Source: Comamonas sp. BIGb0124
GTDB lineage: Bacteria > Pseudomonadota > Gammaproteobacteria > Burkholderiales > Burkholderiaceae_C
Direction: 5' to 3'
NCBI RefSeq assembly: GCF_003752175.1
Contig: NZ_RJVF01000012.1
Location: 248,001 to 312,000, forward strand
Length of the DNA stretch: 64,000 bases
Shown: positions 1-64,000 of the stretch, piece by piece
Layout of the letters: the number at the start of each line of letters is the position of its first letter
How positions within the stretch are numbered: position 1 is the stretch's first letter
The notes under the pieces: generated by a model
Database searches by the model: none
What the model saw: the letters and a program-made list of their open reading frames with translations, nothing else
Told to the model about the DNA's origin: nothing
Made by a program: the position numbers and the translations under genes

Positions 1-1461
1 CTGCTCAACCAGAGCATGGGCTTTTTCCAGGACGAATTCGCCGGCCGCATCTCGGCCAAAGTCATGCAGACGGCCCTGTCCGTGCGCGACATCTGCATCA
101 TCGTGGGCGACGTGCTGGTCTTCATGGGCATCACCTTCACCGCCATGGTCGTGGTGGTGGGCTCCTTCGACAGCGTGCTGCTGCTGCCGTTCGCGGCGTG
201 GTTCACGCTGTACATCCTGACCATCGTCTTTTTTGTGCCGCGCCTGGGGGCCAGTGCCAAGGCGCAGGCCAGCGCACGGTCGCTGATGACGGGGCGGATC
301 ACCGATGCCTACACCAACATCGCCACCGTCAAGCTGTTCTCGCACGCCGGACGCGAGGCCGACTACGCCCGCAGCGCGATGCGCGAGTTCCTGTCCACCG
401 TGTACCGCCAGATGCGTCTGGTCAGCGCCTTCGAGATCGTCAACCATGCGCTGATGGTCCTGCTCATCCTCTCCACCGCGGGCGTGGCGATCTACCTCTG
501 GGTGCAAGGCCAGGTGGGCCCGGGCGCGGTGGCCGCCGCCACGGCCATGACGCTGCGGCTGATCGGCCTGTCGCACTGGATCCTGTGGGAAGCGGCCGCC
601 CTGTTCGAACACCTGGGTACCGTCCAGGACGGCCTGAACTCCATCGCCCGCGGCCAGACCATCCGCGACCAGCCCGGTGCGCCCGCACTGAAGGTCAGCC
701 GGGGCGAGGTCAAGTTCGAGAACGTCTCGTTCGGCTACGGACAGGACAAACCCGTCATCGACCGCCTCGACCTGACCATCCGGCCCGGCGAAAAAATCGG
801 CCTGGTCGGCCGTTCGGGTGCGGGCAAGTCGACCATCGTCAATCTCCTGCTGCGCTTCTACGACATCGACAGCGGCCGCCTGCTCATCGACGGCCAGGAC
901 ATCTCGACCGTCACGCAGGAAAGCCTGCGGGCGCAGATCGGCATGGTCACGCAGGACACGGCGCTGCTGCACCGCTCGGTGCGCGAGAACATCCTCTACG
1001 GCAAACCCCAGGCCGGCGACGAGGACATGGAACGTGCCGCGCGGCAGGCCCACGCACACGAGTTCATCACGGCGCTCAGGGACATGCAAGGCCACAGCGG
1101 CTACGACGTGCACGTGGGCGAACGCGGCGTGAAGCTTTCGGGCGGGCAGCGCCAGCGCATCGCGATCGCGCGCGTGATGCTCAAGGATGCCCCCATCCTG
1201 CTGCTCGACGAAGCCACCAGTGCGCTCGACTCCGAGGTCGAGTCCGCCATCCAGGGCAGCCTCGACACGCTGATGCAGGGCAAGACCGTGATCGCCATCG
1301 CGCACCGGCTCTCGACCATCGCCGCCATGGACAGGCTGATCGTGCTCGATCGGGGCCGTGTCGTGGAAGAAGGCACCCATGCCGACCTGCTCGCCCGCGG
1401 CGGCATCTACGCCCGGCTTTGGGCCCACCAGAGCGGCGGTTTCCTGACGAATCACGACTGA
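1..1461 (+). CDS. ABC transporter ATP-binding/permease protein (5' truncated)
   Basis: The reading frame is already open at base 1, so the N-terminal part of the membrane domain lies outside the window. About 486 residues are visible. The first ~220 are hydrophobic membrane segments with cytoplasmic loops of a type I exporter half-transporter. The rest is a complete nucleotide-binding domain: Walker A GRSGAGKST near residue 275, signature LSGGQRQR near 380, Walker B LLLDEATSALD near 402, and the H-loop AHRLST. A fused permease plus ATPase usually works as a homodimeric inner-membrane exporter (MsbA/multidrug/peptide type). The substrate cannot be read from the sequence. It is followed by an IclR gene 70 bp downstream on the same strand. 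Confidence 0.93.
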   Translation: MLNQSMGFFQDEFAGRISAKVMQTALSVRDICIIVGDVLVFMGITFTAMVVVVGSFDSVLLLPFAAWFTLYILTIVFFVPRLGASAKAQASARSLMTGRITDAYTNIATVKLFSHAGREADYARSAMREFLSTVYRQMRLVSAFEIVNHALMVLLILSTAGVAIYLWVQGQVGPGAVAAATAMTLRLIGLSHWILWEAAALFEHLGTVQDGLNSIARGQTIRDQPGAPALKVSRGEVKFENVSFGYGQDKPVIDRLDLTIRPGEKIGLVGRSGAGKSTIVNLLLRFYDIDSGRLLIDGQDISTVTQESLRAQIGMVTQDTALLHRSVRENILYGKPQAGDEDMERAARQAHAHEFITALRDMQGHSGYDVHVGERGVKLSGGQRQRIAIARVMLKDAPILLLDEATSALDSEVESAIQGSLDTLMQGKTVIAIAHRLSTIAAMDRLIVLDRGRVVEEGTHADLLARGGIYARLWAHQSGGFLTNHD

Positions 1462-1531
1462 TCCGAATCGAAAGGCACACCGCGTCGGTAGAATCGTCTA
1501 TCGATTTCTCCCGGCCGACGCCTTTCCTTTC

Positions 1532-2323
1532 ATGCGCTCCGACACTGCCGAGGCCGTCGAGGCCGATCCGCTCTTCAACCAGTCGCTCGAAAAAGGGCTG
1601 GCGGTGCTCCGTGCCTTCGACGCCACCCATCGCACCATGACGCTGGCCGACATCGCTGTCGCCGCCGGCATGAACAAGGCATCGGCGCAGCGCACGGTGC
1701 ACACGCTGCAGGTTCTGGGCTACATCGGAAAGCACCCGCAGACGCGGCGTTTCCGCCTGCTGCCCAAGGTCATGGAGCTGGGCTTCAGCTACGTCATCGC
1801 CAACTCGACGCTGCGTGCAGCGCATCCCTACCTGTCGCAGCTGGCGCACACCAGCGGCGAAACGGCCTGCCTCACCGAGCCGATCGGCCTGGACATGATG
1901 TACGTATCGCAATCGGGCACGTCGGCCTTCATCCCGATGCTCACCCCCATCGGCATGCGGGTGCCCATGTATTGCACCAGCTCGGGCCGGGCCTACCTCA
2001 GCCGCCTGCCCGACGAATCGGTGCGGCAGATGATCGAACAGTCCAACCGGGTCGCCCGAACGCCGCACACGCGGGTCGAGGTGGACGACGTGATGGCCAC
2101 GATCGACGAGTGCCGCCGCGTGGGCTTTGCCATGAATGTCGAGGAGCTTTTCCTGGGCGACATGGGCGTCGGGGCCCCCATCGTCGACAGCCGGGGCACG
2201 CCGCTGGGCGCCGTCCACCTGGCGCCGCCCAGCAGCCACTGGACAGCCGAATCGGCACGGCAGAAACTGGGGCCGCTGGTGGCCGCGTGTGCCCGCGCCA
2301 TTTCGGAATCGCTGCCGCACTGA
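1532..2323 (+). CDS. IclR-family transcriptional regulator
   Basis: The 263-residue protein has the IclR layout: an N-terminal winged helix-turn-helix (about residues 15-75, with the recognition segment around NKASAQRTVHTLQ) and a C-terminal ligand-binding domain (about 90-255). IclR proteins usually control small catabolic operons in response to an aromatic or organic-acid effector. A TAGAAT hexamer about 40 bp upstream could be its -10. The nearest metabolic gene is the convergent class II aldolase-like gene, so a functional link is only a guess. The effector is unknown. Confidence 0.9.
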   Translation: MRSDTAEAVEADPLFNQSLEKGLAVLRAFDATHRTMTLADIAVAAGMNKASAQRTVHTLQVLGYIGKHPQTRRFRLLPKVMELGFSYVIANSTLRAAHPYLSQLAHTSGETACLTEPIGLDMMYVSQSGTSAFIPMLTPIGMRVPMYCTSSGRAYLSRLPDESVRQMIEQSNRVARTPHTRVEVDDVMATIDECRRVGFAMNVEELFLGDMGVGAPIVDSRGTPLGAVHLAPPSSHWTAESARQKLGPLVAACARAISESLPH

Positions 2324-2385
2324 ACGGCAGCCCAGTTGCGTGGACGCCGCCAGCACCGGCCGCTGACGACCGTGCCGGTTGCGCC

Positions 2386-3189
2386 TCAGTCCGGCAATTG
2401 CCGGCGCAAGGCTTCGAAGAACAAGGTGGACTGCAGCCGCTCGCTCTCCACTTGCGCACCCACATGCGCCGCCAGGGCGGGCGCGGCGGGCTTGAGCGGC
2501 AGGCCCGTCGAGCGCGCCAGCACCTCGGCCTGGCAGGCACGCTCGAGGTAGTAGAGGTCGTCGTAGGCATAGGCCACATCGGTGCCGCAGACCACCACGC
2601 CGTGGTTGGCCAGGAACACCACATCGGCGCCGTCCATGGCGTGCGCGATGCGCAGGCCCTCCGAATCGTCGAGCGCCAGGCCGTTGTAGTCGGGGTCGAT
2701 CATCACGCGCCCATGAAAACGCATGGCATTCTGCGACAGCGTGGTGTCGAGCGCCCGTGGCGCCACCAGCGTCAGGGCCGTCGCGTAGGGCATGTGCGTG
2801 TGCAGCACACAGGCCTTGCCCGCCACGCGGTGGATGGCGGCATGGATGAACATCGCCGTCGGCTCCACTTCGTGCCGGCCCGCCAGCCGCTGCCCGGACG
2901 CATCGGTGAGCACGATGTCATCGGCTTTCACCTCGCTCCACAGCAGACCCCGCGGGTTGATCAGGAAGCAGCCCGAATCGCCCGGCAACATCACGCTGAA
3001 ATGGTTGCACACCCCTTCTCCCAGCCCATGCAGCGCGGCCGCTCGCAATGCCAGCGCCAAGTCGTGCCGCAACTGGGTGGTGACCGCCGAGCGGTAGAGA
3101 TCCTGCGCGTCGAAAGCCGGTTCGGCAACGCTGGCAGGGGCAGCACGCTCGGCAGCAAGCGCGGCAGTGGGTTCGGCAAAAGCACTCAT
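2386..3189 (-). CDS. Class II aldolase/adducin-family protein
   Basis: The 267-residue protein has the zinc-enzyme fold of L-fuculose-phosphate aldolase and related decarboxylases. Visible marks are the N-terminal GEGVCNHFSVML segment (substrate/phosphate loop), the metal-binding HTHMP motif, and a later NHGVVVCG segment that supplies another metal histidine. Many betaproteobacterial homologues carry this ~35-residue N-terminal extension and are annotated only as class II aldolase/adducin proteins, so the substrate is uncertain. Transcription is convergent with the IclR gene. The ATG at 3189 is the only reasonable start. A promoter must lie in the 127-bp gap before the next gene. Confidence 0.9.
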   Translation of the reverse strand: MSAFAEPTAALAAERAAPASVAEPAFDAQDLYRSAVTTQLRHDLALALRAAALHGLGEGVCNHFSVMLPGDSGCFLINPRGLLWSEVKADDIVLTDASGQRLAGRHEVEPTAMFIHAAIHRVAGKACVLHTHMPYATALTLVAPRALDTTLSQNAMRFHGRVMIDPDYNGLALDDSEGLRIAHAMDGADVVFLANHGVVVCGTDVAYAYDDLYYLERACQAEVLARSTGLPLKPAAPALAAHVGAQVESERLQSTLFFEALRRQLPD

Positions 3190-3316
3190 GGAACAGGTCT
3201 ATCGAGAATGATCGGGATGAAGCGGACGCCGCGCAGACAGGCGGCGCACGCACGATCGACTCACGCAAGAAGCGGGCCGGACGGCACCCGTTCAGCCCCG
3301 AACGACCGTGTACCGA

Positions 3317-4450
3317 TCAGGATTGCGCCGGCCGAAGTCCGGTCCCTTGCGGCTCGTCGCGCGCTGCGCTGGTGGGCGTGCTCACATGCAGCGTACGGGT
3401 CGGCAGTGCAAAAGAAACGCCACGCGCCTGCAACTCGCGCATCAGGCCCAGGTTGACCTTCTGCTGCAGATCCATGTAGAGGTTGTAGCCCGGATCGAGC
3501 ACGATGTAGACGACTTCGAAATCCAGCGAGCTCTCGCCGAAGCCCTTGAAATGCGCCCGGTCGTAGCGCAGTTGAGGCTCGGCCTCGATCAGTCCCCGCA
3601 CGATGCCCGGGATCTGTTCGACCTGCTCGACGGGCGTGCCGTAACTCACGCCGAATCCGAAGACGATGCGCCGCTCGGCCATGAGCTTGAAGTTGTTGAT
3701 GGTCTGCTTGAGCAGATCGGTATTCGACATCACGACCTGTTCACCGCTCAGGCTTCTCAGGCGTGTGGTCTTCAGCCCGACGTGCTGCACCGTCCCCACG
3801 GCGCTGCCGGCCACGATGAAGTCACCCACCTGAAACGGCTTGTCGACGGCAATCGCCAGCGAGGCCAGCAGGTCGGCCAGCACGTTCTGCACGGCCAGGG
3901 CGATCGCGATGCCGCCGATGCCCAGGCTGGCCACGAAGGCCGTGATGTTCACGCCCAGATTGGCCAGCATCGCCAGCAGGACCGTGGCCCACAGCAAGGT
4001 CCGCAGGCCCCAGGTCACCAGCATGGCCGAGGCGCTCAACTGGGCCGTCGTGGCAGTGCCCTCGTTGCCCGCATGGCGATCGACATAGGCCTGCACGCTG
4101 AGCATGATGGCACGTGTGCCCCACAGGCCGATCTGCACCGCCACGGCGACAAACCACAGTTGGCCGAGGCGACTCTGCCAGCGCTCGGGCACATCCAGCA
4201 GGCCGACGCCGATCAGCAGGGCCACCAGGGCGATGAGCAATTGACTGGTGCCGCGCAAGACCTCGGCTGCGATATGAGCGCCGCGGCTGCCACGGCTGCG
4301 GGCTATCGACTCGAGCCGGCTGCGCAGCAGCCCCAGGCCACCGCCGATCAGCACATAGGCCAGCACCACCGCCGCCCCCGCCACCAACCAACTGATCAGC
4401 GGCAATCCCATGACCGTATAGCCCTCGATGCGATCCATCCAATCTTGCAA
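3317..4450 (-). CDS. MscS-family mechanosensitive ion channel
   Basis: This is an inner-membrane small-conductance mechanosensitive channel subunit that releases solutes on hypo-osmotic shock. Several N-terminal membrane helices are followed by the Gly/Ala-rich pore helix (GIGGIAIALAVQNVLADL), then the MscS beta domain beginning DKPFQVGDFI and the alpha/beta cytoplasmic cage. I place the start at a TTG (4450) because an AAAGGA Shine-Dalgarno lies exactly 6 nt before it; this gives 377 residues. Other choices are ATG 4438 or TTG 4489, neither with a ribosome-binding site. It lies just upstream of queF on the same strand and has no evident functional tie to it. Confidence 0.88.
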   Translation of the reverse strand: MQDWMDRIEGYTVMGLPLISWLVAGAAVVLAYVLIGGGLGLLRSRLESIARSRGSRGAHIAAEVLRGTSQLLIALVALLIGVGLLDVPERWQSRLGQLWFVAVAVQIGLWGTRAIMLSVQAYVDRHAGNEGTATTAQLSASAMLVTWGLRTLLWATVLLAMLANLGVNITAFVASLGIGGIAIALAVQNVLADLLASLAIAVDKPFQVGDFIVAGSAVGTVQHVGLKTTRLRSLSGEQVVMSNTDLLKQTINNFKLMAERRIVFGFGVSYGTPVEQVEQIPGIVRGLIEAEPQLRYDRAHFKGFGESSLDFEVVYIVLDPGYNLYMDLQQKVNLGLMRELQARGVSFALPTRTLHVSTPTSAARDEPQGTGLRPAQS

Positions 4451-4599
4451 AACCAGTCCTTTCAATCCATACGCAGCAAACCATGACAAACGAAAGCAGG
4501 CTGTTTCCAGCCTGCATCGGGTTGTCTTCGATTATGTGGATGGGTGGCAGGCCCTGCAAGGCGCTGTGTCCTACAGCCCCTGGCCGCAAGCGCGCGGCC

Positions 4600-5454
4600 T
4601 TACTGTCGCGCCGTGCGCACGGCGCGCGGCAGGGCCTGCGGATAACTGCTGCGCCAGGGGTTGATGTCGAGGCCGCCCCGGCGGGTGTAGCGGGCATAGA
4701 CCGCCAGCTTCACCGGTTTGCATTGGCGCCAGATGTCCATGTAGATGCGCTCGACGCACTGCTCATGGAACTCGTTGTGGTTGCGGAAACTCACCAGGTA
4801 CTGCAGCAGCCCGGCCTGGTCGATCTGCGGACCGGTGTAGCTGATCTGCACGCTGCCCCAGTCCGGCTGGCCGGTCACCAGGCAATTGCTTTTCAGCAGA
4901 TGCGAGACCAGCACCTCGCTGACCGGCAACTCGTTGCGGGTGGCTTGCAGCAGCGCGGGTTCGGGTGTGTAGTGGCTGCACTCGACATCGAGTCGATCGA
5001 GGTTCAGGCCGTCGAGCTCGTGGATGGGCTGCGCATCGAAGGCCTCGGGCAACACCAGGGCGACGGCCACGCCGGCTCCGGCCGCCGCGCTCAGGTCCTG
5101 CTGCAGGCGCACGCGCACTTCGTCGGCATCGGCCAGCCGGGTGTTGTTGAAGCTGTTGAGATAAAGCTTGAGCGACTTGCTCTCCACGATGCAGGGCGAA
5201 TCGCAGGGCACGGTGAACTGCGCCAGCGCCACCTGCGGCTTGCCCTTGGGATTGAGCCAGCTCAGTTCGTAGGCCGTCCACAGATCGGCCCCCATGAACG
5301 GAATCGCACCCGGCAGGCCGATCTCCTGGCGCTTGCCCAGCCGCGGAATGGGAAACAGCAGGCCGGCATCGTACTGATCGACATAGGCCGAGGTCTTGCC
5401 GAGCTGCGAGTTCTCGGCGGTGTTCGGGGCGGCAGCGGGCTGGGAATCGGACAT
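4600..5454 (-). CDS. queF: NADPH-dependent 7-cyano-7-deazaguanine reductase
   Basis: QueF reduces preQ0 to preQ1, the last step before the modified base is inserted into tRNA during queuosine synthesis. At 284 residues it is the long, two-domain (YqcD-type) form. The QueF motif [12 protein letters not shown] is present near residue 97 and the second half contains the [11 protein letters not shown] segment with the catalytic cysteine. A TAGAAT hexamer near 5530 on the minus strand is a candidate -10, giving a leader of about 70 nt. No preQ1 riboswitch-like element is evident in the short leader, and no other queuosine genes are nearby. Confidence 0.95.
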
Positions 5455-5529
5455 GATGGTCGAAGCAGGAGGAGCGGCCCCGGGGCCGCCCGGACGGGCC
5501 GCTGCGGAGACGCGGACAAAGACCGTATT

Positions 5530-6492
5530 CTAGGAAGTCTCGGCCGACCCGGCCGGCACCGCAGGCTCCGGCATGCGTTCCCGGTCGGTCAGCGCCTGCA
5601 GGAACGCGAGCACCTGTGCGCCCCACTGCATGTATTGGGACTGCGGCCACATGTGGCCCATGCCCGGCAGCACCACCAAGCGGGCACCGGGAATGCGCCG
5701 GGCCGTATCCTCGCCGCAGGCCAGCGGCAGCATGGCATCGGCATCGCCATGCAGCACCAGAACCGGGCAGCGGATCTCGTGCAGGCGTTCGAAACGGGTG
5801 GTGTCGGACACCACGGCCATCAGTTGCCGCAAGGTGCCCTGCGGTCTCACGCTGCGCTGCACCGCACGCCGGGTCGAGGCCTGCAGCGCCTCATGCTCGA
5901 AGGGATAGGCAGGACTGCCGATGAGCGTGAACGCCCCCATGGCACGCGCCACCAGCGCCTGTTCGTCGCCCTGGCGTTCGGCCCGGGTCGCCGGGCGCAG
6001 GAAAGCCCGGACGACCTCGGGCTCCGGTCCGGGCAAAGTCGGTGCGCCACTGGTGCTGATCATGCTCACCAGGCTGATCACCCGGTGCGGTGCAGCCAGC
6101 GCCACCCGCTGCGCGATCATGCCGCCCATCGACGCGCCCACCACATGGGCCTGTTCGACACCCAGGGCGTCCAGCACGCCGAGCGCGTCGTGCGCCATGT
6201 CCTCGAGGGTGTAAGGCGGATGGGCAGGCAGGCCCAGCTTGCTGCGCGCACCGAACCACAGCACGTTGGGCGTGCGGACCCCCAGCTCGGCCATGTCCTG
6301 GCTGAGGCCGGCGTCGCGGTTGTCGAAACGCACCACCCGGAAACCCGCGGCGTGCAGGGCCCCGACCAGTTCGTCCGACCAGGCAATGAGCTGCATGCCC
6401 AGGCCCATGATCAGCAGCACCACCGGCCGCCGTGTGTCGCCAGGGGCGCTGTCCTCGACCTCGATCGAAACGCCGTTGGCCTGCACCCTCAT
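5530..6492 (-). CDS. Alpha/beta hydrolase
   Basis: This 320-residue alpha/beta-hydrolase-fold enzyme has a full triad signature: nucleophile elbow GASMGG near residue 113, acid in LHGDADAM, and histidine in GMGHMWP. The oxyanion HGxG-type segment is VLLIMGLGMQ near the N-terminus, as in esterases of the aclacinomycin-methylesterase/haloalkane group. The substrate cannot be predicted. I chose the ATG at 6492 because it overlaps the upstream stop codon in an ATGA arrangement (4 bp shared), which implies translational coupling to the prolyl-4-hydroxylase-like gene. An in-frame ATG 13 codons earlier would lie inside that gene. Confidence 0.88.
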   Translation of the reverse strand: MRVQANGVSIEVEDSAPGDTRRPVVLLIMGLGMQLIAWSDELVGALHAAGFRVVRFDNRDAGLSQDMAELGVRTPNVLWFGARSKLGLPAHPPYTLEDMAHDALGVLDALGVEQAHVVGASMGGMIAQRVALAAPHRVISLVSMISTSGAPTLPGPEPEVVRAFLRPATRAERQGDEQALVARAMGAFTLIGSPAYPFEHEALQASTRRAVQRSVRPQGTLRQLMAVVSDTTRFERLHEIRCPVLVLHGDADAMLPLACGEDTARRIPGARLVVLPGMGHMWPQSQYMQWGAQVLAFLQALTDRERMPEPAVPAGSAETS

Positions 6493-7340
6493 GCAAAACG
6501 CCCCTGCCTGAGCCATTTGGTCGCGATCCATTTCTCGCCGCGCTGCACCGGCGCACCGCCATGCAGCGTCCGGCTCGATGGGTCGGGTTGGCCGTAGGCA
6601 AAGAACACGGCGTTGCCGCGTTTGGGTGCGACCTCCAGGCCGATGTCGGGGAAGGTGGTGCCGCCGCCCTGCTCGGGCTCGTTGAGATAGATCACCAGCG
6701 TCGCCACACGCTGTCCGCCGCGAGCCAGGATGCGGGGCGTACCCGGTTCGGCCGGATCGAAATAATCGTAGTGGGGCTTGTACTCGGCGCCCACGCCGTA
6801 CCGCAGCACCTGCAGGCCTTCGCCGTTTTCCTCGGGCCAGCGCAGCAGACGCGCGATGCGCCGCTCCAGCCGGGCCACGGCCTCGTTTTCACCCCGGGAA
6901 AAGAACATGCCGCTGCTGGTGCGGTCGTCGTTCACTTCCTCGCCCCCGGTCTTGCTGGCCACCGTCAGCGAGCGCGCCATGCGCGGCGCGGCTGCATCGA
7001 TGAGCATCTGGCATTCGGCGTCGTCGAGCAGATTGCCGAACACCACCACACGAGGATGGGTCAGGCTGGCCAGCACGTGCACCTGGCGGTCGCCGGCATC
7101 CACGTACAGCGGCGACGCCGAAAGGTCGGGTTCCGGCAGCCCCTCGGCCGGTGCAAACGCAGCGCCCCCGGGGGCCTGCACCGCCGCGACAGGCAGCCGC
7201 ACGGCGTTCAGCGCCTGCTGCGCCGCCTCGTCGCTCCAGCCCGCAGCCAGCATGCTGGCCAGCAGCGCGGTCGGCGGCTGCCCGGCGGCGGTCTGTTCGC
7301 GAATCCAGTCCTGCAGTTCAGGTGTGACGATCTGGCTCAT
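6489..7340 (-). CDS. 2OG-Fe(II) oxygenase, prolyl 4-hydroxylase-like
   Basis: The 283-residue protein ends in a 2-oxoglutarate/Fe(II) dioxygenase domain. Its iron ligands appear as HYD in YKPHYDYFD and the distal histidine in TLHGGAPV, followed by the lysine that binds 2-oxoglutarate in EKWIATKWLR. The first ~50 residues look like a small helical, UBA-like segment (ELQDWIREQTAAG... ...MLAAGWSDEAAQQALN), as in many proteobacterial P4H-like proteins. The ATG at 7340 is preceded by a GAGGAG ribosome-binding site. Bacterial members hydroxylate prolines in specific protein targets, but the target here is unknown. It is translationally coupled to the downstream alpha/beta hydrolase. Confidence 0.9.
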   Translation of the reverse strand: MSQIVTPELQDWIREQTAAGQPPTALLASMLAAGWSDEAAQQALNAVRLPVAAVQAPGGAAFAPAEGLPEPDLSASPLYVDAGDRQVHVLASLTHPRVVVFGNLLDDAECQMLIDAAAPRMARSLTVASKTGGEEVNDDRTSSGMFFSRGENEAVARLERRIARLLRWPEENGEGLQVLRYGVGAEYKPHYDYFDPAEPGTPRILARGGQRVATLVIYLNEPEQGGGTTFPDIGLEVAPKRGNAVFFAYGQPDPSSRTLHGGAPVQRGEKWIATKWLRQGRFA

Positions 7341-7437
7341 GTCCTGCGATCTCCTCGGCAACACAAAACGACAATCCAAGCGCCATGCGAGTCCCGGAAG
7401 TCCTCGCGAGTTCCTGCGTGCACCGCGTCCACTGGAT

Positions 7438-8226
7438 TCAAGCGGCCTGCCGCCGGCGAAACACCAGCCGGTCCGGCTGCGAGACTTCGGGCGCAAACGC
7501 GTAACCTTCGAGGTCGAAGCCCTCGAGCTTGCGGGGCGTGGCAATGCGGTGCGTGGCGGCGTAGCGCGCCATCAGTCCGCGCGCCCGCTTGGCCAGGAAA
7601 CTGATGATCTTGTAGCGGTCGCCCTTCCAGTCCTCGAACACGCAGTCGATCACACGGGCCTTGAGCGCCTTGCGGTCGACGGACTTGAAGTACTCCTGCG
7701 AGGCCAGATTGACCAGCACCGGCGTGGCGTCGGCCTGCAGGCAGGTATTGAAATACTCGGCCAGCTCCGACCCCCAGAACTTGTAGAGATTGCTCCCCCG
7801 CCCGGTCTCCAGGCGAGTGCCCATTTCCAGGCGGTAGGGCTGCATCAGGTCGAGCGGCCGCAGCACGCCGTACAGCCCGCTGAGCACGGCCACGTGCTGC
7901 TGCGCCCACTTCAGATCGTCGGCCGGCAGCGTGCGCGCATCCAGTCCCTCGTAGACGTCGCCGTTGAAAGCCAGCACGGCCGGCCGGGCATTGCGAGCCG
8001 TGAACTTGGGGGCGAAGGCCTGGTAGCGCGCCACGTTCAGGGCCGACAGCGCATCGCTCAGGCTCATGAGCTCGGCGATCTGCTGGGGTGATTTTTCCTT
8101 GAGCACGGCGATCAGTTCGCGGGTCCGGGCCTGGAACTGGGGCTGCGTGTGGCCCAGGTCGGCCAGCGCGGGCGGGATCGGGCTTTCGTAATCCAGCGCC
8201 TTGGCCGGGGACAACACAAACAACAT
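7438..8226 (-). CDS. yaaA: Peroxide stress protein YaaA (DUF328/UPF0246)
   Basis: YaaA lowers free intracellular iron during hydrogen peroxide stress and binds DNA in E. coli. The 262-residue protein begins MLFVLSPAKALDYE, the family's typical N-terminus, and contains the conserved FNGDVYEGL and LSGLYGVLRPLD motifs near residues 70 and 105. The ATG at 8226 follows an AGGAAAG Shine-Dalgarno, so the upstream in-frame codons are not needed. A CATAAT hexamer about 35 bp upstream may be the -10. It is divergent from the DHA2 efflux gene. Confidence 0.95.
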   Translation of the reverse strand: MLFVLSPAKALDYESPIPPALADLGHTQPQFQARTRELIAVLKEKSPQQIAELMSLSDALSALNVARYQAFAPKFTARNARPAVLAFNGDVYEGLDARTLPADDLKWAQQHVAVLSGLYGVLRPLDLMQPYRLEMGTRLETGRGSNLYKFWGSELAEYFNTCLQADATPVLVNLASQEYFKSVDRKALKARVIDCVFEDWKGDRYKIISFLAKRARGLMARYAATHRIATPRKLEGFDLEGYAFAPEVSQPDRLVFRRRQAA

Positions 8227-8498
8227 GACAAGCTTTCCTACATTCTGCAACTGCGCTGATTATGGGCCGCGCCAGAGCCCGGTGCACACCCCCGACCCGC
8301 ACGTCACGCGCCCCGTTGCCGCATGCCCGGCACGTTCGGCCGAATCTCTCCATAATGTGCGCCTACTCTCCCTGCCCTTGCCCAGTCCCAGCCGGGCGCC
8401 GTCCGCAGCCCGTGCTCTCCAGGTCGCTCCGCCCCTCTGCGCCGGGCACACCTGCCGAAGCCAGGCAAGGCCCGCCGGCGTCCGGCACGCCTCCGACC

Positions 8499-9956
8499 AT
8501 GTCAATTTCCGCTCCCTCGCGGCCCTCGGCCGTGCCCTCGCCCTGGATTGCCTGGCTCGTCGCAGCCACGTTCTTCATGGAGAACCTCGACGCCACCATC
8601 ATCACCACGGCCCTGCCCGCCATGGCACAGAGCTTCGGCGTCGAGCCGTCGCGCATGTCCATCGGCATGAGCGCCTACATGCTGGCGCTGGCCGTGGGCA
8701 TTCCGGCCAGCGGCTGGCTGGCCGACCGTTATGGCCCGCGCCACGTCTTTGCGGCGGCCATTGCCATCTTCACCCTCAGTTCGGTCTGGTGCGGGCTCTC
8801 GGACAGCCTGGGCGGCTTCACGGCGGCCCGCGTCGCCCAGGGTCTGGGCGGCGCGATGATGGTGCCGGTGGGCCGGCTGGTGGTGCTGCGCGGCACCCGC
8901 AAGGCCGACCTCATCCGGGCCATCGCCACCATCACCTGGCCGGGTCTGGCCGCACCTGTGCTGGGGCCGCCGCTGGGCGGCTTCATCGCCACGCACTGGG
9001 GCTGGCACTGGATCTTCTTCATCAACATCCCGCTGGGCCTGATCGCCCTGGCTGCGGCCTGGCTTCTCATCCGCGACGGCGCATCCGAGCAGTCGCGCCG
9101 CCTGGACATCCCCGGCTTCGTCCTCAGCGCCATCGGGTTCACCGCCCTCATGCTGGGCATGGAATGGGCCAGCCATACCCCTTTCGAGGCCGTGCAGGTG
9201 TTCGCCGCGCTGGCCATCGGCGTGGGGGTGCTGGCGTGGGCCTGCCGGCATCTGCTGCGCAGCACAGCGCCACTGGTCAACCTCGCCCCCTTCCGCATCC
9301 AGACGTTCGCCGTCACCGTGGGCGGCGGTTCGCTGTTCCGCGTCGCCATCGGCAGCGCGCCGTTTCTGCTGCCCCTCATGTTCCAGTTGGCCCTCGGCCT
9401 GTCGGCCGTCGATGCCGGTCTGCTGATGCTGGCGCTGTTCGCCGGCAACCTGCTGGTCAAGCCCGCCACCACCGGCATCCTCAGGCGCTGGGGCTTCAAG
9501 CGCGTGATCCTGGTCAACGGACTGATGGTCGCCGCGGGTTTTGCCGTCTGCGCCGCGTTCACCCCGCAGACCCCCTTGCCGTGGATTGCCGTCGTGCTTT
9601 TCATCAGCGGCATGAACCGGTCGATGCAGTTCACCGCGCTCAACACGCTGGCCTTCGCCGACATCCCGCCCGCGCGCATGAGCGATGCGTCCACTCTCTC
9701 GAGCATGTTCCAGCAGTTCAATGCCGGCATGGGCATCGCCTTCGGTGCGCTGGCACTCAGCCTGGCCGGCCACGCGCTGGGCGATCCGGGCGGCGGCCCG
9801 GCCGGCTCCATCGTCACGCTGGCCACGTTCCGCTGGGCGCTGCTGCTGTCGGCCGCCCTCACCGTGCTGGCCCTGGCCGACGCCTTGCGCCTGCCGGCCG
9901 ATGCCGGCGGTCAGGTCAGCGGGCATGCCCGCCGTCGCGATGGTCCGGCCACCTGA
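8499..9956 (+). CDS. MFS transporter, DHA2 (EmrB/QacA-type) drug exporter
   Basis: The 485-residue polytopic protein fits the 14-helix DHA2 proton-drug antiporters. Helix 1 contains the motif TFFMENLDATIITTALP (motif D1-like), loop 2-3 has GWLADRYGPRHVF (motif A), and helix 5 has the antiporter motif C region around GPPLGGFIATHWGWHWIF. It should export hydrophobic or cationic compounds across the inner membrane; no partner membrane-fusion or outer-membrane gene is nearby. A CATAAT hexamer at 8350 suggests a leader of about 140 nt. Start 8499 is chosen because the preceding frame is proline/arginine-rich and not transporter-like. Confidence 0.9.
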   Translation: MSISAPSRPSAVPSPWIAWLVAATFFMENLDATIITTALPAMAQSFGVEPSRMSIGMSAYMLALAVGIPASGWLADRYGPRHVFAAAIAIFTLSSVWCGLSDSLGGFTAARVAQGLGGAMMVPVGRLVVLRGTRKADLIRAIATITWPGLAAPVLGPPLGGFIATHWGWHWIFFINIPLGLIALAAAWLLIRDGASEQSRRLDIPGFVLSAIGFTALMLGMEWASHTPFEAVQVFAALAIGVGVLAWACRHLLRSTAPLVNLAPFRIQTFAVTVGGGSLFRVAIGSAPFLLPLMFQLALGLSAVDAGLLMLALFAGNLLVKPATTGILRRWGFKRVILVNGLMVAAGFAVCAAFTPQTPLPWIAVVLFISGMNRSMQFTALNTLAFADIPPARMSDASTLSSMFQQFNAGMGIAFGALALSLAGHALGDPGGGPAGSIVTLATFRWALLLSAALTVLALADALRLPADAGGQVSGHARRRDGPAT

Positions 9957-10063
9957 TCCCGGCGGGATCCGGACCGGACGGCACACACCGGCGGCAGGTC
10001 GATCGCACGAGGCCGGCCGACGATCGGGACGCCGGCCCCGCCTGTCGCCGGCCACAGCCCCAG

Positions 10064-10531
10064 CTACCAGGCGTCGACGCCGTACTGCGCCTTGAAATCG
10101 GCCTCGAGCTTCTGGCACGAGCTCACGATGTACTTGTTGCTTGCCAGACCGTTGGCCTTGTTCTGCGCGGCCTGCCAGCAGCGCCGCACCAGCCGGGCCG
10201 CTTCGACCTGCTTGAGCAGTGCCGGATCGACCACCACCGGCGGGGCCGGCCGGCTCGGCTGCGCACCCGGCTGCGGGGGGACGGGCACGGCCTGCGGCGC
10301 CCGATCGGCTCCCGGCAATGGCCCGCCCTGCGGCGCAGACGGAGCCGGCGGCGAAGTGGACACGCCGTCGGCCGGCAGATCGCCCGGTGGCGCCAGGTCG
10401 CTGCCCGGCGCCGTGGCACAACCCGTCATCACGGCCATGGCCGCCGACAGGGCCAGCAGGCGCAGGGCACGGGCAACAAAAGACCGGTCTGCCCAGTGTG
10501 AATGTGATTTAAATGACATCGACTTGCACAT
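10064..10531 (-). CDS. Putative lipoprotein, proline-rich
   Basis: This is a 155-residue protein I do not recognise. It has a basic N-terminus, a hydrophobic stretch (LRLLALSAAMAVM) and a lipobox-like MTGC, so it is probably a lipoprotein. The middle (residues ~45-95) is rich in Pro, Ala and Gly and probably disordered. The C-terminal ~55 residues are helical, with two cysteines (RRCWQAAQNK and SSCQKLEADFK) that could form a disulfide. Start may be 10531 or the methionine four codons later (10519). It is divergent from valS. Confidence 0.7.
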   Translation of the reverse strand: MCKSMSFKSHSHWADRSFVARALRLLALSAAMAVMTGCATAPGSDLAPPGDLPADGVSTSPPAPSAPQGGPLPGADRAPQAVPVPPQPGAQPSRPAPPVVVDPALLKQVEAARLVRRCWQAAQNKANGLASNKYIVSSCQKLEADFKAQYGVDAW

Positions 10532-10789
10532 CGGAAATTCATGGAAGCGAGCCGCCGGGGACTCCCGAGATGGAGCCGGCGATCGACAGAAAGTTCGGCA
10601 GCCCGCAGGGCCGCCGGACCTGTACAGACCCGGCTCGCGACAGTCTGGCGCCGCTGCCGATAAAATGACGGGTTCGCCCCGACACTTGCCTGCCGGCGAG
10701 GCGTGACTGTCCAGAAGCGGAATAATAGCCGCCCCACACGCCGCCTTCCGGCCCCGGCCCGGGCTGCCGTTTTCGATACTTGCCGAGCC

Positions 10790-13699
10790 ATGAGCACCAA
10801 CACGACCCAACCCGGGCTGGAAAGCCTGTCCAAATCCTTCGAACCCGCAGCCATCGAGGCCCAGTGGGGACCGGCCTGGGAAACGCGCGAGTACGCGCGT
10901 GCCGGTTACCGCGGCACCGGCCAGCCGCGTGCCGACGAGCCGGCCTTCGCCATCCAGCTGCCGCCGCCCAATGTGACCGGCACGCTGCACATGGGGCACG
11001 CGTTCAACCAGACCATCATGGACAGCCTCACGCGTTACCATCGCATGCGCGGCTACAACACGCTGTGGGTGCCGGGCACCGACCACGCGGGCATCGCCAC
11101 GCAGATCGTGGTCGAGCGCCAGTTGCAGGCCCAGGGCATCAGCCGTCACGACATGGGTCCCACCCCTGCCGAGGCACGCAAGAACTTCGTCTCGCGTGTG
11201 TGGGAATGGAAAGAGCAATCCGGCAATACCATCACCGGTCAGATGCGGCGCATGGGCGCCAGCGTGGACTGGAGCCATGAGTACTTCACCATGGACGACA
11301 AGCTGTCGACCGTGGTCACCGACACCTTCGTCAAGCTCTACGAGCAGGGCCTGATCTACCGCGGCAAGCGCCTGGTCAACTGGGATCCCGTGCTCAAGAC
11401 CGCCGTGTCGGATCTCGAGGTCGAGAGCACCGAGTCCGAGGGCAAGATGCACTACATCTGCTACCCGTTCTCGGACGGTCCGCAGACCATCGACGGCGTC
11501 GAGCAGAAGGGCATGACCATCGCCACCACGCGGCCCGAAACCATGATGGCCGACGGTGCCCTGGCCGTGCACCCCGAAGACGCACGCTACGCCCATCTGG
11601 TGGGCAAGTTCGTCGACCTGCCCCTGTGCGACCGCCGCATCCCCATCATCGCCGACGACTTCGTCGACCGCGAGTTCGGCTCGGGCTGCGTGAAGATCAC
11701 CGGCGCACACGACTTCAACGACTACGCCTGCGCACAACGCCATGGCCTGCCGCTGATCACGATCTTCACCCTCGACGCCCGCATCAACGAAAACGGACCG
11801 CTGGCCTACCAGGGCCTGGACCGCTTCGAAGCCCGCAAGGCCGTGCTGCGCGATCTCGAGGCGCAAGGCCTGCTGCTCGAAGTCAAGCCGCACAAGCTGA
11901 TGCTGCCGATCTGCGCACGCACCGGCCAGGTGGTCGAACCCATGCTCACCGACCAGTGGTTCGTGGCCATGAGCAAGGTCAGCGAACAGGATCCCACCGG
12001 CAAGTCCATCGCGCAGAAGGCCATCGACGCGGTCGCCACCGGCGAAGTCACCTTCGTGCCCGAGAACTGGGTCAACACCTACAACCAGTGGATGAACAAC
12101 ATCCAGGACTGGTGTATCAGCCGCCAGCTCTGGTGGGGTCATCAGATTCCGGCCTGGTACGACGAGGACGGCCGGGTCTACGTTGCGCGCAATGCGGAAG
12201 AAGCCCAGTTGCAGGCCCCGGGCAAGACCCTGCGCCGCGACGACGACGTGCTCGACACCTGGTACTCGTCGGCACTCGTGCCCTTCTCGTCGCTCGGCTG
12301 GCCCGCGCAGACCGAAGCGGCCACCGACGACTACAACCTCTACCTGCCCTCCTCGGTGCTGGTCACCGGCTACGACATCATCTTCTTCTGGGTCGCCCGG
12401 ATGATCATGATGACCACGCACTTCACCGGCCGCGTGCCGTTCCGCCACGTGTACATCCACGGCCTGGTGCGCGACGCGCAGGGCAAGAAGATGAGCAAGT
12501 CCGAAGGCAACGTGCTCGACCCGGTCGATCTGATCGACGGCATCGAGCTCGCCCCCCTGCTCGACAAACGCACCACCGGTCTGCGCAAGCCCGAAACGGC
12601 ACCGGCCGTGCGCAAGAACACCGAGAAGGAATTCCCCGAAGGCATTCCCGCCTATGGCGCCGACGCCCTGCGGTTCACCTTCGCGGCGCTGGCCTCGCTG
12701 GGCCGCAGCATCAACTTCGACAGCAAGCGCTGCGAGGGCTATCGCAACTTCTGCAACAAGCTCTGGAACGCCACGCGTTTTGCGCTGATGCAATGCGAAG
12801 GCCAGGATTGCGGTCTCGAGGAACACAGCGCCGAGCAGTGCGCGTCCGGCGGCTACCTGCAGTTCAGCTCCGCCGACCGCTGGATCGTCTCGCAACTCCA
12901 GAAGACCGAGGCCGACATCGCCAAGGGCTTCACGGACTACCGCCTCGATCACGTCGCCAACAGCCTCTACGACTTCGTCTGGAACGAGTTCTGCGACTGG
13001 TACCTGGAAATCGCGAAGGTCCAGATCCAGACCGGCAACGAGGCCCAGAAGCGCGGCACCCGCCGCACCCTGATCCGCACGCTCGAGACCGTGCTGCGCC
13101 TGGCCCACCCCGTCATTCCCTTCATCACCGAAGAGCTGTGGCAGAAGGTGGCTCCCGTGGCCGGTCGTGCAGGCGCCTCGATCAGCGTCGCCGACTATCC
13201 GCAGCCCAACCTCGAACGCATCGACGAGTCGGCGATCGCCGACATGCAGCGCCTCAAGTCGCTGGTCGATGCCTGCCGCACCCTGCGCGGTGAACTCGGC
13301 GTCTCGCCGGCACAGCGCCTGCCGCTGCTGGTCACCGGCGACACCGCCTTCATCGACGGCGTGGCCCCGGTGCTCCAGGCCCTGGCCAAGCTCGGCGAGG
13401 TCAAGACCTTTGCCGACGAATCGGCATGGGCCGCCGCCGCCCAGGCCGCGCCGGTCGCCGTGGTCGGCACCGAACGCCTGTGCCTGTTCATGGAAATCGA
13501 CGTGGCGGCCGAAAAGGCCCGCCTGGCCAAGGAAGTCGCGCGCCTGACCGGCGAACTCGCCAAGGTCAACGGCAAGCTCGGCAACCAGGCGTTTGTCGCC
13601 AAGGCCCCGCCCGCCGTCATCGAGCAAGAGCACAAGCGCCTGGCCGATTTCACGCAAACGCTAGAAAAAGTGCAGCATCAGCTTGCACGCCTGGGCTGA
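10790..13699 (+). CDS. valS: Valyl-tRNA synthetase
   Basis: ValS charges tRNA-Val and edits mischarged threonine. At 969 residues it is full length. The HIGH-type ATP site is HMGH near residue 67 within [15 protein letters not shown], the KMSKS loop is KKMSKSEGN near 566, and the editing domain lies between them. The C-terminus (about 900-969) is the charged coiled coil that grips tRNA-Val. Start 10790 follows the family N-terminus (short tail, then [14 protein letters not shown]). Transcription probably starts in the 258-bp divergent gap; a strong terminator hairpin follows the stop codon. Confidence 0.97.
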
Positions 13700-13727
13700 T
13701 CTCGCAGCGATCCGGCGGGATTGCCTC

Positions 13728-13790
13728 GACGGCGGAGCCGGCCCTGAACGAGGCCGGCTCCGCCGTCTTGCGCAGCACGCTGCGTTTTTT
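13728..13790 (+). terminator. valS terminator, two stacked hairpins
   Basis: A 16-bp perfect GC-rich stem (arms 13728-13743 and 13752-13767, loop CTGAACGA) is followed directly by a small hairpin CGCAG/CTGCG and a run of six T at 13785-13790. This is a convincing Rho-independent terminator for valS. Confidence 0.85.
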
Positions 13791-13980
13791 GCGAACCTCG
13801 GCCCGGTTTTGGTGTCGAAGCCTGTCGATCCATCCTCCCATGCCTGCCGCCCAGCACGTTCCCGGCGGGTGCGGGCGGTGTCGCAGCCGTGCATCAAACG
13901 GACGACGCGGGCATCTGCCCTACAAGGCCGCTGCCAGACACTTCCTACAATGCTGCTTCCCTGCCTGAGGGCTCCCAGCC

Positions 13981-16521
13981 ATGAATCCCAAAGATCCCCA
14001 AGACGATTTCCATGCTTCGCCCGACGACCGCGACCCCTCGCGCCGTTCGAGCGGCAACAAGGCCAACGGCCGCAGCGGCGCTGAGCGCGCCGCGCCCAGG
14101 AAAGCCAAGAAGCCAGCCAAGCCGGCCACCACCTGGACCTGGGCCATGCGCGGCCTGGCCTGGGGCGGCGGACTGCTCGCCGCCGGCCTGCTCACGGCCG
14201 CCTGCGTGATCGGCGTGGCCATGGCCATGGCCTATCCCAACCTGCCCGACATCTCCGAGCTCTCCGACTACAAACCCAAGCTGCCGCTGCGTGTCTATTC
14301 GGCCGAAGGCAACCTGCTGGGCGAGTTCGGCGAGGAGCGTCGCCGCCTGGTGCCCATCGCCGAGATCCCCGAGGTCATGAAGGACGCCGTGCTCGCCATC
14401 GAGGACGCCCGTTTCTACTCGCACGGCGGCGTCGACTACATCGGCGTGGTCCGCGCGGCCGTCTCCAACCTGGGGGGCTCCATCAACCAGGGTGCCTCGA
14501 CCATCACCATGCAGGTCGCACGCAACGTGTACCTGTCGTCCGAGCGCACCTACACCCGCAAGATCTACGAAATCCTGCTGACCTTCAAGCTCGAGCACCT
14601 GCTCTCGAAGGACCAGATCCTCGAGATCTACATGAACCAGATCTTCCTGGGCCACCGCGCCTACGGTTTCGCAGCCGCCAGCGAGACCTACTTCGGCAAG
14701 CCGCTCAAGGACATCACCATCGCCGAAGCCGCCATGCTGGCCGGCCTGCCCAAGGCCCCTTCGGCCAACAACCCGTTCAACAACTTCAAGCGCGCCCAGC
14801 AGCGGCAGCTCTACATCGTCGACCGCATGGTCGATGCCGGCTTCATCACGGCCGAACAGGGCAAGGCCGCCAAGGAAGAAAAGATCGTGCTGCGCCGGGG
14901 CGCCAACTCGGTGATCACATCGACGGGCAACGTCGACGACTCGGGCAACAGCCAGAGCGTGCACGCCGAGTTCGTGACCGAGACCGTGCGCCAGCTGATC
15001 TACGCCCGCTACGGTGCGGAAACCTACACACGCGGCCTCAACGTCTACACCACGCTCAAGTCGGCCGACCAGAACGCCGCCTACACCGCCTTGCGCGAAG
15101 GCATCCAGGATTACGAGAAACGCCAGTTCTACCGCGGTCCCGAAGCCTTCATCGAACTGCCGTCCGATCCCGCCGCGCGCGAGGATGCGATCGACCAGGT
15201 CCTCGACGACCATCGCGACAACGGCGACGTGCTGGCTGCCGTGGTGCTGTCGGTCGAGCCCCGCAAGGTGGTGGTCGAACGCAGCAACGGCGATCAGGTC
15301 ACCATCACCGGCGACGGCCTCAAGCCAGTGCAATCCGGCCTGGCCGCCAATGCCCCGCCCAAGATCAAGATCCGGCCCGGCGCCGTCGTCCGCATCTCGC
15401 CCAACAGCAAGGACGGCTGGGACCTGACCCAGTTGCCCGAAGTCGAAGGCGCTTTCGTGGCGCTCGACCCCAACACCGGGGCCATCGTCTCGATGGTCGG
15501 CGGTTTCGACTTCAACAAGAACAAGTTCAACCACGTCACGCAGGCCTGGCGCCAGCCCGGCTCGAGCTTCAAGCCCTTCATCTACTCGGCCGCCCTCGAA
15601 AAAGGCATCACGCCCATGACGGTGCTCAACGACGCGCCGCTGTTCTTCGGCTCGTCGGTGACCGGCGGCCAGGCCTGGGCGCCCAAGAACTACGAAGGCA
15701 CCTTCAACGGCCCCATCTCGGCCCGCCGGGCGCTGGCCAAGTCGCTCAACATCCCCACGGTGCTGACGCTGCAGAACATCACGCCGCAATACGCGCAGCA
15801 GTGGATCACGCGGTTCGGCTTCGAAGCCGCCAAGCACCCGGCCTACCTGACCATGGCGCTCGGCGCCGGTTCGGTGACCCCGATGCAGATGGCCGTGGGC
15901 TACGCGGTCTTCGCCAACGGCGGCTACCGCGTCAATCCCTACATCATCACCAAGGTCACCGACCAGCGCGGCCAGGTGCTGGCAGAGACCCAGCCCAAGC
16001 CGCTGGACGAATCCATGCGGGTGATCAGCGCGCGCAACGCCTTCATCATGCAGAGCATGCTTCAGGAAGTCACCCGCAGCGGCACGGCCGCACGGGCGTC
16101 CTCCACGCTGCGCCGCCCGGACGTCTACGGCAAGACGGGCACCACCAACGACTCGCACGACGCCTGGTTCGTCGGTTTCCAGCCCAGCCTGGTGGCAGCG
16201 ACCTGGATCGGCTACGACAATCCCCGCAAGCTCGGCTCGCGCGAGACCGGCGGCGGCCTGTCCATGCCGGTCTGGATCTCCTTCATGCAGACGGCCCTCA
16301 AGGGCGTGCCGGTGCGTGAATACGCGGTGCCTTCGGGGGTCACCAACGTCAACGGCGACTGGGCTTACGACGAGTACGCCTACGACCAGGGCGTCAAGAC
16401 GCTGGGCATGACGGACGGTCAGCTCATTCCCGACAACACCGGCACCACGGGCAACGAGTTCATCCAGCCCATGCCCTCGGGCGACGAACGCAACCGCATT
16501 CTGGACCTGTTCCGCAACTGA
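13981..16521 (+). CDS. mrcA: Penicillin-binding protein 1A (class A, bifunctional)
   Basis: This enzyme polymerises glycan strands and cross-links peptidoglycan in the periplasm. The 846-residue protein has a basic cytoplasmic tail (residues 1-55), one membrane anchor (about 57-83), a GT51 glycosyltransferase domain (about 100-270, with EDARFYSHGGVD and the GASTITMQVARN motif) and a transpeptidase domain. The transpeptidase motifs are SSFK near residue 527, SLN in KSLNIPT, and KTGTT near 715. An OB-like insert lies between the domains. In many Burkholderiales this gene (often called ponA) is divergent from pilMNOPQ; here its upstream neighbour is valS. A TACAAT at 13946 may be its -10. Confidence 0.96.
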   Translation: MNPKDPQDDFHASPDDRDPSRRSSGNKANGRSGAERAAPRKAKKPAKPATTWTWAMRGLAWGGGLLAAGLLTAACVIGVAMAMAYPNLPDISELSDYKPKLPLRVYSAEGNLLGEFGEERRRLVPIAEIPEVMKDAVLAIEDARFYSHGGVDYIGVVRAAVSNLGGSINQGASTITMQVARNVYLSSERTYTRKIYEILLTFKLEHLLSKDQILEIYMNQIFLGHRAYGFAAASETYFGKPLKDITIAEAAMLAGLPKAPSANNPFNNFKRAQQRQLYIVDRMVDAGFITAEQGKAAKEEKIVLRRGANSVITSTGNVDDSGNSQSVHAEFVTETVRQLIYARYGAETYTRGLNVYTTLKSADQNAAYTALREGIQDYEKRQFYRGPEAFIELPSDPAAREDAIDQVLDDHRDNGDVLAAVVLSVEPRKVVVERSNGDQVTITGDGLKPVQSGLAANAPPKIKIRPGAVVRISPNSKDGWDLTQLPEVEGAFVALDPNTGAIVSMVGGFDFNKNKFNHVTQAWRQPGSSFKPFIYSAALEKGITPMTVLNDAPLFFGSSVTGGQAWAPKNYEGTFNGPISARRALAKSLNIPTVLTLQNITPQYAQQWITRFGFEAAKHPAYLTMALGAGSVTPMQMAVGYAVFANGGYRVNPYIITKVTDQRGQVLAETQPKPLDESMRVISARNAFIMQSMLQEVTRSGTAARASSTLRRPDVYGKTGTTNDSHDAWFVGFQPSLVAATWIGYDNPRKLGSRETGGGLSMPVWISFMQTALKGVPVREYAVPSGVTNVNGDWAYDEYAYDQGVKTLGMTDGQLIPDNTGTTGNEFIQPMPSGDERNRILDLFRN

Positions 16522-16534
16522 TCGTCGACGTCGA

Positions 16535-16573
16535 AAGGGACCGGACACCGCTCGACGCGGCAGCCGGTCCCTT
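16535..16573. terminator. Bidirectional hairpin between mrcA and cyaY
   Basis: Ten-bp arms AAGGGACCGG and CCGGTCCCTT (16535-16544 and 16564-16573) flank a 19-nt loop in the convergent gap. There is no long T run, so efficiency is uncertain, but position and symmetry fit a shared terminator. Confidence 0.55.
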
Positions 16574-16639
16574 GAAGCCGGTCACGGCCGGCTGGATCGG
16601 ATCGAGGCCGGGCAAGCCCGGCCCCGAGAGACCGTTCGC

Positions 16640-16966
16640 TCAGGCGAACACCAGCGTAAGCCCGGATTGCTCGGACGCGTAGCGGCTCAGATCGGCCAGG
16701 AATTCGGTGCGTGCCTTGGTGTCGCGCCAATGCGCGCCATCGAACTTGTAATGGAAACCGCCCGCCTTGGCCGCCAGCCAGACCTCGTGCAAGGGGGGCT
16801 GCAGGTTGATGACGATCTGGCTCCGGTTGGCGAACAGCAGCGTGATCATGCCGCCCACCCGCTGGTTGTCGATGTCGGCATCGGTTTCGTCGTTGATGCG
16901 GTCGCACGCGGTCTCGATCGTGTGCAAAAGAGATTCAGCGTGGTCTTGGTATTCGAGGTCGGTCAT
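16640..16966 (-). CDS. cyaY: Iron donor protein CyaY (bacterial frataxin)
   Basis: CyaY binds iron and regulates iron-sulfur cluster assembly on IscS/IscU. The 108-residue protein has the frataxin pattern: an acidic first helix ([18 protein letters not shown], then [12 protein letters not shown]), the strands [19 protein letters not shown], and the [16 protein letters not shown] core. The length is usual. The start codon is only 12 bp from the start of the divergent lptM, so its promoter must overlap the lptM coding region. It ends convergently with the PBP1A gene. Confidence 0.96.
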
Positions 16967-16978
16967 ACAATTTCGATC

Positions 16979-17224
16979 ATGTGTTCTTATTCACGCCCAA
17001 TTCTATTCAGGGGCTTTGCCCTTGCCTTTTTCATGGTACTGGTCTCGGCCCTGGCCGGCTGCGGCCAGTCCGGCCCGTTGTACCTGCCGGACAACCCGCC
17101 GGAAAGCCAGAAACCGCGTGCCCAGCGCAGCGGCGCGGCAGCCCAGGTGCCTGGGCCGTCGACGGCCGTGACGCCGTCCGGCGGCACCTCGCCTGCCACC
17201 GTCACCCCGGGCACCACCCGCTAA
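16979..17224 (+). CDS. lptM: LPS-assembly lipoprotein LptM (YifL-like)
   Basis: LptM is a small outer-membrane lipoprotein that helps the LptDE translocon mature. The 81-residue protein has a signal peptide with lipobox LAGC, followed by the conserved mature N-terminus [10 protein letters not shown] and then a Pro/Ser/Thr-rich tail. A TACAAT hexamer at 16966-16971 ends 7 nt before the ATG and there is no Shine-Dalgarno, so the message may be leaderless. A later in-frame ATG lies inside the signal peptide and would leave it too short. It precedes lysA by 91 bp, the standard arrangement in proteobacteria. Confidence 0.88.
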
Positions 17225-17315
17225 CCCTGTTCGCGCCCCAGCGCCGCCCCTGCACCCGCCCTGTGCAGACCGCGTGCGTCGCACGGCGCGGCGTCCCAGA
17301 CCCATCCCGACCATC

Positions 17316-18593
17316 ATGACCCTGCCCGGCCAACCCCAGCTCCACCTGCGCGACCAGTCGCTCTACCTCGAAGACGTTCCCCTCGCGCCGCTGGCCCGTG
17401 AACACGGCACGCCCCTGTTCGTCTACTCGGAAGGCGCCATGCTCGCCGCCCTGGCCTCCTACCAGCGCGGATTCGAGGGCCGCGATGCCCTCATCTGCTA
17501 TGCCATGAAGGCCAACGCCAACCTCGCCATCCTCAAGCTGTTCGTGAACGCGGGCTGCGGCCTGGACATCGTTTCTGGCGGCGAACTCGAGCGTGCCCTG
17601 GCTGCGGGCGCCCCCCCCGAGCGCATCATCTTCTCGGGCGTGGGCAAGACCCGCGCCGAGATGACGCGGGCGCTGGAAATCGGCATCGGCTGCTTCAACG
17701 TCGAAAGCGAAGCCGAACTCGACGTGCTCAGCACCGTGGCCACCGGCCTCGGCCGCACCGCCTCGGTCAGCATCCGCGTCAACCCGGACGTCGACGCCCA
17801 GACCCACCCCTACATCTCCACCGGACTCAAGGGCAACAAGTTCGGCATCGCCCACGACCGCGCGCTCGACGTGTATCGCCACGCGGCCAGCCTGCCCGGA
17901 CTCAAGGTCGTCGGCATCGACTGCCACATCGGTTCGCAGATCACCCAGCTCTCGCCTTACCTCGATGCCATGGACCGTGTGCTCGATCTGGTCAACGCCA
18001 TCGAGGATGCAGGCATCCCCCTGCACCACATCGATTTCGGCGGCGGACTGGGCATCGACTACAAGGGCGACACGCCGCCCGAGGCCGCCACGCTCTGGCA
18101 GCAGCTCTTCGCCAAGCTCGATGCCCGCGGTTACGGCGATCGCCGCATCGTCATCGAACCCGGCCGCTCGCTGGTCGGCAATGCCGGGGTCTGCCTGACC
18201 GAGGTGCTCTACCTCAAGCCCGGCGAAGCCAAGAATTTCGCCATCGTCGACGCGGCCATGAACGACCTGCCGCGCCCGGCCATGTACGAGGCTTTCCACC
18301 AGATCGTGCCGCTCGAAGCGCGCGACGGCCGCACGGCTGCCACCTACGACGTGGTCGGTCCGGTCTGCGAGAGCGGCGACTGGCTGGGCCGCGACCGCCT
18401 GCTCGACGTCGAGCCAGGCGACGTGCTGGCCGTGCTTTCGGCTGGCGCCTACTGCATGAGCATGGCCAGCAACTACAACAGCCGCCCGCGTGCAGCCGAG
18501 ATCCTGGTCAGCGGCAACGCCGCCCGGGTCGTCCGCCGCCGCGAGACCATCGAAGACCAGTTGCGCGCGGAACAGGATCTTTCCCAGGCCTGA
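17316..18593 (+). CDS. lysA: Diaminopimelate decarboxylase
   Basis: LysA removes CO2 from meso-diaminopimelate to make lysine. The 425-residue fold-type III PLP enzyme shows the PLP lysine in YAMKANAN near residue 61, the HIGSQI motif, the glycine-rich phosphate loop DFGGGLGI, EPGRSLVGNAG, and the dimer active-site cysteine in CESGDWLG. It is probably cotranscribed with lptM. The stop codon lies only 2 bp from the stop of the convergent MocR gene, leaving no room for separate terminators. Confidence 0.96.
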   Translation: MTLPGQPQLHLRDQSLYLEDVPLAPLAREHGTPLFVYSEGAMLAALASYQRGFEGRDALICYAMKANANLAILKLFVNAGCGLDIVSGGELERALAAGAPPERIIFSGVGKTRAEMTRALEIGIGCFNVESEAELDVLSTVATGLGRTASVSIRVNPDVDAQTHPYISTGLKGNKFGIAHDRALDVYRHAASLPGLKVVGIDCHIGSQITQLSPYLDAMDRVLDLVNAIEDAGIPLHHIDFGGGLGIDYKGDTPPEAATLWQQLFAKLDARGYGDRRIVIEPGRSLVGNAGVCLTEVLYLKPGEAKNFAIVDAAMNDLPRPAMYEAFHQIVPLEARDGRTAATYDVVGPVCESGDWLGRDRLLDVEPGDVLAVLSAGAYCMSMASNYNSRPRAAEILVSGNAARVVRRRETIEDQLRAEQDLSQA

Positions 18594-18595
18594 GC

Positions 18596-19999
18596 CTAGG
18601 CGCGCAAGGCCCTCACATGCTGGGCGTACGTGCGCCAGAATTCCGCATCCTGCGTGGTGGCGAAATTGATGCGCATGTACGTGCTGGGCTTGCGTTGGGC
18701 ATAGAACAGCGAACCCGGGGCCAGCATCCAACCGGCATCGAGCATGCGCTGGGCCAGCACATCGGCATCCACACCCGTATCGACCCAGCCGAACATGCCT
18801 GCCGGCTCGGAGACGAACCGGCAGCCGGCCGCGCGGGCGAGCTTCGCGCTGCGGCTGCGCGCCGCTTCCAGATGCACACGCAGACGCTCGGCATGGCGGC
18901 GCACCTGGCCCTGCTCCAGACAGACGGCCAGCGCGCGTTCCAGCAAGGCCGGCGTGGTCAGGTTGTTGAGCAGCTTGGTCTGGGTCAGCCGCTCGGCCAG
19001 CGCAGGCGGCGCGGCGACATAACCGATGCGCCAGTTCGGCACCAGTTGCTTGGCGAAACCGCTGATGTAGACCGAACGCACCAGCCCGTCGAGCGCCGTC
19101 AGCCGGGTCGCGTGAGCCGGGGCGAAATGGGCATAGGTATCGTCCTCGACCACATAGAAGTCGTGCTGCTGGGCCAGTTGCAGCACGCGGTGCGCCACGG
19201 CGGGGGTCAGGCTGTAGCCCGTCGGGTTGTGCAGCACGCTCACACACACGTAGAAGCGCGGCTGATGGCTCTCGCAATAACGCGCCATGGCCGCCAGGTC
19301 GGGCCCCTCGGGGCCGCGCGGCACCGGCAAGACCTGCACGCCCATCGCCGCCAGGCGCGCAAACTCCAGCGCCCAGCCCGGTTCGTCGACCAGAACCGCA
19401 TCGCCGGGCCTGAGCAGCGTGCGCGCAACCAGGTCCAGGCCCTGCGTGGCCCCCAGCGTGGTGACGATCTGCTCCGGTTGCACGGCGATCGACACGTCCT
19501 GCAAGCGTCGCGCCAGCGCCTCGCGCAGCACCGGATCGCCCATGGGTTCGCCGTAATGCAGCGACAGCTCCTCGAAAGCAGGACTGTTGACCACCCGGCG
19601 CACGGCCGAGCTCAAAAAGGAGTTGCGCAACCAATCGGCCGGCAGCACACCCGCCCCGGGCATGGGCCGGTGCCCCAGCGGCTGCATCATCCCGCGCAGC
19701 AGCGCCGCGGCGTCGAGGTACGGCGGCGTCGCATCGCGCACATGCCTCACCAGCGCCGTGGCAGGCGGCAACAGGGCCCGCACATAGAAACCCTGCTTCT
19801 GGCGTGCCTCGATCAGGCCCTGGGCCAGCAACTGGTCGTAGGCGGCCACCACCGTATGGGGACTGACGCCATGGCGCCGCGCACAGTCGCGAACCGAGGG
19901 CAGCCGGGTTCCGGCCGCCAGCAGGCTGGCGCGAATCTGCCCGGCATAGTGGCTCACGAGCTGTTCGGTCAGACTCAGGGTTCGGGAACGGGTCAGCAT
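18596..19999 (-). CDS. MocR/PdxR-type regulator (GntR HTH plus aminotransferase domain)
   Basis: MocR regulators join a GntR-type winged helix to a PLP-binding fold-type I aminotransferase domain. Here residues ~10-75 form the winged helix (LPSVRDCARRHGVSPHTVV) and ~95-460 the aminotransferase-like domain. The PLP lysine is probably in YISGFAKQLVPNWR near residue 317, and the PLP-ring aspartate region is VVEDDTYAHF. The 467-residue length is normal. It is divergent from an aminotransferase gene, and two direct repeats lie between them. Such regulators usually control the divergent gene and sense PLP or an amino-group compound; the ligand here is unknown. Confidence 0.93.
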   Translation of the reverse strand: MLTRSRTLSLTEQLVSHYAGQIRASLLAAGTRLPSVRDCARRHGVSPHTVVAAYDQLLAQGLIEARQKQGFYVRALLPPATALVRHVRDATPPYLDAAALLRGMMQPLGHRPMPGAGVLPADWLRNSFLSSAVRRVVNSPAFEELSLHYGEPMGDPVLREALARRLQDVSIAVQPEQIVTTLGATQGLDLVARTLLRPGDAVLVDEPGWALEFARLAAMGVQVLPVPRGPEGPDLAAMARYCESHQPRFYVCVSVLHNPTGYSLTPAVAHRVLQLAQQHDFYVVEDDTYAHFAPAHATRLTALDGLVRSVYISGFAKQLVPNWRIGYVAAPPALAERLTQTKLLNNLTTPALLERALAVCLEQGQVRRHAERLRVHLEAARSRSAKLARAAGCRFVSEPAGMFGWVDTGVDADVLAQRMLDAGWMLAPGSLFYAQRKPSTYMRINFATTQDAEFWRTYAQHVRALRA

Positions 20000-20065
20000 G
20001 GCACGGCACTCATCGTCATGTTCTGGTGGCAGAACCGATACAGATTGTGGTTAATTCGCGAAAAC

Positions 20066-20085
20066 TGTACTGGTCTTGTACTGGT
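20066..20085. promoter_or_regulatory. Candidate MocR operator: tandem TGTACTGGT repeats
   Basis: Two identical 9-mers, TGTACTGGT, start at 20066 and 20077, an 11-bp period (one helical turn). They lie in the 169-bp gap between the MocR gene and the divergent aminotransferase gene. Direct-repeat operators are characteristic of MocR proteins such as GabR. They overlap the likely -35 region of the aminotransferase promoter. Confidence 0.6.
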
Positions 20086-20168
20086 ATGAAGATTAAAGTA
20101 CACCCTACAAATTGGCAAGCTCCCCGCATCGCTAACGATTTTCACCTGACTCCAACGGAGCACATCAC

Positions 20169-21413
20169 ATGAACTGGACTCTCTCGCGCCGTGCCGAAGG
20201 CATGAACCCATCCGTCCTGCGCGAAATCCTCAAGGTCGCCGAAAAGCCCGGCATCATCTCGCTGGCCGGCGGTCTGCCCTCGGCCAAGACCTTCCCCATC
20301 GAAGCCATGGCCGCGGCCTGCCAGGAAGTCCTCTCCAAGTCCGGCCCTGCCGCCCTGCAGTACGCCGCCAGCGAAGGCTACGAGCCCCTGCGCATCTGGA
20401 TCACGGAGCAGCTTGCGGCCAACCAGGGCATGACGGTCGATCCCGACCAGGTCCTCATCACGACCGGCTCGCAGCAGGCTCTCGACCTGATCGGCAAGGT
20501 GCTCATCGACACCGGCAGCCGCATCCTGGTCGAAACGCCCACCTACCTGGGCGCGCTGCAGGCCTTCTCGCCCATGGAACCCAACGTGGTGAGCGTGGAC
20601 TGCGACGAGCAGGGCCCGCTGCCCGAAGACCTGGCCGTCAAGATCGGCGAAGGCGCCGACCGTGCGCGCTTCATGTACCTGCTGCCCAACTTCCAGAACC
20701 CCACGGGCCGCACCATGAGCGCCGAGCGCCGCGCCGCGCTCATGGCCGAAGCCGCCCGCCTGGGCCTGCCGATCGTCGAGGACAACCCCTACGGCGAGCT
20801 GTGGTTCGAGCAAGCGCCGCCGGCAGCCCTGAGCTCCTACAACCCCGAGGGCAGCATCTACATGGGCTCGTTCTCGAAGATCCTGGCACCCGGCCTGCGC
20901 CTGGGTTACGTGATCGCCCCCAAGGCGCTCTACCCCAAGCTGCTGCAGGCCAAGCAAGCCGCCGATCTGCACACCCCGATCTTCAATCAGCGTCTGGTGG
21001 CCGAAGTCCTGAAGGACAACTTCATCGACCGCCACGTGCCGACCATCCGGGCGCTTTACAAGCAGCAGCGCGACACCATGCTGGCCGTGCTCGAGCGCGA
21101 GATGGCCGGCCTGGACGTGCGCTGGAGCAAGCCCGAAGGCGGCATGTTCCTGTGGGTTCGCGTGCCCGAGCACATCGATACCCTGCCCCTGCTGGCCAAG
21201 GCGGTCGAGCGCAACGTGGCGTTCGTCCCGGGTGCGGCGTTCTATGCCGGCACACCGGCACGAAACACGCTGCGCCTGTCTTTCGTGACCGCCAGCGCCG
21301 AGCAGATCAACATCGCGATCACGGCCCTGGCCGAAGTGCTGCGCGCGGAAATCGCCGCCCAGCCCAAGCCGCTCCAGGCCGCCTCGGCCGCCGAGCTCGA
21401 CACCGTGGCCTGA
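20169..21413 (+). CDS. PLP-dependent aminotransferase, class I/II (2-aminoadipate-type)
   Basis: This 414-residue fold-type I aminotransferase resembles the LysN/ARO8 group (2-aminoadipate or broad aromatic/branched-chain transaminases). It begins with the family mark RRAEGMNPSVLREILKV and has the PLP lysine in GSFSKILAPGLRLGY near residue 237, the PLP aspartate in VEDNPYGEL, and PNFQNPTG. It lacks the helix-turn-helix of its divergent MocR neighbour, which it otherwise resembles. A CGGAG ribosome-binding site precedes the ATG. The true amino donor is uncertain. A GST gene follows after 50 bp. Confidence 0.92.
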   Translation: MNWTLSRRAEGMNPSVLREILKVAEKPGIISLAGGLPSAKTFPIEAMAAACQEVLSKSGPAALQYAASEGYEPLRIWITEQLAANQGMTVDPDQVLITTGSQQALDLIGKVLIDTGSRILVETPTYLGALQAFSPMEPNVVSVDCDEQGPLPEDLAVKIGEGADRARFMYLLPNFQNPTGRTMSAERRAALMAEAARLGLPIVEDNPYGELWFEQAPPAALSSYNPEGSIYMGSFSKILAPGLRLGYVIAPKALYPKLLQAKQAADLHTPIFNQRLVAEVLKDNFIDRHVPTIRALYKQQRDTMLAVLEREMAGLDVRWSKPEGGMFLWVRVPEHIDTLPLLAKAVERNVAFVPGAAFYAGTPARNTLRLSFVTASAEQINIAITALAEVLRAEIAAQPKPLQAASAAELDTVA

Positions 21414-21463
21414 GCCACGCCCGCCGCCATCCCGCCGTCGCGCATCACAGGAAAGCCCTCGCC

Positions 21464-22099
21464 ATGCTGCACATCTGGGGACGTCTGTCGTCCATCAACG
21501 TCCGCAAGGTCGTCTGGTGCGCACAGGAACTCGGCCTGTCGTTCCAGCGCACCGAAGCGGGCGGCGCCTTTGGCCTGGTGAACACACCCGAGTACCTGGC
21601 GCTCAATCCCAACGCCATGGTGCCCGTGATCGAGTACGGCGATGGCCAGCAGCCCTACACGCTGTGGGAGTCGAACGTGATCGTGCGTTACCTGTGTGCG
21701 CGGCATGCCGCCGGTACGCTCTATCCGGAAGACCTCCAAGACCGCTTCGATGCCGAACGCTGGATGGACTGGCAGCAGACCACGCTGAACCCGGCAGGGC
21801 GCGATGCGTTCCTGCAACTGGTTCGCACACCCGAGGCCCAGCGCCAGCCCGCGTTGCTGGCAGCCTCTGTGGCCGCCACGGCACCGCTGCTCGACCTGCT
21901 CGACCGCCACCTGGCACGTCAGGCCTTCCTCGCCGGCGACGCCTTCACCATGGCCGACATCCCCGTGGCCTGCGAGGTGCACCGCTGGCTGGCACTGCCG
22001 CTGCAGCAAGATGCCGACCGGCCCGCCCTCATGCGCTGGTGGCAAGCCATCAAGGCCCGTCCGGGCGCCCTGGGCGTGCTCGACCTCATCCCCACCTGA
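21464..22099 (+). CDS. Glutathione S-transferase family protein
   Basis: The 211-residue cytosolic GST has an N-terminal thioredoxin-like domain (residues 1-82, starting MLHIWGRLSSINVRKVVWCA, with the cis-proline region MVPVIEY and the ESNVIVRYL glutathione-binding site) and an all-helical C-terminal domain. The SSINVRK active-site motif, with serine near residue 9, resembles theta-type GSTs of proteobacteria. It probably forms an operon with the preceding aminotransferase. The substrate is unknown. Confidence 0.9.
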   Translation: MLHIWGRLSSINVRKVVWCAQELGLSFQRTEAGGAFGLVNTPEYLALNPNAMVPVIEYGDGQQPYTLWESNVIVRYLCARHAAGTLYPEDLQDRFDAERWMDWQQTTLNPAGRDAFLQLVRTPEAQRQPALLAASVAATAPLLDLLDRHLARQAFLAGDAFTMADIPVACEVHRWLALPLQQDADRPALMRWWQAIKARPGALGVLDLIPT

Positions 22100-22214
22100 C
22101 CCTCGGCAGACCGCCCGCCTCCGGCAGGGGTCGCCCGCTTCCGCGAAGTCCGCGCCGAAGCATTCGCCGCGGCATGCTCGGCCCCCGGGGCCGTAAACGA
22201 CAGAAGGCCTTCCC

Positions 22215-23153
22215 ATGTCCCAGCAACGCCTCTTCAAACAAGTGGATGTGTTCACCGACCGTCCGTATTTCGGCAACGCCCTGGCGGTGGTCCTGAATGG
22301 CCAGGATCTGGACGACGAGGCCATGCAGCGGCTGGCCCGCTGGACCAACCTGTCCGAAACGACATTCCTGCTGCCGCCGACGCACCCGCAAGCCGACTAC
22401 CGCGTGAGGATCTTCACGCCGGGCGGCGAACTCCCCTTCGCCGGCCACCCGACGCTCGGCAGTTGCCATGCATGGCTGGAAGCCGGCGGCCAGCCCCGGC
22501 GTCCGGGCCGCATCGTGCAGGAATGCGCGGTCGGCCTGGTCGAATTGCGCCACGATCAGGGTCGTCTGTCGTTTGCCGCACCGCCCCTGCGCCGCCGCCC
22601 GATCAGTGCCACATTGCTCGCCCAGATCGCCGCCGCGCTGGACATCCGCAGCCAGCACATCGAAGCCGCCCAGATCCTCGACAACGGCCCGGTCTGGCTG
22701 GGCCTGCTGCTGGCCGACGAATCGGCCGTGTTGGCACTGCAGCCCGATCACGAAGCGCTGCGCAAGCTCGGCCACAAGGTCGGCGTGTGCGCCATCAAGC
22801 CCGATCCGTTCGACAGCCGCCTGATCGCCCGCTCCAGCCGGGAGGCACGGGCCTTTGCACGGCCGGTCCCGGCGGTTGCCCCGGTGGACGCCGCGCAGGC
22901 GAACGCCCCCACGCTCGAGGTGCGGGCATTCGCAGCCCCGATCGGCGTGCACGAAGACCCGGTCACCGGCAGCCTCAACGCCAGCCTGGCCCAATGGCTG
23001 ATCGAGGATGGCGTCATGCCCGAGCGTTATTGCGCCTACCAGGGCCAGTGCCTGGAACGCGACGGCCAGATCTTCATCGAACGCGATGCGGACGGCCAAG
23101 TCTGGGTCGGCGGCCATGCCGTGACCTGCATCGACGGGCACGTGACCCTGTAG
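22215..23153 (+). CDS. PhzF-family isomerase
   Basis: The 312-residue protein belongs to the PhzF/diaminopimelate-epimerase-fold family. It shows the N-terminal FTDRPYFGNALAVV segment, the catalytic-glutamate region NLSETTFLLPP near residue 49, PFAGHPTLG, and the late EDPVTGSLNASLAQWL motif. True PhzF isomerises a phenazine precursor, but most members have unknown roles and there are no other phz genes here, so a phenazine role is unlikely. It is on the same strand as the GST gene, 115 bp away, and convergent with the creatininase gene. Confidence 0.88.
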   Translation: MSQQRLFKQVDVFTDRPYFGNALAVVLNGQDLDDEAMQRLARWTNLSETTFLLPPTHPQADYRVRIFTPGGELPFAGHPTLGSCHAWLEAGGQPRRPGRIVQECAVGLVELRHDQGRLSFAAPPLRRRPISATLLAQIAAALDIRSQHIEAAQILDNGPVWLGLLLADESAVLALQPDHEALRKLGHKVGVCAIKPDPFDSRLIARSSREARAFARPVPAVAPVDAAQANAPTLEVRAFAAPIGVHEDPVTGSLNASLAQWLIEDGVMPERYCAYQGQCLERDGQIFIERDADGQVWVGGHAVTCIDGHVTL

Positions 23154-23199
23154 CGCGCAAGCAGCCGACGGCGCAACGGCCGGTCTACGGCCCCGCGGC

Positions 23200-24051
23200 T
23201 CAGGGCTGCCGGGGCGCCACGGTATCGAGCGGCAGATCGCACAACTCGCCCAGCAGCAGCGCGAGTTGCTCGCCGACCGATGCCAGCAGCGCCTCCCCCT
23301 TGGCGGCGGTCGCCGCGGCCGCATCGCCTGCGGCACCGTCTGCGTTGTAGTCCTGCATCTGCCAGCCCAGCTTGGCGCTTCGCCCGTTGCCCAGGATGTC
23401 GAACCGTTCGCTGCGCACACGCGAGGCCGAATCGAAATCGCGGGCCTGCTCCATCCGCACGTCCTGCGGCCGTATGGCGCGCATCAGACTGGTCTCGATG
23501 TCGCCCGCATGCACGCCGAAGCGGTGCTCGCCCGCGCTGAACGCGCCGGTCGCCTGGGCATCGAGCGGCAGGTTGTACCAGCTGCAGCCGTACACGATCA
23601 GGCCGCAGCGCGTTCGCAGTTCGCGCGCGACGATGTCCATCACGGCGACATGCCCGCCATGGGCATTGAAGAGCAGCAGCTTGCGCACGCCGGCTCGCGC
23701 CACGCCTTCGCCGATCTCGGTCCACAGCCGCACCACGGTCTCGATCGACAGGCTCAGCGTGCCGGCAAAAGCCAGGTGCTCCGGGCTGTAGCCGATCGGC
23801 TGGGTGGGCAGGACCAGCACGGGCAGGTCGGCGGCGAGCCGGCCCAGCGCCGAATCCAGCATGGCGTCGGCCAGCACCGTATCGACCCCCAGGGGCAGAT
23901 GAGGCCCGTGCTGCTCGGTGGCCCCCACAGGCAACACCGCCACCGTGCGCGCCGGATCGAGGCGTTCGAAGTCGCGGGTCGTCATCTCGGACCATTTGCG
24001 GGGCCCTGCGTGAGTGCGAGCGGAAGGAGCGGTTTGATCGGGAGACGCCAT
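23200..24051 (-). CDS. Creatininase-family amidohydrolase
   Basis: The 283-residue protein has the metal-binding marks of the creatininase/formamide-hydrolase superfamily: GATEQHGPHLPLGVDT (Glu, His and Asp ligands), NAHGGHV, and GEHRFGVHAGDIETS. Members hydrolyse cyclic amides or formamides, for example creatinine and formylated riboflavin or mycofactocin intermediates, so the substrate is open. The ATG at 24051 has a TAACAT hexamer ending 8 nt upstream and no Shine-Dalgarno, so its mRNA may be leaderless; an internal methionine at 23985 is the alternative. It is divergent from a drug-exporter gene. Confidence 0.87.
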   Translation of the reverse strand: MASPDQTAPSARTHAGPRKWSEMTTRDFERLDPARTVAVLPVGATEQHGPHLPLGVDTVLADAMLDSALGRLAADLPVLVLPTQPIGYSPEHLAFAGTLSLSIETVVRLWTEIGEGVARAGVRKLLLFNAHGGHVAVMDIVARELRTRCGLIVYGCSWYNLPLDAQATGAFSAGEHRFGVHAGDIETSLMRAIRPQDVRMEQARDFDSASRVRSERFDILGNGRSAKLGWQMQDYNADGAAGDAAAATAAKGEALLASVGEQLALLLGELCDLPLDTVAPRQP

Positions 24052-24295
24052 GGACTGCGATGTTACCGCTGCCGCCGGTCCGGCACGCCCAGCCCCCCAT
24101 GCGTCGCGACGCCAAACCGGCGACAATGCCGGGTTGGGCGACCCGAAGCCTCACCGGCCGGCGACGCGATGCCCTGCCTCGGCGCCCTGGCGCCCGGATC
24201 GACGGCTACGGGCCTTCGCACCCGGCCTGGCCGGCCCCTTGCCGCTTCCTCGCCGCCGTTCGCGGCACTTTTCACCCCGGTTTACTCTCGCAGTC

Positions 24296-25549
24296 ATGAC
24301 TCACGCCTCCCTTACCATCGTCCTCGCCATGCTCACCATGGTCGGGGCGCTGGGCATCGATACCTACCTGCCGGCCTTTCACGCCATCGGCGCCGATCTG
24401 CAGGTCGGCCCGCTGGTGGTCCAGCAGACCCTCAGCGTCTACGTCGCCTGCATGGCCTTCACCATGCTGTTCTCCGGCACGCTCTCCGACTCGTTCGGCC
24501 GCCGCCGCGTGCTGCTGGTCTCGGTCATCGGCTACACCCTGACCTCTCTTGCCGCCGCGCTCGCGCCCAATGCCCAGGCGCTGATCCTGGTGCGTGCGCT
24601 GCAGGGCCTGAGCGCCGGTGCCGGCCTGGTGGTCGGCCGCGCGATGGTCCAGGATCTCTTCAAGGGCGCCGAGGCCCAGCGCGTCATGGCCACCATCACC
24701 ATGGTGTTCAGCCTGGCTCCCGCCATCGCCCCCATCCTGGGCGGCGTGCTGCAAAGCCTGGCCGGCTGGCGCTCGATCTTTGTCTTCATGGCCCTCTACA
24801 GCGCGGTGCTCTGGGTGATCTGCCAGCGCGGCCTGCCCGAGACCCTGCCGCCCGCGCAGCGTTCGCCCTTCCACCTGAGGCAGATCGCCGCGCGCTACCT
24901 CGAGTCGCTGCGCCAGCCGGCCTTTGTGCTCATGATCCTGGCCATCGCCATGATCTTCGGCGGACTGCCGCTCTACATCGGCTCGGCCGCATCCTTCGTG
25001 ATGGACATCCTGGGCCTGCCCGAGACCGCCTTCGGTTGGCTCTTCATCCCGCTGGTGGCCGGCACGGTGGCCGGCGCGGCACTCGCGCGGCGCCTCGCCC
25101 GCCAGGTCGCCCCCGCCAAGATGCTGCGGGCGGGCATGGCCGTGATGCTGGCCTCCGCGGTCGCCGGTGCCCTCTACGCCAGCATCTGGCCCGTGCGCAT
25201 TCCCTATGCCGTCCTGCCCCTCATGTTCTATACCTTCGGACTGGGGCTGGTGATGCCCGCCATGGTGTTGCGTGCCCTGGGCATGTTCCCGCACATGCGC
25301 GGCCTGGCCGCATCCATGCAGAGCTTTGTGCAGATGATGACCTTCTCGCTGGTCTCCGGCTTCATTGCGCCGCTGGTGTTCCACTCCGCACAGCTGATCG
25401 CCATCGGCCACCTGCTGTTCCTGCTGCTGGGCATGGCGCTTTGGGCCTGGGCCATGCGCATCGCGCCGCCCCCCTCGCTGCCGCCCGGCGGCCCGGGCCA
25501 GCCCGGCGCGGCCGCCCCGATGGCCCCCGCAGCCTCCAGGCCGGTCTGA
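24296..25549 (+). CDS. Bcr/CflA-family multidrug efflux MFS transporter
   Basis: The 417-residue protein has 12 predicted membrane helices of the DHA1 Bcr/CflA group. Helix 1 contains GALGIDTYLPAFHAIG (the family's characteristic D-x-YLPA), loop 2-3 has GTLSDSFGRRRVLL (motif A), and helix 5 has SLAPAIAPILGG (motif C-like). Members export bicyclomycin, chloramphenicol, sulfonamides or cysteine. The ATG at 24296 is where the transporter-like sequence starts; upstream codons in frame encode a Pro/Arg-rich, non-membrane stretch. Confidence 0.92.
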   Translation: MTHASLTIVLAMLTMVGALGIDTYLPAFHAIGADLQVGPLVVQQTLSVYVACMAFTMLFSGTLSDSFGRRRVLLVSVIGYTLTSLAAALAPNAQALILVRALQGLSAGAGLVVGRAMVQDLFKGAEAQRVMATITMVFSLAPAIAPILGGVLQSLAGWRSIFVFMALYSAVLWVICQRGLPETLPPAQRSPFHLRQIAARYLESLRQPAFVLMILAIAMIFGGLPLYIGSAASFVMDILGLPETAFGWLFIPLVAGTVAGAALARRLARQVAPAKMLRAGMAVMLASAVAGALYASIWPVRIPYAVLPLMFYTFGLGLVMPAMVLRALGMFPHMRGLAASMQSFVQMMTFSLVSGFIAPLVFHSAQLIAIGHLLFLLLGMALWAWAMRIAPPPSLPPGGPGQPGAAAPMAPAASRPV

Positions 25550-25795
25550 GCGCCACGATCGCCCGGCAGGCCGGCATCGGTGCAAGCCCGGCGATCTGGT
25601 CATAATCACACGCTCCATCTCGATCCGATCGCCGGGCCCGCCCGGCGATGGTTCCAGCCCTTTGCCCTGCCAGATGCGTGCCGGCGCGCCACACGCCGGA
25701 TCGCCGTGCCCATGTTGTTGCACCTGCTTCTCGACGCCCTGACCGCCCTGCAGCCCCCGACCCCTGCCGCCTGTGCACAGACCGCCCGTACACGC

Positions 25796-27994
25796 ATGCC
25801 CGGCCTGCGCCGAGGGCTGACCGGCCTCGCCGCCCTGCTCGCGCTGTGGGCCGTCCAGACGCCCGGCGCGTACGCCCAGTTGCCCGGCACTGCGACGGTG
25901 ACCACCCCCCATGTCACCGCCGAGCTGCAGGCCTACGCCCCGCAGGGCCTGCAGCCGCAAGCCCCCCTGTGGCTGGGCCTGAGGATCGAACACCAGCCCG
26001 GCTGGCACACCTACTGGAAAAACGCCGGCGACTCGGGCCTGCCCACGGAATTCGAATGGCGTTTGCCCGCCGGGCTCTCCGCCGGCCCCATTGCCTGGCC
26101 CGTCCCGCGCAAGATCCCGGTCGGCCCTCTCGCCAACTACGGTTACGAAGACACCGTGCTGTTGCCCGTCCCCCTGACCGTGGACGCCGGCTTCCAGCCC
26201 TCGCCGCTGGGTACGGTCGATATCCGCCTGCACGCACGCTGGCTGGTCTGCCGAGTCGAATGCATTCCCGAAGAGGGCGACTTCTCGCTTCGCCTCAATG
26301 CCCGCAGCAGCACGGCCATCCATGGCGCGGCATTCGAGGCCGCCCTGGCCAGCCAGCCCCGCGATCTGCCTGCACACCCCGGCCAGCGTGTCGCGATCGA
26401 TCCCGCCGCGCCAGCCGGCACGCTGGACATCGCGCTCGCCGGCCTGCCCCCTGCCTGGCAAGGCCAACGCCTCGAATTCCTGACCGAAACGCCCGAGCTC
26501 ATCGAGACCGGCGCCGAGTGGCAGCAGCATTGGCAGGGCGACCAGTGGCTGGCACGTGTTCCGCTCTCGGCCTATCGTCAGGCCAGCCCCGACACACTCC
26601 CCCTCGTCGTGACGTTGACGGCTGCCGACGGCGGTCTGCAAGGCTGGCGCGCCGAACTGCCGATCCAGGGCGCCTGGCCCGCCGCCGTGGCCCCGGTCGC
26701 CGCCGCCCCGGCCACCGCGTCCCCCTGGCCCCGTCCCGATGCGGCGCAAGACCCGCTGCCGGCCGGCCCCGCGTCGCCGGCATCCTGGCCCGCCTACCTG
26801 GCGGCGCTGGTCGGCGCCTTGCTCGGCGGCCTGCTGCTCAACGTCATGCCCTGCGTCTTTCCCGTTCTGGCCATCAAGGCCATGGGCATGGCGGCGCATG
26901 CCGGCGACCGCCCGGCCCAGCGACGCGCCGGACTGGCCTATGCGGCCGGCGTGATCCTGTCGCTGACAGCCCTGGCCGCCCTGCTGCTGAGCCTGCGGGC
27001 CGCAGGCCAGGCCGTCGGCTGGGGTTTCCAGTTGCAGTCGCCCGGCGTCGTGGCCGGCCTGGCCGCGCTGTTCACCGTGCTGGGATTGCAGATGGCCGGG
27101 CTGTTCCAGACCGGCAGCGTGCTGCCGTCGTCGCTGGCCACGCGGCAGTTGCGCCATCCCACCCTCAATGCGGGCCTTTCGGGTGTACTGGCCGTGGCCG
27201 TCGCCTCGCCCTGCACGGCTCCGTTCATGGGCGCCTCGCTGGGCTACACCCTGACCCTGCCCGCCGGGCAGACCCTGCTGCTCTTCGCCACGATGGGGCT
27301 GGGCCTTGCGCTGCCGTTCCTGATCCTGTCCTGGGTTCCCAGGGCCGCCGGCTGGCTGCCCCGGCCCGGCCCCTGGATGGAAAACCTGCGCCAGCTCATG
27401 GCGTTTCCCTTGTTCGGCACCGTGGTCTGGCTGGTGTGGGTTCTGGGCCAGCTCGGCGGCGGCGACAGCGTCGCCGCGCTGCTGGCCCTGCTGGTTGCAC
27501 TGGCCATGCTGCTGTGGAGCCTCGGCCGGCCCGGGCGGTTGCGCCTCCCTCTGGCCGCCTTTTCCCTGGCCGTGCTGCTCGCCCTGGCATGGCTGGTCGG
27601 CCCGACTGTCGTGCGCGAGGAGGCGCCCGCCACCGCCAGCACCCAGGTGCCTGCCGGCGGCTGGGCGCCCTGGAGTCCCGCCCAAGAGCAGGCCCTGCTC
27701 GACCAGGGCCGCACCGTCTTTGTCGACTACACCGCGGCCTGGTGCATCACCTGCCAGTTCAACAAGAAGACCGTGCTCGACGATGCCGAGGTGCAGGCGA
27801 TCTTCCAGCGCCGGAACGTGGCCCTGCTGCGCGCCGACTGGACACGGCGCGATGCAGCCATCACGGCGGCCCTGGCGTCCCTGGGCCGCAACGGCGTGCC
27901 GGTCTATGTGCTGCACAAGCCGGGCCGGCCGCCGCACCTGCTGCCCGAAATCCTCAGCACCAACACCATTTCCCAAGCCCTCGCGGCCGACTGA
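25796..27994 (+). CDS. ScsB/DsbD-type protein-disulfide reductase
   Basis: This inner-membrane protein carries electrons from cytoplasmic thioredoxin to periplasmic thiol proteins. From the start chosen here it is 732 residues: signal peptide (GYAQ-type cleavage after AYA), periplasmic domain (to ~320) with a Cys pair in LVCRVECIPEEG, a membrane domain with redox cysteines in NVMPCVFPV and ASPCTAPFMG, then a thioredoxin domain with active site AAWCITC. The periplasmic domain is the DUF/ScsB type rather than the short n-DsbD type. An alternative start at 25712 would add 28 residues before the signal peptide; neither start has a good ribosome-binding site. Confidence 0.88.
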   Translation: MPGLRRGLTGLAALLALWAVQTPGAYAQLPGTATVTTPHVTAELQAYAPQGLQPQAPLWLGLRIEHQPGWHTYWKNAGDSGLPTEFEWRLPAGLSAGPIAWPVPRKIPVGPLANYGYEDTVLLPVPLTVDAGFQPSPLGTVDIRLHARWLVCRVECIPEEGDFSLRLNARSSTAIHGAAFEAALASQPRDLPAHPGQRVAIDPAAPAGTLDIALAGLPPAWQGQRLEFLTETPELIETGAEWQQHWQGDQWLARVPLSAYRQASPDTLPLVVTLTAADGGLQGWRAELPIQGAWPAAVAPVAAAPATASPWPRPDAAQDPLPAGPASPASWPAYLAALVGALLGGLLLNVMPCVFPVLAIKAMGMAAHAGDRPAQRRAGLAYAAGVILSLTALAALLLSLRAAGQAVGWGFQLQSPGVVAGLAALFTVLGLQMAGLFQTGSVLPSSLATRQLRHPTLNAGLSGVLAVAVASPCTAPFMGASLGYTLTLPAGQTLLLFATMGLGLALPFLILSWVPRAAGWLPRPGPWMENLRQLMAFPLFGTVVWLVWVLGQLGGGDSVAALLALLVALAMLLWSLGRPGRLRLPLAAFSLAVLLALAWLVGPTVVREEAPATASTQVPAGGWAPWSPAQEQALLDQGRTVFVDYTAAWCITCQFNKKTVLDDAEVQAIFQRRNVALLRADWTRRDAAITAALASLGRNGVPVYVLHKPGRPPHLLPEILSTNTISQALAAD

Positions 27995-28130
27995 AAACAC
28001 CGGGCTGCACGGCGCTGCATGGCACCTTCCGGGCCGGGCGTAGGACAAGGCATCGAACGCGGCGCAGCGGCCCTAGGGTTAGCCATAGGCCCATGCACCG
28101 AAGCAGGGATGTCGCCGTATGATGCCCGCC

Positions 28131-28580
28131 ATGACTCAGCGTCCTTCTCCTTTCGACGACGCGCCCGAACAGGACGTGATCGACTCGCTCACCCGTTCGA
28201 CCACCATCGCCGTCATCGGCCTCGGGCCCCGGACCGACCGCGCGAGCTACGGGGTCGCCACCTACCTGCAGTCGCACGGGTACCGGATCGTCCCCGTCCA
28301 CCCCGACGCCGGCGAAGTGCTGGGCGAAAAAGCCTACCCCACCCTGACCCAGGCCGCCGCCGAACACAACATCGACCTGGTCGACATCTTCCGGCGCAGC
28401 AGCGAGACCGACGACCCCATCGACGAAGCCATGGCCATCGGTGCACGATTCATCTGGCTGCCCCTCGGCGTACGCAACGACAGCGCCATCGCCCGGGCCC
28501 GCCAGGCCGGGTTCACGGCCGTGCAGAACCGCTGCCTCAAGATAGAGCACATGGCCTACATCTCGCACGGCAGGCTGTGA
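28131..28580 (+). CDS. CoA-binding protein (YccU-like)
   Basis: The 149-residue protein is a single Rossmann-type CoA-binding domain, as in succinyl-CoA synthetase alpha and E. coli YccU. Visible marks are TTIAVIGLGPRTDRASYGVA, VHPDAGEVLGEKAYP, the DIFRRSSE segment, and the terminal NRCLKIEH. Its physiological role is not established. Two in-frame ATGs exist (28119 and 28131). TATGAT at 28118-28123 ends 7 nt before 28131 and there is no Shine-Dalgarno, so the second ATG may be the start of a leaderless message. Confidence 0.85.
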   Translation: MTQRPSPFDDAPEQDVIDSLTRSTTIAVIGLGPRTDRASYGVATYLQSHGYRIVPVHPDAGEVLGEKAYPTLTQAAAEHNIDLVDIFRRSSETDDPIDEAMAIGARFIWLPLGVRNDSAIARARQAGFTAVQNRCLKIEHMAYISHGRL

Positions 28581-28654
28581 CGTACAACCGTCACCAGACG
28601 TTCACGCGCAGGACCGCCGTGGCCCCGCTGCAGGCGTCTCACGGAGTTCCCGCC

Positions 28655-29122
28655 ATGTCCCTATCCCGCCCTCCCCGGATTCGCCGCCAGGCCCCTCGTC
28701 TCGTCGCACTCGGCCTGCTTTCCTGGCTGGCCAGCGGCGCTCTCTGGGCGCAGTCGCCACGGCCCGCCCCGGTCGGTCAGGCCGAGCCCCGCACCGCCCC
28801 GGTCTATGTCACCCAGCAACCCGTCGTCAAGCCCCGTCCGGGTCCGCGTGGACACCCCATGCCGGTCGAGCCCGCACCACCCGAAGTTCGCAATACACCG
28901 AACGCCAGCAGCGTGCCGCGTCCCGATCCCAACTGGCAACCGGCCGATCTGCGCCCTGGCGCCCCCTTGCCGCCCGCCTTCAGGGACCGGCAGTTCGTGA
29001 TCGAGGACTGGCGTGCCTACGGGCTCACTCGCCCCCCCGCCGGCCAGCAATGGGTGCAGGTGGGCGGACAGTACCTGCTGGTCTCGAGCGGCGGCTCGCG
29101 GACCATCCGGTCGCTGCACTGA
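28655..29122 (+). CDS. RcnB-family periplasmic protein
   Basis: This 155-residue exported protein has a signal peptide (basic start, LVALGLLSWLASGALWAQS) and a Pro-rich middle. The C-terminal ~60 residues fit the RcnB fold: PPAFRDRQFVIEDWRAYGL, then PPAGQQWVQVGGQYLLVSS. E. coli RcnB helps control nickel/cobalt efflux with RcnA, but most family members have no assigned function. No rcnA or metal-efflux gene is nearby, so I infer only a periplasmic envelope role. Confidence 0.82.
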   Translation: MSLSRPPRIRRQAPRLVALGLLSWLASGALWAQSPRPAPVGQAEPRTAPVYVTQQPVVKPRPGPRGHPMPVEPAPPEVRNTPNASSVPRPDPNWQPADLRPGAPLPPAFRDRQFVIEDWRAYGLTRPPAGQQWVQVGGQYLLVSSGGSRTIRSLH

Positions 29123-29234
29123 GCCTCGCCGAAGGAGCCCGGCCCACGGCTGCCGCCTGCGATTTATCCTATACAGGACATGACGAGATCACTTCCGCGA
29201 CAATGCTTGTTTTGTCCGGTTCGAGATCTCGCCC

Positions 29235-29402
29235 ATGACCCTGCTTCAGTCCACCTTCCTCATCCTGGGCGCCAGTTGCGTGCTGCTGCTGGTCGGTTTC
29301 TCCGCACGCGAATCGCGTATCGGCCCCGCCCTGATGATGCTGGGCATCGTCGGCTCGATGGGCGTCATCGCCTGGCGCATCTTCCACGCCACCAGCCCCT
29401 GA
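29235..29402 (+). CDS. Small two-helix membrane protein
   Basis: A 55-residue open frame lies in the gap before greB. It encodes two hydrophobic helices, LILGASCVLLLVGFSA and ALMMLGIVGSMGVIAW, joined by a short charged turn RESRIG. Composition and codon use are those of a real small membrane protein, with G/C-ending codons predominating. It ends 4 bp from the stop codon of the convergent greB. The ribosome-binding site is weak (GAGA). I do not recognise the family. Confidence 0.6.
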   Translation: MTLLQSTFLILGASCVLLLVGFSARESRIGPALMMLGIVGSMGVIAWRIFHATSP

Positions 29403-29406
29403 CGGC

Positions 29407-29964
29407 TCAGGCCGGATAACTCACCGACAGCACCTCGATCTCCTGGGGCCCGCTGGGCGTGAGCAAGGTCATCACATCGCCTTCGCGCGCACCCAGCAGC
29501 GTGCGGGCGATCGGCGAGACCCAGGACACCTCGCCCTTCGCGCTGTCGGCCTCGTCGATGCCCATGATCGTGATCTCGCGCTCGACGCCGGCTTCGTCGA
29601 CGTAACGCACCGTCGCACCGAAGAAGATCCGGTCGTTGCCATGGTGCACCCGTGGATCGGCGATCACCGCCATCTCCAGCCGCTTGGTCAGAAAACGGAT
29701 GCGGCGATCGATCTCGCGCAAGCGTTTCTTGCCGTACAGGTAATCGCCGTTCTCCGACCGGTCGCCGTTGCTCGCCGCCCAGTGCACGATGTCGACGACC
29801 TTCGGCCTTTCGTGGTCGATCAGCGACATCAGTTCCTCGCGCAACCGGGCCTCGCCGGCGGGCGTGATGTAGTTCTTGCCCTGGCTCGACGCGGGCAGGT
29901 CCGGCAGCGACAGCTCGTCGTCGTCCTCGTCGCCATCGGACTCTTTGGTGAAAGCCTTGTTCAA
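29407..29964 (-). CDS. greB: Transcription elongation factor GreB
   Basis: GreB rescues backtracked RNA polymerase by stimulating transcript cleavage. The 185-residue protein has an acidic N-terminal extension (DGDEDDDELS), the GreA/GreB coiled coil with the family signature KNYITPAGEARLREEL, NGDRSENGDYLYGKKRLREIDRRI, and a C-terminal FKBP-like domain (ISPIARTLLG-type: WVSPIARTLLGAREGD). The start codon is TTG: the family N-terminus MNKAFTK begins there and no ATG fits. An AGGA sits upstream. Confidence 0.95.
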   Translation of the reverse strand: MNKAFTKESDGDEDDDELSLPDLPASSQGKNYITPAGEARLREELMSLIDHERPKVVDIVHWAASNGDRSENGDYLYGKKRLREIDRRIRFLTKRLEMAVIADPRVHHGNDRIFFGATVRYVDEAGVEREITIMGIDEADSAKGEVSWVSPIARTLLGAREGDVMTLLTPSGPQEIEVLSVSYPA

Positions 29965-30394
29965 GTCGTTTGTCCTCGCGGTCTGATCTTGCTCGCCCCC
30001 GTTGTCTCAAAAAACGCCGAGGGCCGGCCGGCCATTGTGCAAGAACACGGCAGTGCACACTGCCGGATAAAGGGGACTAGGCAAAACCCTGAACTCATGC
30101 CATAATTCGAGGTTCTGTCGGCGTCACTTTGTTTGTAGATGCGTTCTCGATGAACGCAACGGGCAAGCAGAGGGCATATCCGGCAGGTTCCTTGCATCTC
30201 CTTCACTCACTTGGCTTCGCGAAAGAAGCCCCCGATTCTCGACAGGTCCACCGTCCGGCTCCCATGCCCGCGACGAGTCCTGGCAGCAAGCAGACGGGTG
30301 TCGTTTGATGGTGGATGTTTTTTCTGACCACAAACGAAGAGTGACGCATCGCACGCCCCAAGCGCGTGTGCAGCTGCGCTCGTGGAAGTGATGA
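29965..30394. promoter_or_regulatory. greB/helicase divergent region with long structured leader
   Basis: This 430-bp gap has no convincing gene. An 18-bp inverted repeat (30048-30065, arms CGGCAGTG/CACTGCCG) lies toward greB. CATAAT at 30101-30106, with a weak TAGGCA 17 bp upstream, is the best promoter for the helicase and would give a leader of about 280 nt. The leader holds two small hairpins: 30141-30157 (GCGTTC/GAACGC) and 30213-30230 (GGCTTC/GAAGCC). A GGAAGTG ribosome-binding site precedes the helicase ATG. Confidence 0.5.
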
Positions 30395-32335
30395 ATGACT
30401 GATACCCTGAACCATGGCGTCGAATCGACGCTGGACGGCCTGACCTCGATCGTGGCCGACGAACAAACCACACAAATCTCGCACTCGGCCCCCGCCGAAG
30501 CACAAGCTCCGCAAACGGCCGAGGAAACCTTCGCCGCTGCGCCCGAGCAAGCAGCCCCCCAGCCTCCCGCTCTGCCCGAAGGCTTCATCAAGCTGGGTCT
30601 CGCACCCGAACTCGTGCAAGCCGTCGCCGACCTGGGCTACACCCAGCCGACCGCCGTGCAGGAGCAGGTCATTCCGAAGGCCATGTCGGCCGACGACGAA
30701 GAAGGCAGCCGCAACTACATCGACCTGATGGTGTCGAGCCAGACCGGCAGCGGCAAGACCGCAGCCTTCCTGCTGCCCGTTCTGCACACGCTGATCAAGC
30801 TGCAGGACGAAGCCGAAGCCCAGGCCCGTGCCGAATACCAGCGCCTGGCCGAAGAAGCCGCCGCGCGTGGCGAAGCACCGCCCAAGAAACCCAAGCGCAA
30901 GAACCCGCTCAACACCCGCAGCTTCTCGGCCGCCGTGCCCGGTGCGCTGGTGCTGTGCCCCACCCGTGAACTGGCCCAGCAAGTGGCCCACGACGCCATC
31001 GAGCTGGTCAAGCATTGCCGCGGCATCCGTGTCGCCAATGTGGTGGGCGGCATTCCTTACCAGGTCCAGATCGCCAAGCTGCAGAACGCCAACCTGGTGG
31101 TGGCCACGCCCGGCCGTCTGCTCGACCTGCAACGTTCGCAGCAACTCAAGCTCGACCAGGTCAAGTTCCTGGTCGTCGACGAAGCCGACCGCATGCTCGA
31201 CCTGGGCTTCTCGGACGACCTCGCCGAGATCAACGAGCTGACCGCCGAACGCCAGCAGACCATGATGTTCAGCGCCACCTTCGCGCCCCGCATCCAGCAA
31301 CTGGCCGCCCGCGTGATGCGCGAACCCCAGCGCGTCACCATCGACAGCCCGCAGGAAAAGCACGCCAACATCAAGCAAGCGCTGTTCTGGGCCGACAACG
31401 CCGCACACAAGCGCAAGATGCTGGACCACTGGCTGCGCGATACGTCCATCGACCAGGCCATCGTCTTCGCCAGCACCCAAGTCGAGTGCGACGGCCTGGC
31501 CAACGATCTGCAGCAGGAAGGCTTCTCGGCCGTCGCGCTGCACGGCGCCCTGAGCCAGGGTCTGCGCAACCGCCGCCTGATGGCACTGCGCAACGGCCAG
31601 GTCCAGATCCTGGTGGCGACCGACGTGGCCGCACGCGGCATCGACGTGCCCACCATCACGCACGTCTTCAACTTCGGCCTGCCGATGAAGGCCGAGGACT
31701 ACACCCACCGCATCGGCCGTACCGGCCGTGCCGGTCGCGACGGCCTGGCCGTGACCTTCGCCGAGTTCCGCGATCGCCGCAAGATCTTCGAGATCGAGAA
31801 CTTCAGCAAGCAGCAGTTCAAGGCCGACAAGATCCCCGGCCTGGAACCCCAGCAGCGTTTCCCTGAAGAGCAGCGCGGCGGCGGCAGCAAGTTCGGCGGC
31901 CCGGCACGTCGCAGCGGCGGCGGCGGCAAGTTCGGCGGCGGCGGTGGCGGCTACAACCGCTCGAGCGGCGGCGAAGGCGGCTTCGGCGCACCGCGCGATT
32001 TCGGCAACCGTGGCGGCTTCAGCGAAAACCGTGGCGGCGGCGGTGGTGGTTTCGGCGGCGGAGAACGCAGCGAACGCAACCCCTACGCCAACCGCAGCGG
32101 CTTCAACCAGCGCAGCGGTGGCGGCGCAGGCCACGGTTTCAGCGACCGCGGCGATCGCCCCCAACATCACCACGATCCGCGTTTCGGCGATGCCCGCGGC
32201 GAACACCGCCCGGCCCGTGCAGAAGGCGACCGCCGTTTCGGCGACAAGCCTTTCGGCGCCCGTCCGGCCAAACCCGCCGGCAAGGTCTTCACACCGCATG
32301 ACGCGCAAAAGCGCGCTCGCAAGCCGGTCCGCTGA
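30395..32335 (+). CDS. DEAD-box ATP-dependent RNA helicase (RhlE-like)
   Basis: This helicase unwinds RNA duplexes, probably in ribosome assembly or mRNA turnover. The 646-residue protein has a ~60-residue low-complexity N-terminus, then Q motif (FIKLGLAPELV... ...PTAVQEQ), motif I SQTGSGKTAAF near residue 114, PTRELAQQ, motif II DEAD in VVDEADRMLD, SAT, and motif VI HRIGRTGRAG. Between motifs I and Ia there is an extra ~50-residue charged insert (to about 180) with PPKKPKRKNP. The C-terminal ~150 residues are Gly/Phe/Arg/Ser-rich (GGFG and RSGG repeats) and likely disordered and RNA-binding. A strong terminator follows. Confidence 0.94.
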   Translation: MTDTLNHGVESTLDGLTSIVADEQTTQISHSAPAEAQAPQTAEETFAAAPEQAAPQPPALPEGFIKLGLAPELVQAVADLGYTQPTAVQEQVIPKAMSADDEEGSRNYIDLMVSSQTGSGKTAAFLLPVLHTLIKLQDEAEAQARAEYQRLAEEAAARGEAPPKKPKRKNPLNTRSFSAAVPGALVLCPTRELAQQVAHDAIELVKHCRGIRVANVVGGIPYQVQIAKLQNANLVVATPGRLLDLQRSQQLKLDQVKFLVVDEADRMLDLGFSDDLAEINELTAERQQTMMFSATFAPRIQQLAARVMREPQRVTIDSPQEKHANIKQALFWADNAAHKRKMLDHWLRDTSIDQAIVFASTQVECDGLANDLQQEGFSAVALHGALSQGLRNRRLMALRNGQVQILVATDVAARGIDVPTITHVFNFGLPMKAEDYTHRIGRTGRAGRDGLAVTFAEFRDRRKIFEIENFSKQQFKADKIPGLEPQQRFPEEQRGGGSKFGGPARRSGGGGKFGGGGGGYNRSSGGEGGFGAPRDFGNRGGFSENRGGGGGGFGGGERSERNPYANRSGFNQRSGGGAGHGFSDRGDRPQHHHDPRFGDARGEHRPARAEGDRRFGDKPFGARPAKPAGKVFTPHDAQKRARKPVR

Positions 32336-32390
32336 GCTTCGACGCCCTCGACACCGTTCCCCGAGGCGCCCTGCGCACGGGGAACGGTCC

Positions 32391-32433
32391 ATGCCCCGGT
32401 CACGCACCCCGTGTGACCGGGGCATCTTTTTTT
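32391..32433 (+). terminator. Helicase terminator
   Basis: Thirteen-bp arms ATGCCCCGGTCAC and GTGACCGGGGCAT (32391-32403, 32413-32425) are followed by seven T at 32427-32433. An earlier hairpin (CCGTTCCCCG/CGGGGAACGG, 32354-32387) precedes it. This is a strong Rho-independent terminator placed only 17 bp before rsuA. Confidence 0.9.
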
Positions 32434-32450
32434 GACCCACAATGTCGCCC

Positions 32451-33197
32451 ATGCAGCTTCAGGACATTCTCTATTCCCAGGGTTTCGGCATCCGCCGCGT
32501 GTGTTCCGGCCTGATCCAACAAGGCCATGTGGAGATCTGGCAGGACGAACCGGCGCCCGGTTTTGTCGGCGTGCTCGACTCGACACGGGAGATCGACGAC
32601 CCCACAGGCCTGCGCCTGCGCGTCCAGGGGACCGAATGGCTCTATCAGGCGAAGGCCTATGTGATGCTGCACAAGCCGGCCGGCACCGAGTGCTCGCAAA
32701 AGCCCTCCACCTACCCGAGCATCTACACCCTGCTGCCGGCCCCGTTGCGCCAGCGGCCGGTCAAGGGTGCGGTGCAGGGGGTGCAGGCGGTCGGCCGACT
32801 CGACCAGGACACCACCGGCCTGCTGCTGCTCAGCGACGACGGCCAGTTCATCCACCGCCTGAGCTCACCCAAAAAACACCTGCCCAAGGTCTACGAGGTG
32901 CGCACCAAGCATCCGCTCGACGCCCAGCAGATAGACCGGCTGCTGGCCGGCGTGGTCCTCGACGACGATCCCAAACCGGTTGCGGCCGCGGCATGCACGG
33001 CCGTCGACACCCATCACCTGCAGCTCACGCTCACGCAGGGCAAATACCACCAGGTCAAGCGCATGCTGGCCGCCGTGGGCAATCGTGTCGAAGGGCTCCA
33101 TCGCTCGCGCATCGGCCGGCTCGAACTGCCCGCCGATCTCGCACCGGGCCAATGGCGCTGGCTGTCGGCCGAAGACCTCGAAAACCTGCGCCCCTGA
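32451..33197 (+). CDS. rsuA: 16S rRNA pseudouridine synthase, RsuA family
   Basis: RsuA-type enzymes make pseudouridine in 16S rRNA (position 516 in E. coli). The 248-residue protein has an N-terminal S4-like domain (MQLQDILYSQGFGIRRVCSG-type start) and the catalytic domain with motif II GRLDQDTTGLLLLSDDG, in which the aspartate is the nucleophile, then SPKKHLPKVYEV and QGKYHQVKRM. The assignment to RsuA rather than RluE/RluF rests on this overall pattern. CACAAT at 32438-32443 ends 7 nt before the ATG with no Shine-Dalgarno, immediately after the helicase terminator. Confidence 0.88.
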   Translation: MQLQDILYSQGFGIRRVCSGLIQQGHVEIWQDEPAPGFVGVLDSTREIDDPTGLRLRVQGTEWLYQAKAYVMLHKPAGTECSQKPSTYPSIYTLLPAPLRQRPVKGAVQGVQAVGRLDQDTTGLLLLSDDGQFIHRLSSPKKHLPKVYEVRTKHPLDAQQIDRLLAGVVLDDDPKPVAAAACTAVDTHHLQLTLTQGKYHQVKRMLAAVGNRVEGLHRSRIGRLELPADLAPGQWRWLSAEDLENLRP

Positions 33198-33276
33198 CGC
33201 CGGACCCGATCCCGTCCGCCTGCTCGCCGGACGCCGGCACTCCCCGGCCGTCCGGCAACACGGTATGCTCGACGCC

Positions 33277-34131
33277 ATGAACCTGTTGCTGTCTTCCTTC
33301 TGGCGGGCCACCGGGCAATGCCTGCTGCCCCGCGTGATCGGGATGTCGTTGCTGCCGCTGGCCCTGCTGTCGGTGCTCGCCAGCGCCTGGGCTTATGTGT
33401 ACTGGAACGCCTCCGTCCAGGCCGTGCAGACCTGGCTCGGCCATTGGGGCTGGATCGACGCCACCTTGTCATGGCTGGGCGCCGGCCAGGGCGAAGGCTT
33501 CAGACAGGTGCTGGCGCCCGTGCTGGTCCTGCTGCTCGTCACGCCCGTGCTCGTGGTCGTCTGCCTGCTGGTGGTCGGGCTGATCATGTCGCCCGTGCTC
33601 TCGCGCCTGGTCGCGGCCCGCCGTTTCCCTCATCTCGAACGCAAACGCGGCGCCTCGCTGGCCGGCAGCCTGCTGTGGGCGACCTGGTCGTCCCTGATCG
33701 CCCTGGCGGCATTGGCCGTGAGCCTGCCGCTGTGGTTCATCCCCCCGCTCATCCTCGTCGTGCCGCCGCTCATCTGGGGCTGGCTGACCTACCGCATCAT
33801 GGCCTACGACGCGCTGGCCGAACACGCCAGCAAGGAAGAGAGAACCGGCATCATGCGCGCGCATCGGCTGCCCCTGCTGGCCATGGGCATCCTGTGCGGC
33901 CTGCTCGGCACCGCGCCTGCCGTGCTGTGGGCCTCGGGCATTTTCCTGGCCGTCGCCTTCGTGATCATCATCCCGTTGGCCATGTGGCTCTACACCGTCA
34001 TCTTTGCATTCTCGGCGCTGTGGTTCGCCAACTACGCGCTCGCGGCCCTGGAACAGCGGCGGCTGCCGGCCTACCCGGTTTCCGAGCCGCCGCCACCCGC
34101 CGAAAATCTGGCCACACCCCAATCCCCCTGA
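33277..34131 (+). CDS. EI24-domain inner-membrane protein
   Basis: The 284-residue protein has about six hydrophobic segments and resembles the EI24/CysZ-like membrane family (PF07264 as I recall it). Clear helices include VLVLLLVTPVLVVVCLLVVGL, ALAALAVSLPLWFIPPLI and LAVAFVIIIPLAMWLY. CysZ members carry sulfate, but betaproteobacterial EI24 proteins have no proven substrate. The ATG at 33277 follows TATGCT at 33264-33269 by 7 nt, with no Shine-Dalgarno; an in-frame ATG at 33265 would add four residues. Confidence 0.8.
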   Translation: MNLLLSSFWRATGQCLLPRVIGMSLLPLALLSVLASAWAYVYWNASVQAVQTWLGHWGWIDATLSWLGAGQGEGFRQVLAPVLVLLLVTPVLVVVCLLVVGLIMSPVLSRLVAARRFPHLERKRGASLAGSLLWATWSSLIALAALAVSLPLWFIPPLILVVPPLIWGWLTYRIMAYDALAEHASKEERTGIMRAHRLPLLAMGILCGLLGTAPAVLWASGIFLAVAFVIIIPLAMWLYTVIFAFSALWFANYALAALEQRRLPAYPVSEPPPPAENLATPQSP

Positions 34132-34236
34132 TCGACCCGAGGCGCATCGGCCCTTGTCCGCTCATCCGCATTTATCCATCCCCCTTCGTTCCACGGCAAT
34201 CCGGCGGTCCGAGGGGCATTCGCCTGGAGTCTAGCC

Positions 34237-35088
34237 ATGACCGCTGCATCCATTCCTCCCGCTCCCGTCCCTGCCATTTCACCCGGTAACGCGCCCGCCT
34301 TCGGCCTCATCATCGTCGGTGACGAGATCCTCTCGGGCAAACGGGCCGACAAGCACCTCGCCAAGTACATCGAGCTGCTGGGGGCACGCGGGCTGCACCT
34401 GTCGTATGCCGAATATCTGGGCGACGACCGCCAGCGCCTCGTTGCCGCGCTGCAGCGCGCCTTTGCCAGCGGCGATGTCGTCTTCTCGTGCGGCGGCATC
34501 GGCGCCACCCCCGACGACCACACCCGCCAATGCGCAGCCGAGGCCCTGCAGCGCCCGCTGGCCCTGCACCCGCAAGCGGCAGACCTCATCCGCGAGCGCA
34601 TGCAGGACACCGCGCGCGAACAGGGCCTGCCCTACGAGCCCGACCGCCCCGACAACATGCACCGCCTCAACATGGGCGTGTTCCCAGAAGGCGCCCGCAT
34701 CATCCCCAACCCCTACAACAAGATCCCCGGCTTCTCGGTCGAGCGCGTGCATTTTGTGCCCGGCTTCCCCGTGATGGCATGGCCGATGATGGAATGGGTG
34801 CTCGACTACGAATACGCCGATCTGCACAAGGCGCAGAACTGGGTCGAGCAGTCCGCCATCGTCAAGGGCGCCATGGAGAGCCGACTGGTCCCGCTCATGG
34901 AGCGTATCGAGGCCGAATACCCCGGCATCAAGGTCTTCAGCCTGCCCAGCGTCGACCACCCGCAATATGGCGTACACATCGAATTGGGGGTCAAAGGGCG
35001 CGGCCCGCTGGTGGCACAGGCCTATGCCAGCCTGCGCGCCGAACTGCAGACGCTGGGCCATCCCATCATCACCGAATTGGTGCGCTAG
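34237..35088 (+). CDS. CinA-N/MoaB-type molybdopterin-binding-fold protein
   Basis: The 283-residue protein matches the N-terminal CinA (competence/damage-inducible) domain: IIVGDEILSGKRADKH, SCGGIGATPDDHT, and the PNPYNKIPGF segment. It lacks the C-terminal nicotinamide-nucleotide amidase domain of full CinA (about 400 residues), so it is the short stand-alone type common in betaproteobacteria, annotated as molybdopterin-binding. Its reaction is unknown. A GGAG ribosome-binding site precedes the ATG. Its 3' end abuts the NtrC enhancer region of glnA. Confidence 0.87.
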   Translation: MTAASIPPAPVPAISPGNAPAFGLIIVGDEILSGKRADKHLAKYIELLGARGLHLSYAEYLGDDRQRLVAALQRAFASGDVVFSCGGIGATPDDHTRQCAAEALQRPLALHPQAADLIRERMQDTAREQGLPYEPDRPDNMHRLNMGVFPEGARIIPNPYNKIPGFSVERVHFVPGFPVMAWPMMEWVLDYEYADLHKAQNWVEQSAIVKGAMESRLVPLMERIEAEYPGIKVFSLPSVDHPQYGVHIELGVKGRGPLVAQAYASLRAELQTLGHPIITELVR

Positions 35089-35097
35089 AAAACAGAA

Positions 35098-35114
35098 TGC
35101 ACTATTGAAGTGCA
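35098..35114. promoter_or_regulatory. NtrC binding site upstream of glnA
   Basis: TGCACTATTGAAGTGCA is an inverted repeat with GCAC-N7-GTGC, the known NtrC geometry. It lies about 160 bp upstream of the predicted glnA transcription start. Further half-sites, TTGGTGC at 35079 and TTGGTGCA at 35137-35144, may form weaker sites. Identification rests on consensus match, position and the downstream ntrBC genes. Confidence 0.75.
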
Positions 35115-35236
35115 TAACACAGCGGTTATTCCCATTTTGGTGCATTTCTTGGCCTGGAACTGATCATCCATCCATACCTCGCCAGGGGGACTGCTGGAAA
35201 TCAGTGCATCTGCAGTGCGTGTTTCTGTTTATTTCC

Positions 35237-35255
35237 TTGGCACAGATTCTGCATT
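35237..35255 (+). promoter_or_regulatory. Sigma-54 promoter of glnA
   Basis: TTGGCACAGATTCTGCATT has the -24 GG (35239-35240) and -12 GC (35251-35252) separated by exactly 10 bp, as required for RpoN. Transcription should start near 35264, giving a leader of about 87 nt before glnA. The upstream NtrC site fits activation under nitrogen limitation. Confidence 0.85.
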
Positions 35256-35350
35256 TAGGTGCGGGCCAATGTTAGAGTCGGCCCGTCTCGAAAGAAGCCA
35301 TTCGAATGGAATTGACCGAGCCGAAGTTTTTTCAACCAGGAGAGATTTAG

Positions 35351-36766
35351 ATGACGAAGACCGTCGCCGACGTGATGAAGATGGTGAAGGAAAACGAAGT
35401 CAAGTTCGTTGATTTCCGCTTCACCGATACCCGTGGCAAAGAACAGCACGTGACCGTGCCGCTTTCTCATTTCGACGAAGACAAGTTCGTGTCGGGTCAC
35501 GCCTTCGACGGTTCGTCCATCGCTGGCTGGAAGGGCATCGAAGCCTCCGACATGCTGTTGCTGCCGGACCCCAGCACCGCCAACATCGACCCCTTCTTCC
35601 AGGAAACCACGCTGATCCTGACCTGCGACGTGCTGGAACCCAGCGACGGCAAGGCCTATGACCGCGATCCCCGCTCCATCGCCAAGCGCGCCGAAGCCTA
35701 CCTGAAGTCTTCCGGACTGGGCGACACCGCCTACTTCGGACCGGAACCCGAATTCTTCGTGTTCGACAACGTCAGCTGGAACGCCGACGCCTCGGGCGCC
35801 TTCTTCAAGATCGAAGAATACGAAGCGCCCTGGAACAGCGGCGCCAAGCTCGAAGAAGGCAACAAGGGCCACCGTCCCACCACCAAGGGCGGCTACTTCC
35901 CCGTGCCCCCGGTCGACAGCACGCAAGATCTGCGCGCCGAGATGGTCCTGATCCTCGAATCGCTGGGCATCCCGGTCGAAGTGTTCCACCACGAAGTGGC
36001 AGGCGCAGGCCAGAACGAAATCGGCACCAAGTTCAGCACGCTCGTCGAGCGCGCCGACTGGACGCAGCTGCTGAAGTACGTGGTCTGGAACGTGGCTCAC
36101 TCCTACGGCAAGACCGCCACCTTCATGCCCAAGCCCATTGTTGGCGACAACGGTTCCGGCATGCACGTGCACCAGTCCATCTGGAAGGACGGCAAGAACC
36201 TGTTCGCCGGCGACGGCTACGGCGGCCTGTCCGAGTTCGCTCTGTTCTACATCGGCGGCATCATCAAGCACGCCCGTGCCCTGAACGCCATCACCAACCC
36301 CGGCACCAACAGCTACAAGCGCCTGGTTCCCGGCTTCGAAGCCCCGGTGAAGCTGGCCTATTCGGCCAAGAACCGCTCGGCCTCGATCCGTATCCCCTAC
36401 GTGGCCAACCCCAAGGGTCGCCGCATCGAAGCCCGCTTCCCCGATCCTTCGGCCAACCCTTACCTGTGCTTCGCCGCACTGATGATGGCCGGTCTCGATG
36501 GCGTGGAAAACAAGATCCATCCGGGCGAAGCCGCCACGAAGGATCTGTACCATCTGCCGCCTGAAGAAGACAAGCTGATCCCGACCGTGGCCCACAGCCT
36601 GGATCAAGCCCTGGAAGCCCTGGACGGCGACCGCGCATTCCTGACCAAGGGTGGCGTGTTCACCGACAGCTTCATCGACGCCTACATCGAACTCAAGATG
36701 ACGGAAGTGACCCGCCTGCGCCAGGCCACTCACCCCATCGAATTCGACATGTACTACTCGCTGTAA
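35351..36766 (+). CDS. glnA: Glutamine synthetase type I
   Basis: GlnA makes glutamine from glutamate, ammonia and ATP, the central nitrogen-assimilation step. At 471 residues it is the normal GSI-beta length. Visible are the [20 protein letters not shown] latch, the metal-ligand segment [32 protein letters not shown], and [11 protein letters not shown]. The adenylylation tyrosine is in DLYHLPPEE near residue 400, so GlnE control is expected. The ATG has an AGGAG ribosome-binding site 8 nt upstream. Transcription is from the sigma-54 promoter, and a terminator follows, so downstream ntrBC needs its own promoter or read-through. Confidence 0.98.
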
Positions 36767-36825
36767 GCCGGTTGCCCGGTTCCTCTCCCAGCCTCGGCCG
36801 GGACGGGACCGGGAAACAAGCTTCG

Positions 36826-36853
36826 AAAGGACGCGCTCGCCGCGTCCTTTTTT
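36826..36853 (+). terminator. glnA terminator
   Basis: Ten-bp arms AAAGGACGCG and CGCGTCCTTT (36826-36835, 36841-36850) with loop CTCGC run into a T tract to 36853. This is a Rho-independent terminator separating glnA from the next gene. Confidence 0.88.
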
Positions 36854-36925
36854 CATGGGGCGGCCCCGGCCGGACACGATGGCGCATACTGGCGGCTCCC
36901 GCATGCCTAGACACCGCTTCCGCTC

Positions 36926-37453
36926 ATGAGGACTCTTCCCTTATCCGTCGTTCTCGCCTGCCTGGCAGGCGGCATCGCCACCGCCCAGGCGCAGGACAGC
37001 CGCGTCTACCGCTGCGGCAACGAGTACACCAACGACGTCCGCCTGATCCTCACGCGGCCCTGCACCCTCGTCGAGGGCGGCAACGTCACGATCATCCAGA
37101 ACGGCCCGCCACCGGGCGCGCGGGCGCAGCAGCCCGCCAGCGCCTCGGGTCCGGCGGCAACGGCCGGTTCCACGTCGGTGGCCGCCGCCGGCCCCAACCG
37201 CATCGATACCGGGATCCAGCGCAGCCGCGACCTGCAGGCCCGGCAGATCCTGGCCGCGGAACTCGACAGGAGCATGAATCGCATGCAGACACTGCAATCC
37301 GAGTACGACAGCACGCTGGGCGCAAGCCGCGCTGCGGCGGGCACCGACCCGCAGTCCGGCCGCGTGGCCGAGCTCAAGGCCGACATCGACCGCACCCAAA
37401 GCGACATCGAAGGCTTGCGGCGCGAGATCGGCCGCCTTCCCGCCCAGCCCTGA
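36926..37453 (+). CDS. Exported hypothetical protein with coiled coil (DUF4124-like start)
   Basis: The 175-residue protein has a signal peptide (MRTLPLSVVLACLAG... cleaved near AQAQ). Its mature start DSRVYRCGNEYTND, with a second Cys in LTRPCTL, resembles short DUF4124-type domains. A Pro/Ala/Ser-rich linker (residues 58-90) is followed by a predicted helical coiled coil (QILAAELDRSMNRMQTLQSE, later ELKADIDRTQSDIEGLRRE). I do not know its function. It sits between glnA and ntrB, 47 bp before ntrB, and may be cotranscribed with ntrBC. Confidence 0.75.
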   Translation: MRTLPLSVVLACLAGGIATAQAQDSRVYRCGNEYTNDVRLILTRPCTLVEGGNVTIIQNGPPPGARAQQPASASGPAATAGSTSVAAAGPNRIDTGIQRSRDLQARQILAAELDRSMNRMQTLQSEYDSTLGASRAAAGTDPQSGRVAELKADIDRTQSDIEGLRREIGRLPAQP

Positions 37454-37500
37454 AACGCCCATACTTCCCTTGGCCGCCCGCCCTCAACGCATCCCACGCC

Positions 37501-38577
37501 ATGTCCAACCTGCCCTCCGACAATGCCGCACGGCATTTCCAATCCCTCGACCTGCTCGCCACCCTGGTGGCCGTGGTTCAACTCGACGGGACGGTGGTGT
37601 TCGCCAATACCGCCTTCGAGGACGCCATGGGCATCTCGCGCCGCGCCATCGAGGGCCGTTACCTGCCCGATTTCCTGGGTGAGGACGATCTGCTCATGCA
37701 GGCCCTGGTCGGCGCCGGCAGCCATGCGTTCTCGGCCCTGCGCTACGACGGCACGCTGCAGCGTCCCAACCACGACGCCGTGGCCGTGCACGTGATCGTC
37801 ACCCAGGGCGACGGGCCCGAGGCCTTTGTCGTCGAGATGCTGCCCCAGGAAGCCCAGGTTCGCCAGGAACGCGAGGAACGGCTGCTCGACCAGGCCAAGG
37901 CCAACAAGGAGCTCATCCGCAACCTGGCCCACGAGATCAAGAACCCGCTGGGCGGCATCCGCGGCGCAGCCCAACTGCTGCAGATGGAGATCGACTCGCG
38001 CGAGCTCATCGAGTACACCCAGGTGATCATCCACGAAGCCGACCGCCTGCAGACCCTGGTCGACCGCCTGCTGGCCCCCCATCGCAAGCCGCACGTCGTC
38101 AGCGACGTCAACATCCACGAAGTCTTCGATCGGGTCCGGGCCGTGATCCAGGCCGAGTTCCCGCGCGGACTGGTCATCGAACGCGACTTCGACGCCTCCA
38201 TCCCCGAGTTCCGGGGCGACCGCGAGCAGCTGATCCAGGCCATCCTCAACATCACGCACAACGCCGCGCAGGCGCTGGCCGAGCGCATTGCCGTGGGCGA
38301 TGCCATGATCACTTTCAGGACACGGATCGCGCGCCAGATCACCTTCGGCAAACAACGTTACCGGCTGGCATTGGAATTGCATGTCATCGACAACGGACCG
38401 GGCATACCGGAGTCGATCAGGGACCGCATTTTCTACCCGCTTGTATCGGGTCGCGACGGCGGCTCCGGCCTTGGACTGACGCTGGCGCAGACCTTCATCC
38501 AGCAGCATCACGGCATGATCGAATGCGAGAGCGTGCCCGGACGGACCGATTTCAAGATTCTGATCCCGCTGCCATGA
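37501..38577 (+). CDS. ntrB: Nitrogen regulation sensor histidine kinase NtrB
   Basis: NtrB phosphorylates or dephosphorylates NtrC according to PII status. The 358-residue soluble kinase has an N-terminal PAS domain (about residues 15-120), the H-box NLAHEIKNPLGGIRG with His144, and a HATPase domain with N box NITHNAAQAL, G1 DNGPGIP and G2 GRDGGSGLGLTLA. The absence of membrane helices and the adjacent ntrC support the assignment. ntrC begins 40 bp after the stop codon. Confidence 0.95.
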   Translation: MSNLPSDNAARHFQSLDLLATLVAVVQLDGTVVFANTAFEDAMGISRRAIEGRYLPDFLGEDDLLMQALVGAGSHAFSALRYDGTLQRPNHDAVAVHVIVTQGDGPEAFVVEMLPQEAQVRQEREERLLDQAKANKELIRNLAHEIKNPLGGIRGAAQLLQMEIDSRELIEYTQVIIHEADRLQTLVDRLLAPHRKPHVVSDVNIHEVFDRVRAVIQAEFPRGLVIERDFDASIPEFRGDREQLIQAILNITHNAAQALAERIAVGDAMITFRTRIARQITFGKQRYRLALELHVIDNGPGIPESIRDRIFYPLVSGRDGGSGLGLTLAQTFIQQHHGMIECESVPGRTDFKILIPLP

Positions 38578-38617
38578 CCCCTGGGGCTTGGTGGCCCAAC
38601 CTGAGGTAGTACCGCCC

Positions 38618-40207
38618 ATGAAGCCCATCTGGATTGTTGATGACGACCAGTCGATCCGGTTTGTGCTGGAAAAGGCCTTGTTGCGTGAAGACCTGCCCAC
38701 GCGCAGCTTCACCAATCCCCGTGAAGTGCTCGCCGCCCTCGAGGAGGACGACGCCGACGGCCAGGGGCCTCAGGTCCTGGTGAGCGACATCCGCATGCCG
38801 GGTGGCTCGGGCCTGGAACTGCTCGACAAGGTCAAGGCCAAGCACCCCGGCCTGCCGGTGATCATCATGACGGCCTTTTCCGACCTGGACTCGGCCGTCT
38901 CGGCCTTTCAGGGCGGTGCCTTCGAGTACCTGCCCAAGCCCTTCGACCTGCCCAAGGCCGTCGAGCTCATCCGCCGCGCCGTCGAGGAAAGCCAGCGCGA
39001 AGAGGTCATCGAAGAGCGCATCGTCGAAACCCCCGAGATGCTGGGCCAGGCTCCGGCCATGCAGGACGTCTTCCGCGCCATCGGCAGGCTGTCGCAAAGC
39101 AATGTGACCGTGCTCATCACGGGCGAATCGGGTGCCGGCAAGGAACTCGTCGCCCGGGCATTGCACAAGCATTCGCCCCGCAGCAACGGTCCCTTCGTGG
39201 CCATCAACACCGCGGCCATTCCGAAGGACCTGCTCGAATCCGAACTGTTCGGCCACGAGCGCGGGGCCTTCACCGGCGCGCAGACCATGCGCCGCGGTCG
39301 CTTCGAGCAGGCCGAAGGCGGAACCCTGTTTCTCGATGAAATCGGCGACATGCCCTTCGATCTGCAGACCCGCCTGCTGCGGGTGCTGTCCGACGGGCAC
39401 TTCTACCGGGTCGGTGGCCACAGTGCGGTCAAGGCCAATGTGCGTGTGATCGCGGCGACTCACCAGCATCTCGAGCAACGCGTCAAGGAAGGCATCTTCC
39501 GCGAGGACTTGTTCCACCGCCTCAACGTGATCCGGCTGCGCCTGCCCGCGCTGCGCGAACGCCGGGAAGACGTGCCGGCCCTGACACGCCACTTCCTGCA
39601 GCAGAGCGCCAAGCAACTGGGCGTCGAACCCAAACGCATCTCCGAGGCCGCGCTGGGCCTGTTGAGCACCTTCTCTTTTCCCGGCAACGTCCGCCAGCTC
39701 GAAAACATCTGCCACTGGCTGACCGTCATGGCGCCGGCCCAGGTCATCGAGCTCAAGGATCTGCCGCCCGAAGTCATGCCGGCCCCTGCGGTGGCCCCCG
39801 CTGCCCCCGAGACCGCGATCCTCGCCGCGCCGGCGGCATCCGGCGAGCACACGGGCGACCTTGCGCCGGGCGCCGCATCGAGCACCGCGCTGTCGGCCGA
39901 CTTTCCCGGCACGGCGCCGGACGCCGTGCGTTCGTATGCAGCCAGCACCGCGCCCGTCGCGGCACCGGGCGTCGCCCCGGCCAGCGGTGCCGAATCATGG
40001 GAACTCGGGCTGGAACAAGAAGCCAAGGCACTGCTCGAAGCCGGCCATCCCGACGTCTGGGATCAGTTGACCCGTCGCTTCGAATCCCACCTCATCCATG
40101 TCGCGCTGCTCAACACCCGGGGACGCCGCATCGAGGCCGCGCAGAAGCTGGGCATCGGCCGCAACACCATCACCCGCAAGATCCAGGAACTCGGACTGGA
40201 AGACTGA
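38618..40207 (+). CDS. ntrC: Nitrogen regulation response regulator NtrC
   Basis: NtrC is the sigma-54-dependent activator for nitrogen-starvation genes. The 529-residue protein has a receiver domain with Asp57 in VSDIRMPG, an AAA+ domain (about 150-385) with Walker A GESGAGKE, the sigma-54 contact loop GAFTGA near 216-221, and DEIGDMP. A Fis-type helix-turn-helix lies at the C-terminus (RIEAAQKLGIGRNTITRKIQ). The Ala/Pro-rich linker (about 385-455) is longer than in E. coli NtrC (469 residues). It presumably activates glnA from the site at 35098-35114. Confidence 0.96.
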   Translation: MKPIWIVDDDQSIRFVLEKALLREDLPTRSFTNPREVLAALEEDDADGQGPQVLVSDIRMPGGSGLELLDKVKAKHPGLPVIIMTAFSDLDSAVSAFQGGAFEYLPKPFDLPKAVELIRRAVEESQREEVIEERIVETPEMLGQAPAMQDVFRAIGRLSQSNVTVLITGESGAGKELVARALHKHSPRSNGPFVAINTAAIPKDLLESELFGHERGAFTGAQTMRRGRFEQAEGGTLFLDEIGDMPFDLQTRLLRVLSDGHFYRVGGHSAVKANVRVIAATHQHLEQRVKEGIFREDLFHRLNVIRLRLPALRERREDVPALTRHFLQQSAKQLGVEPKRISEAALGLLSTFSFPGNVRQLENICHWLTVMAPAQVIELKDLPPEVMPAPAVAPAAPETAILAAPAASGEHTGDLAPGAASSTALSADFPGTAPDAVRSYAASTAPVAAPGVAPASGAESWELGLEQEAKALLEAGHPDVWDQLTRRFESHLIHVALLNTRGRRIEAAQKLGIGRNTITRKIQELGLED

Positions 40208-40268
40208 CCGAAAGAGGACCGGCTGCGTCGGAACCGCGTAGCCGCCTCGCCGTTTCGGTTTCTCTGGC

Positions 40269-41045
40269 TCAGGCCAGCGTGACGATCACCGGCGCGTGAT
40301 CGCTGGGCCGCTCGTAGCGGCGCGGTGCCTTGTCGATCGTGCAGGCCGCCAGGCGCGGGCGCAGGGCTTCGCTCACCAGGATGTGATCGATGCGCAGACC
40401 CCGGTTGCGCCGGAAAGCCAGCTCGCGGTAGTCCCACCACGAATAGCTCTTCTCGGGCTGCTCGAAATGGCGGAAGGCGTCGACCAGTCCCAGGTCCAGC
40501 AGGGCCTGGAACTGCTGGCGCTCCTCCGTGGTGTGGTGAATGGTTTCCCTCAATCCCTCGGGATCGTAGGTGTCGCGGTCGTCGACCGTGATGTTGAAGT
40601 CGCCCAGCAGCACCACGTTGCCGTGCGCAGCCAGCTCCGCGGCCACCCAGGCACGCAGCGCATCCAGCCAACGCATCTTGTATTCGAATTTTTCGCTGCC
40701 CGGCGCCTGGCCATTGACGAAGTAGCCGTTGAGCACCCGTAGGGGCCCCAGCGGCGTATCGATCGTGGCCGCAATCAGCCGTGACTGGGGATCCTCGAAC
40801 GCGGACATGTTGCGCACCACATCCCGAAGGGGGTGGCGGCTCAGAATGGCCACGCCGTTGTAGGTCTTCTGGCCAAAACTCACGCTCTGGTAACCCGCCT
40901 GCGCCAAGGCTTCCAGCGGAAACTTGTCGTCCGTGAGCTTGAGCTCCTGCAGGCACAGCACATCGACGGGCTCGGTCTCGAGCCACTGCAGCACCTGCGG
41001 CAGCCGGACGGAAAGGGAGTTGACGTTCCAGGTGGCAATCTTCAT
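40269..41045 (-). CDS. xthA: Exodeoxyribonuclease III
   Basis: This AP endonuclease and 3'-5' exonuclease acts in base-excision repair. The 258-residue protein begins MKIATWNVNSLSVRLPQVLQ and shows the metal/catalytic motifs LQELKLTDDKF, LLGDFNITVDDRDTYDP, IDHILVS and SDHAPVI of the exonuclease III family. It is convergent with ntrC with a 61-bp gap. Its upstream 319-bp region has no clear promoter. Confidence 0.95.
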   Translation of the reverse strand: MKIATWNVNSLSVRLPQVLQWLETEPVDVLCLQELKLTDDKFPLEALAQAGYQSVSFGQKTYNGVAILSRHPLRDVVRNMSAFEDPQSRLIAATIDTPLGPLRVLNGYFVNGQAPGSEKFEYKMRWLDALRAWVAAELAAHGNVVLLGDFNITVDDRDTYDPEGLRETIHHTTEERQQFQALLDLGLVDAFRHFEQPEKSYSWWDYRELAFRRNRGLRIDHILVSEALRPRLAACTIDKAPRRYERPSDHAPVIVTLA

Positions 41046-41364
41046 CGGACACTATTCTTCAAAAACAACGAGGCGGACGGGCCCATCCGGCTCCCGCATG
41101 GCAGACGTTCGAGCGATCGACCCGCCCGCGTCTGCCATGGACTGCTGTCGCAGCGCCACAGGGATCCATGCTATCAGTCGTCCGGCGATCCCCGTTTTCT
41201 GCGCCCGCAGCGGCCTCGGGTCCCGGCGCCACCGGCGCATGCGCTCGCGCCGGCCGGCCTGACGCGCAGCAACTGTTGTTGAGGGGCGTCACTCAACAAA
41301 TAAAAACAAAAAAGCGGACCCGGGGTCCGCTGTGCTGAACGGGTCCTCGGACCCCGTTCCGTCG
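41046..41364. other. Non-coding gap between xthA and the NarL-type regulator
   Basis: In 319 bp I see no gene. The right end contains the regulator terminator (41308-41331) and a second, imperfect inverted repeat AACGGGTCC/GGACCCCGTT (41339-41358) beside it. The left end must carry the xthA promoter; a GAATAG hexamer lies about 6 nt before the xthA ATG on the minus strand but the match is weak. Confidence 0.4.
41308..41331 (-). terminator. Terminator of the NarL-type regulator
   Basis: On the minus strand the stem AGCGGACC/GGTCCGCT is followed by a T6 run (A run at 41308-41313 on the plus strand). This is a compact Rho-independent terminator for the regulator gene at 41365-42000. Confidence 0.85.
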
Positions 41365-42000
41365 TCAGCTGATCAGGCCATTCTTGAGCGCGTAGTAGGT
41401 CAGGTCGCTGTTCGACTGCAACGCCAGCTTTTCCATCAGACGGGTCCGGTAGGTGCTCACCGTCTTCACGCTCAGCGAGAGAGCCTCGGCGATCTGGCCC
41501 ACGGTGTCGCCCTGGGCCAACCGCAGGAAGACCTGGAACTCGCGCTCGGACAGTTGTTCGTGCAGGGGCCCGCTGTCCTTGCGGTTGAGCTGTTCGGCCA
41601 GCAGTTCGGCGACCGAAGGCGTGATGTAGCGGCGGCCCTGGGCCACGGTACGGATGGCACGGACGATTTCCGCCGGGTCGCATTCCTTGTTCAGGTAGCC
41701 ACTGGCACCCTGACGGATCAGGTTCATGGCGTAATGCTCTTCAGGGAAGCCGCTGAGGATCAGAATGGCGAGGTCGGGCGCCTTGGCGCGGATCATGGCC
41801 AGCGCATCGAGACCGCTCTGGCCGGGCATGGAAAGATCCAGGATCAGCACATCGAGGTCGGGTTGAAGGCGGACCAGATCGATGGCTTCGCGACCGCTGG
41901 CGGCCTCGGCCAGGACACGCAGATCGGTTTCCTCGGACAGGAATTGGCGCAAACCGGTACGAACCAGTGCGTGATCATCCACAATCGCTACGTTGATCAT
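41365..42000 (-). CDS. NarL/FixJ-family response regulator
   Basis: The 211-residue regulator has a receiver domain (D8, D9, phospho-acceptor Asp55 in LILDLSMPG) and a C-terminal LuxR helix-turn-helix (LSEREFQVFLRLAQGDTVGQIAEALSLS-type, with SVKTVSTYRTRLMEKL). It is divergent from a CHASE3 histidine kinase 99 bp away, which is almost certainly its partner. Targets are unknown; the neighbouring envelope/stress genes are candidates. Confidence 0.93.
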   Translation of the reverse strand: MINVAIVDDHALVRTGLRQFLSEETDLRVLAEAASGREAIDLVRLQPDLDVLILDLSMPGQSGLDALAMIRAKAPDLAILILSGFPEEHYAMNLIRQGASGYLNKECDPAEIVRAIRTVAQGRRYITPSVAELLAEQLNRKDSGPLHEQLSEREFQVFLRLAQGDTVGQIAEALSLSVKTVSTYRTRLMEKLALQSNSDLTYYALKNGLIS

Positions 42001-42099
42001 AATTTTGTATCCTGAAGTCGTTGAATCTGAGTCGGCGAGCCCATCAGTCCACCTGACAAACTCCTAAAAACAGCTACCAGTGTAGAACGATAAGTCGCC

Positions 42100-43500
42100 A
42101 TGAAATTCATTCGCTTGCCCCGTTTTTACATCAGCTTCCCCTTGGCTGTACTTGTGGTTGTCGTCCTCATCGGGATCAGCGAATTGTCCTACCAGCGCTC
42201 ACGCCAGGCGCTGACGGATGTCAGCGAATTGGTCGATGCACGCCAATCCATACAGGATATGCTGAGGTATGTTCTGGATGCGGAAACCGGTCAGCGGGGG
42301 TATCTGTTGACCGGCGACAGCCGTTATCTCGAACCCTACCGGACCGCCACGCTGCACATCGAGAAAGAACGGGCCGTGCTGCAGCAATGGGTTTCCACCC
42401 ATCCCTACGACATCGCGCGCATGCCGGAATTCTTTTCGCGCATCACCCGCAAGCAGCTCGAAATGGAAGTCAGCCTGCGCCTGCACAACGCGGGCAATCA
42501 GGTGGCCCTGCGCTCGGTGATGGACACCAATGTCGGACTGGAGCAGATGCGCGTCATCCGCGAAGTCGCCGACGCCATGCTCGCCAGCCTGGTCGACGCG
42601 TCGGCGGTGGCCCAGCAGCAGGTCCGCAACACGCTCATGATTTCGCGCGGGGCCATCGCCATCGTCAGCCTGCTGGGCTTGCTGGGGATCTACTTCTATC
42701 TGCGTCAGGGCGAAAGCCTGCAGACCATCAACGAGCGGCAGCAGCGCCTGCTGCAGAAGGAACGCGATCAGCTCGAGATCCAGGTCATGCGGCGCACGCA
42801 CCGGCTCGCGCAGCTGGCGACTTACCTGCAGAACGTCCGCGAGGACGAACGGGCGCGTCTGGCGCGCGAACTGCACGACGAGCTCGGCGCCCTGCTGACG
42901 GCGGCCAAGCTCGACGTCACCCGCCTGCGCAACTACATCGGCAATGCCAACGAGGATGCCAACACCCGCATCAGCCATCTGGTCGAGATGCTCAACTCGG
43001 GCATCGCCCTCAAGCGCCGCATCATCGAGGACCTCCGGCCTTCGTCGCTCTCCAATCTGGGCCTCGCACCCGCGCTCGAGATCCTGACCCGCGAATACCA
43101 GGACCGCTCCGGCATCGAGGTCAACCTGCGCATGGAGCCCGTCGATCGCCTGACGCCCAATGCCGAGCTGACCATCTACCGGCTGGTCCAGGAAGCGCTG
43201 ACCAACGTCAGCAAGTATGCCGAGGCACGTCACGTGGAAGTGCGCCTGAGCACCGAGGACGAAGAAGTCCAGATCCTGGTGCGCGACGACGGTCGGGGTT
43301 TCAATCCCGAGGACATCAAGCCATCCACGCATGGACTCGACGGCATGAAACACCGGGTCGAGGCCATCGGCGGTCGGCTGGTGGTGCGCTCGGCCACCGG
43401 CGCAGGGACCACCATCGAAGCCAGCATGCCCCGTCAGCGCGAAGACGAGGCGGCAGAAGGCGACCCGGCCGACCAGCCGCCGCATCACCCGGCAGGCTGA
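42100..43500 (+). CDS. CHASE3-domain sensor histidine kinase
   Basis: The 466-residue membrane kinase has an N-terminal helix (FPLAVLVVVVLIGISE), an extracellular CHASE3 domain (about 35-175, DAETGQRGYLLTGDSRYL), a second helix (AIVSLLGLLGIYFYL), then a HisKA_3 dimerisation domain (phospho-acceptor His in ARELHDELGALL) and HATPase (TNVSKYAEA, RDDGRGF, GLDGMKHRV). HisKA_3 kinases pair with NarL-type regulators, fitting the divergent neighbour. CHASE3 binds unknown small signals. A GATAAG lies 5 nt before the ATG. Confidence 0.94.
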   Translation: MKFIRLPRFYISFPLAVLVVVVLIGISELSYQRSRQALTDVSELVDARQSIQDMLRYVLDAETGQRGYLLTGDSRYLEPYRTATLHIEKERAVLQQWVSTHPYDIARMPEFFSRITRKQLEMEVSLRLHNAGNQVALRSVMDTNVGLEQMRVIREVADAMLASLVDASAVAQQQVRNTLMISRGAIAIVSLLGLLGIYFYLRQGESLQTINERQQRLLQKERDQLEIQVMRRTHRLAQLATYLQNVREDERARLARELHDELGALLTAAKLDVTRLRNYIGNANEDANTRISHLVEMLNSGIALKRRIIEDLRPSSLSNLGLAPALEILTREYQDRSGIEVNLRMEPVDRLTPNAELTIYRLVQEALTNVSKYAEARHVEVRLSTEDEEVQILVRDDGRGFNPEDIKPSTHGLDGMKHRVEAIGGRLVVRSATGAGTTIEASMPRQREDEAAEGDPADQPPHHPAG

Positions 43501-43735
43501 TGCCGCGATTGCCTCCGGGTCTCGACCCGGCGCTGCAACGACCCGCACGAGCCACAGCCGCCCTGCGCGTAGGAAGCCACCCACACGGCGCTAAGCGCCT
43601 CCCCTGACGCCTTGCACCGCACGGCGCCTATAAGCCGTGCACGACCTGCTCGCTACAGTGAAGTCATGGGTTGCGGGACGAGCCGCCGAACGGCGCTCCC
43701 TCCAATCGATTCCATCCCACTCGAAGGAGCGCGTC

Positions 43736-43897
43736 ATGTTGCACTACGCCGTCGTTTTTCTGGTCATCGCACTGATCGCAGCAGTTTTTGGTTTTGGCGG
43801 TATTGCCGCCGGTGCCGTCGGCATCGCCAAGGTACTGTTTTTTGTGTTCATCATCATGGCCGTTGCCAGTTTCCTGTTCGGCATGATCAAGAAATAG
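43736..43897 (+). CDS. DUF1328 small membrane protein
   Basis: The 53-residue protein has two hydrophobic helices, starting [20 protein letters not shown] and continuing through [20 protein letters not shown], which matches the DUF1328/YtjA family. It has an AAGGAGC ribosome-binding site. Family members are induced under envelope or general stress in several proteobacteria, but the function is unknown. It begins a same-strand run with the DUF883 and BON genes. Confidence 0.88.
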
Positions 43898-43943
43898 GGT
43901 GAACCCTCCTTCATACCGCTAAAGACAAGCAAAAGGAATTTCC

Positions 43944-44369
43944 ATGGCACAAACCACCGCAAACGCCAAGAACAACGTCGAGGAATTGGTCGACAAGGCC
44001 AAGGACAAGGTTCAGGAAACCAGCGACACCGTGCGTGAAGCCGTGCGCGAAGTCACCGACGACATTGCAGAAACCGTGGTCGCAGGCCGCGATGCCGCAT
44101 CCGACAACGTCCGGCAGCTCCGGGCCCGCAACCGGGTCCAGACCGCCATCGACCAAGCCGCGGACCGTGCGCACGAATTTGCCGATTGGGGCATCTCCGC
44201 CACGTTCGACGGGGTCGATCAGGCTCGCGAAACCTACGATCGTTATTCCCGGGAAACCACCACTTATATCCGTCGGCAGCCCGTGAAATCGGTCCTGCTG
44301 GCAGCCGGTATCGGCGCAGCGTTGGCCGCGCTGCTCGTCGGCAGCATCTCTTCGCGCCGCGGCGACTGA
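43944..44369 (+). CDS. DUF883 (YqjD/ElaB-like) membrane-anchored protein
   Basis: The 141-residue protein is mostly a charged helix (residues 10-105, Lys/Asp/Glu/Ala rich) and ends with a C-terminal membrane helix VLLAAGIGAALAALLVG followed by SSRRGD. That layout is typical of the YqjD/ElaB family, which tether to the inner membrane and bind ribosomes in stationary-phase E. coli. An AAGGAA ribosome-binding site lies before the ATG. It is 46 bp downstream of the DUF1328 gene. Confidence 0.87.
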   Translation: MAQTTANAKNNVEELVDKAKDKVQETSDTVREAVREVTDDIAETVVAGRDAASDNVRQLRARNRVQTAIDQAADRAHEFADWGISATFDGVDQARETYDRYSRETTTYIRRQPVKSVLLAAGIGAALAALLVGSISSRRGD

Positions 44370-44443
44370 TCGCAGTCCGTCTCGGCCTTCACAAACAATC
44401 GATTTCGGTTGGGTCCTTCGTTAGCTTTACTCTGGAGATCATC

Positions 44444-44773
44444 ATGAAAAACTTGAACAATACGCTCCGTGCCATTGCCTTTGCAGCCATGACTGGCGCT
44501 GTCGTGGTGGGTACCACCGCCTGTGCCGTCGCTCGCGACCAGCAGTCCGTGGGCGCCTACGTCGACGACGCAGCCATCACCACCCAGGTGAAAGCCAAGC
44601 TCGTGGAAGACAAGTCCGTGAGCGCCAACGCCATCAGCGTCGAAACGCTCAACGGCACGGTTCAGCTCTCCGGTTTCGCCAAGACCTCGGCCGAGCGCAG
44701 CACCGCTGCCAGCCTGGCCGGCTCCGTCAAGGGCGTGAAGTCGGTCAAGAACGACATCATCGTTCGCCCCTGA
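44444..44773 (+). CDS. BON-domain periplasmic protein (OsmY-like)
   Basis: The 109-residue protein has a signal sequence (AIAFAAMTGAVVVGTTAC) with a lipobox-like cysteine, and one BON domain (residues ~38-109) beginning YVDDAAITTQVKAKLVED and with the conserved glycine segment NGTVQLSGF. BON proteins such as OsmY and DolP bind phospholipid and protect the envelope in osmotic stress. GGAGAT precedes the ATG. A terminator follows. Confidence 0.85.
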   Translation: MKNLNNTLRAIAFAAMTGAVVVGTTACAVARDQQSVGAYVDDAAITTQVKAKLVEDKSVSANAISVETLNGTVQLSGFAKTSAERSTAASLAGSVKGVKSVKNDIIVRP

Positions 44774-44856
44774 TCGACGAACGAGGCCCGCCCCGACGGG
44801 TGGGCCTGGACCGTCTTCCGACGGTTCGATTCTGTCGATGCTGCTCTGCAGCAACG

Positions 44857-44887
44857 AAAAGCCTCTGTTTGCGCGGAGGCTTTTTTG
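44857..44887 (+). terminator. BON-gene terminator
   Basis: Arms AAAAGCCTC and GAGGCTTTT (44857-44865, 44876-44884) with a 10-nt loop, followed by T residues to 44886, form a Rho-independent terminator. Confidence 0.85.
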
Positions 44888-45014
44888 TTTTTCCGTTTGA
44901 AAATTTCCCTTTTAAATCAGTAGGCAAGCCCTCGAACCGCATCGACGGATCTCACGCTTCTCCCTGTTCCTAGAGTGTCCTCTCTAACGTTCCACTTGAA
45001 TCGAATAAGTAGTT

Positions 45015-45035
45015 ACCCTAACATAGGGTTAACCC
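45015..45035. promoter_or_regulatory. Palindromic operator-like site
   Basis: ACCCTAACATAGGGT (an ACCCTA/TAGGGT inverted repeat) overlaps the perfect 10-bp palindrome GGGTTAACCC. It lies upstream of the 87-residue protein gene and could bind a dimeric regulator. No cognate regulator is evident. Confidence 0.35.
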
Positions 45036-45096
45036 GAGTCGATACACACACCCCGAGCGCAGCCGGTAACTGCGCGTTCAGTCAGAAGGACACATC

Positions 45097-45360
45097 ATGA
45101 CCAGCTTCGTCAACTCCGCTCTCACCAACCACCAAGGTGCCGAACGCGCCGAACAAGCGCTGCAGACCCTGCGTCACATCGGTGCCGCACTGGTCAGCTT
45201 CCCGCTGCAGGTTCTGAGCGCCCTGCCCGAAGGTTGGAACAACTACATCACGTACCTCGAACAACGCGAAAGCGACGAGGAACTGTGGGCCCTGGCCCAG
45301 CGCGATGGCCGCGTCATGAACGAACTCATGGCCGCCTCCGACCGCAAGACCCCCCGCTGA
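45097..45360 (+). CDS. Conserved-looking 87-residue hypothetical protein
   Basis: I do not recognise the family. The 87-residue protein is probably cytoplasmic and helical: an amphipathic helix QGAERAEQALQTLRHIG, a short hydrophobic segment ALVSFPLQVLSALPEGW, then a charged helix YLEQRESDEELWALAQRDG. It has a good ribosome-binding site (GAAGGACACATC before ATG) and its own terminator, and follows a palindromic region, all of which support a real, separately transcribed gene. Confidence 0.7.
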   Translation: MTSFVNSALTNHQGAERAEQALQTLRHIGAALVSFPLQVLSALPEGWNNYITYLEQRESDEELWALAQRDGRVMNELMAASDRKTPR

Positions 45361-45424
45361 TCGCGAACGGCCCTGCCCGCAGCCCGACGCTGCGGTGACA
45401 ACGGGCCGGCCCGCCAGCCGGATC

Positions 45425-45454
45425 ACAACAGCCGCGGCTTGCCGCGGCTGTTGT
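45425..45454 (+). terminator. Terminator after the 87-residue protein gene
   Basis: Fourteen-bp arms flank a TT centre (45425-45438, 45441-45454; stem core CAACAGCCGCGG). Folded as a 12-bp stem with a CTTG tetraloop it is a strong hairpin; the T run after it is short (TTGT, GTTTG). Confidence 0.7.
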
Positions 45455-45567
45455 CGTTTGGACTCCAGCCGAGAATCCAGTCCCGTTCTCGATCCGCGCC
45501 GGCCGACTGGATCTTGATCTGGATCTGGATCAATCCTGGCAGCCTCTCGCCCTGCGACAATGCACCC

Positions 45568-46737
45568 ATGATCGAGACCGTCCAAGCCCGCCCCGCCCCC
45601 GCCCCATCGCCCTTCGCCCCGCTGCAGAACGACACTTTCCTGCGGGCCTGCTGGCGGCAAGCCACCGATCACACGCCCATCTGGCTGATGCGGCAAGCCG
45701 GCCGTTACCTGCCCGAGTACCGCGCGACCCGCGAACGGGCCGGCAGCTTCATGGGACTGGCGACCAACAGGGACTACGCCACCGAAGTCACCCTGCAGCC
45801 CCTCGAGCGCTACCCGCTCGATGCCGCCATCCTGTTTTCCGACATCCTGACCGTGCCGGATGCCATGGGCCTGGGCCTGTCCTTCGCTGCCGGCGAGGGC
45901 CCCCGTTTCGAACGCCCGCTGCGCAGCGAAGCCGAGATTGCCCAGTTGACCGTGCCCGACCTGGACAAGCTGCGTTATGTCTTCGACGCCGTCACGTCGA
46001 TCCGCCATGCGCTCCAGGGGCGCGTGCCGCTGATCGGCTTTTCGGGCAGCCCCTGGACACTCGCCTGCTACATGGTCGAAGGCGCCGGCAGCAGCGACTA
46101 CCGGCAGATCAAGACCCTGCTCTATTCGCGCCCCGACCTCATGCATCGCATCCTGGCGGTCAATGCCGATGCCGTCGCCGCCTATCTCAATGCGCAGATC
46201 GAAGCCGGCGCACAGGCCGTCATGCTGTTCGACAGCTGGGGCGGCGTGCTGGCCGACGGCGCCTTCCAGAACTACAGCCTGTCGTATATCTCCCGCGTGC
46301 TTTCCCAGCTCAAGCGGGAACATGCAGGCGTTGCGATTCCACGCATCGTCTTCACCAAAGGCGGCGGTCTGTGGCTGCACGAGATGGCCGCCCTCGACTG
46401 CGAAGTGTTGGGTCTGGACTGGACAGTGGATCTGGCTGCCGCACGAGAGCGCGTGGGCGGAGATGCCGGCGGCCCCGGCAAGGCGCTGCAGGGCAATCTG
46501 GACCCGAACGTGCTGTTCGCCCCCCCACAACGCATCGAGGCCGAGGCCGTCCGTCTGCTCGACTCGTTCGGGCGCCCTCACACCGATCCCGCCACCAGGG
46601 GTCCGACGCACATCTTCAACCTCGGACACGGCATCAGCCAGTTCACGCCGCCTGAACATGTGACGGCGCTGGTCGAGGCCGTTCATCGCCACTCCCGCCT
46701 GCAGCGACAGCTGGCCAGGGCCGCGCAAGCCAGCTGA
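45568..46737 (+). CDS. hemE: Uroporphyrinogen III decarboxylase
   Basis: HemE converts uroporphyrinogen III to coproporphyrinogen III in heme synthesis. The 389-residue protein has the family N-terminal motif [17 protein letters not shown] near residue 42, the active-site aspartate region [27 protein letters not shown], and GWDW-like GLDWTVDL. Homologues are about 355-370 residues; here there is a short Ala/Pro-rich N-terminal extension. A GACAAT hexamer at 45556 ends 6 nt before the ATG and no Shine-Dalgarno is visible, consistent with leaderless initiation. Confidence 0.96.
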
Positions 46738-47082
46738 ACAGGCTTGCCTAGCATAAATCCAGGCGCCACCGAGGCTTCGAGGCCCCTGGCGATCGAACTT
46801 ATGCACAAAATCGACGGCCGTTCATGCGGAGCGACCTGAGCGGTCAGGCATTGGGGAGAATGATCAAAAACACATGCAATCCATTGATTTAACTGCATTT
46901 TTATATTTATCCCCACAAACGTCCACGGCATGACAATCGGGTGAAGCCAGGGCCGCAGACCGGTATCGGCAACTCCTTTCCACAAAGTTATCCACAGTTT
47001 GCGTGAATGACTTTCAAACGTTTTTAAATCAACCACTTACCGGGCTTTTTCACCAAATCGCCTGAAAGTTCCCAGCCTGACC
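46738..47082. promoter_or_regulatory. AT-rich hemE-priA gap with DnaA boxes
   Basis: This 345-bp gap contains perfect TTATNCACA DnaA boxes TTATGCACA (46799-46807) and TTATCCACA (46988-46996), plus TTATCCCCA (46907-46915, one mismatch), all on the plus strand. Between them, about 46861-46912 is A/T-rich in an otherwise GC-rich sequence and begins TGATCAAAAA. There is no gene and no dnaA/dnaN nearby in the window. It could be the priA promoter under DnaA control, or an origin-like element. Confidence 0.5.
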
Positions 47083-49278
47083 ATGCCCGCCGTCCTGCAG
47101 ATCGTCGTCCCCACTCCCGCGCACAGCGGCCTGGGCGATGCATTGAGCTACCAGGCCCCCGCCGCATTGGCGCCCGGCACCCTGGTCAGGGTCCCGTTGG
47201 GACAGCGCGAGACATTGGGCATCGTCTGGTCGGTACAAGATCCCGGGCAACAGGCCGAAGGCGGGCACGGCCCGCTGCGCGACATCGTTGCGGTGGTGGG
47301 CGATCTCTCGCCGCTGTCGGACACCTGGCGCCAGATGGTGGCCTTTGCCGCGCAGTATTACCAGCGCTCGCTGGGCGAGGTCGCCCTGGCCGCTCTGCCG
47401 CCACAGTTGCGTGAGCTCAACGCCGAACAACTGGCTCGCCGACTCAAACCCAAACCTCCGCCCAGGAAGCCCAAAAAAAACCGGCCTGCGGACGAGGTTC
47501 CGGCCACTCGCCCCGCCGAGGCGGATACGGATACGGATGCCGATGCCGGGACCGACGTCGCTGCGCAAAACGACTCTGCCGTCACCCTCACGGCCGAACA
47601 GGCTGCCGCCTTGCAGCACTTTGCCGAGGACGAGCGGCCTGCGCTGCTGTGGGGCGCCACGGGCAGCGGCAAGACGGAGGTGTACCTGCGCCTGGTCGAA
47701 GAGCTGCTGTTGCGCGACCCGTCCCATCAGGCTCTGGTGATGGTCCCCGAAATCAACCTGACACCGCAACTGGAACAGCGTTTCGTCGAACGTTTTGCAC
47801 CGGTCTATGGCGAACAGGCCGTGGTGTCGATGCACAGCGGCATGACACCCCCTCAGCGCCTCAAGAGCTGGCTGGCGGCGCACGCCGGCACGGCCCGCAT
47901 CGTGCTGGGCACCCGCATGGCGGTGTTCGCATCGATGCCGGGGCTGCGGCTGATCATCGTCGACGAAGAGCACGACCCCAGCTACAAGCAGCAGGAGGGG
48001 GCACGCTATTCGGCGCGCGACATGGCGGTCTACCGGGCTCACCAGGAAAGCCGCCACCCGGATGCCGACGGCGCCCTGCAGCCCTGCCGTGTCTTGCTGG
48101 GTTCGGCCACGCCCTCGCTCGAAAGCTGGTCTGCCTGCGAACGCGGGCGCTACCGACGTCTCGACATGCCCAGCCGGATCGGCGCGGGCGACCTGCCGAC
48201 GGTGCGCCGTGTCGACATGAACCACCAGCCCCGGCGGGCCATCATTGCGCCGCCGCTGGTGGCCGCCTTGCGAGAGCGGCTGGCCAACGGCGAGCAGAGC
48301 CTCATCTTCCTGAACCGGCGAGGGTACGCCCCCGTCCTGCACTGCGCGGACTGCGGCTGGAAAAGCGAATGCCCGCACTGCAGTGCGTTCCGGGTGTTTC
48401 ACAAGATCGACCGTACGCTGCGCTGCCACCATTGCGGTTTCACCGAACGGGTGCCGCATGCCTGCCCGGCGTGCGGCAATCTGGACATCCAGCCGCTGGG
48501 CCGAGGCACCGAACGCATCGAGGAACACCTGGCCGAACTGCTGGCGGGGGCCACCCGCGCCGACGGCCAGCCGGCCCGCATCGTGCGCATCGATGCCGAC
48601 ACGACCAAACACAAAGGCACGCTGGAGAGCCAACTGGCCCAGGTCCATGCGGGCGACGTCGATGTGCTCGTGGGCACGCAGATGGTGACCAAGGGCCACG
48701 ATTTCCGGCGGGTCACGCTGGTGGCGGCGATCAATCCCGACGGCGCGCTCTTCTCCAGCGACTTCCGGGCACCGGAGCGGCTGTTCGCCCTGCTCATGCA
48801 GGCCGGCGGGCGGGCCGGACGGGATGCCAGCTACACACGGGCCCAAGGCAGCCGCGCCGAACTCTGGATTCAGACCACCTACCCGGCCCATCCGCTGTTC
48901 GAAGCCCTCAAACGGCATGACTTCGCGTCGTTCGCCACCGAAGAACTGCGCGAAAGGCAACGGGCCGGGCTTCCCCCGGTGGCTTTCCAGGCGCTGATCC
49001 GGGCCGACGCCCGCAGCCAGGAGGTGGCGCAGGCCTTTCTCAACGATGCAGCGGCCGCCGCACAGGGCCTGCCCGGGGCCACGGAGGTCACGCTGTATCC
49101 GGCCGTCCCCATGACGATCCAGCGCGTGGCCAACGTGGAGCGGGCACAGATGCTGCTCGAGAGCCCGACGCGCATGGCCCTGCAGCGTTTCCTGGCCGCC
49201 TGGCAACCGGTGCTGCACACGACACGGCCGAAGGGACTGATCCGCTGGCTGGTCGACGTCGATCCCCTGGCGATCTGA
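47083..49278 (+). CDS. priA: Primosomal protein N' (replication restart helicase)
   Basis: PriA recognises stalled forks and reloads the replicative helicase. The 731-residue protein has an N-terminal 3' DNA-binding domain (residues 1-110), a Walker A GATGSGKTEVY near 192, DEEH in IIVDEEHDPSYKQ, the zinc-binding cysteine cluster CADCGWKSECPHC and CHHCGF with CPACG, then the helicase C domain. Between the DNA-binding domain and ATPase is a basic then acidic linker (KPKPPPRKPKKNRP, later EADTDTDADAGTD), coded by a short hexanucleotide repeat. The ATG is at 47083, without a strong ribosome-binding site. Confidence 0.96.
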   Translation: MPAVLQIVVPTPAHSGLGDALSYQAPAALAPGTLVRVPLGQRETLGIVWSVQDPGQQAEGGHGPLRDIVAVVGDLSPLSDTWRQMVAFAAQYYQRSLGEVALAALPPQLRELNAEQLARRLKPKPPPRKPKKNRPADEVPATRPAEADTDTDADAGTDVAAQNDSAVTLTAEQAAALQHFAEDERPALLWGATGSGKTEVYLRLVEELLLRDPSHQALVMVPEINLTPQLEQRFVERFAPVYGEQAVVSMHSGMTPPQRLKSWLAAHAGTARIVLGTRMAVFASMPGLRLIIVDEEHDPSYKQQEGARYSARDMAVYRAHQESRHPDADGALQPCRVLLGSATPSLESWSACERGRYRRLDMPSRIGAGDLPTVRRVDMNHQPRRAIIAPPLVAALRERLANGEQSLIFLNRRGYAPVLHCADCGWKSECPHCSAFRVFHKIDRTLRCHHCGFTERVPHACPACGNLDIQPLGRGTERIEEHLAELLAGATRADGQPARIVRIDADTTKHKGTLESQLAQVHAGDVDVLVGTQMVTKGHDFRRVTLVAAINPDGALFSSDFRAPERLFALLMQAGGRAGRDASYTRAQGSRAELWIQTTYPAHPLFEALKRHDFASFATEELRERQRAGLPPVAFQALIRADARSQEVAQAFLNDAAAAAQGLPGATEVTLYPAVPMTIQRVANVERAQMLLESPTRMALQRFLAAWQPVLHTTRPKGLIRWLVDVDPLAI

Positions 49279-49361
49279 GAGGTTTCGCACGCCTTTCGGG
49301 ACCAGGGGCGCGGGTACGGCGCGGCGAGCCGGAACCGCAGGAAAAGGCCTGGAGGGTGTCT

Positions 49362-49640
49362 TCAGCGCCCACGCATCTGCCAGGCCTGCATGCCGCCCAT
49401 CACGATCACCAGCGCCGCATAGGTCGCCATGTGGCCGTCCCCCCCCATGATCAGCAGACCGGCCAGCAGCACCCCGCTGCCCACGGCCGCATTGATCGCG
49501 ACCCGGCATGCCCACACAGAAGCGGCGGGACGCGACCCCTTGCGGCCCACCAACCCTGCAGCCAGCCCCAGCAGCAGGGCGACCCCGCATGCCGGCAGCA
49601 CGAGGTTGACGATGTGATTGATAAATTCAAACCAGTTCAT
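49362..49640 (-). CDS. Small inner-membrane hypothetical protein
   Basis: This 92-residue protein has three hydrophobic segments: about 10-31 (LVLPACGVALLLGLAAGLVG), 45-65 (INAAVGSGVLLAGLLIMGG) and 70-85 (YAALVIVMGG). It has a Gly/Ala-rich, small-residue pattern but no motif I recognise. It is convergent with priA and divergent from hemA. Codon use is like its neighbours, so it is probably a real gene of unknown function. Confidence 0.7.
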   Translation of the reverse strand: MNWFEFINHIVNLVLPACGVALLLGLAAGLVGRKGSRPAASVWACRVAINAAVGSGVLLAGLLIMGGDGHMATYAALVIVMGGMQAWQMRGR

Positions 49641-49764
49641 TACCCAAACAACACTTGACAGCCCGAAAGGCCGGAAAAAACGGCCGCAAGCCGTTGATTT
49701 CGAATTATTTTTTCAATTTCAATAATTACTGAAAAACTTATCCGACCCAAATGGACAAGATTTC

Positions 49765-49808
49765 CGCAGGGTCGCGTGCCTGCGGCGGAAATTTTATAAT
49801 CATCAGCT
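49765..49808 (+). promoter_or_regulatory. Hairpin and -10 box directly before hemA
   Basis: CCGCAGG-GTCGCGTG-CCTGCGG forms a 7-bp hairpin (49765-49786). TATAAT, a perfect -10, lies at 49795-49800 and ends 8 nt before the hemA ATG at 49809. No Shine-Dalgarno and no TTGACA-like -35 are seen. If the TATAAT is used, the hairpin is in upstream DNA rather than in the mRNA and the transcript is nearly leaderless. Confidence 0.5.
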
Positions 49809-51089
49809 ATGACAGTCTGGGCATTGGGCATCAACCATACAACGGCGCCGCTTGATTTGCGGGGCCGTTTTGCATTTGCCCTCGATCAGCTGCAGCCGAC
49901 TTTGCTCAGCCTGCGCGACGCCATGTCGCACCGGTCGGCCTCTGCCAGCCAGGCGCCGGAAGCCACGTTGCTGTCGACCTGCAACCGCACGGAAATCTAC
50001 CTCTCCAGCGCCACCCCCGATGTCGACATGACGCTGGACTGGATGGCCCGCACGGGCGGGGTCAGCCCGTCCCTCCTGCGCAGTCACTCGTACAGCCTGC
50101 ATGGCGACGGCGCGGCTCGGCATGCCTTCCGCGTGGCCTCCGGTCTCGACTCCATGGTTCTGGGCGAACCGCAGATCCTCGGCCAGATGAAGAGCGCCGT
50201 GCGGGCGGCCGAAGAAGCCGGCGCCCTGGGCACCACCCTGCATCAGCTGTTCCAGCGTTCGTTCGCGGTCGCCAAAGAGGTCCGGACCTCGACCGAGATC
50301 GGCAGCCACAGCATCAGCATGGCCGCTGCGGCCGTGCGCCTAGCCTCGCAGTTGTTCGAAGATCTGGCCCGCACCAAGGTGCTGTTCATCGGCGCCGGCG
50401 AGATGATCGAACTGGCCGCGACCCATTTCGCGGCCAAGAAGCCGGCCCATATCGCCATTGCCAACCGCACGCTCGAGCGCGGCGAAAAGCTGGCCACGCA
50501 CTTCGGCGCCGAAGCCCTCAAGCTGGCCGATCTTCCCGCGCGGCTGCACGAGTTCGACATCATCATCAGTTGCACCGCCAGCAGCCTGCCCATCATCGGG
50601 CTCGGCGCTGTCGAGCGTGCGCTCAAGGCGCGCCGTCACCACCCCATCTTCATGGTCGACCTGGCCGTGCCCCGCGACATCGAACCCGAAGTCCAGGCGC
50701 TCGAGGATGTCTACCTCTACACCGTCGACGATCTGGCGACTGCCGTGCAGACCGCGCAGGCCAACCGCCAGGCTGCCGTGGCCCAGGCCGAAGCCATCAT
50801 CGACACCGGTGTCCAGGGTTTCATGAGCTGGATGAACCAGCGCGGCACGGTGCCGCTCATCCAGCAACTGCACAGCCAGGCCGACGCCTGGCGTGCCCAG
50901 GAACTCGCCCGGGCCCGCAAGATGCTGGCGCGCGGAGACTCCGTCGACGAGGTGCTCGAGGCCCTGTCGCGCGGCATCACCCAGAAGATGCTGCACGGCA
51001 CCATGGCCGAGCTGCACACCGGCGATGCGCTCCAGCGCGAACGCACCGCACAGACCGTCAGCAAGCTGTTCCTGCGCAAGGAACGTTAG
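49809..51089 (+). CDS. hemA: Glutamyl-tRNA reductase
   Basis: HemA reduces glutamyl-tRNA to glutamate-1-semialdehyde, the first committed heme step in this C5 pathway. The 426-residue protein begins [18 protein letters not shown], the usual N-terminus. It has the catalytic cysteine in STCNRTEIY near residue 58, the [15 protein letters not shown] segment, an NADPH Rossmann motif FIGAGEMIE, and a C-terminal dimerisation helix region. prfA follows after 180 bp, the common hemA-prfA-prmC order of proteobacteria. Confidence 0.97.
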
Positions 51090-51269
51090 CGCCGCCTCGA
51101 CGCCGCGCAGCCTTGCAGGCGGCCTCTGCGCCGGCTCCTTCACTGGCGTTCCCGACCTGCGGCCCGGGGGTAGCCGGCGATTTCTTGCCGGCGCCATGCC
51201 TCGACGCTTTCCCCCATCAGCCAGCCTGGCGCGTGTATGCTGCGCCGTCCAGTCGATCCCGAGAACGCC

Positions 51270-52352
51270 ATGAAAGACTTCATCCGCCAGCAACTCGCCC
51301 GTTATGCCGATCGGCTGGGCGAACTGGACTTCCTGCTCTCCCGCGAAGACATCATGGGAGACATGGCGCAATACCGGCTGCTGTCGCGCGAACATGCCGA
51401 GGTCACCCCGCTGGCCAACCGCTGGGCCCGCTACCAGCAGCGCGAAACCGACCTCGCCGCCGCGCACGAACTGCTGGGCGATGCCGAGATGGCGGACATG
51501 GCCCGCGAGGAAATCGCCCAGGCCGAGAGCGAACTCGTCGCGCTCGACCAGGAACTGCAGCGTCTGCTGCTGCCCAAGGACCCGGACGACAGCCGCCATG
51601 CCTTCCTGGAAATCCGTGCAGGCACGGGCGGCGACGAATCGGCACTGTTTGCCGGCGACCTGCTGCGCATGTACACACGCTACATCGACCGCCAGGGCTG
51701 GAAAACCGAAATCGTGAGCGAAAGCCCCAGTGAAATCGGCGGCTACAAAGAAATCGTGATCCGTGTGGTCGGCGAGCAGGTCTACGGCCGGCTGCGTTTC
51801 GAATCGGGCGGACACCGGGTGCAACGCGTACCCGCAACCGAAACGCAAGGGCGCATCCACACCAGCGCCTGCACCGTGGCCGTGCTGCCCGAGCCCGACG
51901 AGGCCCAGGCGGTGCAGATCAATCCGGCCGACCTGCGGATCGATACCTACCGGGCCAGCGGGGCAGGCGGCCAGCACATCAACAAGACGGATTCGGCCGT
52001 CCGCATCACCCACATCCCGACGGGCATCGTGGCCGAGTGCCAGGACGACCGCAGCCAGCACCGCAACAAGGCCAAGGCGCTGCAGGTGCTGCAGGCGCGC
52101 ATCCAGGAGAAGGAACGCAGCGAGCAGGCGGCCAAGGATGCCGAGCAGCGGCGGGGCCTCATCGGCAGCGGCGACCGCAGCGACCGGATCCGCACCTACA
52201 ACTTCCCGCAAGGCCGGCTCACCGACCACCGCATCAACCTCACGCTCTACAAGCTGTCGTTCATCATGGAAGGCGATCTCGACGAAGTGCTGGAGGCGCT
52301 CAAGCAGGCCCGCGAGGCCGAACAACTGGCCGACCTGGAGCAGCGGGCTTGA
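51270..52352 (+). CDS. prfA: Peptide chain release factor 1
   Basis: RF1 recognises UAA and UAG stop codons and triggers peptide release. The 360-residue protein has the GGQ motif in [12 protein letters not shown] near residue 233, and the codon-recognition loop near PAT ([14 protein letters not shown]). The length is normal. The GGQ glutamine is methylated by PrmC, encoded immediately downstream with overlapping stop/start codons. Confidence 0.97.
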
Positions 52353-53227
52353 ACACGCACGCATCCCCCCCCCTCCACGCCCCGGACGATGCGGGCGGCC
52401 CTACGGTGGCCCAGGCCCTGCGCGAGGCCGCGATGGCCGGACTGGATCGGCTCGACGCTCAACTGCTGCTGCTGTGGGTGCTGGGGCGCATGCACGACCG
52501 CGCCTGGCTCATCAGCCACGATCGAGACATCTTGCCCGCAGCGGCCCGCGCGGCCTATGCCGGGCTCTGCCTGCGCCGGGCACAGGGCGAGCCGCTGGCC
52601 TATCTGGTGGGCCGCAAGGACTTCTACGGCCTCGATCTGCAGGTCGACGGCCGGGTACTGATTCCCCGGCCCGACACCGAGATCCTGGTGGAGTGGGCCC
52701 TCGACGCGGTCCGGCCGTTCACGGCACCGCGCCTCATCGACCTGGGCACCGGCAGCGGCGCCATTGCCCTGGCCCTGCGCCAGCAGCGCCCCGACGCCGA
52801 GGTACACGCACTCGATGCCAGTGCGGACGCCCTGGCGGTGGCCCGGGCCAATGCCGGGCGGCTCGGCCTGCCGGTGACCTTCTGGCAAGGCCATTGGCTG
52901 GCCGGCCACACCGGGCGCGGCTATGACCTCGTCGTCTCCAACCCGCCCTATATCGCCGAGGACGACAGCCACCTTCCCGCGCTGGCCTTCGAACCCCGCC
53001 AGGCCCTGACCGCCGGCACCGACGGCCTGGACGACATCCGGCAGATCGTCGAACAGGCCCGCGCCGTGCTTCGGCCCGGCGGCTGGCTGCTGCTCGAGCA
53101 CGGCTACGACCAGGCAGCCGCGGTGCGCGCCCTGCTGGCCGATGCGGGTTATGCCGATATCGAAAGCCGCAGGGACCTGGCGTCCATCGAACGCTGCTCC
53201 GGCGGGTTATTCCCAGGCGCGAGATAA
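52349..53227 (+). CDS. prmC: Release factor glutamine methyltransferase
   Basis: PrmC N5-methylates the GGQ glutamine of release factors. The 292-residue protein has an N-terminal helical domain ([19 protein letters not shown]) and a SAM Rossmann fold with [15 protein letters not shown], then the catalytic NPPY near residue 198. No ATG lies before the conserved N-terminal domain, so I place the start at a TTG (52349) that overlaps the prfA TGA (TTGA); GTG 52406 is an alternative. This overlap argues for coupled translation. Confidence 0.9.
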
Positions 53228-53330
53228 TCTCGTCAGGCTGCCGGGACCCGGTCCCGCAGCGCCGACCCTCCATTTTTCGACAGCCCACGAATGAACCGGG
53301 CACAGCAACACCAACAGGAGCGAATTGACC

Positions 53331-53654
53331 ATGAGCGATACCCAGCAACGCATCGACGACCTCGTCAAAACCAACGAGATCGTGCTGTTCATGAAAGGTA
53401 GCGCAAGCTTTCCCATGTGCGGCTTTTCGGGACGCGCCATCCAGATCCTGAAGGCTCTGGGCGTGGATGTCCGCACCCAGCTCGTCACGGTCAACGTGCT
53501 CGAGGACGACGCCATCCGCCAGGGCATCAAGGACTACAGCCAGTGGCCGACCATCCCGCAGCTCTACGTCAAGGGCGAGTTCGTCGGCGGCTCGGACATC
53601 ATGATGGAGATGTACGAAAGCGGCGAACTCCAGCAATTGCTGACGGCGGCCTGA
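53331..53654 (+). CDS. grxD: Monothiol glutaredoxin (Grx4-type)
   Basis: Monothiol glutaredoxins carry or relay [2Fe-2S] clusters. The 107-residue protein has the active site MCGFSG (CGFS-type) near residue 29 with upstream KGSASFP, the glutathione-binding TIPQLYVKGEFVGGSDI, and the usual length. The ATG at 53331 has an AGGAG 10 nt upstream. It follows prmC by 103 bp and is convergent with rsgA. Confidence 0.96.
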   Translation: MSDTQQRIDDLVKTNEIVLFMKGSASFPMCGFSGRAIQILKALGVDVRTQLVTVNVLEDDAIRQGIKDYSQWPTIPQLYVKGEFVGGSDIMMEMYESGELQQLLTAA

Positions 53655-53685
53655 CCTTCGTCTCGCCGACCCGGCCCGCTTCGCG

Positions 53686-54600
53686 TCAATAGCGGGTCTG
53701 CGACAGCTCTTCGAAGAGCTGGGTGTAGAGCCGGTAGCGGTTTTCCGAAATCTCGCTCGGCCCGGCTTCGGCCGACACCGCGGCGATGACGCCGCAGCCC
53801 GGCTCGTGGATGTGCGAGCAGTTGTAGAAGCGGCAGCGCTCCACATGCGGCCGCAGATCCGGCATGTAGGCCGCCAGTTGGGCCGGATCGATATGGCGCA
53901 GGCCAAACTCCTGGAAACCCGGTGAATCGATCAGGGCCGTGCGGCGCTCGGTGCCATCCACCCAGTACCAGGTGGTGCTGGTGGTGGTGTGGCGTCCCGA
54001 ATTGAGCGCCTGCGAGATCTCCCCCGTCTGCGCCTGTGCACTGGGCACCAGCAAGTTGACCAGGGTGCTTTTCCCCGAACCCGAAGGCCCCAGCACCAGC
54101 GTGGTACGGCCCCGCAGATGTTTGTCCAGCAGATGCTCGCGGTCGATATCGGCAGCCTCGCGCAACGACAGCGGCAGCACGCCGTAACCCATGTGGCGAT
54201 AGGGCAGCAGGCGCTGCCAGGCCCTGGCAAAGGGTTCGACCAGATCGCTTTTGTTCAGCGCGATCAGCGGCTCGATGTGCGCGGCCTCGCAGGCGATCAG
54301 CGCACGCGTGAGCTGCCCTTCCGAAAACTCCGGTTCGGCTGCGATCAGGATCAGAACCTGGTCGAGATTGGCCGCAAACGCCTTGGTCCGGATCTCGTCC
54401 TGCCGGTAGAACAGGTTGCGCCGTGTCTGCACCTTCTCGACCGTGCCTTCGTCCGTGCTGGGCAGCCAGGCCACGCGGTCGCCCACCACCACCTGGTTCT
54501 TCTTGCCGCGGGGATGGCAGATCACGCGCTCGCCGGTCGAAGTCTCGACCAGGCAGTGGCGTCCATAAGCGGCGACAACCAGGCCGGATTGTTGTGTCAT
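53686..54600 (-). CDS. rsgA: Ribosome small-subunit-dependent GTPase A
   Basis: RsgA is a circularly permuted GTPase that checks late 30S subunit maturation. The 304-residue protein has an N-terminal OB domain, the G4 motif LNKSDLV before G1 GPSGSGKSTLVN (circular permutation), a DSPGFQEFG G3 motif, and a C-terminal zinc finger CRFYNCSHIHEPGCGV. It is 24 bp downstream of the pterin dehydratase gene on the same strand, probably in one operon with that gene. Confidence 0.95.
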   Translation of the reverse strand: MTQQSGLVVAAYGRHCLVETSTGERVICHPRGKKNQVVVGDRVAWLPSTDEGTVEKVQTRRNLFYRQDEIRTKAFAANLDQVLILIAAEPEFSEGQLTRALIACEAAHIEPLIALNKSDLVEPFARAWQRLLPYRHMGYGVLPLSLREAADIDREHLLDKHLRGRTTLVLGPSGSGKSTLVNLLVPSAQAQTGEISQALNSGRHTTTSTTWYWVDGTERRTALIDSPGFQEFGLRHIDPAQLAAYMPDLRPHVERCRFYNCSHIHEPGCGVIAAVSAEAGPSEISENRYRLYTQLFEELSQTRY

Positions 54601-54624
54601 TCAGGAGATCGGAAAAAGTAGGGG

Positions 54625-54969
54625 TCAGGCCAGCAGCGCATCGATCAGCGCCGCGACCTCGAAATCGGCTTGCGACAGCCCTCCCACGTCATGCGTGGAC
54701 AGCTGCACGTCGCAACGGTTGAAATGCACGCCCAGATCGGGGTGGTGGTCCATGCGATGCGCCACCAGCGCCACCGCATTCACGAAGGCGATGGTCTCAT
54801 AGTAGTCGGCAAACGCAAACGACTTGTGGATATTCACATCGGCACCGTCGCCGCGCAGTTGCCAGCCCTGCACCTGGGCCAGTTGGGACACCACCTCGGT
54901 GGCCGTCGCCTTGCGCAGCGGCGCACCGCTGCGATCCTTGATCTTCAGTGCGGAAGCAGTCTTGCTCAT
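54625..54969 (-). CDS. 4a-hydroxytetrahydrobiopterin dehydratase
   Basis: Pterin-4a-carbinolamine dehydratase recycles the cofactor of aromatic amino acid hydroxylases and can assist transcription factors (PhhB/DCoH type). The 114-residue protein has the active-site histidines in HRMDHHPDLGV and the DVQLSTHDVGGLSQ segment. The ATG at 54969 is chosen; an upstream TTG would add five residues. No phenylalanine hydroxylase gene is nearby, so a moonlighting role is possible. Confidence 0.93.
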   Translation of the reverse strand: MSKTASALKIKDRSGAPLRKATATEVVSQLAQVQGWQLRGDGADVNIHKSFAFADYYETIAFVNAVALVAHRMDHHPDLGVHFNRCDVQLSTHDVGGLSQADFEVAALIDALLA

Positions 54970-55041
54970 GGCTATTCCTTTCAATCCTCTGCGGCCATCG
55001 ACATGGCCGCCTGCAGCCGGGGCCGTCGTGCCGGCCCGCGG

Positions 55042-56298
55042 TCAACCCGCCAGGTGGGCCAGCCGCTCGCTCGCCGGCGGATGCGAATAGTAGAACCGCG
55101 CAAACAGCGGGTCGGGTGTCAGTGTCGAGGCATTGTCCTCGTAAAGCTTGAGCAGCGCGCTGGTGAGGTCACGCCCATCGGTCTGGTCCATGGCATAACG
55201 ATCGGCCTCGAACTCGTGCTTGCGCGACGATGCGGCCATCACGGGCGACAGGAAGAACGTGAACACCGGCACCACGAGCATGAAGAGCAGCAGCGCCAGC
55301 GCGTCGTTGGGACCGCCCAGCGTGGGCTGGACGCCCAGGCCGGTGTAGAACCAGGTCTGCGCGGCCAGCCAGCCCAGCAGCGCGAAGCCGCCCAGGCTCA
55401 TGAGGAACATCGTGACCATGCGCTTGACGATGTGTTTGTGCCGGAAGTGCCCCAGTTCATGGGCCAGAACGGCGTCGACCTCGGCCGCGTTGAGCTTGGA
55501 CAGCAGCGTGTCGTAGAAGACCACGCGCTTGGCCGCTCCGAAACCCGTGAAATAGGCGTTGGCATGCGCACTGCGCCGGCTGCCGTCCATCACGTAGAAG
55601 CCCTGCGCCGAGAACCCGCAGCGCTGCATGAGTGCGGTGACCCGGCTCTTGAGCACTTCGTCGTCCAGCGGCTTGAACTTGTTGAACAGTGGCGCGATGA
55701 ACATGGGATAGATCACCAGCAGCAGCAGGCTGAAACCCGTCCACACGGCCCACGCCCACAGCCACCAGGCCTGCCCGGCCGCGCCCATCAGCCACAGCAT
55801 GAGGGCCGCCAGGGGCAGACCGATGAGCACGCTCAAAAAGAGTCCCTTGAGCGCATCGCCCAGCCACAGCGACACGGTCATGCGGTTGAAACCGAAGCGC
55901 TGCTCGATCACGAAGGTCTGGTAAAGCGAGAACGGCAGGTCGAGCAGTGCCGAGAGGCCGGCAAACACCCCCAGCAAAGCCAGTTGCTGCAGCATGCCGG
56001 GGCCCATCACCGCCAGCAGCATCTCGTTGACCAGATGCAGGCCTCCGCCCAGCGTCCATGCCAGCAGCATCAGCGTGCCGTACAGCAGTTCCAAGCTGCC
56101 CAGCCGCGACTTGGCGCGGGTGTAATCGGCCGCCCGCTGGTGGGCCTGCAGGCTCACGGCACCCCGGAAGGCTTCGGGCACTTCTCCGCGGTGAGCGCCC
56201 ACGTGGCGAACCTGGCGCTGCGCCAGCCACGTTTTGACCAGCACCTGCAGCACGATGGCGGCAGCCACGATTCCTGTAAATATCGACGTTTCAGACAT
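55042..56298 (-). CDS. M48-family (Ste24-like) zinc metalloprotease
   Basis: This is an inner-membrane zinc protease. The 418-residue protein has about six hydrophobic segments and the HEXXH motif in [12 protein letters not shown] near residue 280, with the third ligand glutamate in [10 protein letters not shown]. It matches the CAAX-protease/Ste24 form of bacterial M48 (larger than HtpX). On the minus strand TAGAAT lies 5 nt before the ATG, GGGGG intervening, so it may be leaderless or use GGGGG as a ribosome-binding site. It is divergent from orn. Confidence 0.93.
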
Positions 56299-56390
56299 CC
56301 CCCATTCTAGGCGGGCCGGGTGTTGCCAGATGTCCGCAGGGACATGAAGTCGCCTCCGCACCCGCCGCGCTTTCAGCGACAATGCGCCCC

Positions 56391-56996
56391 ATGCCAGAAA
56401 CACCTGATTACCCCATCCAGGCCGCCGCCGCGGCCGAACTCAAGAAATCCGACCAGAACCTGGTGTGGCTGGACTGCGAAATGTCCGGCCTCGACCCCGA
56501 GAAAGAACGCATCATCGAAATTGCGGTCGTCGTCACGGGTCCGCAGCTCGAACCGCGCATCGAAGGACCGGTGTTCGTGATCCACCAGGACGATGCCCTG
56601 CTCGACGCCATGGATGCCTGGAACAAGGGCACCCACGGGCGCAGTGGACTGATCGACAAGGTCAAGGCCTCGACCGTGAACGAAGCCCAGGCCGAAGCCG
56701 AAATCATCGCGTTCCTCTCGAAGTACGTGCCCAAGGGCACCGCCCCCATGTGCGGCAACACCATCGGCCAGGATCGCCGTTTCCTGGTGCGCTACATGCC
56801 CAAGCTGGAAGCGTTCTTCCACTATCGAAATCTCGATGTGAGTACGCTCAAGGAGCTGGCCAAGCGCTGGAGACCCGATATCTACAGCCAGTTCAAGAAA
56901 CGGCAGGCCCATACCGCGCTGGCCGATGTCCACGAATCGATCGAGGAACTGGCGTTCTACCGCGAGCGTTTCCTCAGGACCGAACCGGAGGCTTGA
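56391..56996 (+). CDS. orn: Oligoribonuclease
   Basis: Orn degrades 2-5 nt RNA and linear pGpG to mononucleotides. The 201-residue DEDDh exonuclease has the first motif [19 protein letters not shown], then [10 protein letters not shown], and the final [18 protein letters not shown] (H and D). GACAAT at 56378 ends 7 nt before the ATG with no Shine-Dalgarno. A second ATG three codons upstream (56382) is the alternative. Confidence 0.96.
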
Positions 56997-57080
56997 ACGT
57001 CGACGGCAGCCCGGCTACGGGGAGACGTAGGAGACATCCCACGATGCATCTTGCACTTACCCGTCAGTTGAGGGCACCCG

Positions 57081-57530
57081 ATGCGACTATGCTCTATCCA
57101 TTCCTCTAAACTGCCAGCGACCGAGTCCTCTATTGTGAAAGTGCCCGCCTTTATTGTTGAAGACAACGCGACGATCCGGGATAACCTGATCAGCGCACTC
57201 GAAGAGCTCACGTCGCTGGAAATCGTGGGAACGGCCGACAGCGAAGAAGATGCCTGCAAGTGGCTCAAACGCCACCCCGAACGCTGGCACATCGCGATCG
57301 TCGACCTGTTTCTCAAGCAGGGCAGCGGCCTGGGTGTCATCGAAGCGTTCCGCGAACGCCCCGGCAGCCAGAAACTCATCGTGCTGAGCAACTACGCCAC
57401 CAACGACATGCGTCGCCGCTGCAAGGAGCTCGGGGCCGATGCGGTGTTCGACAAATCGAACGAGCTCGACGCGCTGGTCGACTTCCTGATGGCCCCTGAA
57501 AACCAGGCAGTCGCAACGGCAGCACGCTGA
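57081..57530 (+). CDS. Receiver-only response regulator
   Basis: The 149-residue protein is a lone CheY-like receiver: acidic pair VEDN, phospho-acceptor Asp in AIVDLFLKQGSG (residue 75 from this start), Thr/Ser switch LSNYATN, and conserved Lys in DKSNELDA. There is no output domain. The ATG at 57081 follows GAGGG; GTG 57135 is a possible shorter start and aligns better with the receiver. The partner kinase is unknown. A hairpin terminator follows. Confidence 0.85.
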   Translation: MRLCSIHSSKLPATESSIVKVPAFIVEDNATIRDNLISALEELTSLEIVGTADSEEDACKWLKRHPERWHIAIVDLFLKQGSGLGVIEAFRERPGSQKLIVLSNYATNDMRRRCKELGADAVFDKSNELDALVDFLMAPENQAVATAAR

Positions 57531-57614
57531 CCGGATCCAGGCTATCGATCGGCACGCGGACCTGCATGTGCTTTGCCCTGATCGACCTCGCTCGGCAGTG
57601 CTTCGCGGCACAGA

Positions 57615-57647
57615 CAAAAAAGGGACCCTCGGGGTCCCTTTTCTTTT
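57615..57647 (+). terminator. Terminator of the receiver gene
   Basis: Stem AAAAGGGACCC/GGGTCCCTTTT with loop TCG spans 57618-57642, with A and T runs on both sides. It can act in both directions. Confidence 0.85.
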
Positions 57648-57718
57648 GGCCGATATTCCTGGCCGATGTTCTGTCGGCATCCAGGCTGCAGGCAAACCCT
57701 GGTATCCGGCGCCAGAAA

Positions 57719-57755
57719 CCAAAAAGTCCCAGACATCTTTCGATATCTGGGACTT
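57719..57755 (-). terminator. Terminator after the tRNA cluster
   Basis: On the minus strand arms AAGTCCCAGA and TCTGGGACTT (12-nt loop) are followed by T residues. It lies 4 bp downstream of the last tRNA-Gly and should end the tRNA transcript. Confidence 0.85.
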
Positions 57756-57759
57756 GTAT

Positions 57760-57835
57760 TGGAGCGGGAAAAGAGTCTCGAACTCTCGACCTCAACCTTG
57801 GCAAGGTTGCGCTCTACCAACTGAGCTATTCCCGC
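57760..57835 (-). tRNA. tRNA-Gly (anticodon GCC), second copy
   Basis: The minus strand folds as a cloverleaf: GCGGGAA acceptor, D-loop AGCTCAGTTGGTAGAGC, anticodon loop TTGCCAA, T-loop GTTCGAGACTC, and an encoded CCA end (76 nt). Anticodon GCC reads GGC and GGT. It is identical to the copy at 58015-58090. Confidence 0.95.
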
Positions 57836-57845
57836 ACTAACTTTT

Positions 57846-57919
57846 TGGAGGCGCGGTCCGGAGTCGAACCGGACTAACCGGATTTGCAATCCGGGGCATA
57901 ACCGCTTTGCTACCGCGCC
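57846..57919 (-). tRNA. tRNA-Cys (anticodon GCA)
   Basis: The minus strand has acceptor GGCGCGG paired with CCGCGCC, anticodon loop ATTGCAAAT with GCA, T-loop GGTTCGACTCC, and an encoded CCA end (74 nt). It lies between the two identical tRNA-Gly genes, about 10 bp from the downstream one. Confidence 0.95.
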
Positions 57920-57978
57920 GTGCCTCACCTCTACCAGCACTGTCTTGAGGCTGTGACCAGCCTCGCAACCGTCCTGAT

Positions 57979-58008
57979 GAAAAAGGAAGCCAGTGCATGC
58001 TTCCTTTT
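57979..58008 (-). terminator. Terminator-like hairpin inside the tRNA cluster
   Basis: On the minus strand AAAAGGAAGC/GCTTCCTTTT with loop ATGCACTG is followed by T5. It sits between the first tRNA-Gly and tRNA-Cys. It looks like an intrinsic terminator; it could attenuate Cys and the second Gly, or be a processing hairpin. Confidence 0.7.
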
Positions 58009-58014
58009 AGGATT

Positions 58015-58090
58015 TGGAGCGGGAAAAGAGTCTCGAACTCTCGACCTCAACCTTGGCAAGGTTGCGCTCTACCAACTGAGCTATTCCCGC
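58015..58090 (-). tRNA. tRNA-Gly (anticodon GCC), first copy
   Basis: Same 76-nt sequence as 57760-57835, with acceptor GCGGGAA, GCC anticodon and encoded CCA. As the first gene transcribed in the cluster it is preceded by a recognisable promoter. Confidence 0.95.
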
Positions 58091-58104
58091 GTTGCAAGAC
58101 TTGC

Positions 58105-58134
58105 ATTGTAGCCCAAAAATTTGGGCCTTGGCAA
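58105..58134 (-). promoter_or_regulatory. Promoter of the tRNA cluster
   Basis: On the minus strand TTGCCA (58134-58129) and TACAAT (58110-58105) are separated by 18 bp, with transcription expected to start about 8 nt before the mature tRNA-Gly 5' end. The inverted repeat AGCCCAAA/TTTGGGC at 58110-58126 overlaps the spacer. Confidence 0.6.
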
Positions 58135-58152
58135 GTCAGCGCACTTTTTTCA

Positions 58153-60579
58153 TCAATGCTTCACTGAAGGCGCCTTTTCGGGCTTGTCGGTGGTGGCCGG
58201 CTCCACGGGCGGCACCACGTCGTTGTCCAGCAAGGCCTGCGGCACGCGTTCGAGCGCGATCTCCAGAACCTTGTCGATCCACTTCACCGGAACGATCTCG
58301 AGCTCATCCTTCACGTTGACCGGGATGTCCTGCAGATCCTTCACGTTTTCTTCGGGGATCAGCACGGTCTTGACGCCGCCGCGCAGCGCAGCCAGCAGCT
58401 TCTCCTTGAGGCCACCGATCGCCGTCACCTCGCCACGCAGCGTGATCTCGCCGGTCATGGCGACATCGGCGCGCACCGGGATACCGGTCAGGGCAGAGAC
58501 CAGCGCCGTGGTCATGGCCGCACCCGCACTGGGGCCATCCTTGGGCGTGGCACCGTCCGGCACGTGGATGTGGATGTCGCGCTTCTCGAAGGCGTCGTCG
58601 CGGATGCCCAGCAGGCGGGCCCGGCTGCGCACCACCGTGCGCGCGGCCTCGACCGACTCCTTCATCACATCGCCCAGGGAACCCGTGCGCTGGATCTGGC
58701 CCTTGCCCGGCATGGTGGCGGCCTCGATGGTCAGCAGATCGCCGCCCACTTCGGTCCAGGCCAGTCCCACGACCTGCCCGATCTGGTTCTGCTGCTCGGC
58801 ACGGCCATAACTGAACTTGCGCACGCCCAGAAAGTCGTTGAGGTTCTCGCTGGTCACCACCACCTTGGGTGTGTACTGCTTGAGCTGCAGGCCCTTGATG
58901 ACCTTGCGGCAGATCTTGGACAGCTCGCGTTCGAGCGAACGAACACCGGCTTCGCGGGTGTAGTAACGCACGATGTCGCGCACCGCGCTTTCGGTGACCT
59001 CGAGCTCGCCGGCCTTGACGCCGTTGTTCTCGATCTGCTTGGGCAGCAGGTACTTGAGCGCGATGTTGATCTTCTCGTCTTCGGTATAGCCGGAGAGGCG
59101 GATGACTTCCATCCGGTCGAGCAGCGCCGGCGGAATGTTCATCGAGTTCGAGGTCGCCACGAACATCACGTCGGACAGGTCGAAGTCGACTTCGACGTAG
59201 TGGTCGGCAAACGTATGGTTCTGCTCGGGATCGAGCACCTCGAGCAGCGCGCTCGACGGATCGCCACGGAAATCCGAGCCCATCTTGTCGATCTCGTCGA
59301 GCAGGAACAGCGGATTGCGGGTGCCGACCTTGTTCAGGTTCTGCATCACCTTGCCCGGCATGGCGCCGATGTAGGTACGGCGATGGCCGCGGATCTCGGC
59401 CTCGTCACGCACGCCGCCCAGGGCCATGCGCACATACTTGCGGCCTGTCGCCTTGGCGATGGACTGACCCAGCGAGGTCTTGCCCACGCCGGGCGGCCCG
59501 ACCAGGCACAGGATGGGCGCCTTGACCTTGTCGACACGGCTCTGCACCGCGAGGTACTCGAGGATACGGTCCTTGACCTTGTCGAGGCCGTAATGGTCGG
59601 CGTTGAGCACTTCCTCGGCGTGCAGCAGATCCTGCTTGACCTTGTTCTTTTTGGCCCACGGCAGGCCGGCGAGCACTTCGATGTAGTTGCGCACCACCGA
59701 GGCTTCCGCCGACATGGGCGACATCAGCTTGAGCTTCTTGAGCTCGCCCTCGGCCTTCTTCAGCGCATCCTTGGGCATCTTGGCGAGTTTGATCTTCTTC
59801 TCGATCTCCTCGATGTCGGCGCCCTCTTCGCCTTCGCCCAATTCCTTCTGGATGGCCTTGACCTGTTCGTTGAGGTAGAAGTCGCGCTGGTTCTTCTCCA
59901 TCTGCCGCTTGACGCGGCCGCGGATGCGCTTGTCGACGTTGAGGATGTCGACCTCGCGCTCGAGCTGCTCGAACAGATTCTCGAGGCGCAACTTGATGTC
60001 GGCCAGGTCCAGCACCGTCTGCTTGCTGTCGAGCTTGAGCGGCAGATGGGCGGCAATGGTGTCGGCCAGCCGTCCTGCGTCGTCGATGCCGGCGATGGAG
60101 GACAGGATCTCGGGCGGAATCTTCTTGTTGAGCTTGACGTACTGGTCGAACTGCTGCATCACCGCGCGGCGCAGGGCTTCGATCTCGCTGGCCTCGGGCT
60201 GCTCGGACTCGGCGGCCGGCACGGGGCGGGCCACCACCGTGAAGTGGTGCTCGTTCTCTTCGATCTTCTCGACCAGCGCACGCTCCTGCCCTTCGACCAG
60301 CACCTTGACGGTGCCGTCGGGCAGCTTGAGCATCTGCAGGATGGTGGCGACGCAGCCCATCGAGAACATGTCGGAAATCGACGGTTCATCCTTGGCTGCG
60401 GTCTTCTGGGCCACCAGCATGATGCGGCGTTCGGCGGCCATGGCGGTTTCGAGCGCCTTGATGCTCTTGGGACGCCCCACGAACAGGGGGATCACCATAT
60501 GGGGGAACACCACGACATCGCGCAGGGGCAGCAACGGCAGCTCGAGCGTGTCGGGCGTAGGGGCGGACTGTCCGGACAT
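58153..60579 (-). CDS. lon: ATP-dependent protease La (Lon)
   Basis: Lon degrades misfolded and regulatory proteins in the cytoplasm. The 808-residue LonA has an N-terminal substrate domain (starting near [15 protein letters not shown]), coiled coil, AAA+ module with Walker [12 protein letters not shown] and Walker [12 protein letters not shown], and a protease domain with Ser684 in DGPSAGAAM and Lys727 in GGLKEKLLA (the usual Ser-Lys spacing of 43). It is the last of the minus-strand proteostasis genes before the tRNAs and has a candidate sigma-32 promoter. Confidence 0.98.
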
Positions 60580-60607
60580 ATTTGGGCCTCTCGTATATCA
60601 GATGATC

Positions 60608-60634
60608 ATATGCGGGCGGTCGGTGCGACTTCAA
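60608..60634 (-). promoter_or_regulatory. Candidate heat-shock (sigma-32) promoter of lon
   Basis: On the minus strand TTGAAG (60634-60629) and CCCGCATAT (60616-60608) are separated by 12 bp, close to the sigma-32 pattern TTGAA...CCCCATNT. Transcription would start about 20 nt before the lon ATG at 60579. Confidence 0.6.
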
Positions 60635-60719
60635 TCCATCATAGCCATGCGGCGTGGCGCCTGCAGGCAGAAGGGAGAAATCGCGACGTCGGCCTGCTCA
60701 AGGAATGGAGGCTTGCTAC

Positions 60720-60756
60720 AAAAAAAGCCACAGAGCCGCGTCGGGCTTCGTGGCTT
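60720..60756 (-). terminator. clpX terminator
   Basis: On the minus strand AAGCCAC and GTGGCTT enclose an inner AGCC/GGCT stem and are followed by T7. It separates clpX from the independently transcribed lon. Confidence 0.85.
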
Positions 60757-60801
60757 GTACAGTAAACGACAGGGGCACGCAGGGGGTTCCCCCCCGACGG
60801 C

Positions 60802-62067
60802 TCAGGCCTTCTTGGCTGCCTCGCGGTAGACCAGAAGGGGCGGTTGGTTTTCTTCGATCGTGGACTCGTCGATCACCACCTTCTCGACATTGCTGGCGCT
60901 GGGCAGCTCGAACATGGTGTCGATGAGCGTGTTTTCGAGGATGGAACGCAGGCCGCGGGCGCCTGTCTTGCGCACCAGCGCCTTGCGGGCGATGGCCTTG
61001 AGCGCGGCGGGACGGATCTCGAGATCCACACCCTCCATGTTCAACAGCTGCGCGTACTGCTTGACCAGCGCGTTCTTGGGCTCGGTGAGGATCTGCACCA
61101 GGGCCTCCTCGCTGAGCTCGGCCAGGGTGGCGATCACGGGCATGCGGCCGATGAGCTCGGGAATCAGACCGAACTTGATCAGATCCTCGGGTTCGACTTC
61201 CTTGAAGACCTCGGTCAGGGCACGCTGCTTCTTGCTGCGCACCGCAGCGCCGAAGCCGATGCCCGAGGCTTCGGTACGGCTTTCGATGACCTTCTCGAGA
61301 CCGGCGAAGGCACCGCCGCAGATGAACAGGATGTTGGTGGTGTCGACCTGCAGGAAATCCTGGTTGGGATGCTTGCGGCCACCCTGAGGGGGGACGCTGG
61401 CCATCGTGCCTTCGATCAGCTTGAGCAGGGCCTGCTGCACGCCTTCGCCCGAGACATCGCGCGTGATCGACGGGTTGTCTGACTTGCGCGAGATCTTGTC
61501 GATCTCGTCGATGTAGACGATGCCGCGCTGGGCCCGTTCGACTTCGTAGTTGCAGTTCTGCAGCAGCTTCTGGATGATGTTCTCGACATCCTCGCCCACA
61601 TAACCCGCTTCGGTCAGCGTGGTGGCGTCGGCCATGACAAAGGGCACGTTGAGCATGCGAGCCAGGGTCTGCGCGAGCAGTGTCTTGCCCGAGCCGGTCG
61701 GTCCGATCAGCAGAATGTTGGTCTTGCTGAGCTCGACATCGTCCTTGTTGGCCTTTTCCTTGTACCGCAGACGCTTGTAGTGGTTGTAGACCGCCACCGC
61801 CAGGGCTCGCTTGGCCACGTCCTGTCCGATCACGTAGTGATCCAGACCGGCCTTGACTTCGGCGGGCGAAGGGAGATCGCTCTTTCCGGGCTCGGTCAGG
61901 CCCGATGCGGGCAACTCATCGCGAATGATGTCGTTGCACAGATCGATGCACTCATCGCAAATGAACACGGAGGGGCCCGCGATCAGCTTCTTGACTTCGT
62001 GCTGACTTTTGCCGCAGAACGAGCAATAGAGGGTTTTTTCGCTGGAGGAGCCTTTTTTCTCGGCCAT
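60802..62067 (-). CDS. clpX: ATP-dependent Clp protease ATP-binding subunit ClpX
   Basis: ClpX unfolds substrates and feeds them to ClpP. The 421-residue protein has an N-terminal zinc domain with Cys15, 18, 37 and 40 (YCSFCGK and CDECIDLC), Walker [13 protein letters not shown], Walker [10 protein letters not shown], the pore loop, and the ClpP-docking IGF loop in SGIGFGAA near residue 270. It lies 143 bp downstream of clpP, with a terminator-like hairpin in between, so it may have some independent transcription. Confidence 0.98.
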
Positions 62068-62110
62068 ATGGAGAGGTGCCTACAAATCTGGTGTTGCTGT
62101 CTATGATAGC

Positions 62111-62148
62111 GAAAAGAAAACGGCGCCTTCCGTGGGGGAAAACGCCGT
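62111..62148 (-). terminator. Hairpin between clpP and clpX
   Basis: On the minus strand ACGGCG/CGCCGT with a 17-nt loop is followed by TTTTCTTTTC. It is a probable partial terminator that would set the clpX:clpP ratio. Confidence 0.65.
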
Positions 62149-62210
62149 CGCCCAAACGGCCTGCCGCGGCGCCCGGTCGAGCCGGGCCGGCGCGGGCGGC
62201 CATGCGGAGT

Positions 62211-62819
62211 TCAAGAACGCTTGTTGATGACCTGATCGACCAGGCCGTACGACTGTGCTTCGGCAGCGGACATGAAGTAATCGCGCTCGGTGTCGCGCTC
62301 GATCTTCTCGAGCGGCTGGCCGGTGCGTTCGGCCAGGATGCGGTTGAGGTCTCCGCGCAGGCGCAGGATCTCGCGGGCATGGATCTCGATGTCGGTGGCC
62401 TGGCCCTGGGCGCCGCCCAAGGGCTGATGGATCATCACACGCGAGTTGGGCAGCGAGAAACGCTTGCCCTTCTCGCCGGCCGCCAGCAGGAACGCGCCCA
62501 TGCTCGCCGCCATGCCCATGCACAGGGTCGAGACGGCCGGCTTGATGAAATTCATCGTGTCGTAGATCGACATGCCGGCGCTGACCGAGCCGCCAGGCGA
62601 GTTGATGTAGAACGAGATGTCCTTTTCGGGGTTCTCGCTTTCCAGGAACAGCAACTGGGCCACGACCAGGTTGGCGCTCTGGTCATTGACCGGGCCGACC
62701 AGAAAGACGACACGCTCCTTGAGCAGGCGCGAATAGATGTCGTAGGCCCGCTCGCCGCGGCCGGACTGTTCGATCACCATCGGCACCATGCCGAGGGCTT
62801 GGGTATCAAGTGCGCTCAT
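62211..62819 (-). CDS. clpP: ATP-dependent Clp protease proteolytic subunit
   Basis: ClpP is the tetradecameric serine protease of the ClpXP machine. The 202-residue protein has the triad Ser106 ([10 protein letters not shown]), His131 ([11 protein letters not shown]) and Asp180 (ERDTERDYF) with the same spacing as E. coli ClpP. The ATG at 62819 is preceded by a GTGGAG ribosome-binding site. It lies 139 bp after the tig stop codon, with a large hairpin in that gap, in the common tig-clpP-clpX-lon order. Confidence 0.98.
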
Positions 62820-62874
62820 AGGTTCTCCACTAGGTGCCCCCGACTTTAAGGCATAGAGCCGGGCGCACAGATGA

Positions 62875-62923
62875 ACATGGGGCCTGTGTCCGGGAGCACA
62901 AGTCCCGGCCACAGGCCCCATGT
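62875..62923. repeat. Large near-perfect inverted repeat between tig and clpP
   Basis: Arms ACATGGGGCCTGTG and CACAGGCCCCATGT, then a T/C mismatch, then CCGGGA/TCCCGG, enclose a 7-nt loop: 20 paired bases over 49 bp. No T run follows on the minus strand. It is either a tig terminator without a U tract, or an mRNA-stabilising hairpin. Confidence 0.7.
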
Positions 62924-62958
62924 CGGGTGACGGGCGGCAGGACCGCCGCCGTCCGGCC

Positions 62959-64000
62959 TTAGGCCTGCTGGCCCATCAGTTCGTCGAACGCCAGGGATTT
63001 TTCAGTGACCTTGGCTTTGCCCAGGACAAAATCGGTGACGTTGTTTTCGATCACGACGGCTTCGACTTCGGCCAGGCGGTTGCGGTCGCCGTAGTACCAG
63101 CGCACCACGTCTTCGGGCTTTTCGTAGCTGGCAGCCAGCTCTTCGATGTGCGACTTGATCTGCTCGGGCTTGGCGTGCAGTTCGTTGGCGCGCACCAGCT
63201 CGGCGACCACCAGGCCCAGACGCACGCGGCGCTCGGCTTGGGGACGGAACACGTCGTCGGGGATCGGCGCCTTGTCGGCGTCCTTGATGCCACGCTGCTT
63301 GAGGTCGGCGCGGGCGCCTTCCACCATGCGGCCGACTTCGGCTTGCACGCTGGCCTTGGGCAGGTCGAGCTCGGCGTTGTTGATGAGCGCATCCATCACC
63401 GCGTTCTTGTTGCGGGCCAGCACGCGGAACTTGATTTCGCGCTCGAGGTTCTTGCGGATGTCGGCCTGCAGGGCTTCGACGGTGCCGTCGGCAATGCCCA
63501 GCGACTTGGCGAAGGCTTCGTTGACTTCGGGCAGGTTGGCGGCTTCGATCTTCTTGACCGTGACCAGGAAGTCGGCTTGCTTGCCGGCCACGTCCTTGCC
63601 GTGGTAGTCCTCGGGGAAGGCCAGCGGGAAGGTCTTGCTTTCGCCCGACTTCATGCCACGCACGGCGTCTTCGAATTCCTTGAGCATCTGGCCTTCGCCG
63701 ACCAGGAACTGGAAGTCTTCGGCCTTGCCGCCCTGGAAGGGTTCGCCGTCGATCTTGCCTTCGAAGTCGACGGTGACGCGGTCGCCGTCCTGCGCGGCAT
63801 CGACCTGGGCGCGCTGCGCGAAGGTGCGACGCTGCTTGCGCAGGATCTCGATGGTGCGCTCGATGGCTTCGTCGGTGACTTCGGCCGAGATCTTCTCGAC
63901 TTCGGCTTCGGACAGGTCCTTGATCACGACTTCGGGGTAGACCTCGAAGACCGCGTCGAAAGCGATCTCGCCTTCGGCCGCACCGTCTTTTTCGCTGATG
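62959..64000 (-). CDS. tig: Trigger factor (C-terminal part, start beyond window)
   Basis: Trigger factor is the ribosome-bound chaperone that meets nascent chains. The window holds the last ~346 codons: the end of the ribosome-binding N domain ([22 protein letters not shown]), the FKBP-type PPIase domain ([32 protein letters not shown]), and the helical C-terminal domain. The frame is open to base 64000. It heads the tig-clpP-clpX-lon block. Confidence 0.96.

Follow-up and report, generated by a model that had tools for sequence, protein, structure and literature searches.

Detailed work on the control of DnaA by DARS and datA comes almost entirely from E. coli and its close relatives. DARS1 and DARS2 (DARS, DnaA-reactivating sequence) have a common box spacing, in which box I opposes boxes II and III (PMC5742627; PMC8682772), and the essential boxes of datA all face one way (PMC5742627). 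In vivo, E. coli DnaA binds double boxes that lie 2–3 bp apart, including those of DARS1, DARS2 and datA (PMC11317965). Published DARS conservation concerns Gammaproteobacteria close to E. coli; one review describes it in E. coli-proximal beta- or gamma-proteobacteria (PMC5742627), and, according to another, DARS-like sequences are present in many proteobacteria (PMC10380432). A literature search returned no report of a DARS or datA site at hemE-priA or in Betaproteobacteria, and an earlier mention is possible.

Scanning the E. coli sites, we obtained a DARS1 core of TAATACACA-tgg-TTATCCACA-ggaat-AGTGGATAA and a DARS2 core of TTCTTCACA-act-CTATCCACA-gaaaa-GGTGAATAA. Both have 12/14 spacing, and in both the inverted box at +14 has 1 mismatch. 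At the same offset, the double boxes of polA, purH, nrdA, oriC/mioC and datA have 4–6 mismatches; among the scanned E. coli double boxes, an inverted +14 box is found in DARS1 and DARS2 only. In datA, boxes 2 and 3 are 162 bp apart, with an IHF site 97 bp before box 3.

The DNA analysed here, referred to as the window, is a stretch of 64 kb (C5:248001-312000) from a genome of 4.96 Mb in 16 contigs (G000). Its hemE-priA gap carries the following features, with offsets given relative to box II:

45568..46737, + strand: hemE, uroporphyrinogen decarboxylase, the upstream neighbour (Pfam URO-D, 1e-128)
46799..47039, + strand: whole DnaA/IHF element, from box A to the second IHF site, conserved across Betaproteobacteria
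46799..46807, + strand: box A, TTATGCACA, strong distal DnaA box at -189, in the same direction as box II
46877..46889, - strand: IHF consensus AATCAATGGATTG, a perfect WATCAANNNNTTR, at -111
46907..46915, + strand: TTATCCCCA, one-mismatch DnaA box
46976..46984, + strand: box III, CTTTCCACA, weak tandem DnaA box at -12 with 1 mismatch
46988..46996, + strand: box II, TTATCCACA, strong DnaA box, reference point 0
47002..47010, - strand: box I, TCATTCACG, weak inverted DnaA box at +14 with two mismatches
47027..47039, + strand: second IHF consensus AATCAACCACTTA, at +39
47083..49278, + strand: priA, primosomal helicase, the downstream neighbour (Pfam PriA_3primeBD, PriA_C and Zn_ribbon_PriA)

The initial annotation had listed two perfect boxes (46799 and 46988) and a one-mismatch box (46907), all on the + strand. 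These are present exactly as claimed, but the list overlooked the IHF sites, the weak tandem box and the inverted box. The gap is indeed A/T-rich for a GC-rich genome (~50% G+C vs ~66% in the surrounding DNA), and the view that chance is an unlikely source of the box cluster was borne out as well: the window contains 2 perfect TTATNCACA boxes, both in this gap, where 0.22 are expected, and the boxes are conserved in relatives. Two perfect boxes were reached in 3 of 100 shuffles of the window, and genome-wide we counted 29 perfect DnaA boxes in 4.96 Mb, or ~0.002 expected per 345 bp. The strong evidence against a chance cluster is conservation, by which we ruled it out.

Boxes III and II form a 'double DnaA box' with a 3-bp gap (12 bp start to start). 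Box A has no such weak tandem partner, as the sequence at its -12 position has 6 mismatches. The one-mismatch box at 46907 has a counterpart near this position, at -81/-82, in just a few relatives and is probably accessory. Of the 29 perfect boxes in the genome, only the one at 46988 combines III, I, A and IHF. A consensus scan of the gap found no Fis consensus, including near -77/-78, and a structured RNA was dropped as a candidate for the gap after no convincing Rfam match was obtained. IhfA, Hda and a Fis homologue are all encoded in this genome. Further along the window, an open frame of 546 aa (54670-56307, + strand) had no Pfam match at E 0.001.

The element shares with DARS1 and DARS2 an intergenic three-box core of the same spacing (III to II 12 bp, II to inverted I 14 bp), its boxes at 46976, 46988 and 47002 (- strand) having 1, 0 and 2 mismatches, respectively. 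As in DARS2, IHF-like sites lie upstream of box III: those of DARS2 are one-mismatch sites at -99 and -83, and the one here is a perfect consensus at -111 that is conserved at -109..-111. In DARS1, in turn, a box with 1 mismatch lies at -189 and an IHF site with 2 mismatches at -111. These are the offsets of box A and IHF in the present element, a match that is suggestive of common descent but is not proof of it. The element differs from both E. coli sites in its genomic position (hemE-priA, as opposed to bioD-uvrB or rppH-mutH), in its weaker box I and in two additions, a second IHF site (+39) and a strong box at -189 that faces the same way as box II. In DARS2, moreover, the Fis consensus lies beyond the IHF site, whereas in other members of the class it lies between IHF and the core; we looked for the IHF/Fis order of E. 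coli DARS2 and did not find it. With no Fis consensus near IHF in the window, the element was not filed as DARS2.

The conservation of the boxes in related hemE-priA gaps, which the initial annotation had proposed to examine, proved to be strong across Betaproteobacteria. Relatives were fetched through PriA, the closest being mostly Comamonadaceae, and hemE adjoins priA in nearly all Betaproteobacteria loci that contain both genes. Boxes A and II, both strong and facing one direction, recur ~172-191 bp apart in Comamonadaceae, Alcaligenaceae and other Betaproteobacteria. A perfect box within the 1 kb before the PriA match was present in 66 of the 71 loci whose upstream sequence was long enough, and 53 loci carry three or all four of the accessory features. 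We then counted features by their offset from box II in 51 non-redundant loci, 34 of them from Comamonadaceae (the relatedness of the loci inflates the z-scores of the offsets). A + strand box with ≤2 mismatches was present at -12 in 41 of the 51 loci and a perfect IHF consensus on the - strand at -109/-110/-111 in 28; an inverted box with ≤2 mismatches occupied +14 in 12 of 51, vs a background of ~0.5. An IHF consensus with ≤1 mismatch occurs at +40 in 24/34 Comamonadaceae loci. Box I is degenerate in most members of this family, often with 2-5 mismatches (≤2 in 8/34). In G022, of the same genus as the genome studied here, A and II are 188 bp apart, IHF is perfect at -110 and +40, and III and I have 1 and 2 mismatches. 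Other Burkholderiales have a strong box I at hemE-priA (L165, L168 and L169), and 9 of 10 further sites from the same order or family sit at priA, several of them with a strong box I.

The architecture also recurs in Gammaproteobacteria, in some cases upstream of priA and in others at different loci. Among 370 genomes of the class, 156 contain the bare pair TTATNCACA-N160..180-TTATCCACA, and the reversed control pattern matches in 2; outside the class, but within the phylum, only ~10 genomes had the pair, several of them in origin-like box clusters. The A-II spacing of the class-wide matches peaks at 186-189, 189 being the upper limit of the search, and a second group at 174-180 is shorter by roughly one helical turn. 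In 40 class-wide sites chosen by the A-II pair alone, four further features stood far above other offsets, at which the background averaged 0.1-0.7 per offset: the -12 box (34/40), the inverted +14 box (27/40, 23 of these with ≤1 mismatch), IHF at -109/-110 with ≤1 mismatch (19/40) and a Fis consensus at -77/-78 (15/40). The exact core CACA-N3-TTATCCACA-N5-TGTGGRTAA occurs in 141 of 342 class genomes, and its reversed control in 0. While 14 of the 40 sites are upstream of priA, some of the remainder lie near rpmE-, thermonuclease-, polA- or hemW-like genes, as named from reading translations. One or two elements of this class per genome also occur away from priA at loci L171-L177 (G748, G707, G563 and G665). 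Two or three tandem units in one gap were seen at L022, L041, L064 and L073 and in G023, G138 and G655.

The initial annotation had also considered an origin-like element and proposed to check whether the GC-skew minimum falls at this site. In a calculation limited to C4:1-280 kb and sections of C5 and C7, the skew instead shifts from about -0.1 to +0.1 near C4:240 kb, which is the skew minimum. On the same contig we found dnaA-dnaN-gyrB (49.5 kb), parS sites (219.7-224.5 kb) and 8 perfect DnaA boxes at 235144-239777, four within 235144-235480 and four more up to 239777. The box cluster extends over ~4.6 kb around psd and a pseudouridine-synthase-like gene, ~185 kb from dnaA, and is accompanied by two TACTACTA-type DnaA-trio-like repeats and by TACTATTACTACTAA- and TACTACTACTATCC-type repeats. 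The likely oriC at C4:235-240 kb is thus delimited as follows:

G000 C4:235090-239780 (locus L013 15090-19780): likely oriC, with the box cluster and trio-like repeats, near parS and the skew minimum

The hemE-priA element does combine DnaA boxes and IHF sites with adjacent AT-rich DNA, as an origin might. However, neither a trio repeat nor a dense box array was seen in its gap, and because the skew minimum, parS and the larger box cluster lie together on another contig (C4:220-240 kb, with the element on C5), we reject an origin or origin-like role for it as extremely improbable. A local change of skew sign from negative to positive at ~60 kb of the window was dropped as an origin signal, with parS and the box cluster located elsewhere. 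The initial annotation had named an origin elsewhere together with loss of the boxes from relatives as findings that would speak against it; the origin is elsewhere, but the boxes are conserved. In single-contig relatives, the element lies about 0.25-0.85 Mb from dnaA/parS: 335 kb in G128 (contig of 4.1 Mb), 674 kb in G015 (4.3 Mb), ~440 kb in G099 (4.5 Mb) and, assuming circular contigs, ~0.25 Mb in G080 (2.6 Mb) and ~0.8 Mb in G121 (4.9 Mb), all sizes being rounded. Most priA-linked sites of other class members are <0.35 Mb from dnaA, with one at 1.1 Mb.

Among the three options that had been put forward, a datA-like site of DnaA control or titration comes closest in kind, although the box geometry fits a DARS core better. 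DnaA-ATP would here occupy box A and the III/II pair, with IHF bending the DNA between them, leading to ATP hydrolysis or to titration after initiation. The element indeed has two strong boxes of the same direction (46799 and 46988, + strand) around one IHF consensus (46877), as well as a weak box 12 bp before a strong one, and it is origin-proximal like datA; the tandem duplicated units in some genomes would suit titration, and the weak box I of Comamonadaceae points the same way. The details of datA are different, however. Its low-affinity box 7 adjoins the first strong box, whereas the weak box here adjoins the second, at 46988, and its strong boxes are 162 bp apart compared with 189 here. 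An inverted box does lie at +12 beside datA box 3, but there is none at +14 of box 2 (4 mismatches), yet the +14 box is conserved in most class-wide copies. We therefore regard a datA-like element as rather unlikely. Less probable still is a promoter controlled by DnaA and IHF that would tie the transcription of priA to the replication cycle. In its favour, priA directly follows the element in nearly all of the Betaproteobacteria examined and at the 14 other class sites mentioned above, and in E. coli the replication and repair genes under DnaA regulation include polA and nrdA (PMC11317965). The E. coli polA, purH and nrdA promoters resemble the element in that their tandem boxes are separated by 3 bp and precede a gene related to replication, but they lack the +14 inverted box (6 mismatches each), and the distance from the element to the gene is variable. 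From box II to the PriA match, with which the distance was taken, it ranges from 69 to >500 bp (in values >700 the PriA match begins inside the protein, and some of 400-550 belong to upstream copies of tandem arrays), while the internal spacing hardly changes. In Brachymonas (L086), two units stay beside hemE with a divergent gene between them and priA, leaving the element intact 1.4 kb from priA. Many class sites adjoin other genes, and no sigma-70-type promoter match was present in the hemE-priA gap. Since the distance varies, an inserted gene is tolerated and copies exist away from priA, the element is not tied to a priA promoter; such a promoter as the main role is unsupported by these observations, and as the sole role it was discarded for its variable distance and the missing promoter-like match.

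Other box sites of this genome included a second DARS-like core:

G000 C3:191924 (locus L196 5925-5933), - strand: TTGTTCACA-cag-TTATCCACA-gaaat-TGTGGGTGA

In this core, which is flanked by lpxK-like and xseA-like genes (from reading translations), boxes III and I have 1 and 2 mismatches; there is an A-like box and no IHF consensus. The two DARS-like cores of this genome, at hemE-priA on C5 with IHF and at lpxK-xseA on C3 without it, parallel DARS2 and DARS1 of E. coli. On C7, two perfect TTATCCACA boxes (358387 and 358511) lie 124 bp apart in an intergenic region (C7:358347-358519; locus L016 8347-8519), with an IHF consensus, AATCAAAGACTTA, 40 bp before the first box and the gene for a Fis homologue ~6 kb away; this pair was set aside as a DARS-like site for its geometry, which is unlike DARS. 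A further two perfect TTATCCACA boxes, in opposite directions and 29 bp apart, are located at C2:143933-143970 (locus L185), away from the likely oriC.

Judging from its box arrangement and conservation, the hemE-priA element probably controls chromosome replication from a distance, rather than being an origin or just a switch for priA. With moderate confidence, we propose that it is a non-coding, non-origin DnaA-control element of DARS type with an extra, IHF-phased box. DnaA-ADP would bind boxes II and III as a tandem pair and meet DnaA on box I head-to-head, and DNA bending by IHF would allow DnaA on box A to join the complex. ADP would then be released, and the freed DnaA could rebind ATP, providing more DnaA-ATP for initiation at an oriC that, going by the distances in relatives, would lie some 0.3-0.8 Mb away. 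In Comamonadaceae, this effect may differ in strength or direction, given the weak box I and the additional IHF site at +40. The degenerate box I of the window and of many Comamonadaceae is the weakest point of a DARS assignment; also against it are the lack of a Fis consensus at -77/-78 in the window and the same-direction box pair with IHF in between, which is a datA feature too.

As a broader and more tentative proposal, which we consider possible but somewhat less than probable, the class-wide module of box A, IHF, often Fis, and a DARS core could be ancestral to DARS1 and DARS2, and perhaps to datA, having been kept at hemE-priA in Betaproteobacteria and duplicated in tandem in some lineages, with the phased box A as a regulatory part undescribed for E. 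coli DARS. The combination of tandem boxes and an inverted +14 box is a signature by which recharging sites might be told apart from ordinary DnaA-regulated promoters. An element of fixed geometry in well over a hundred genomes offers a concrete site for study, and it would show whether the recharging of DnaA is an old and general form of replication control.
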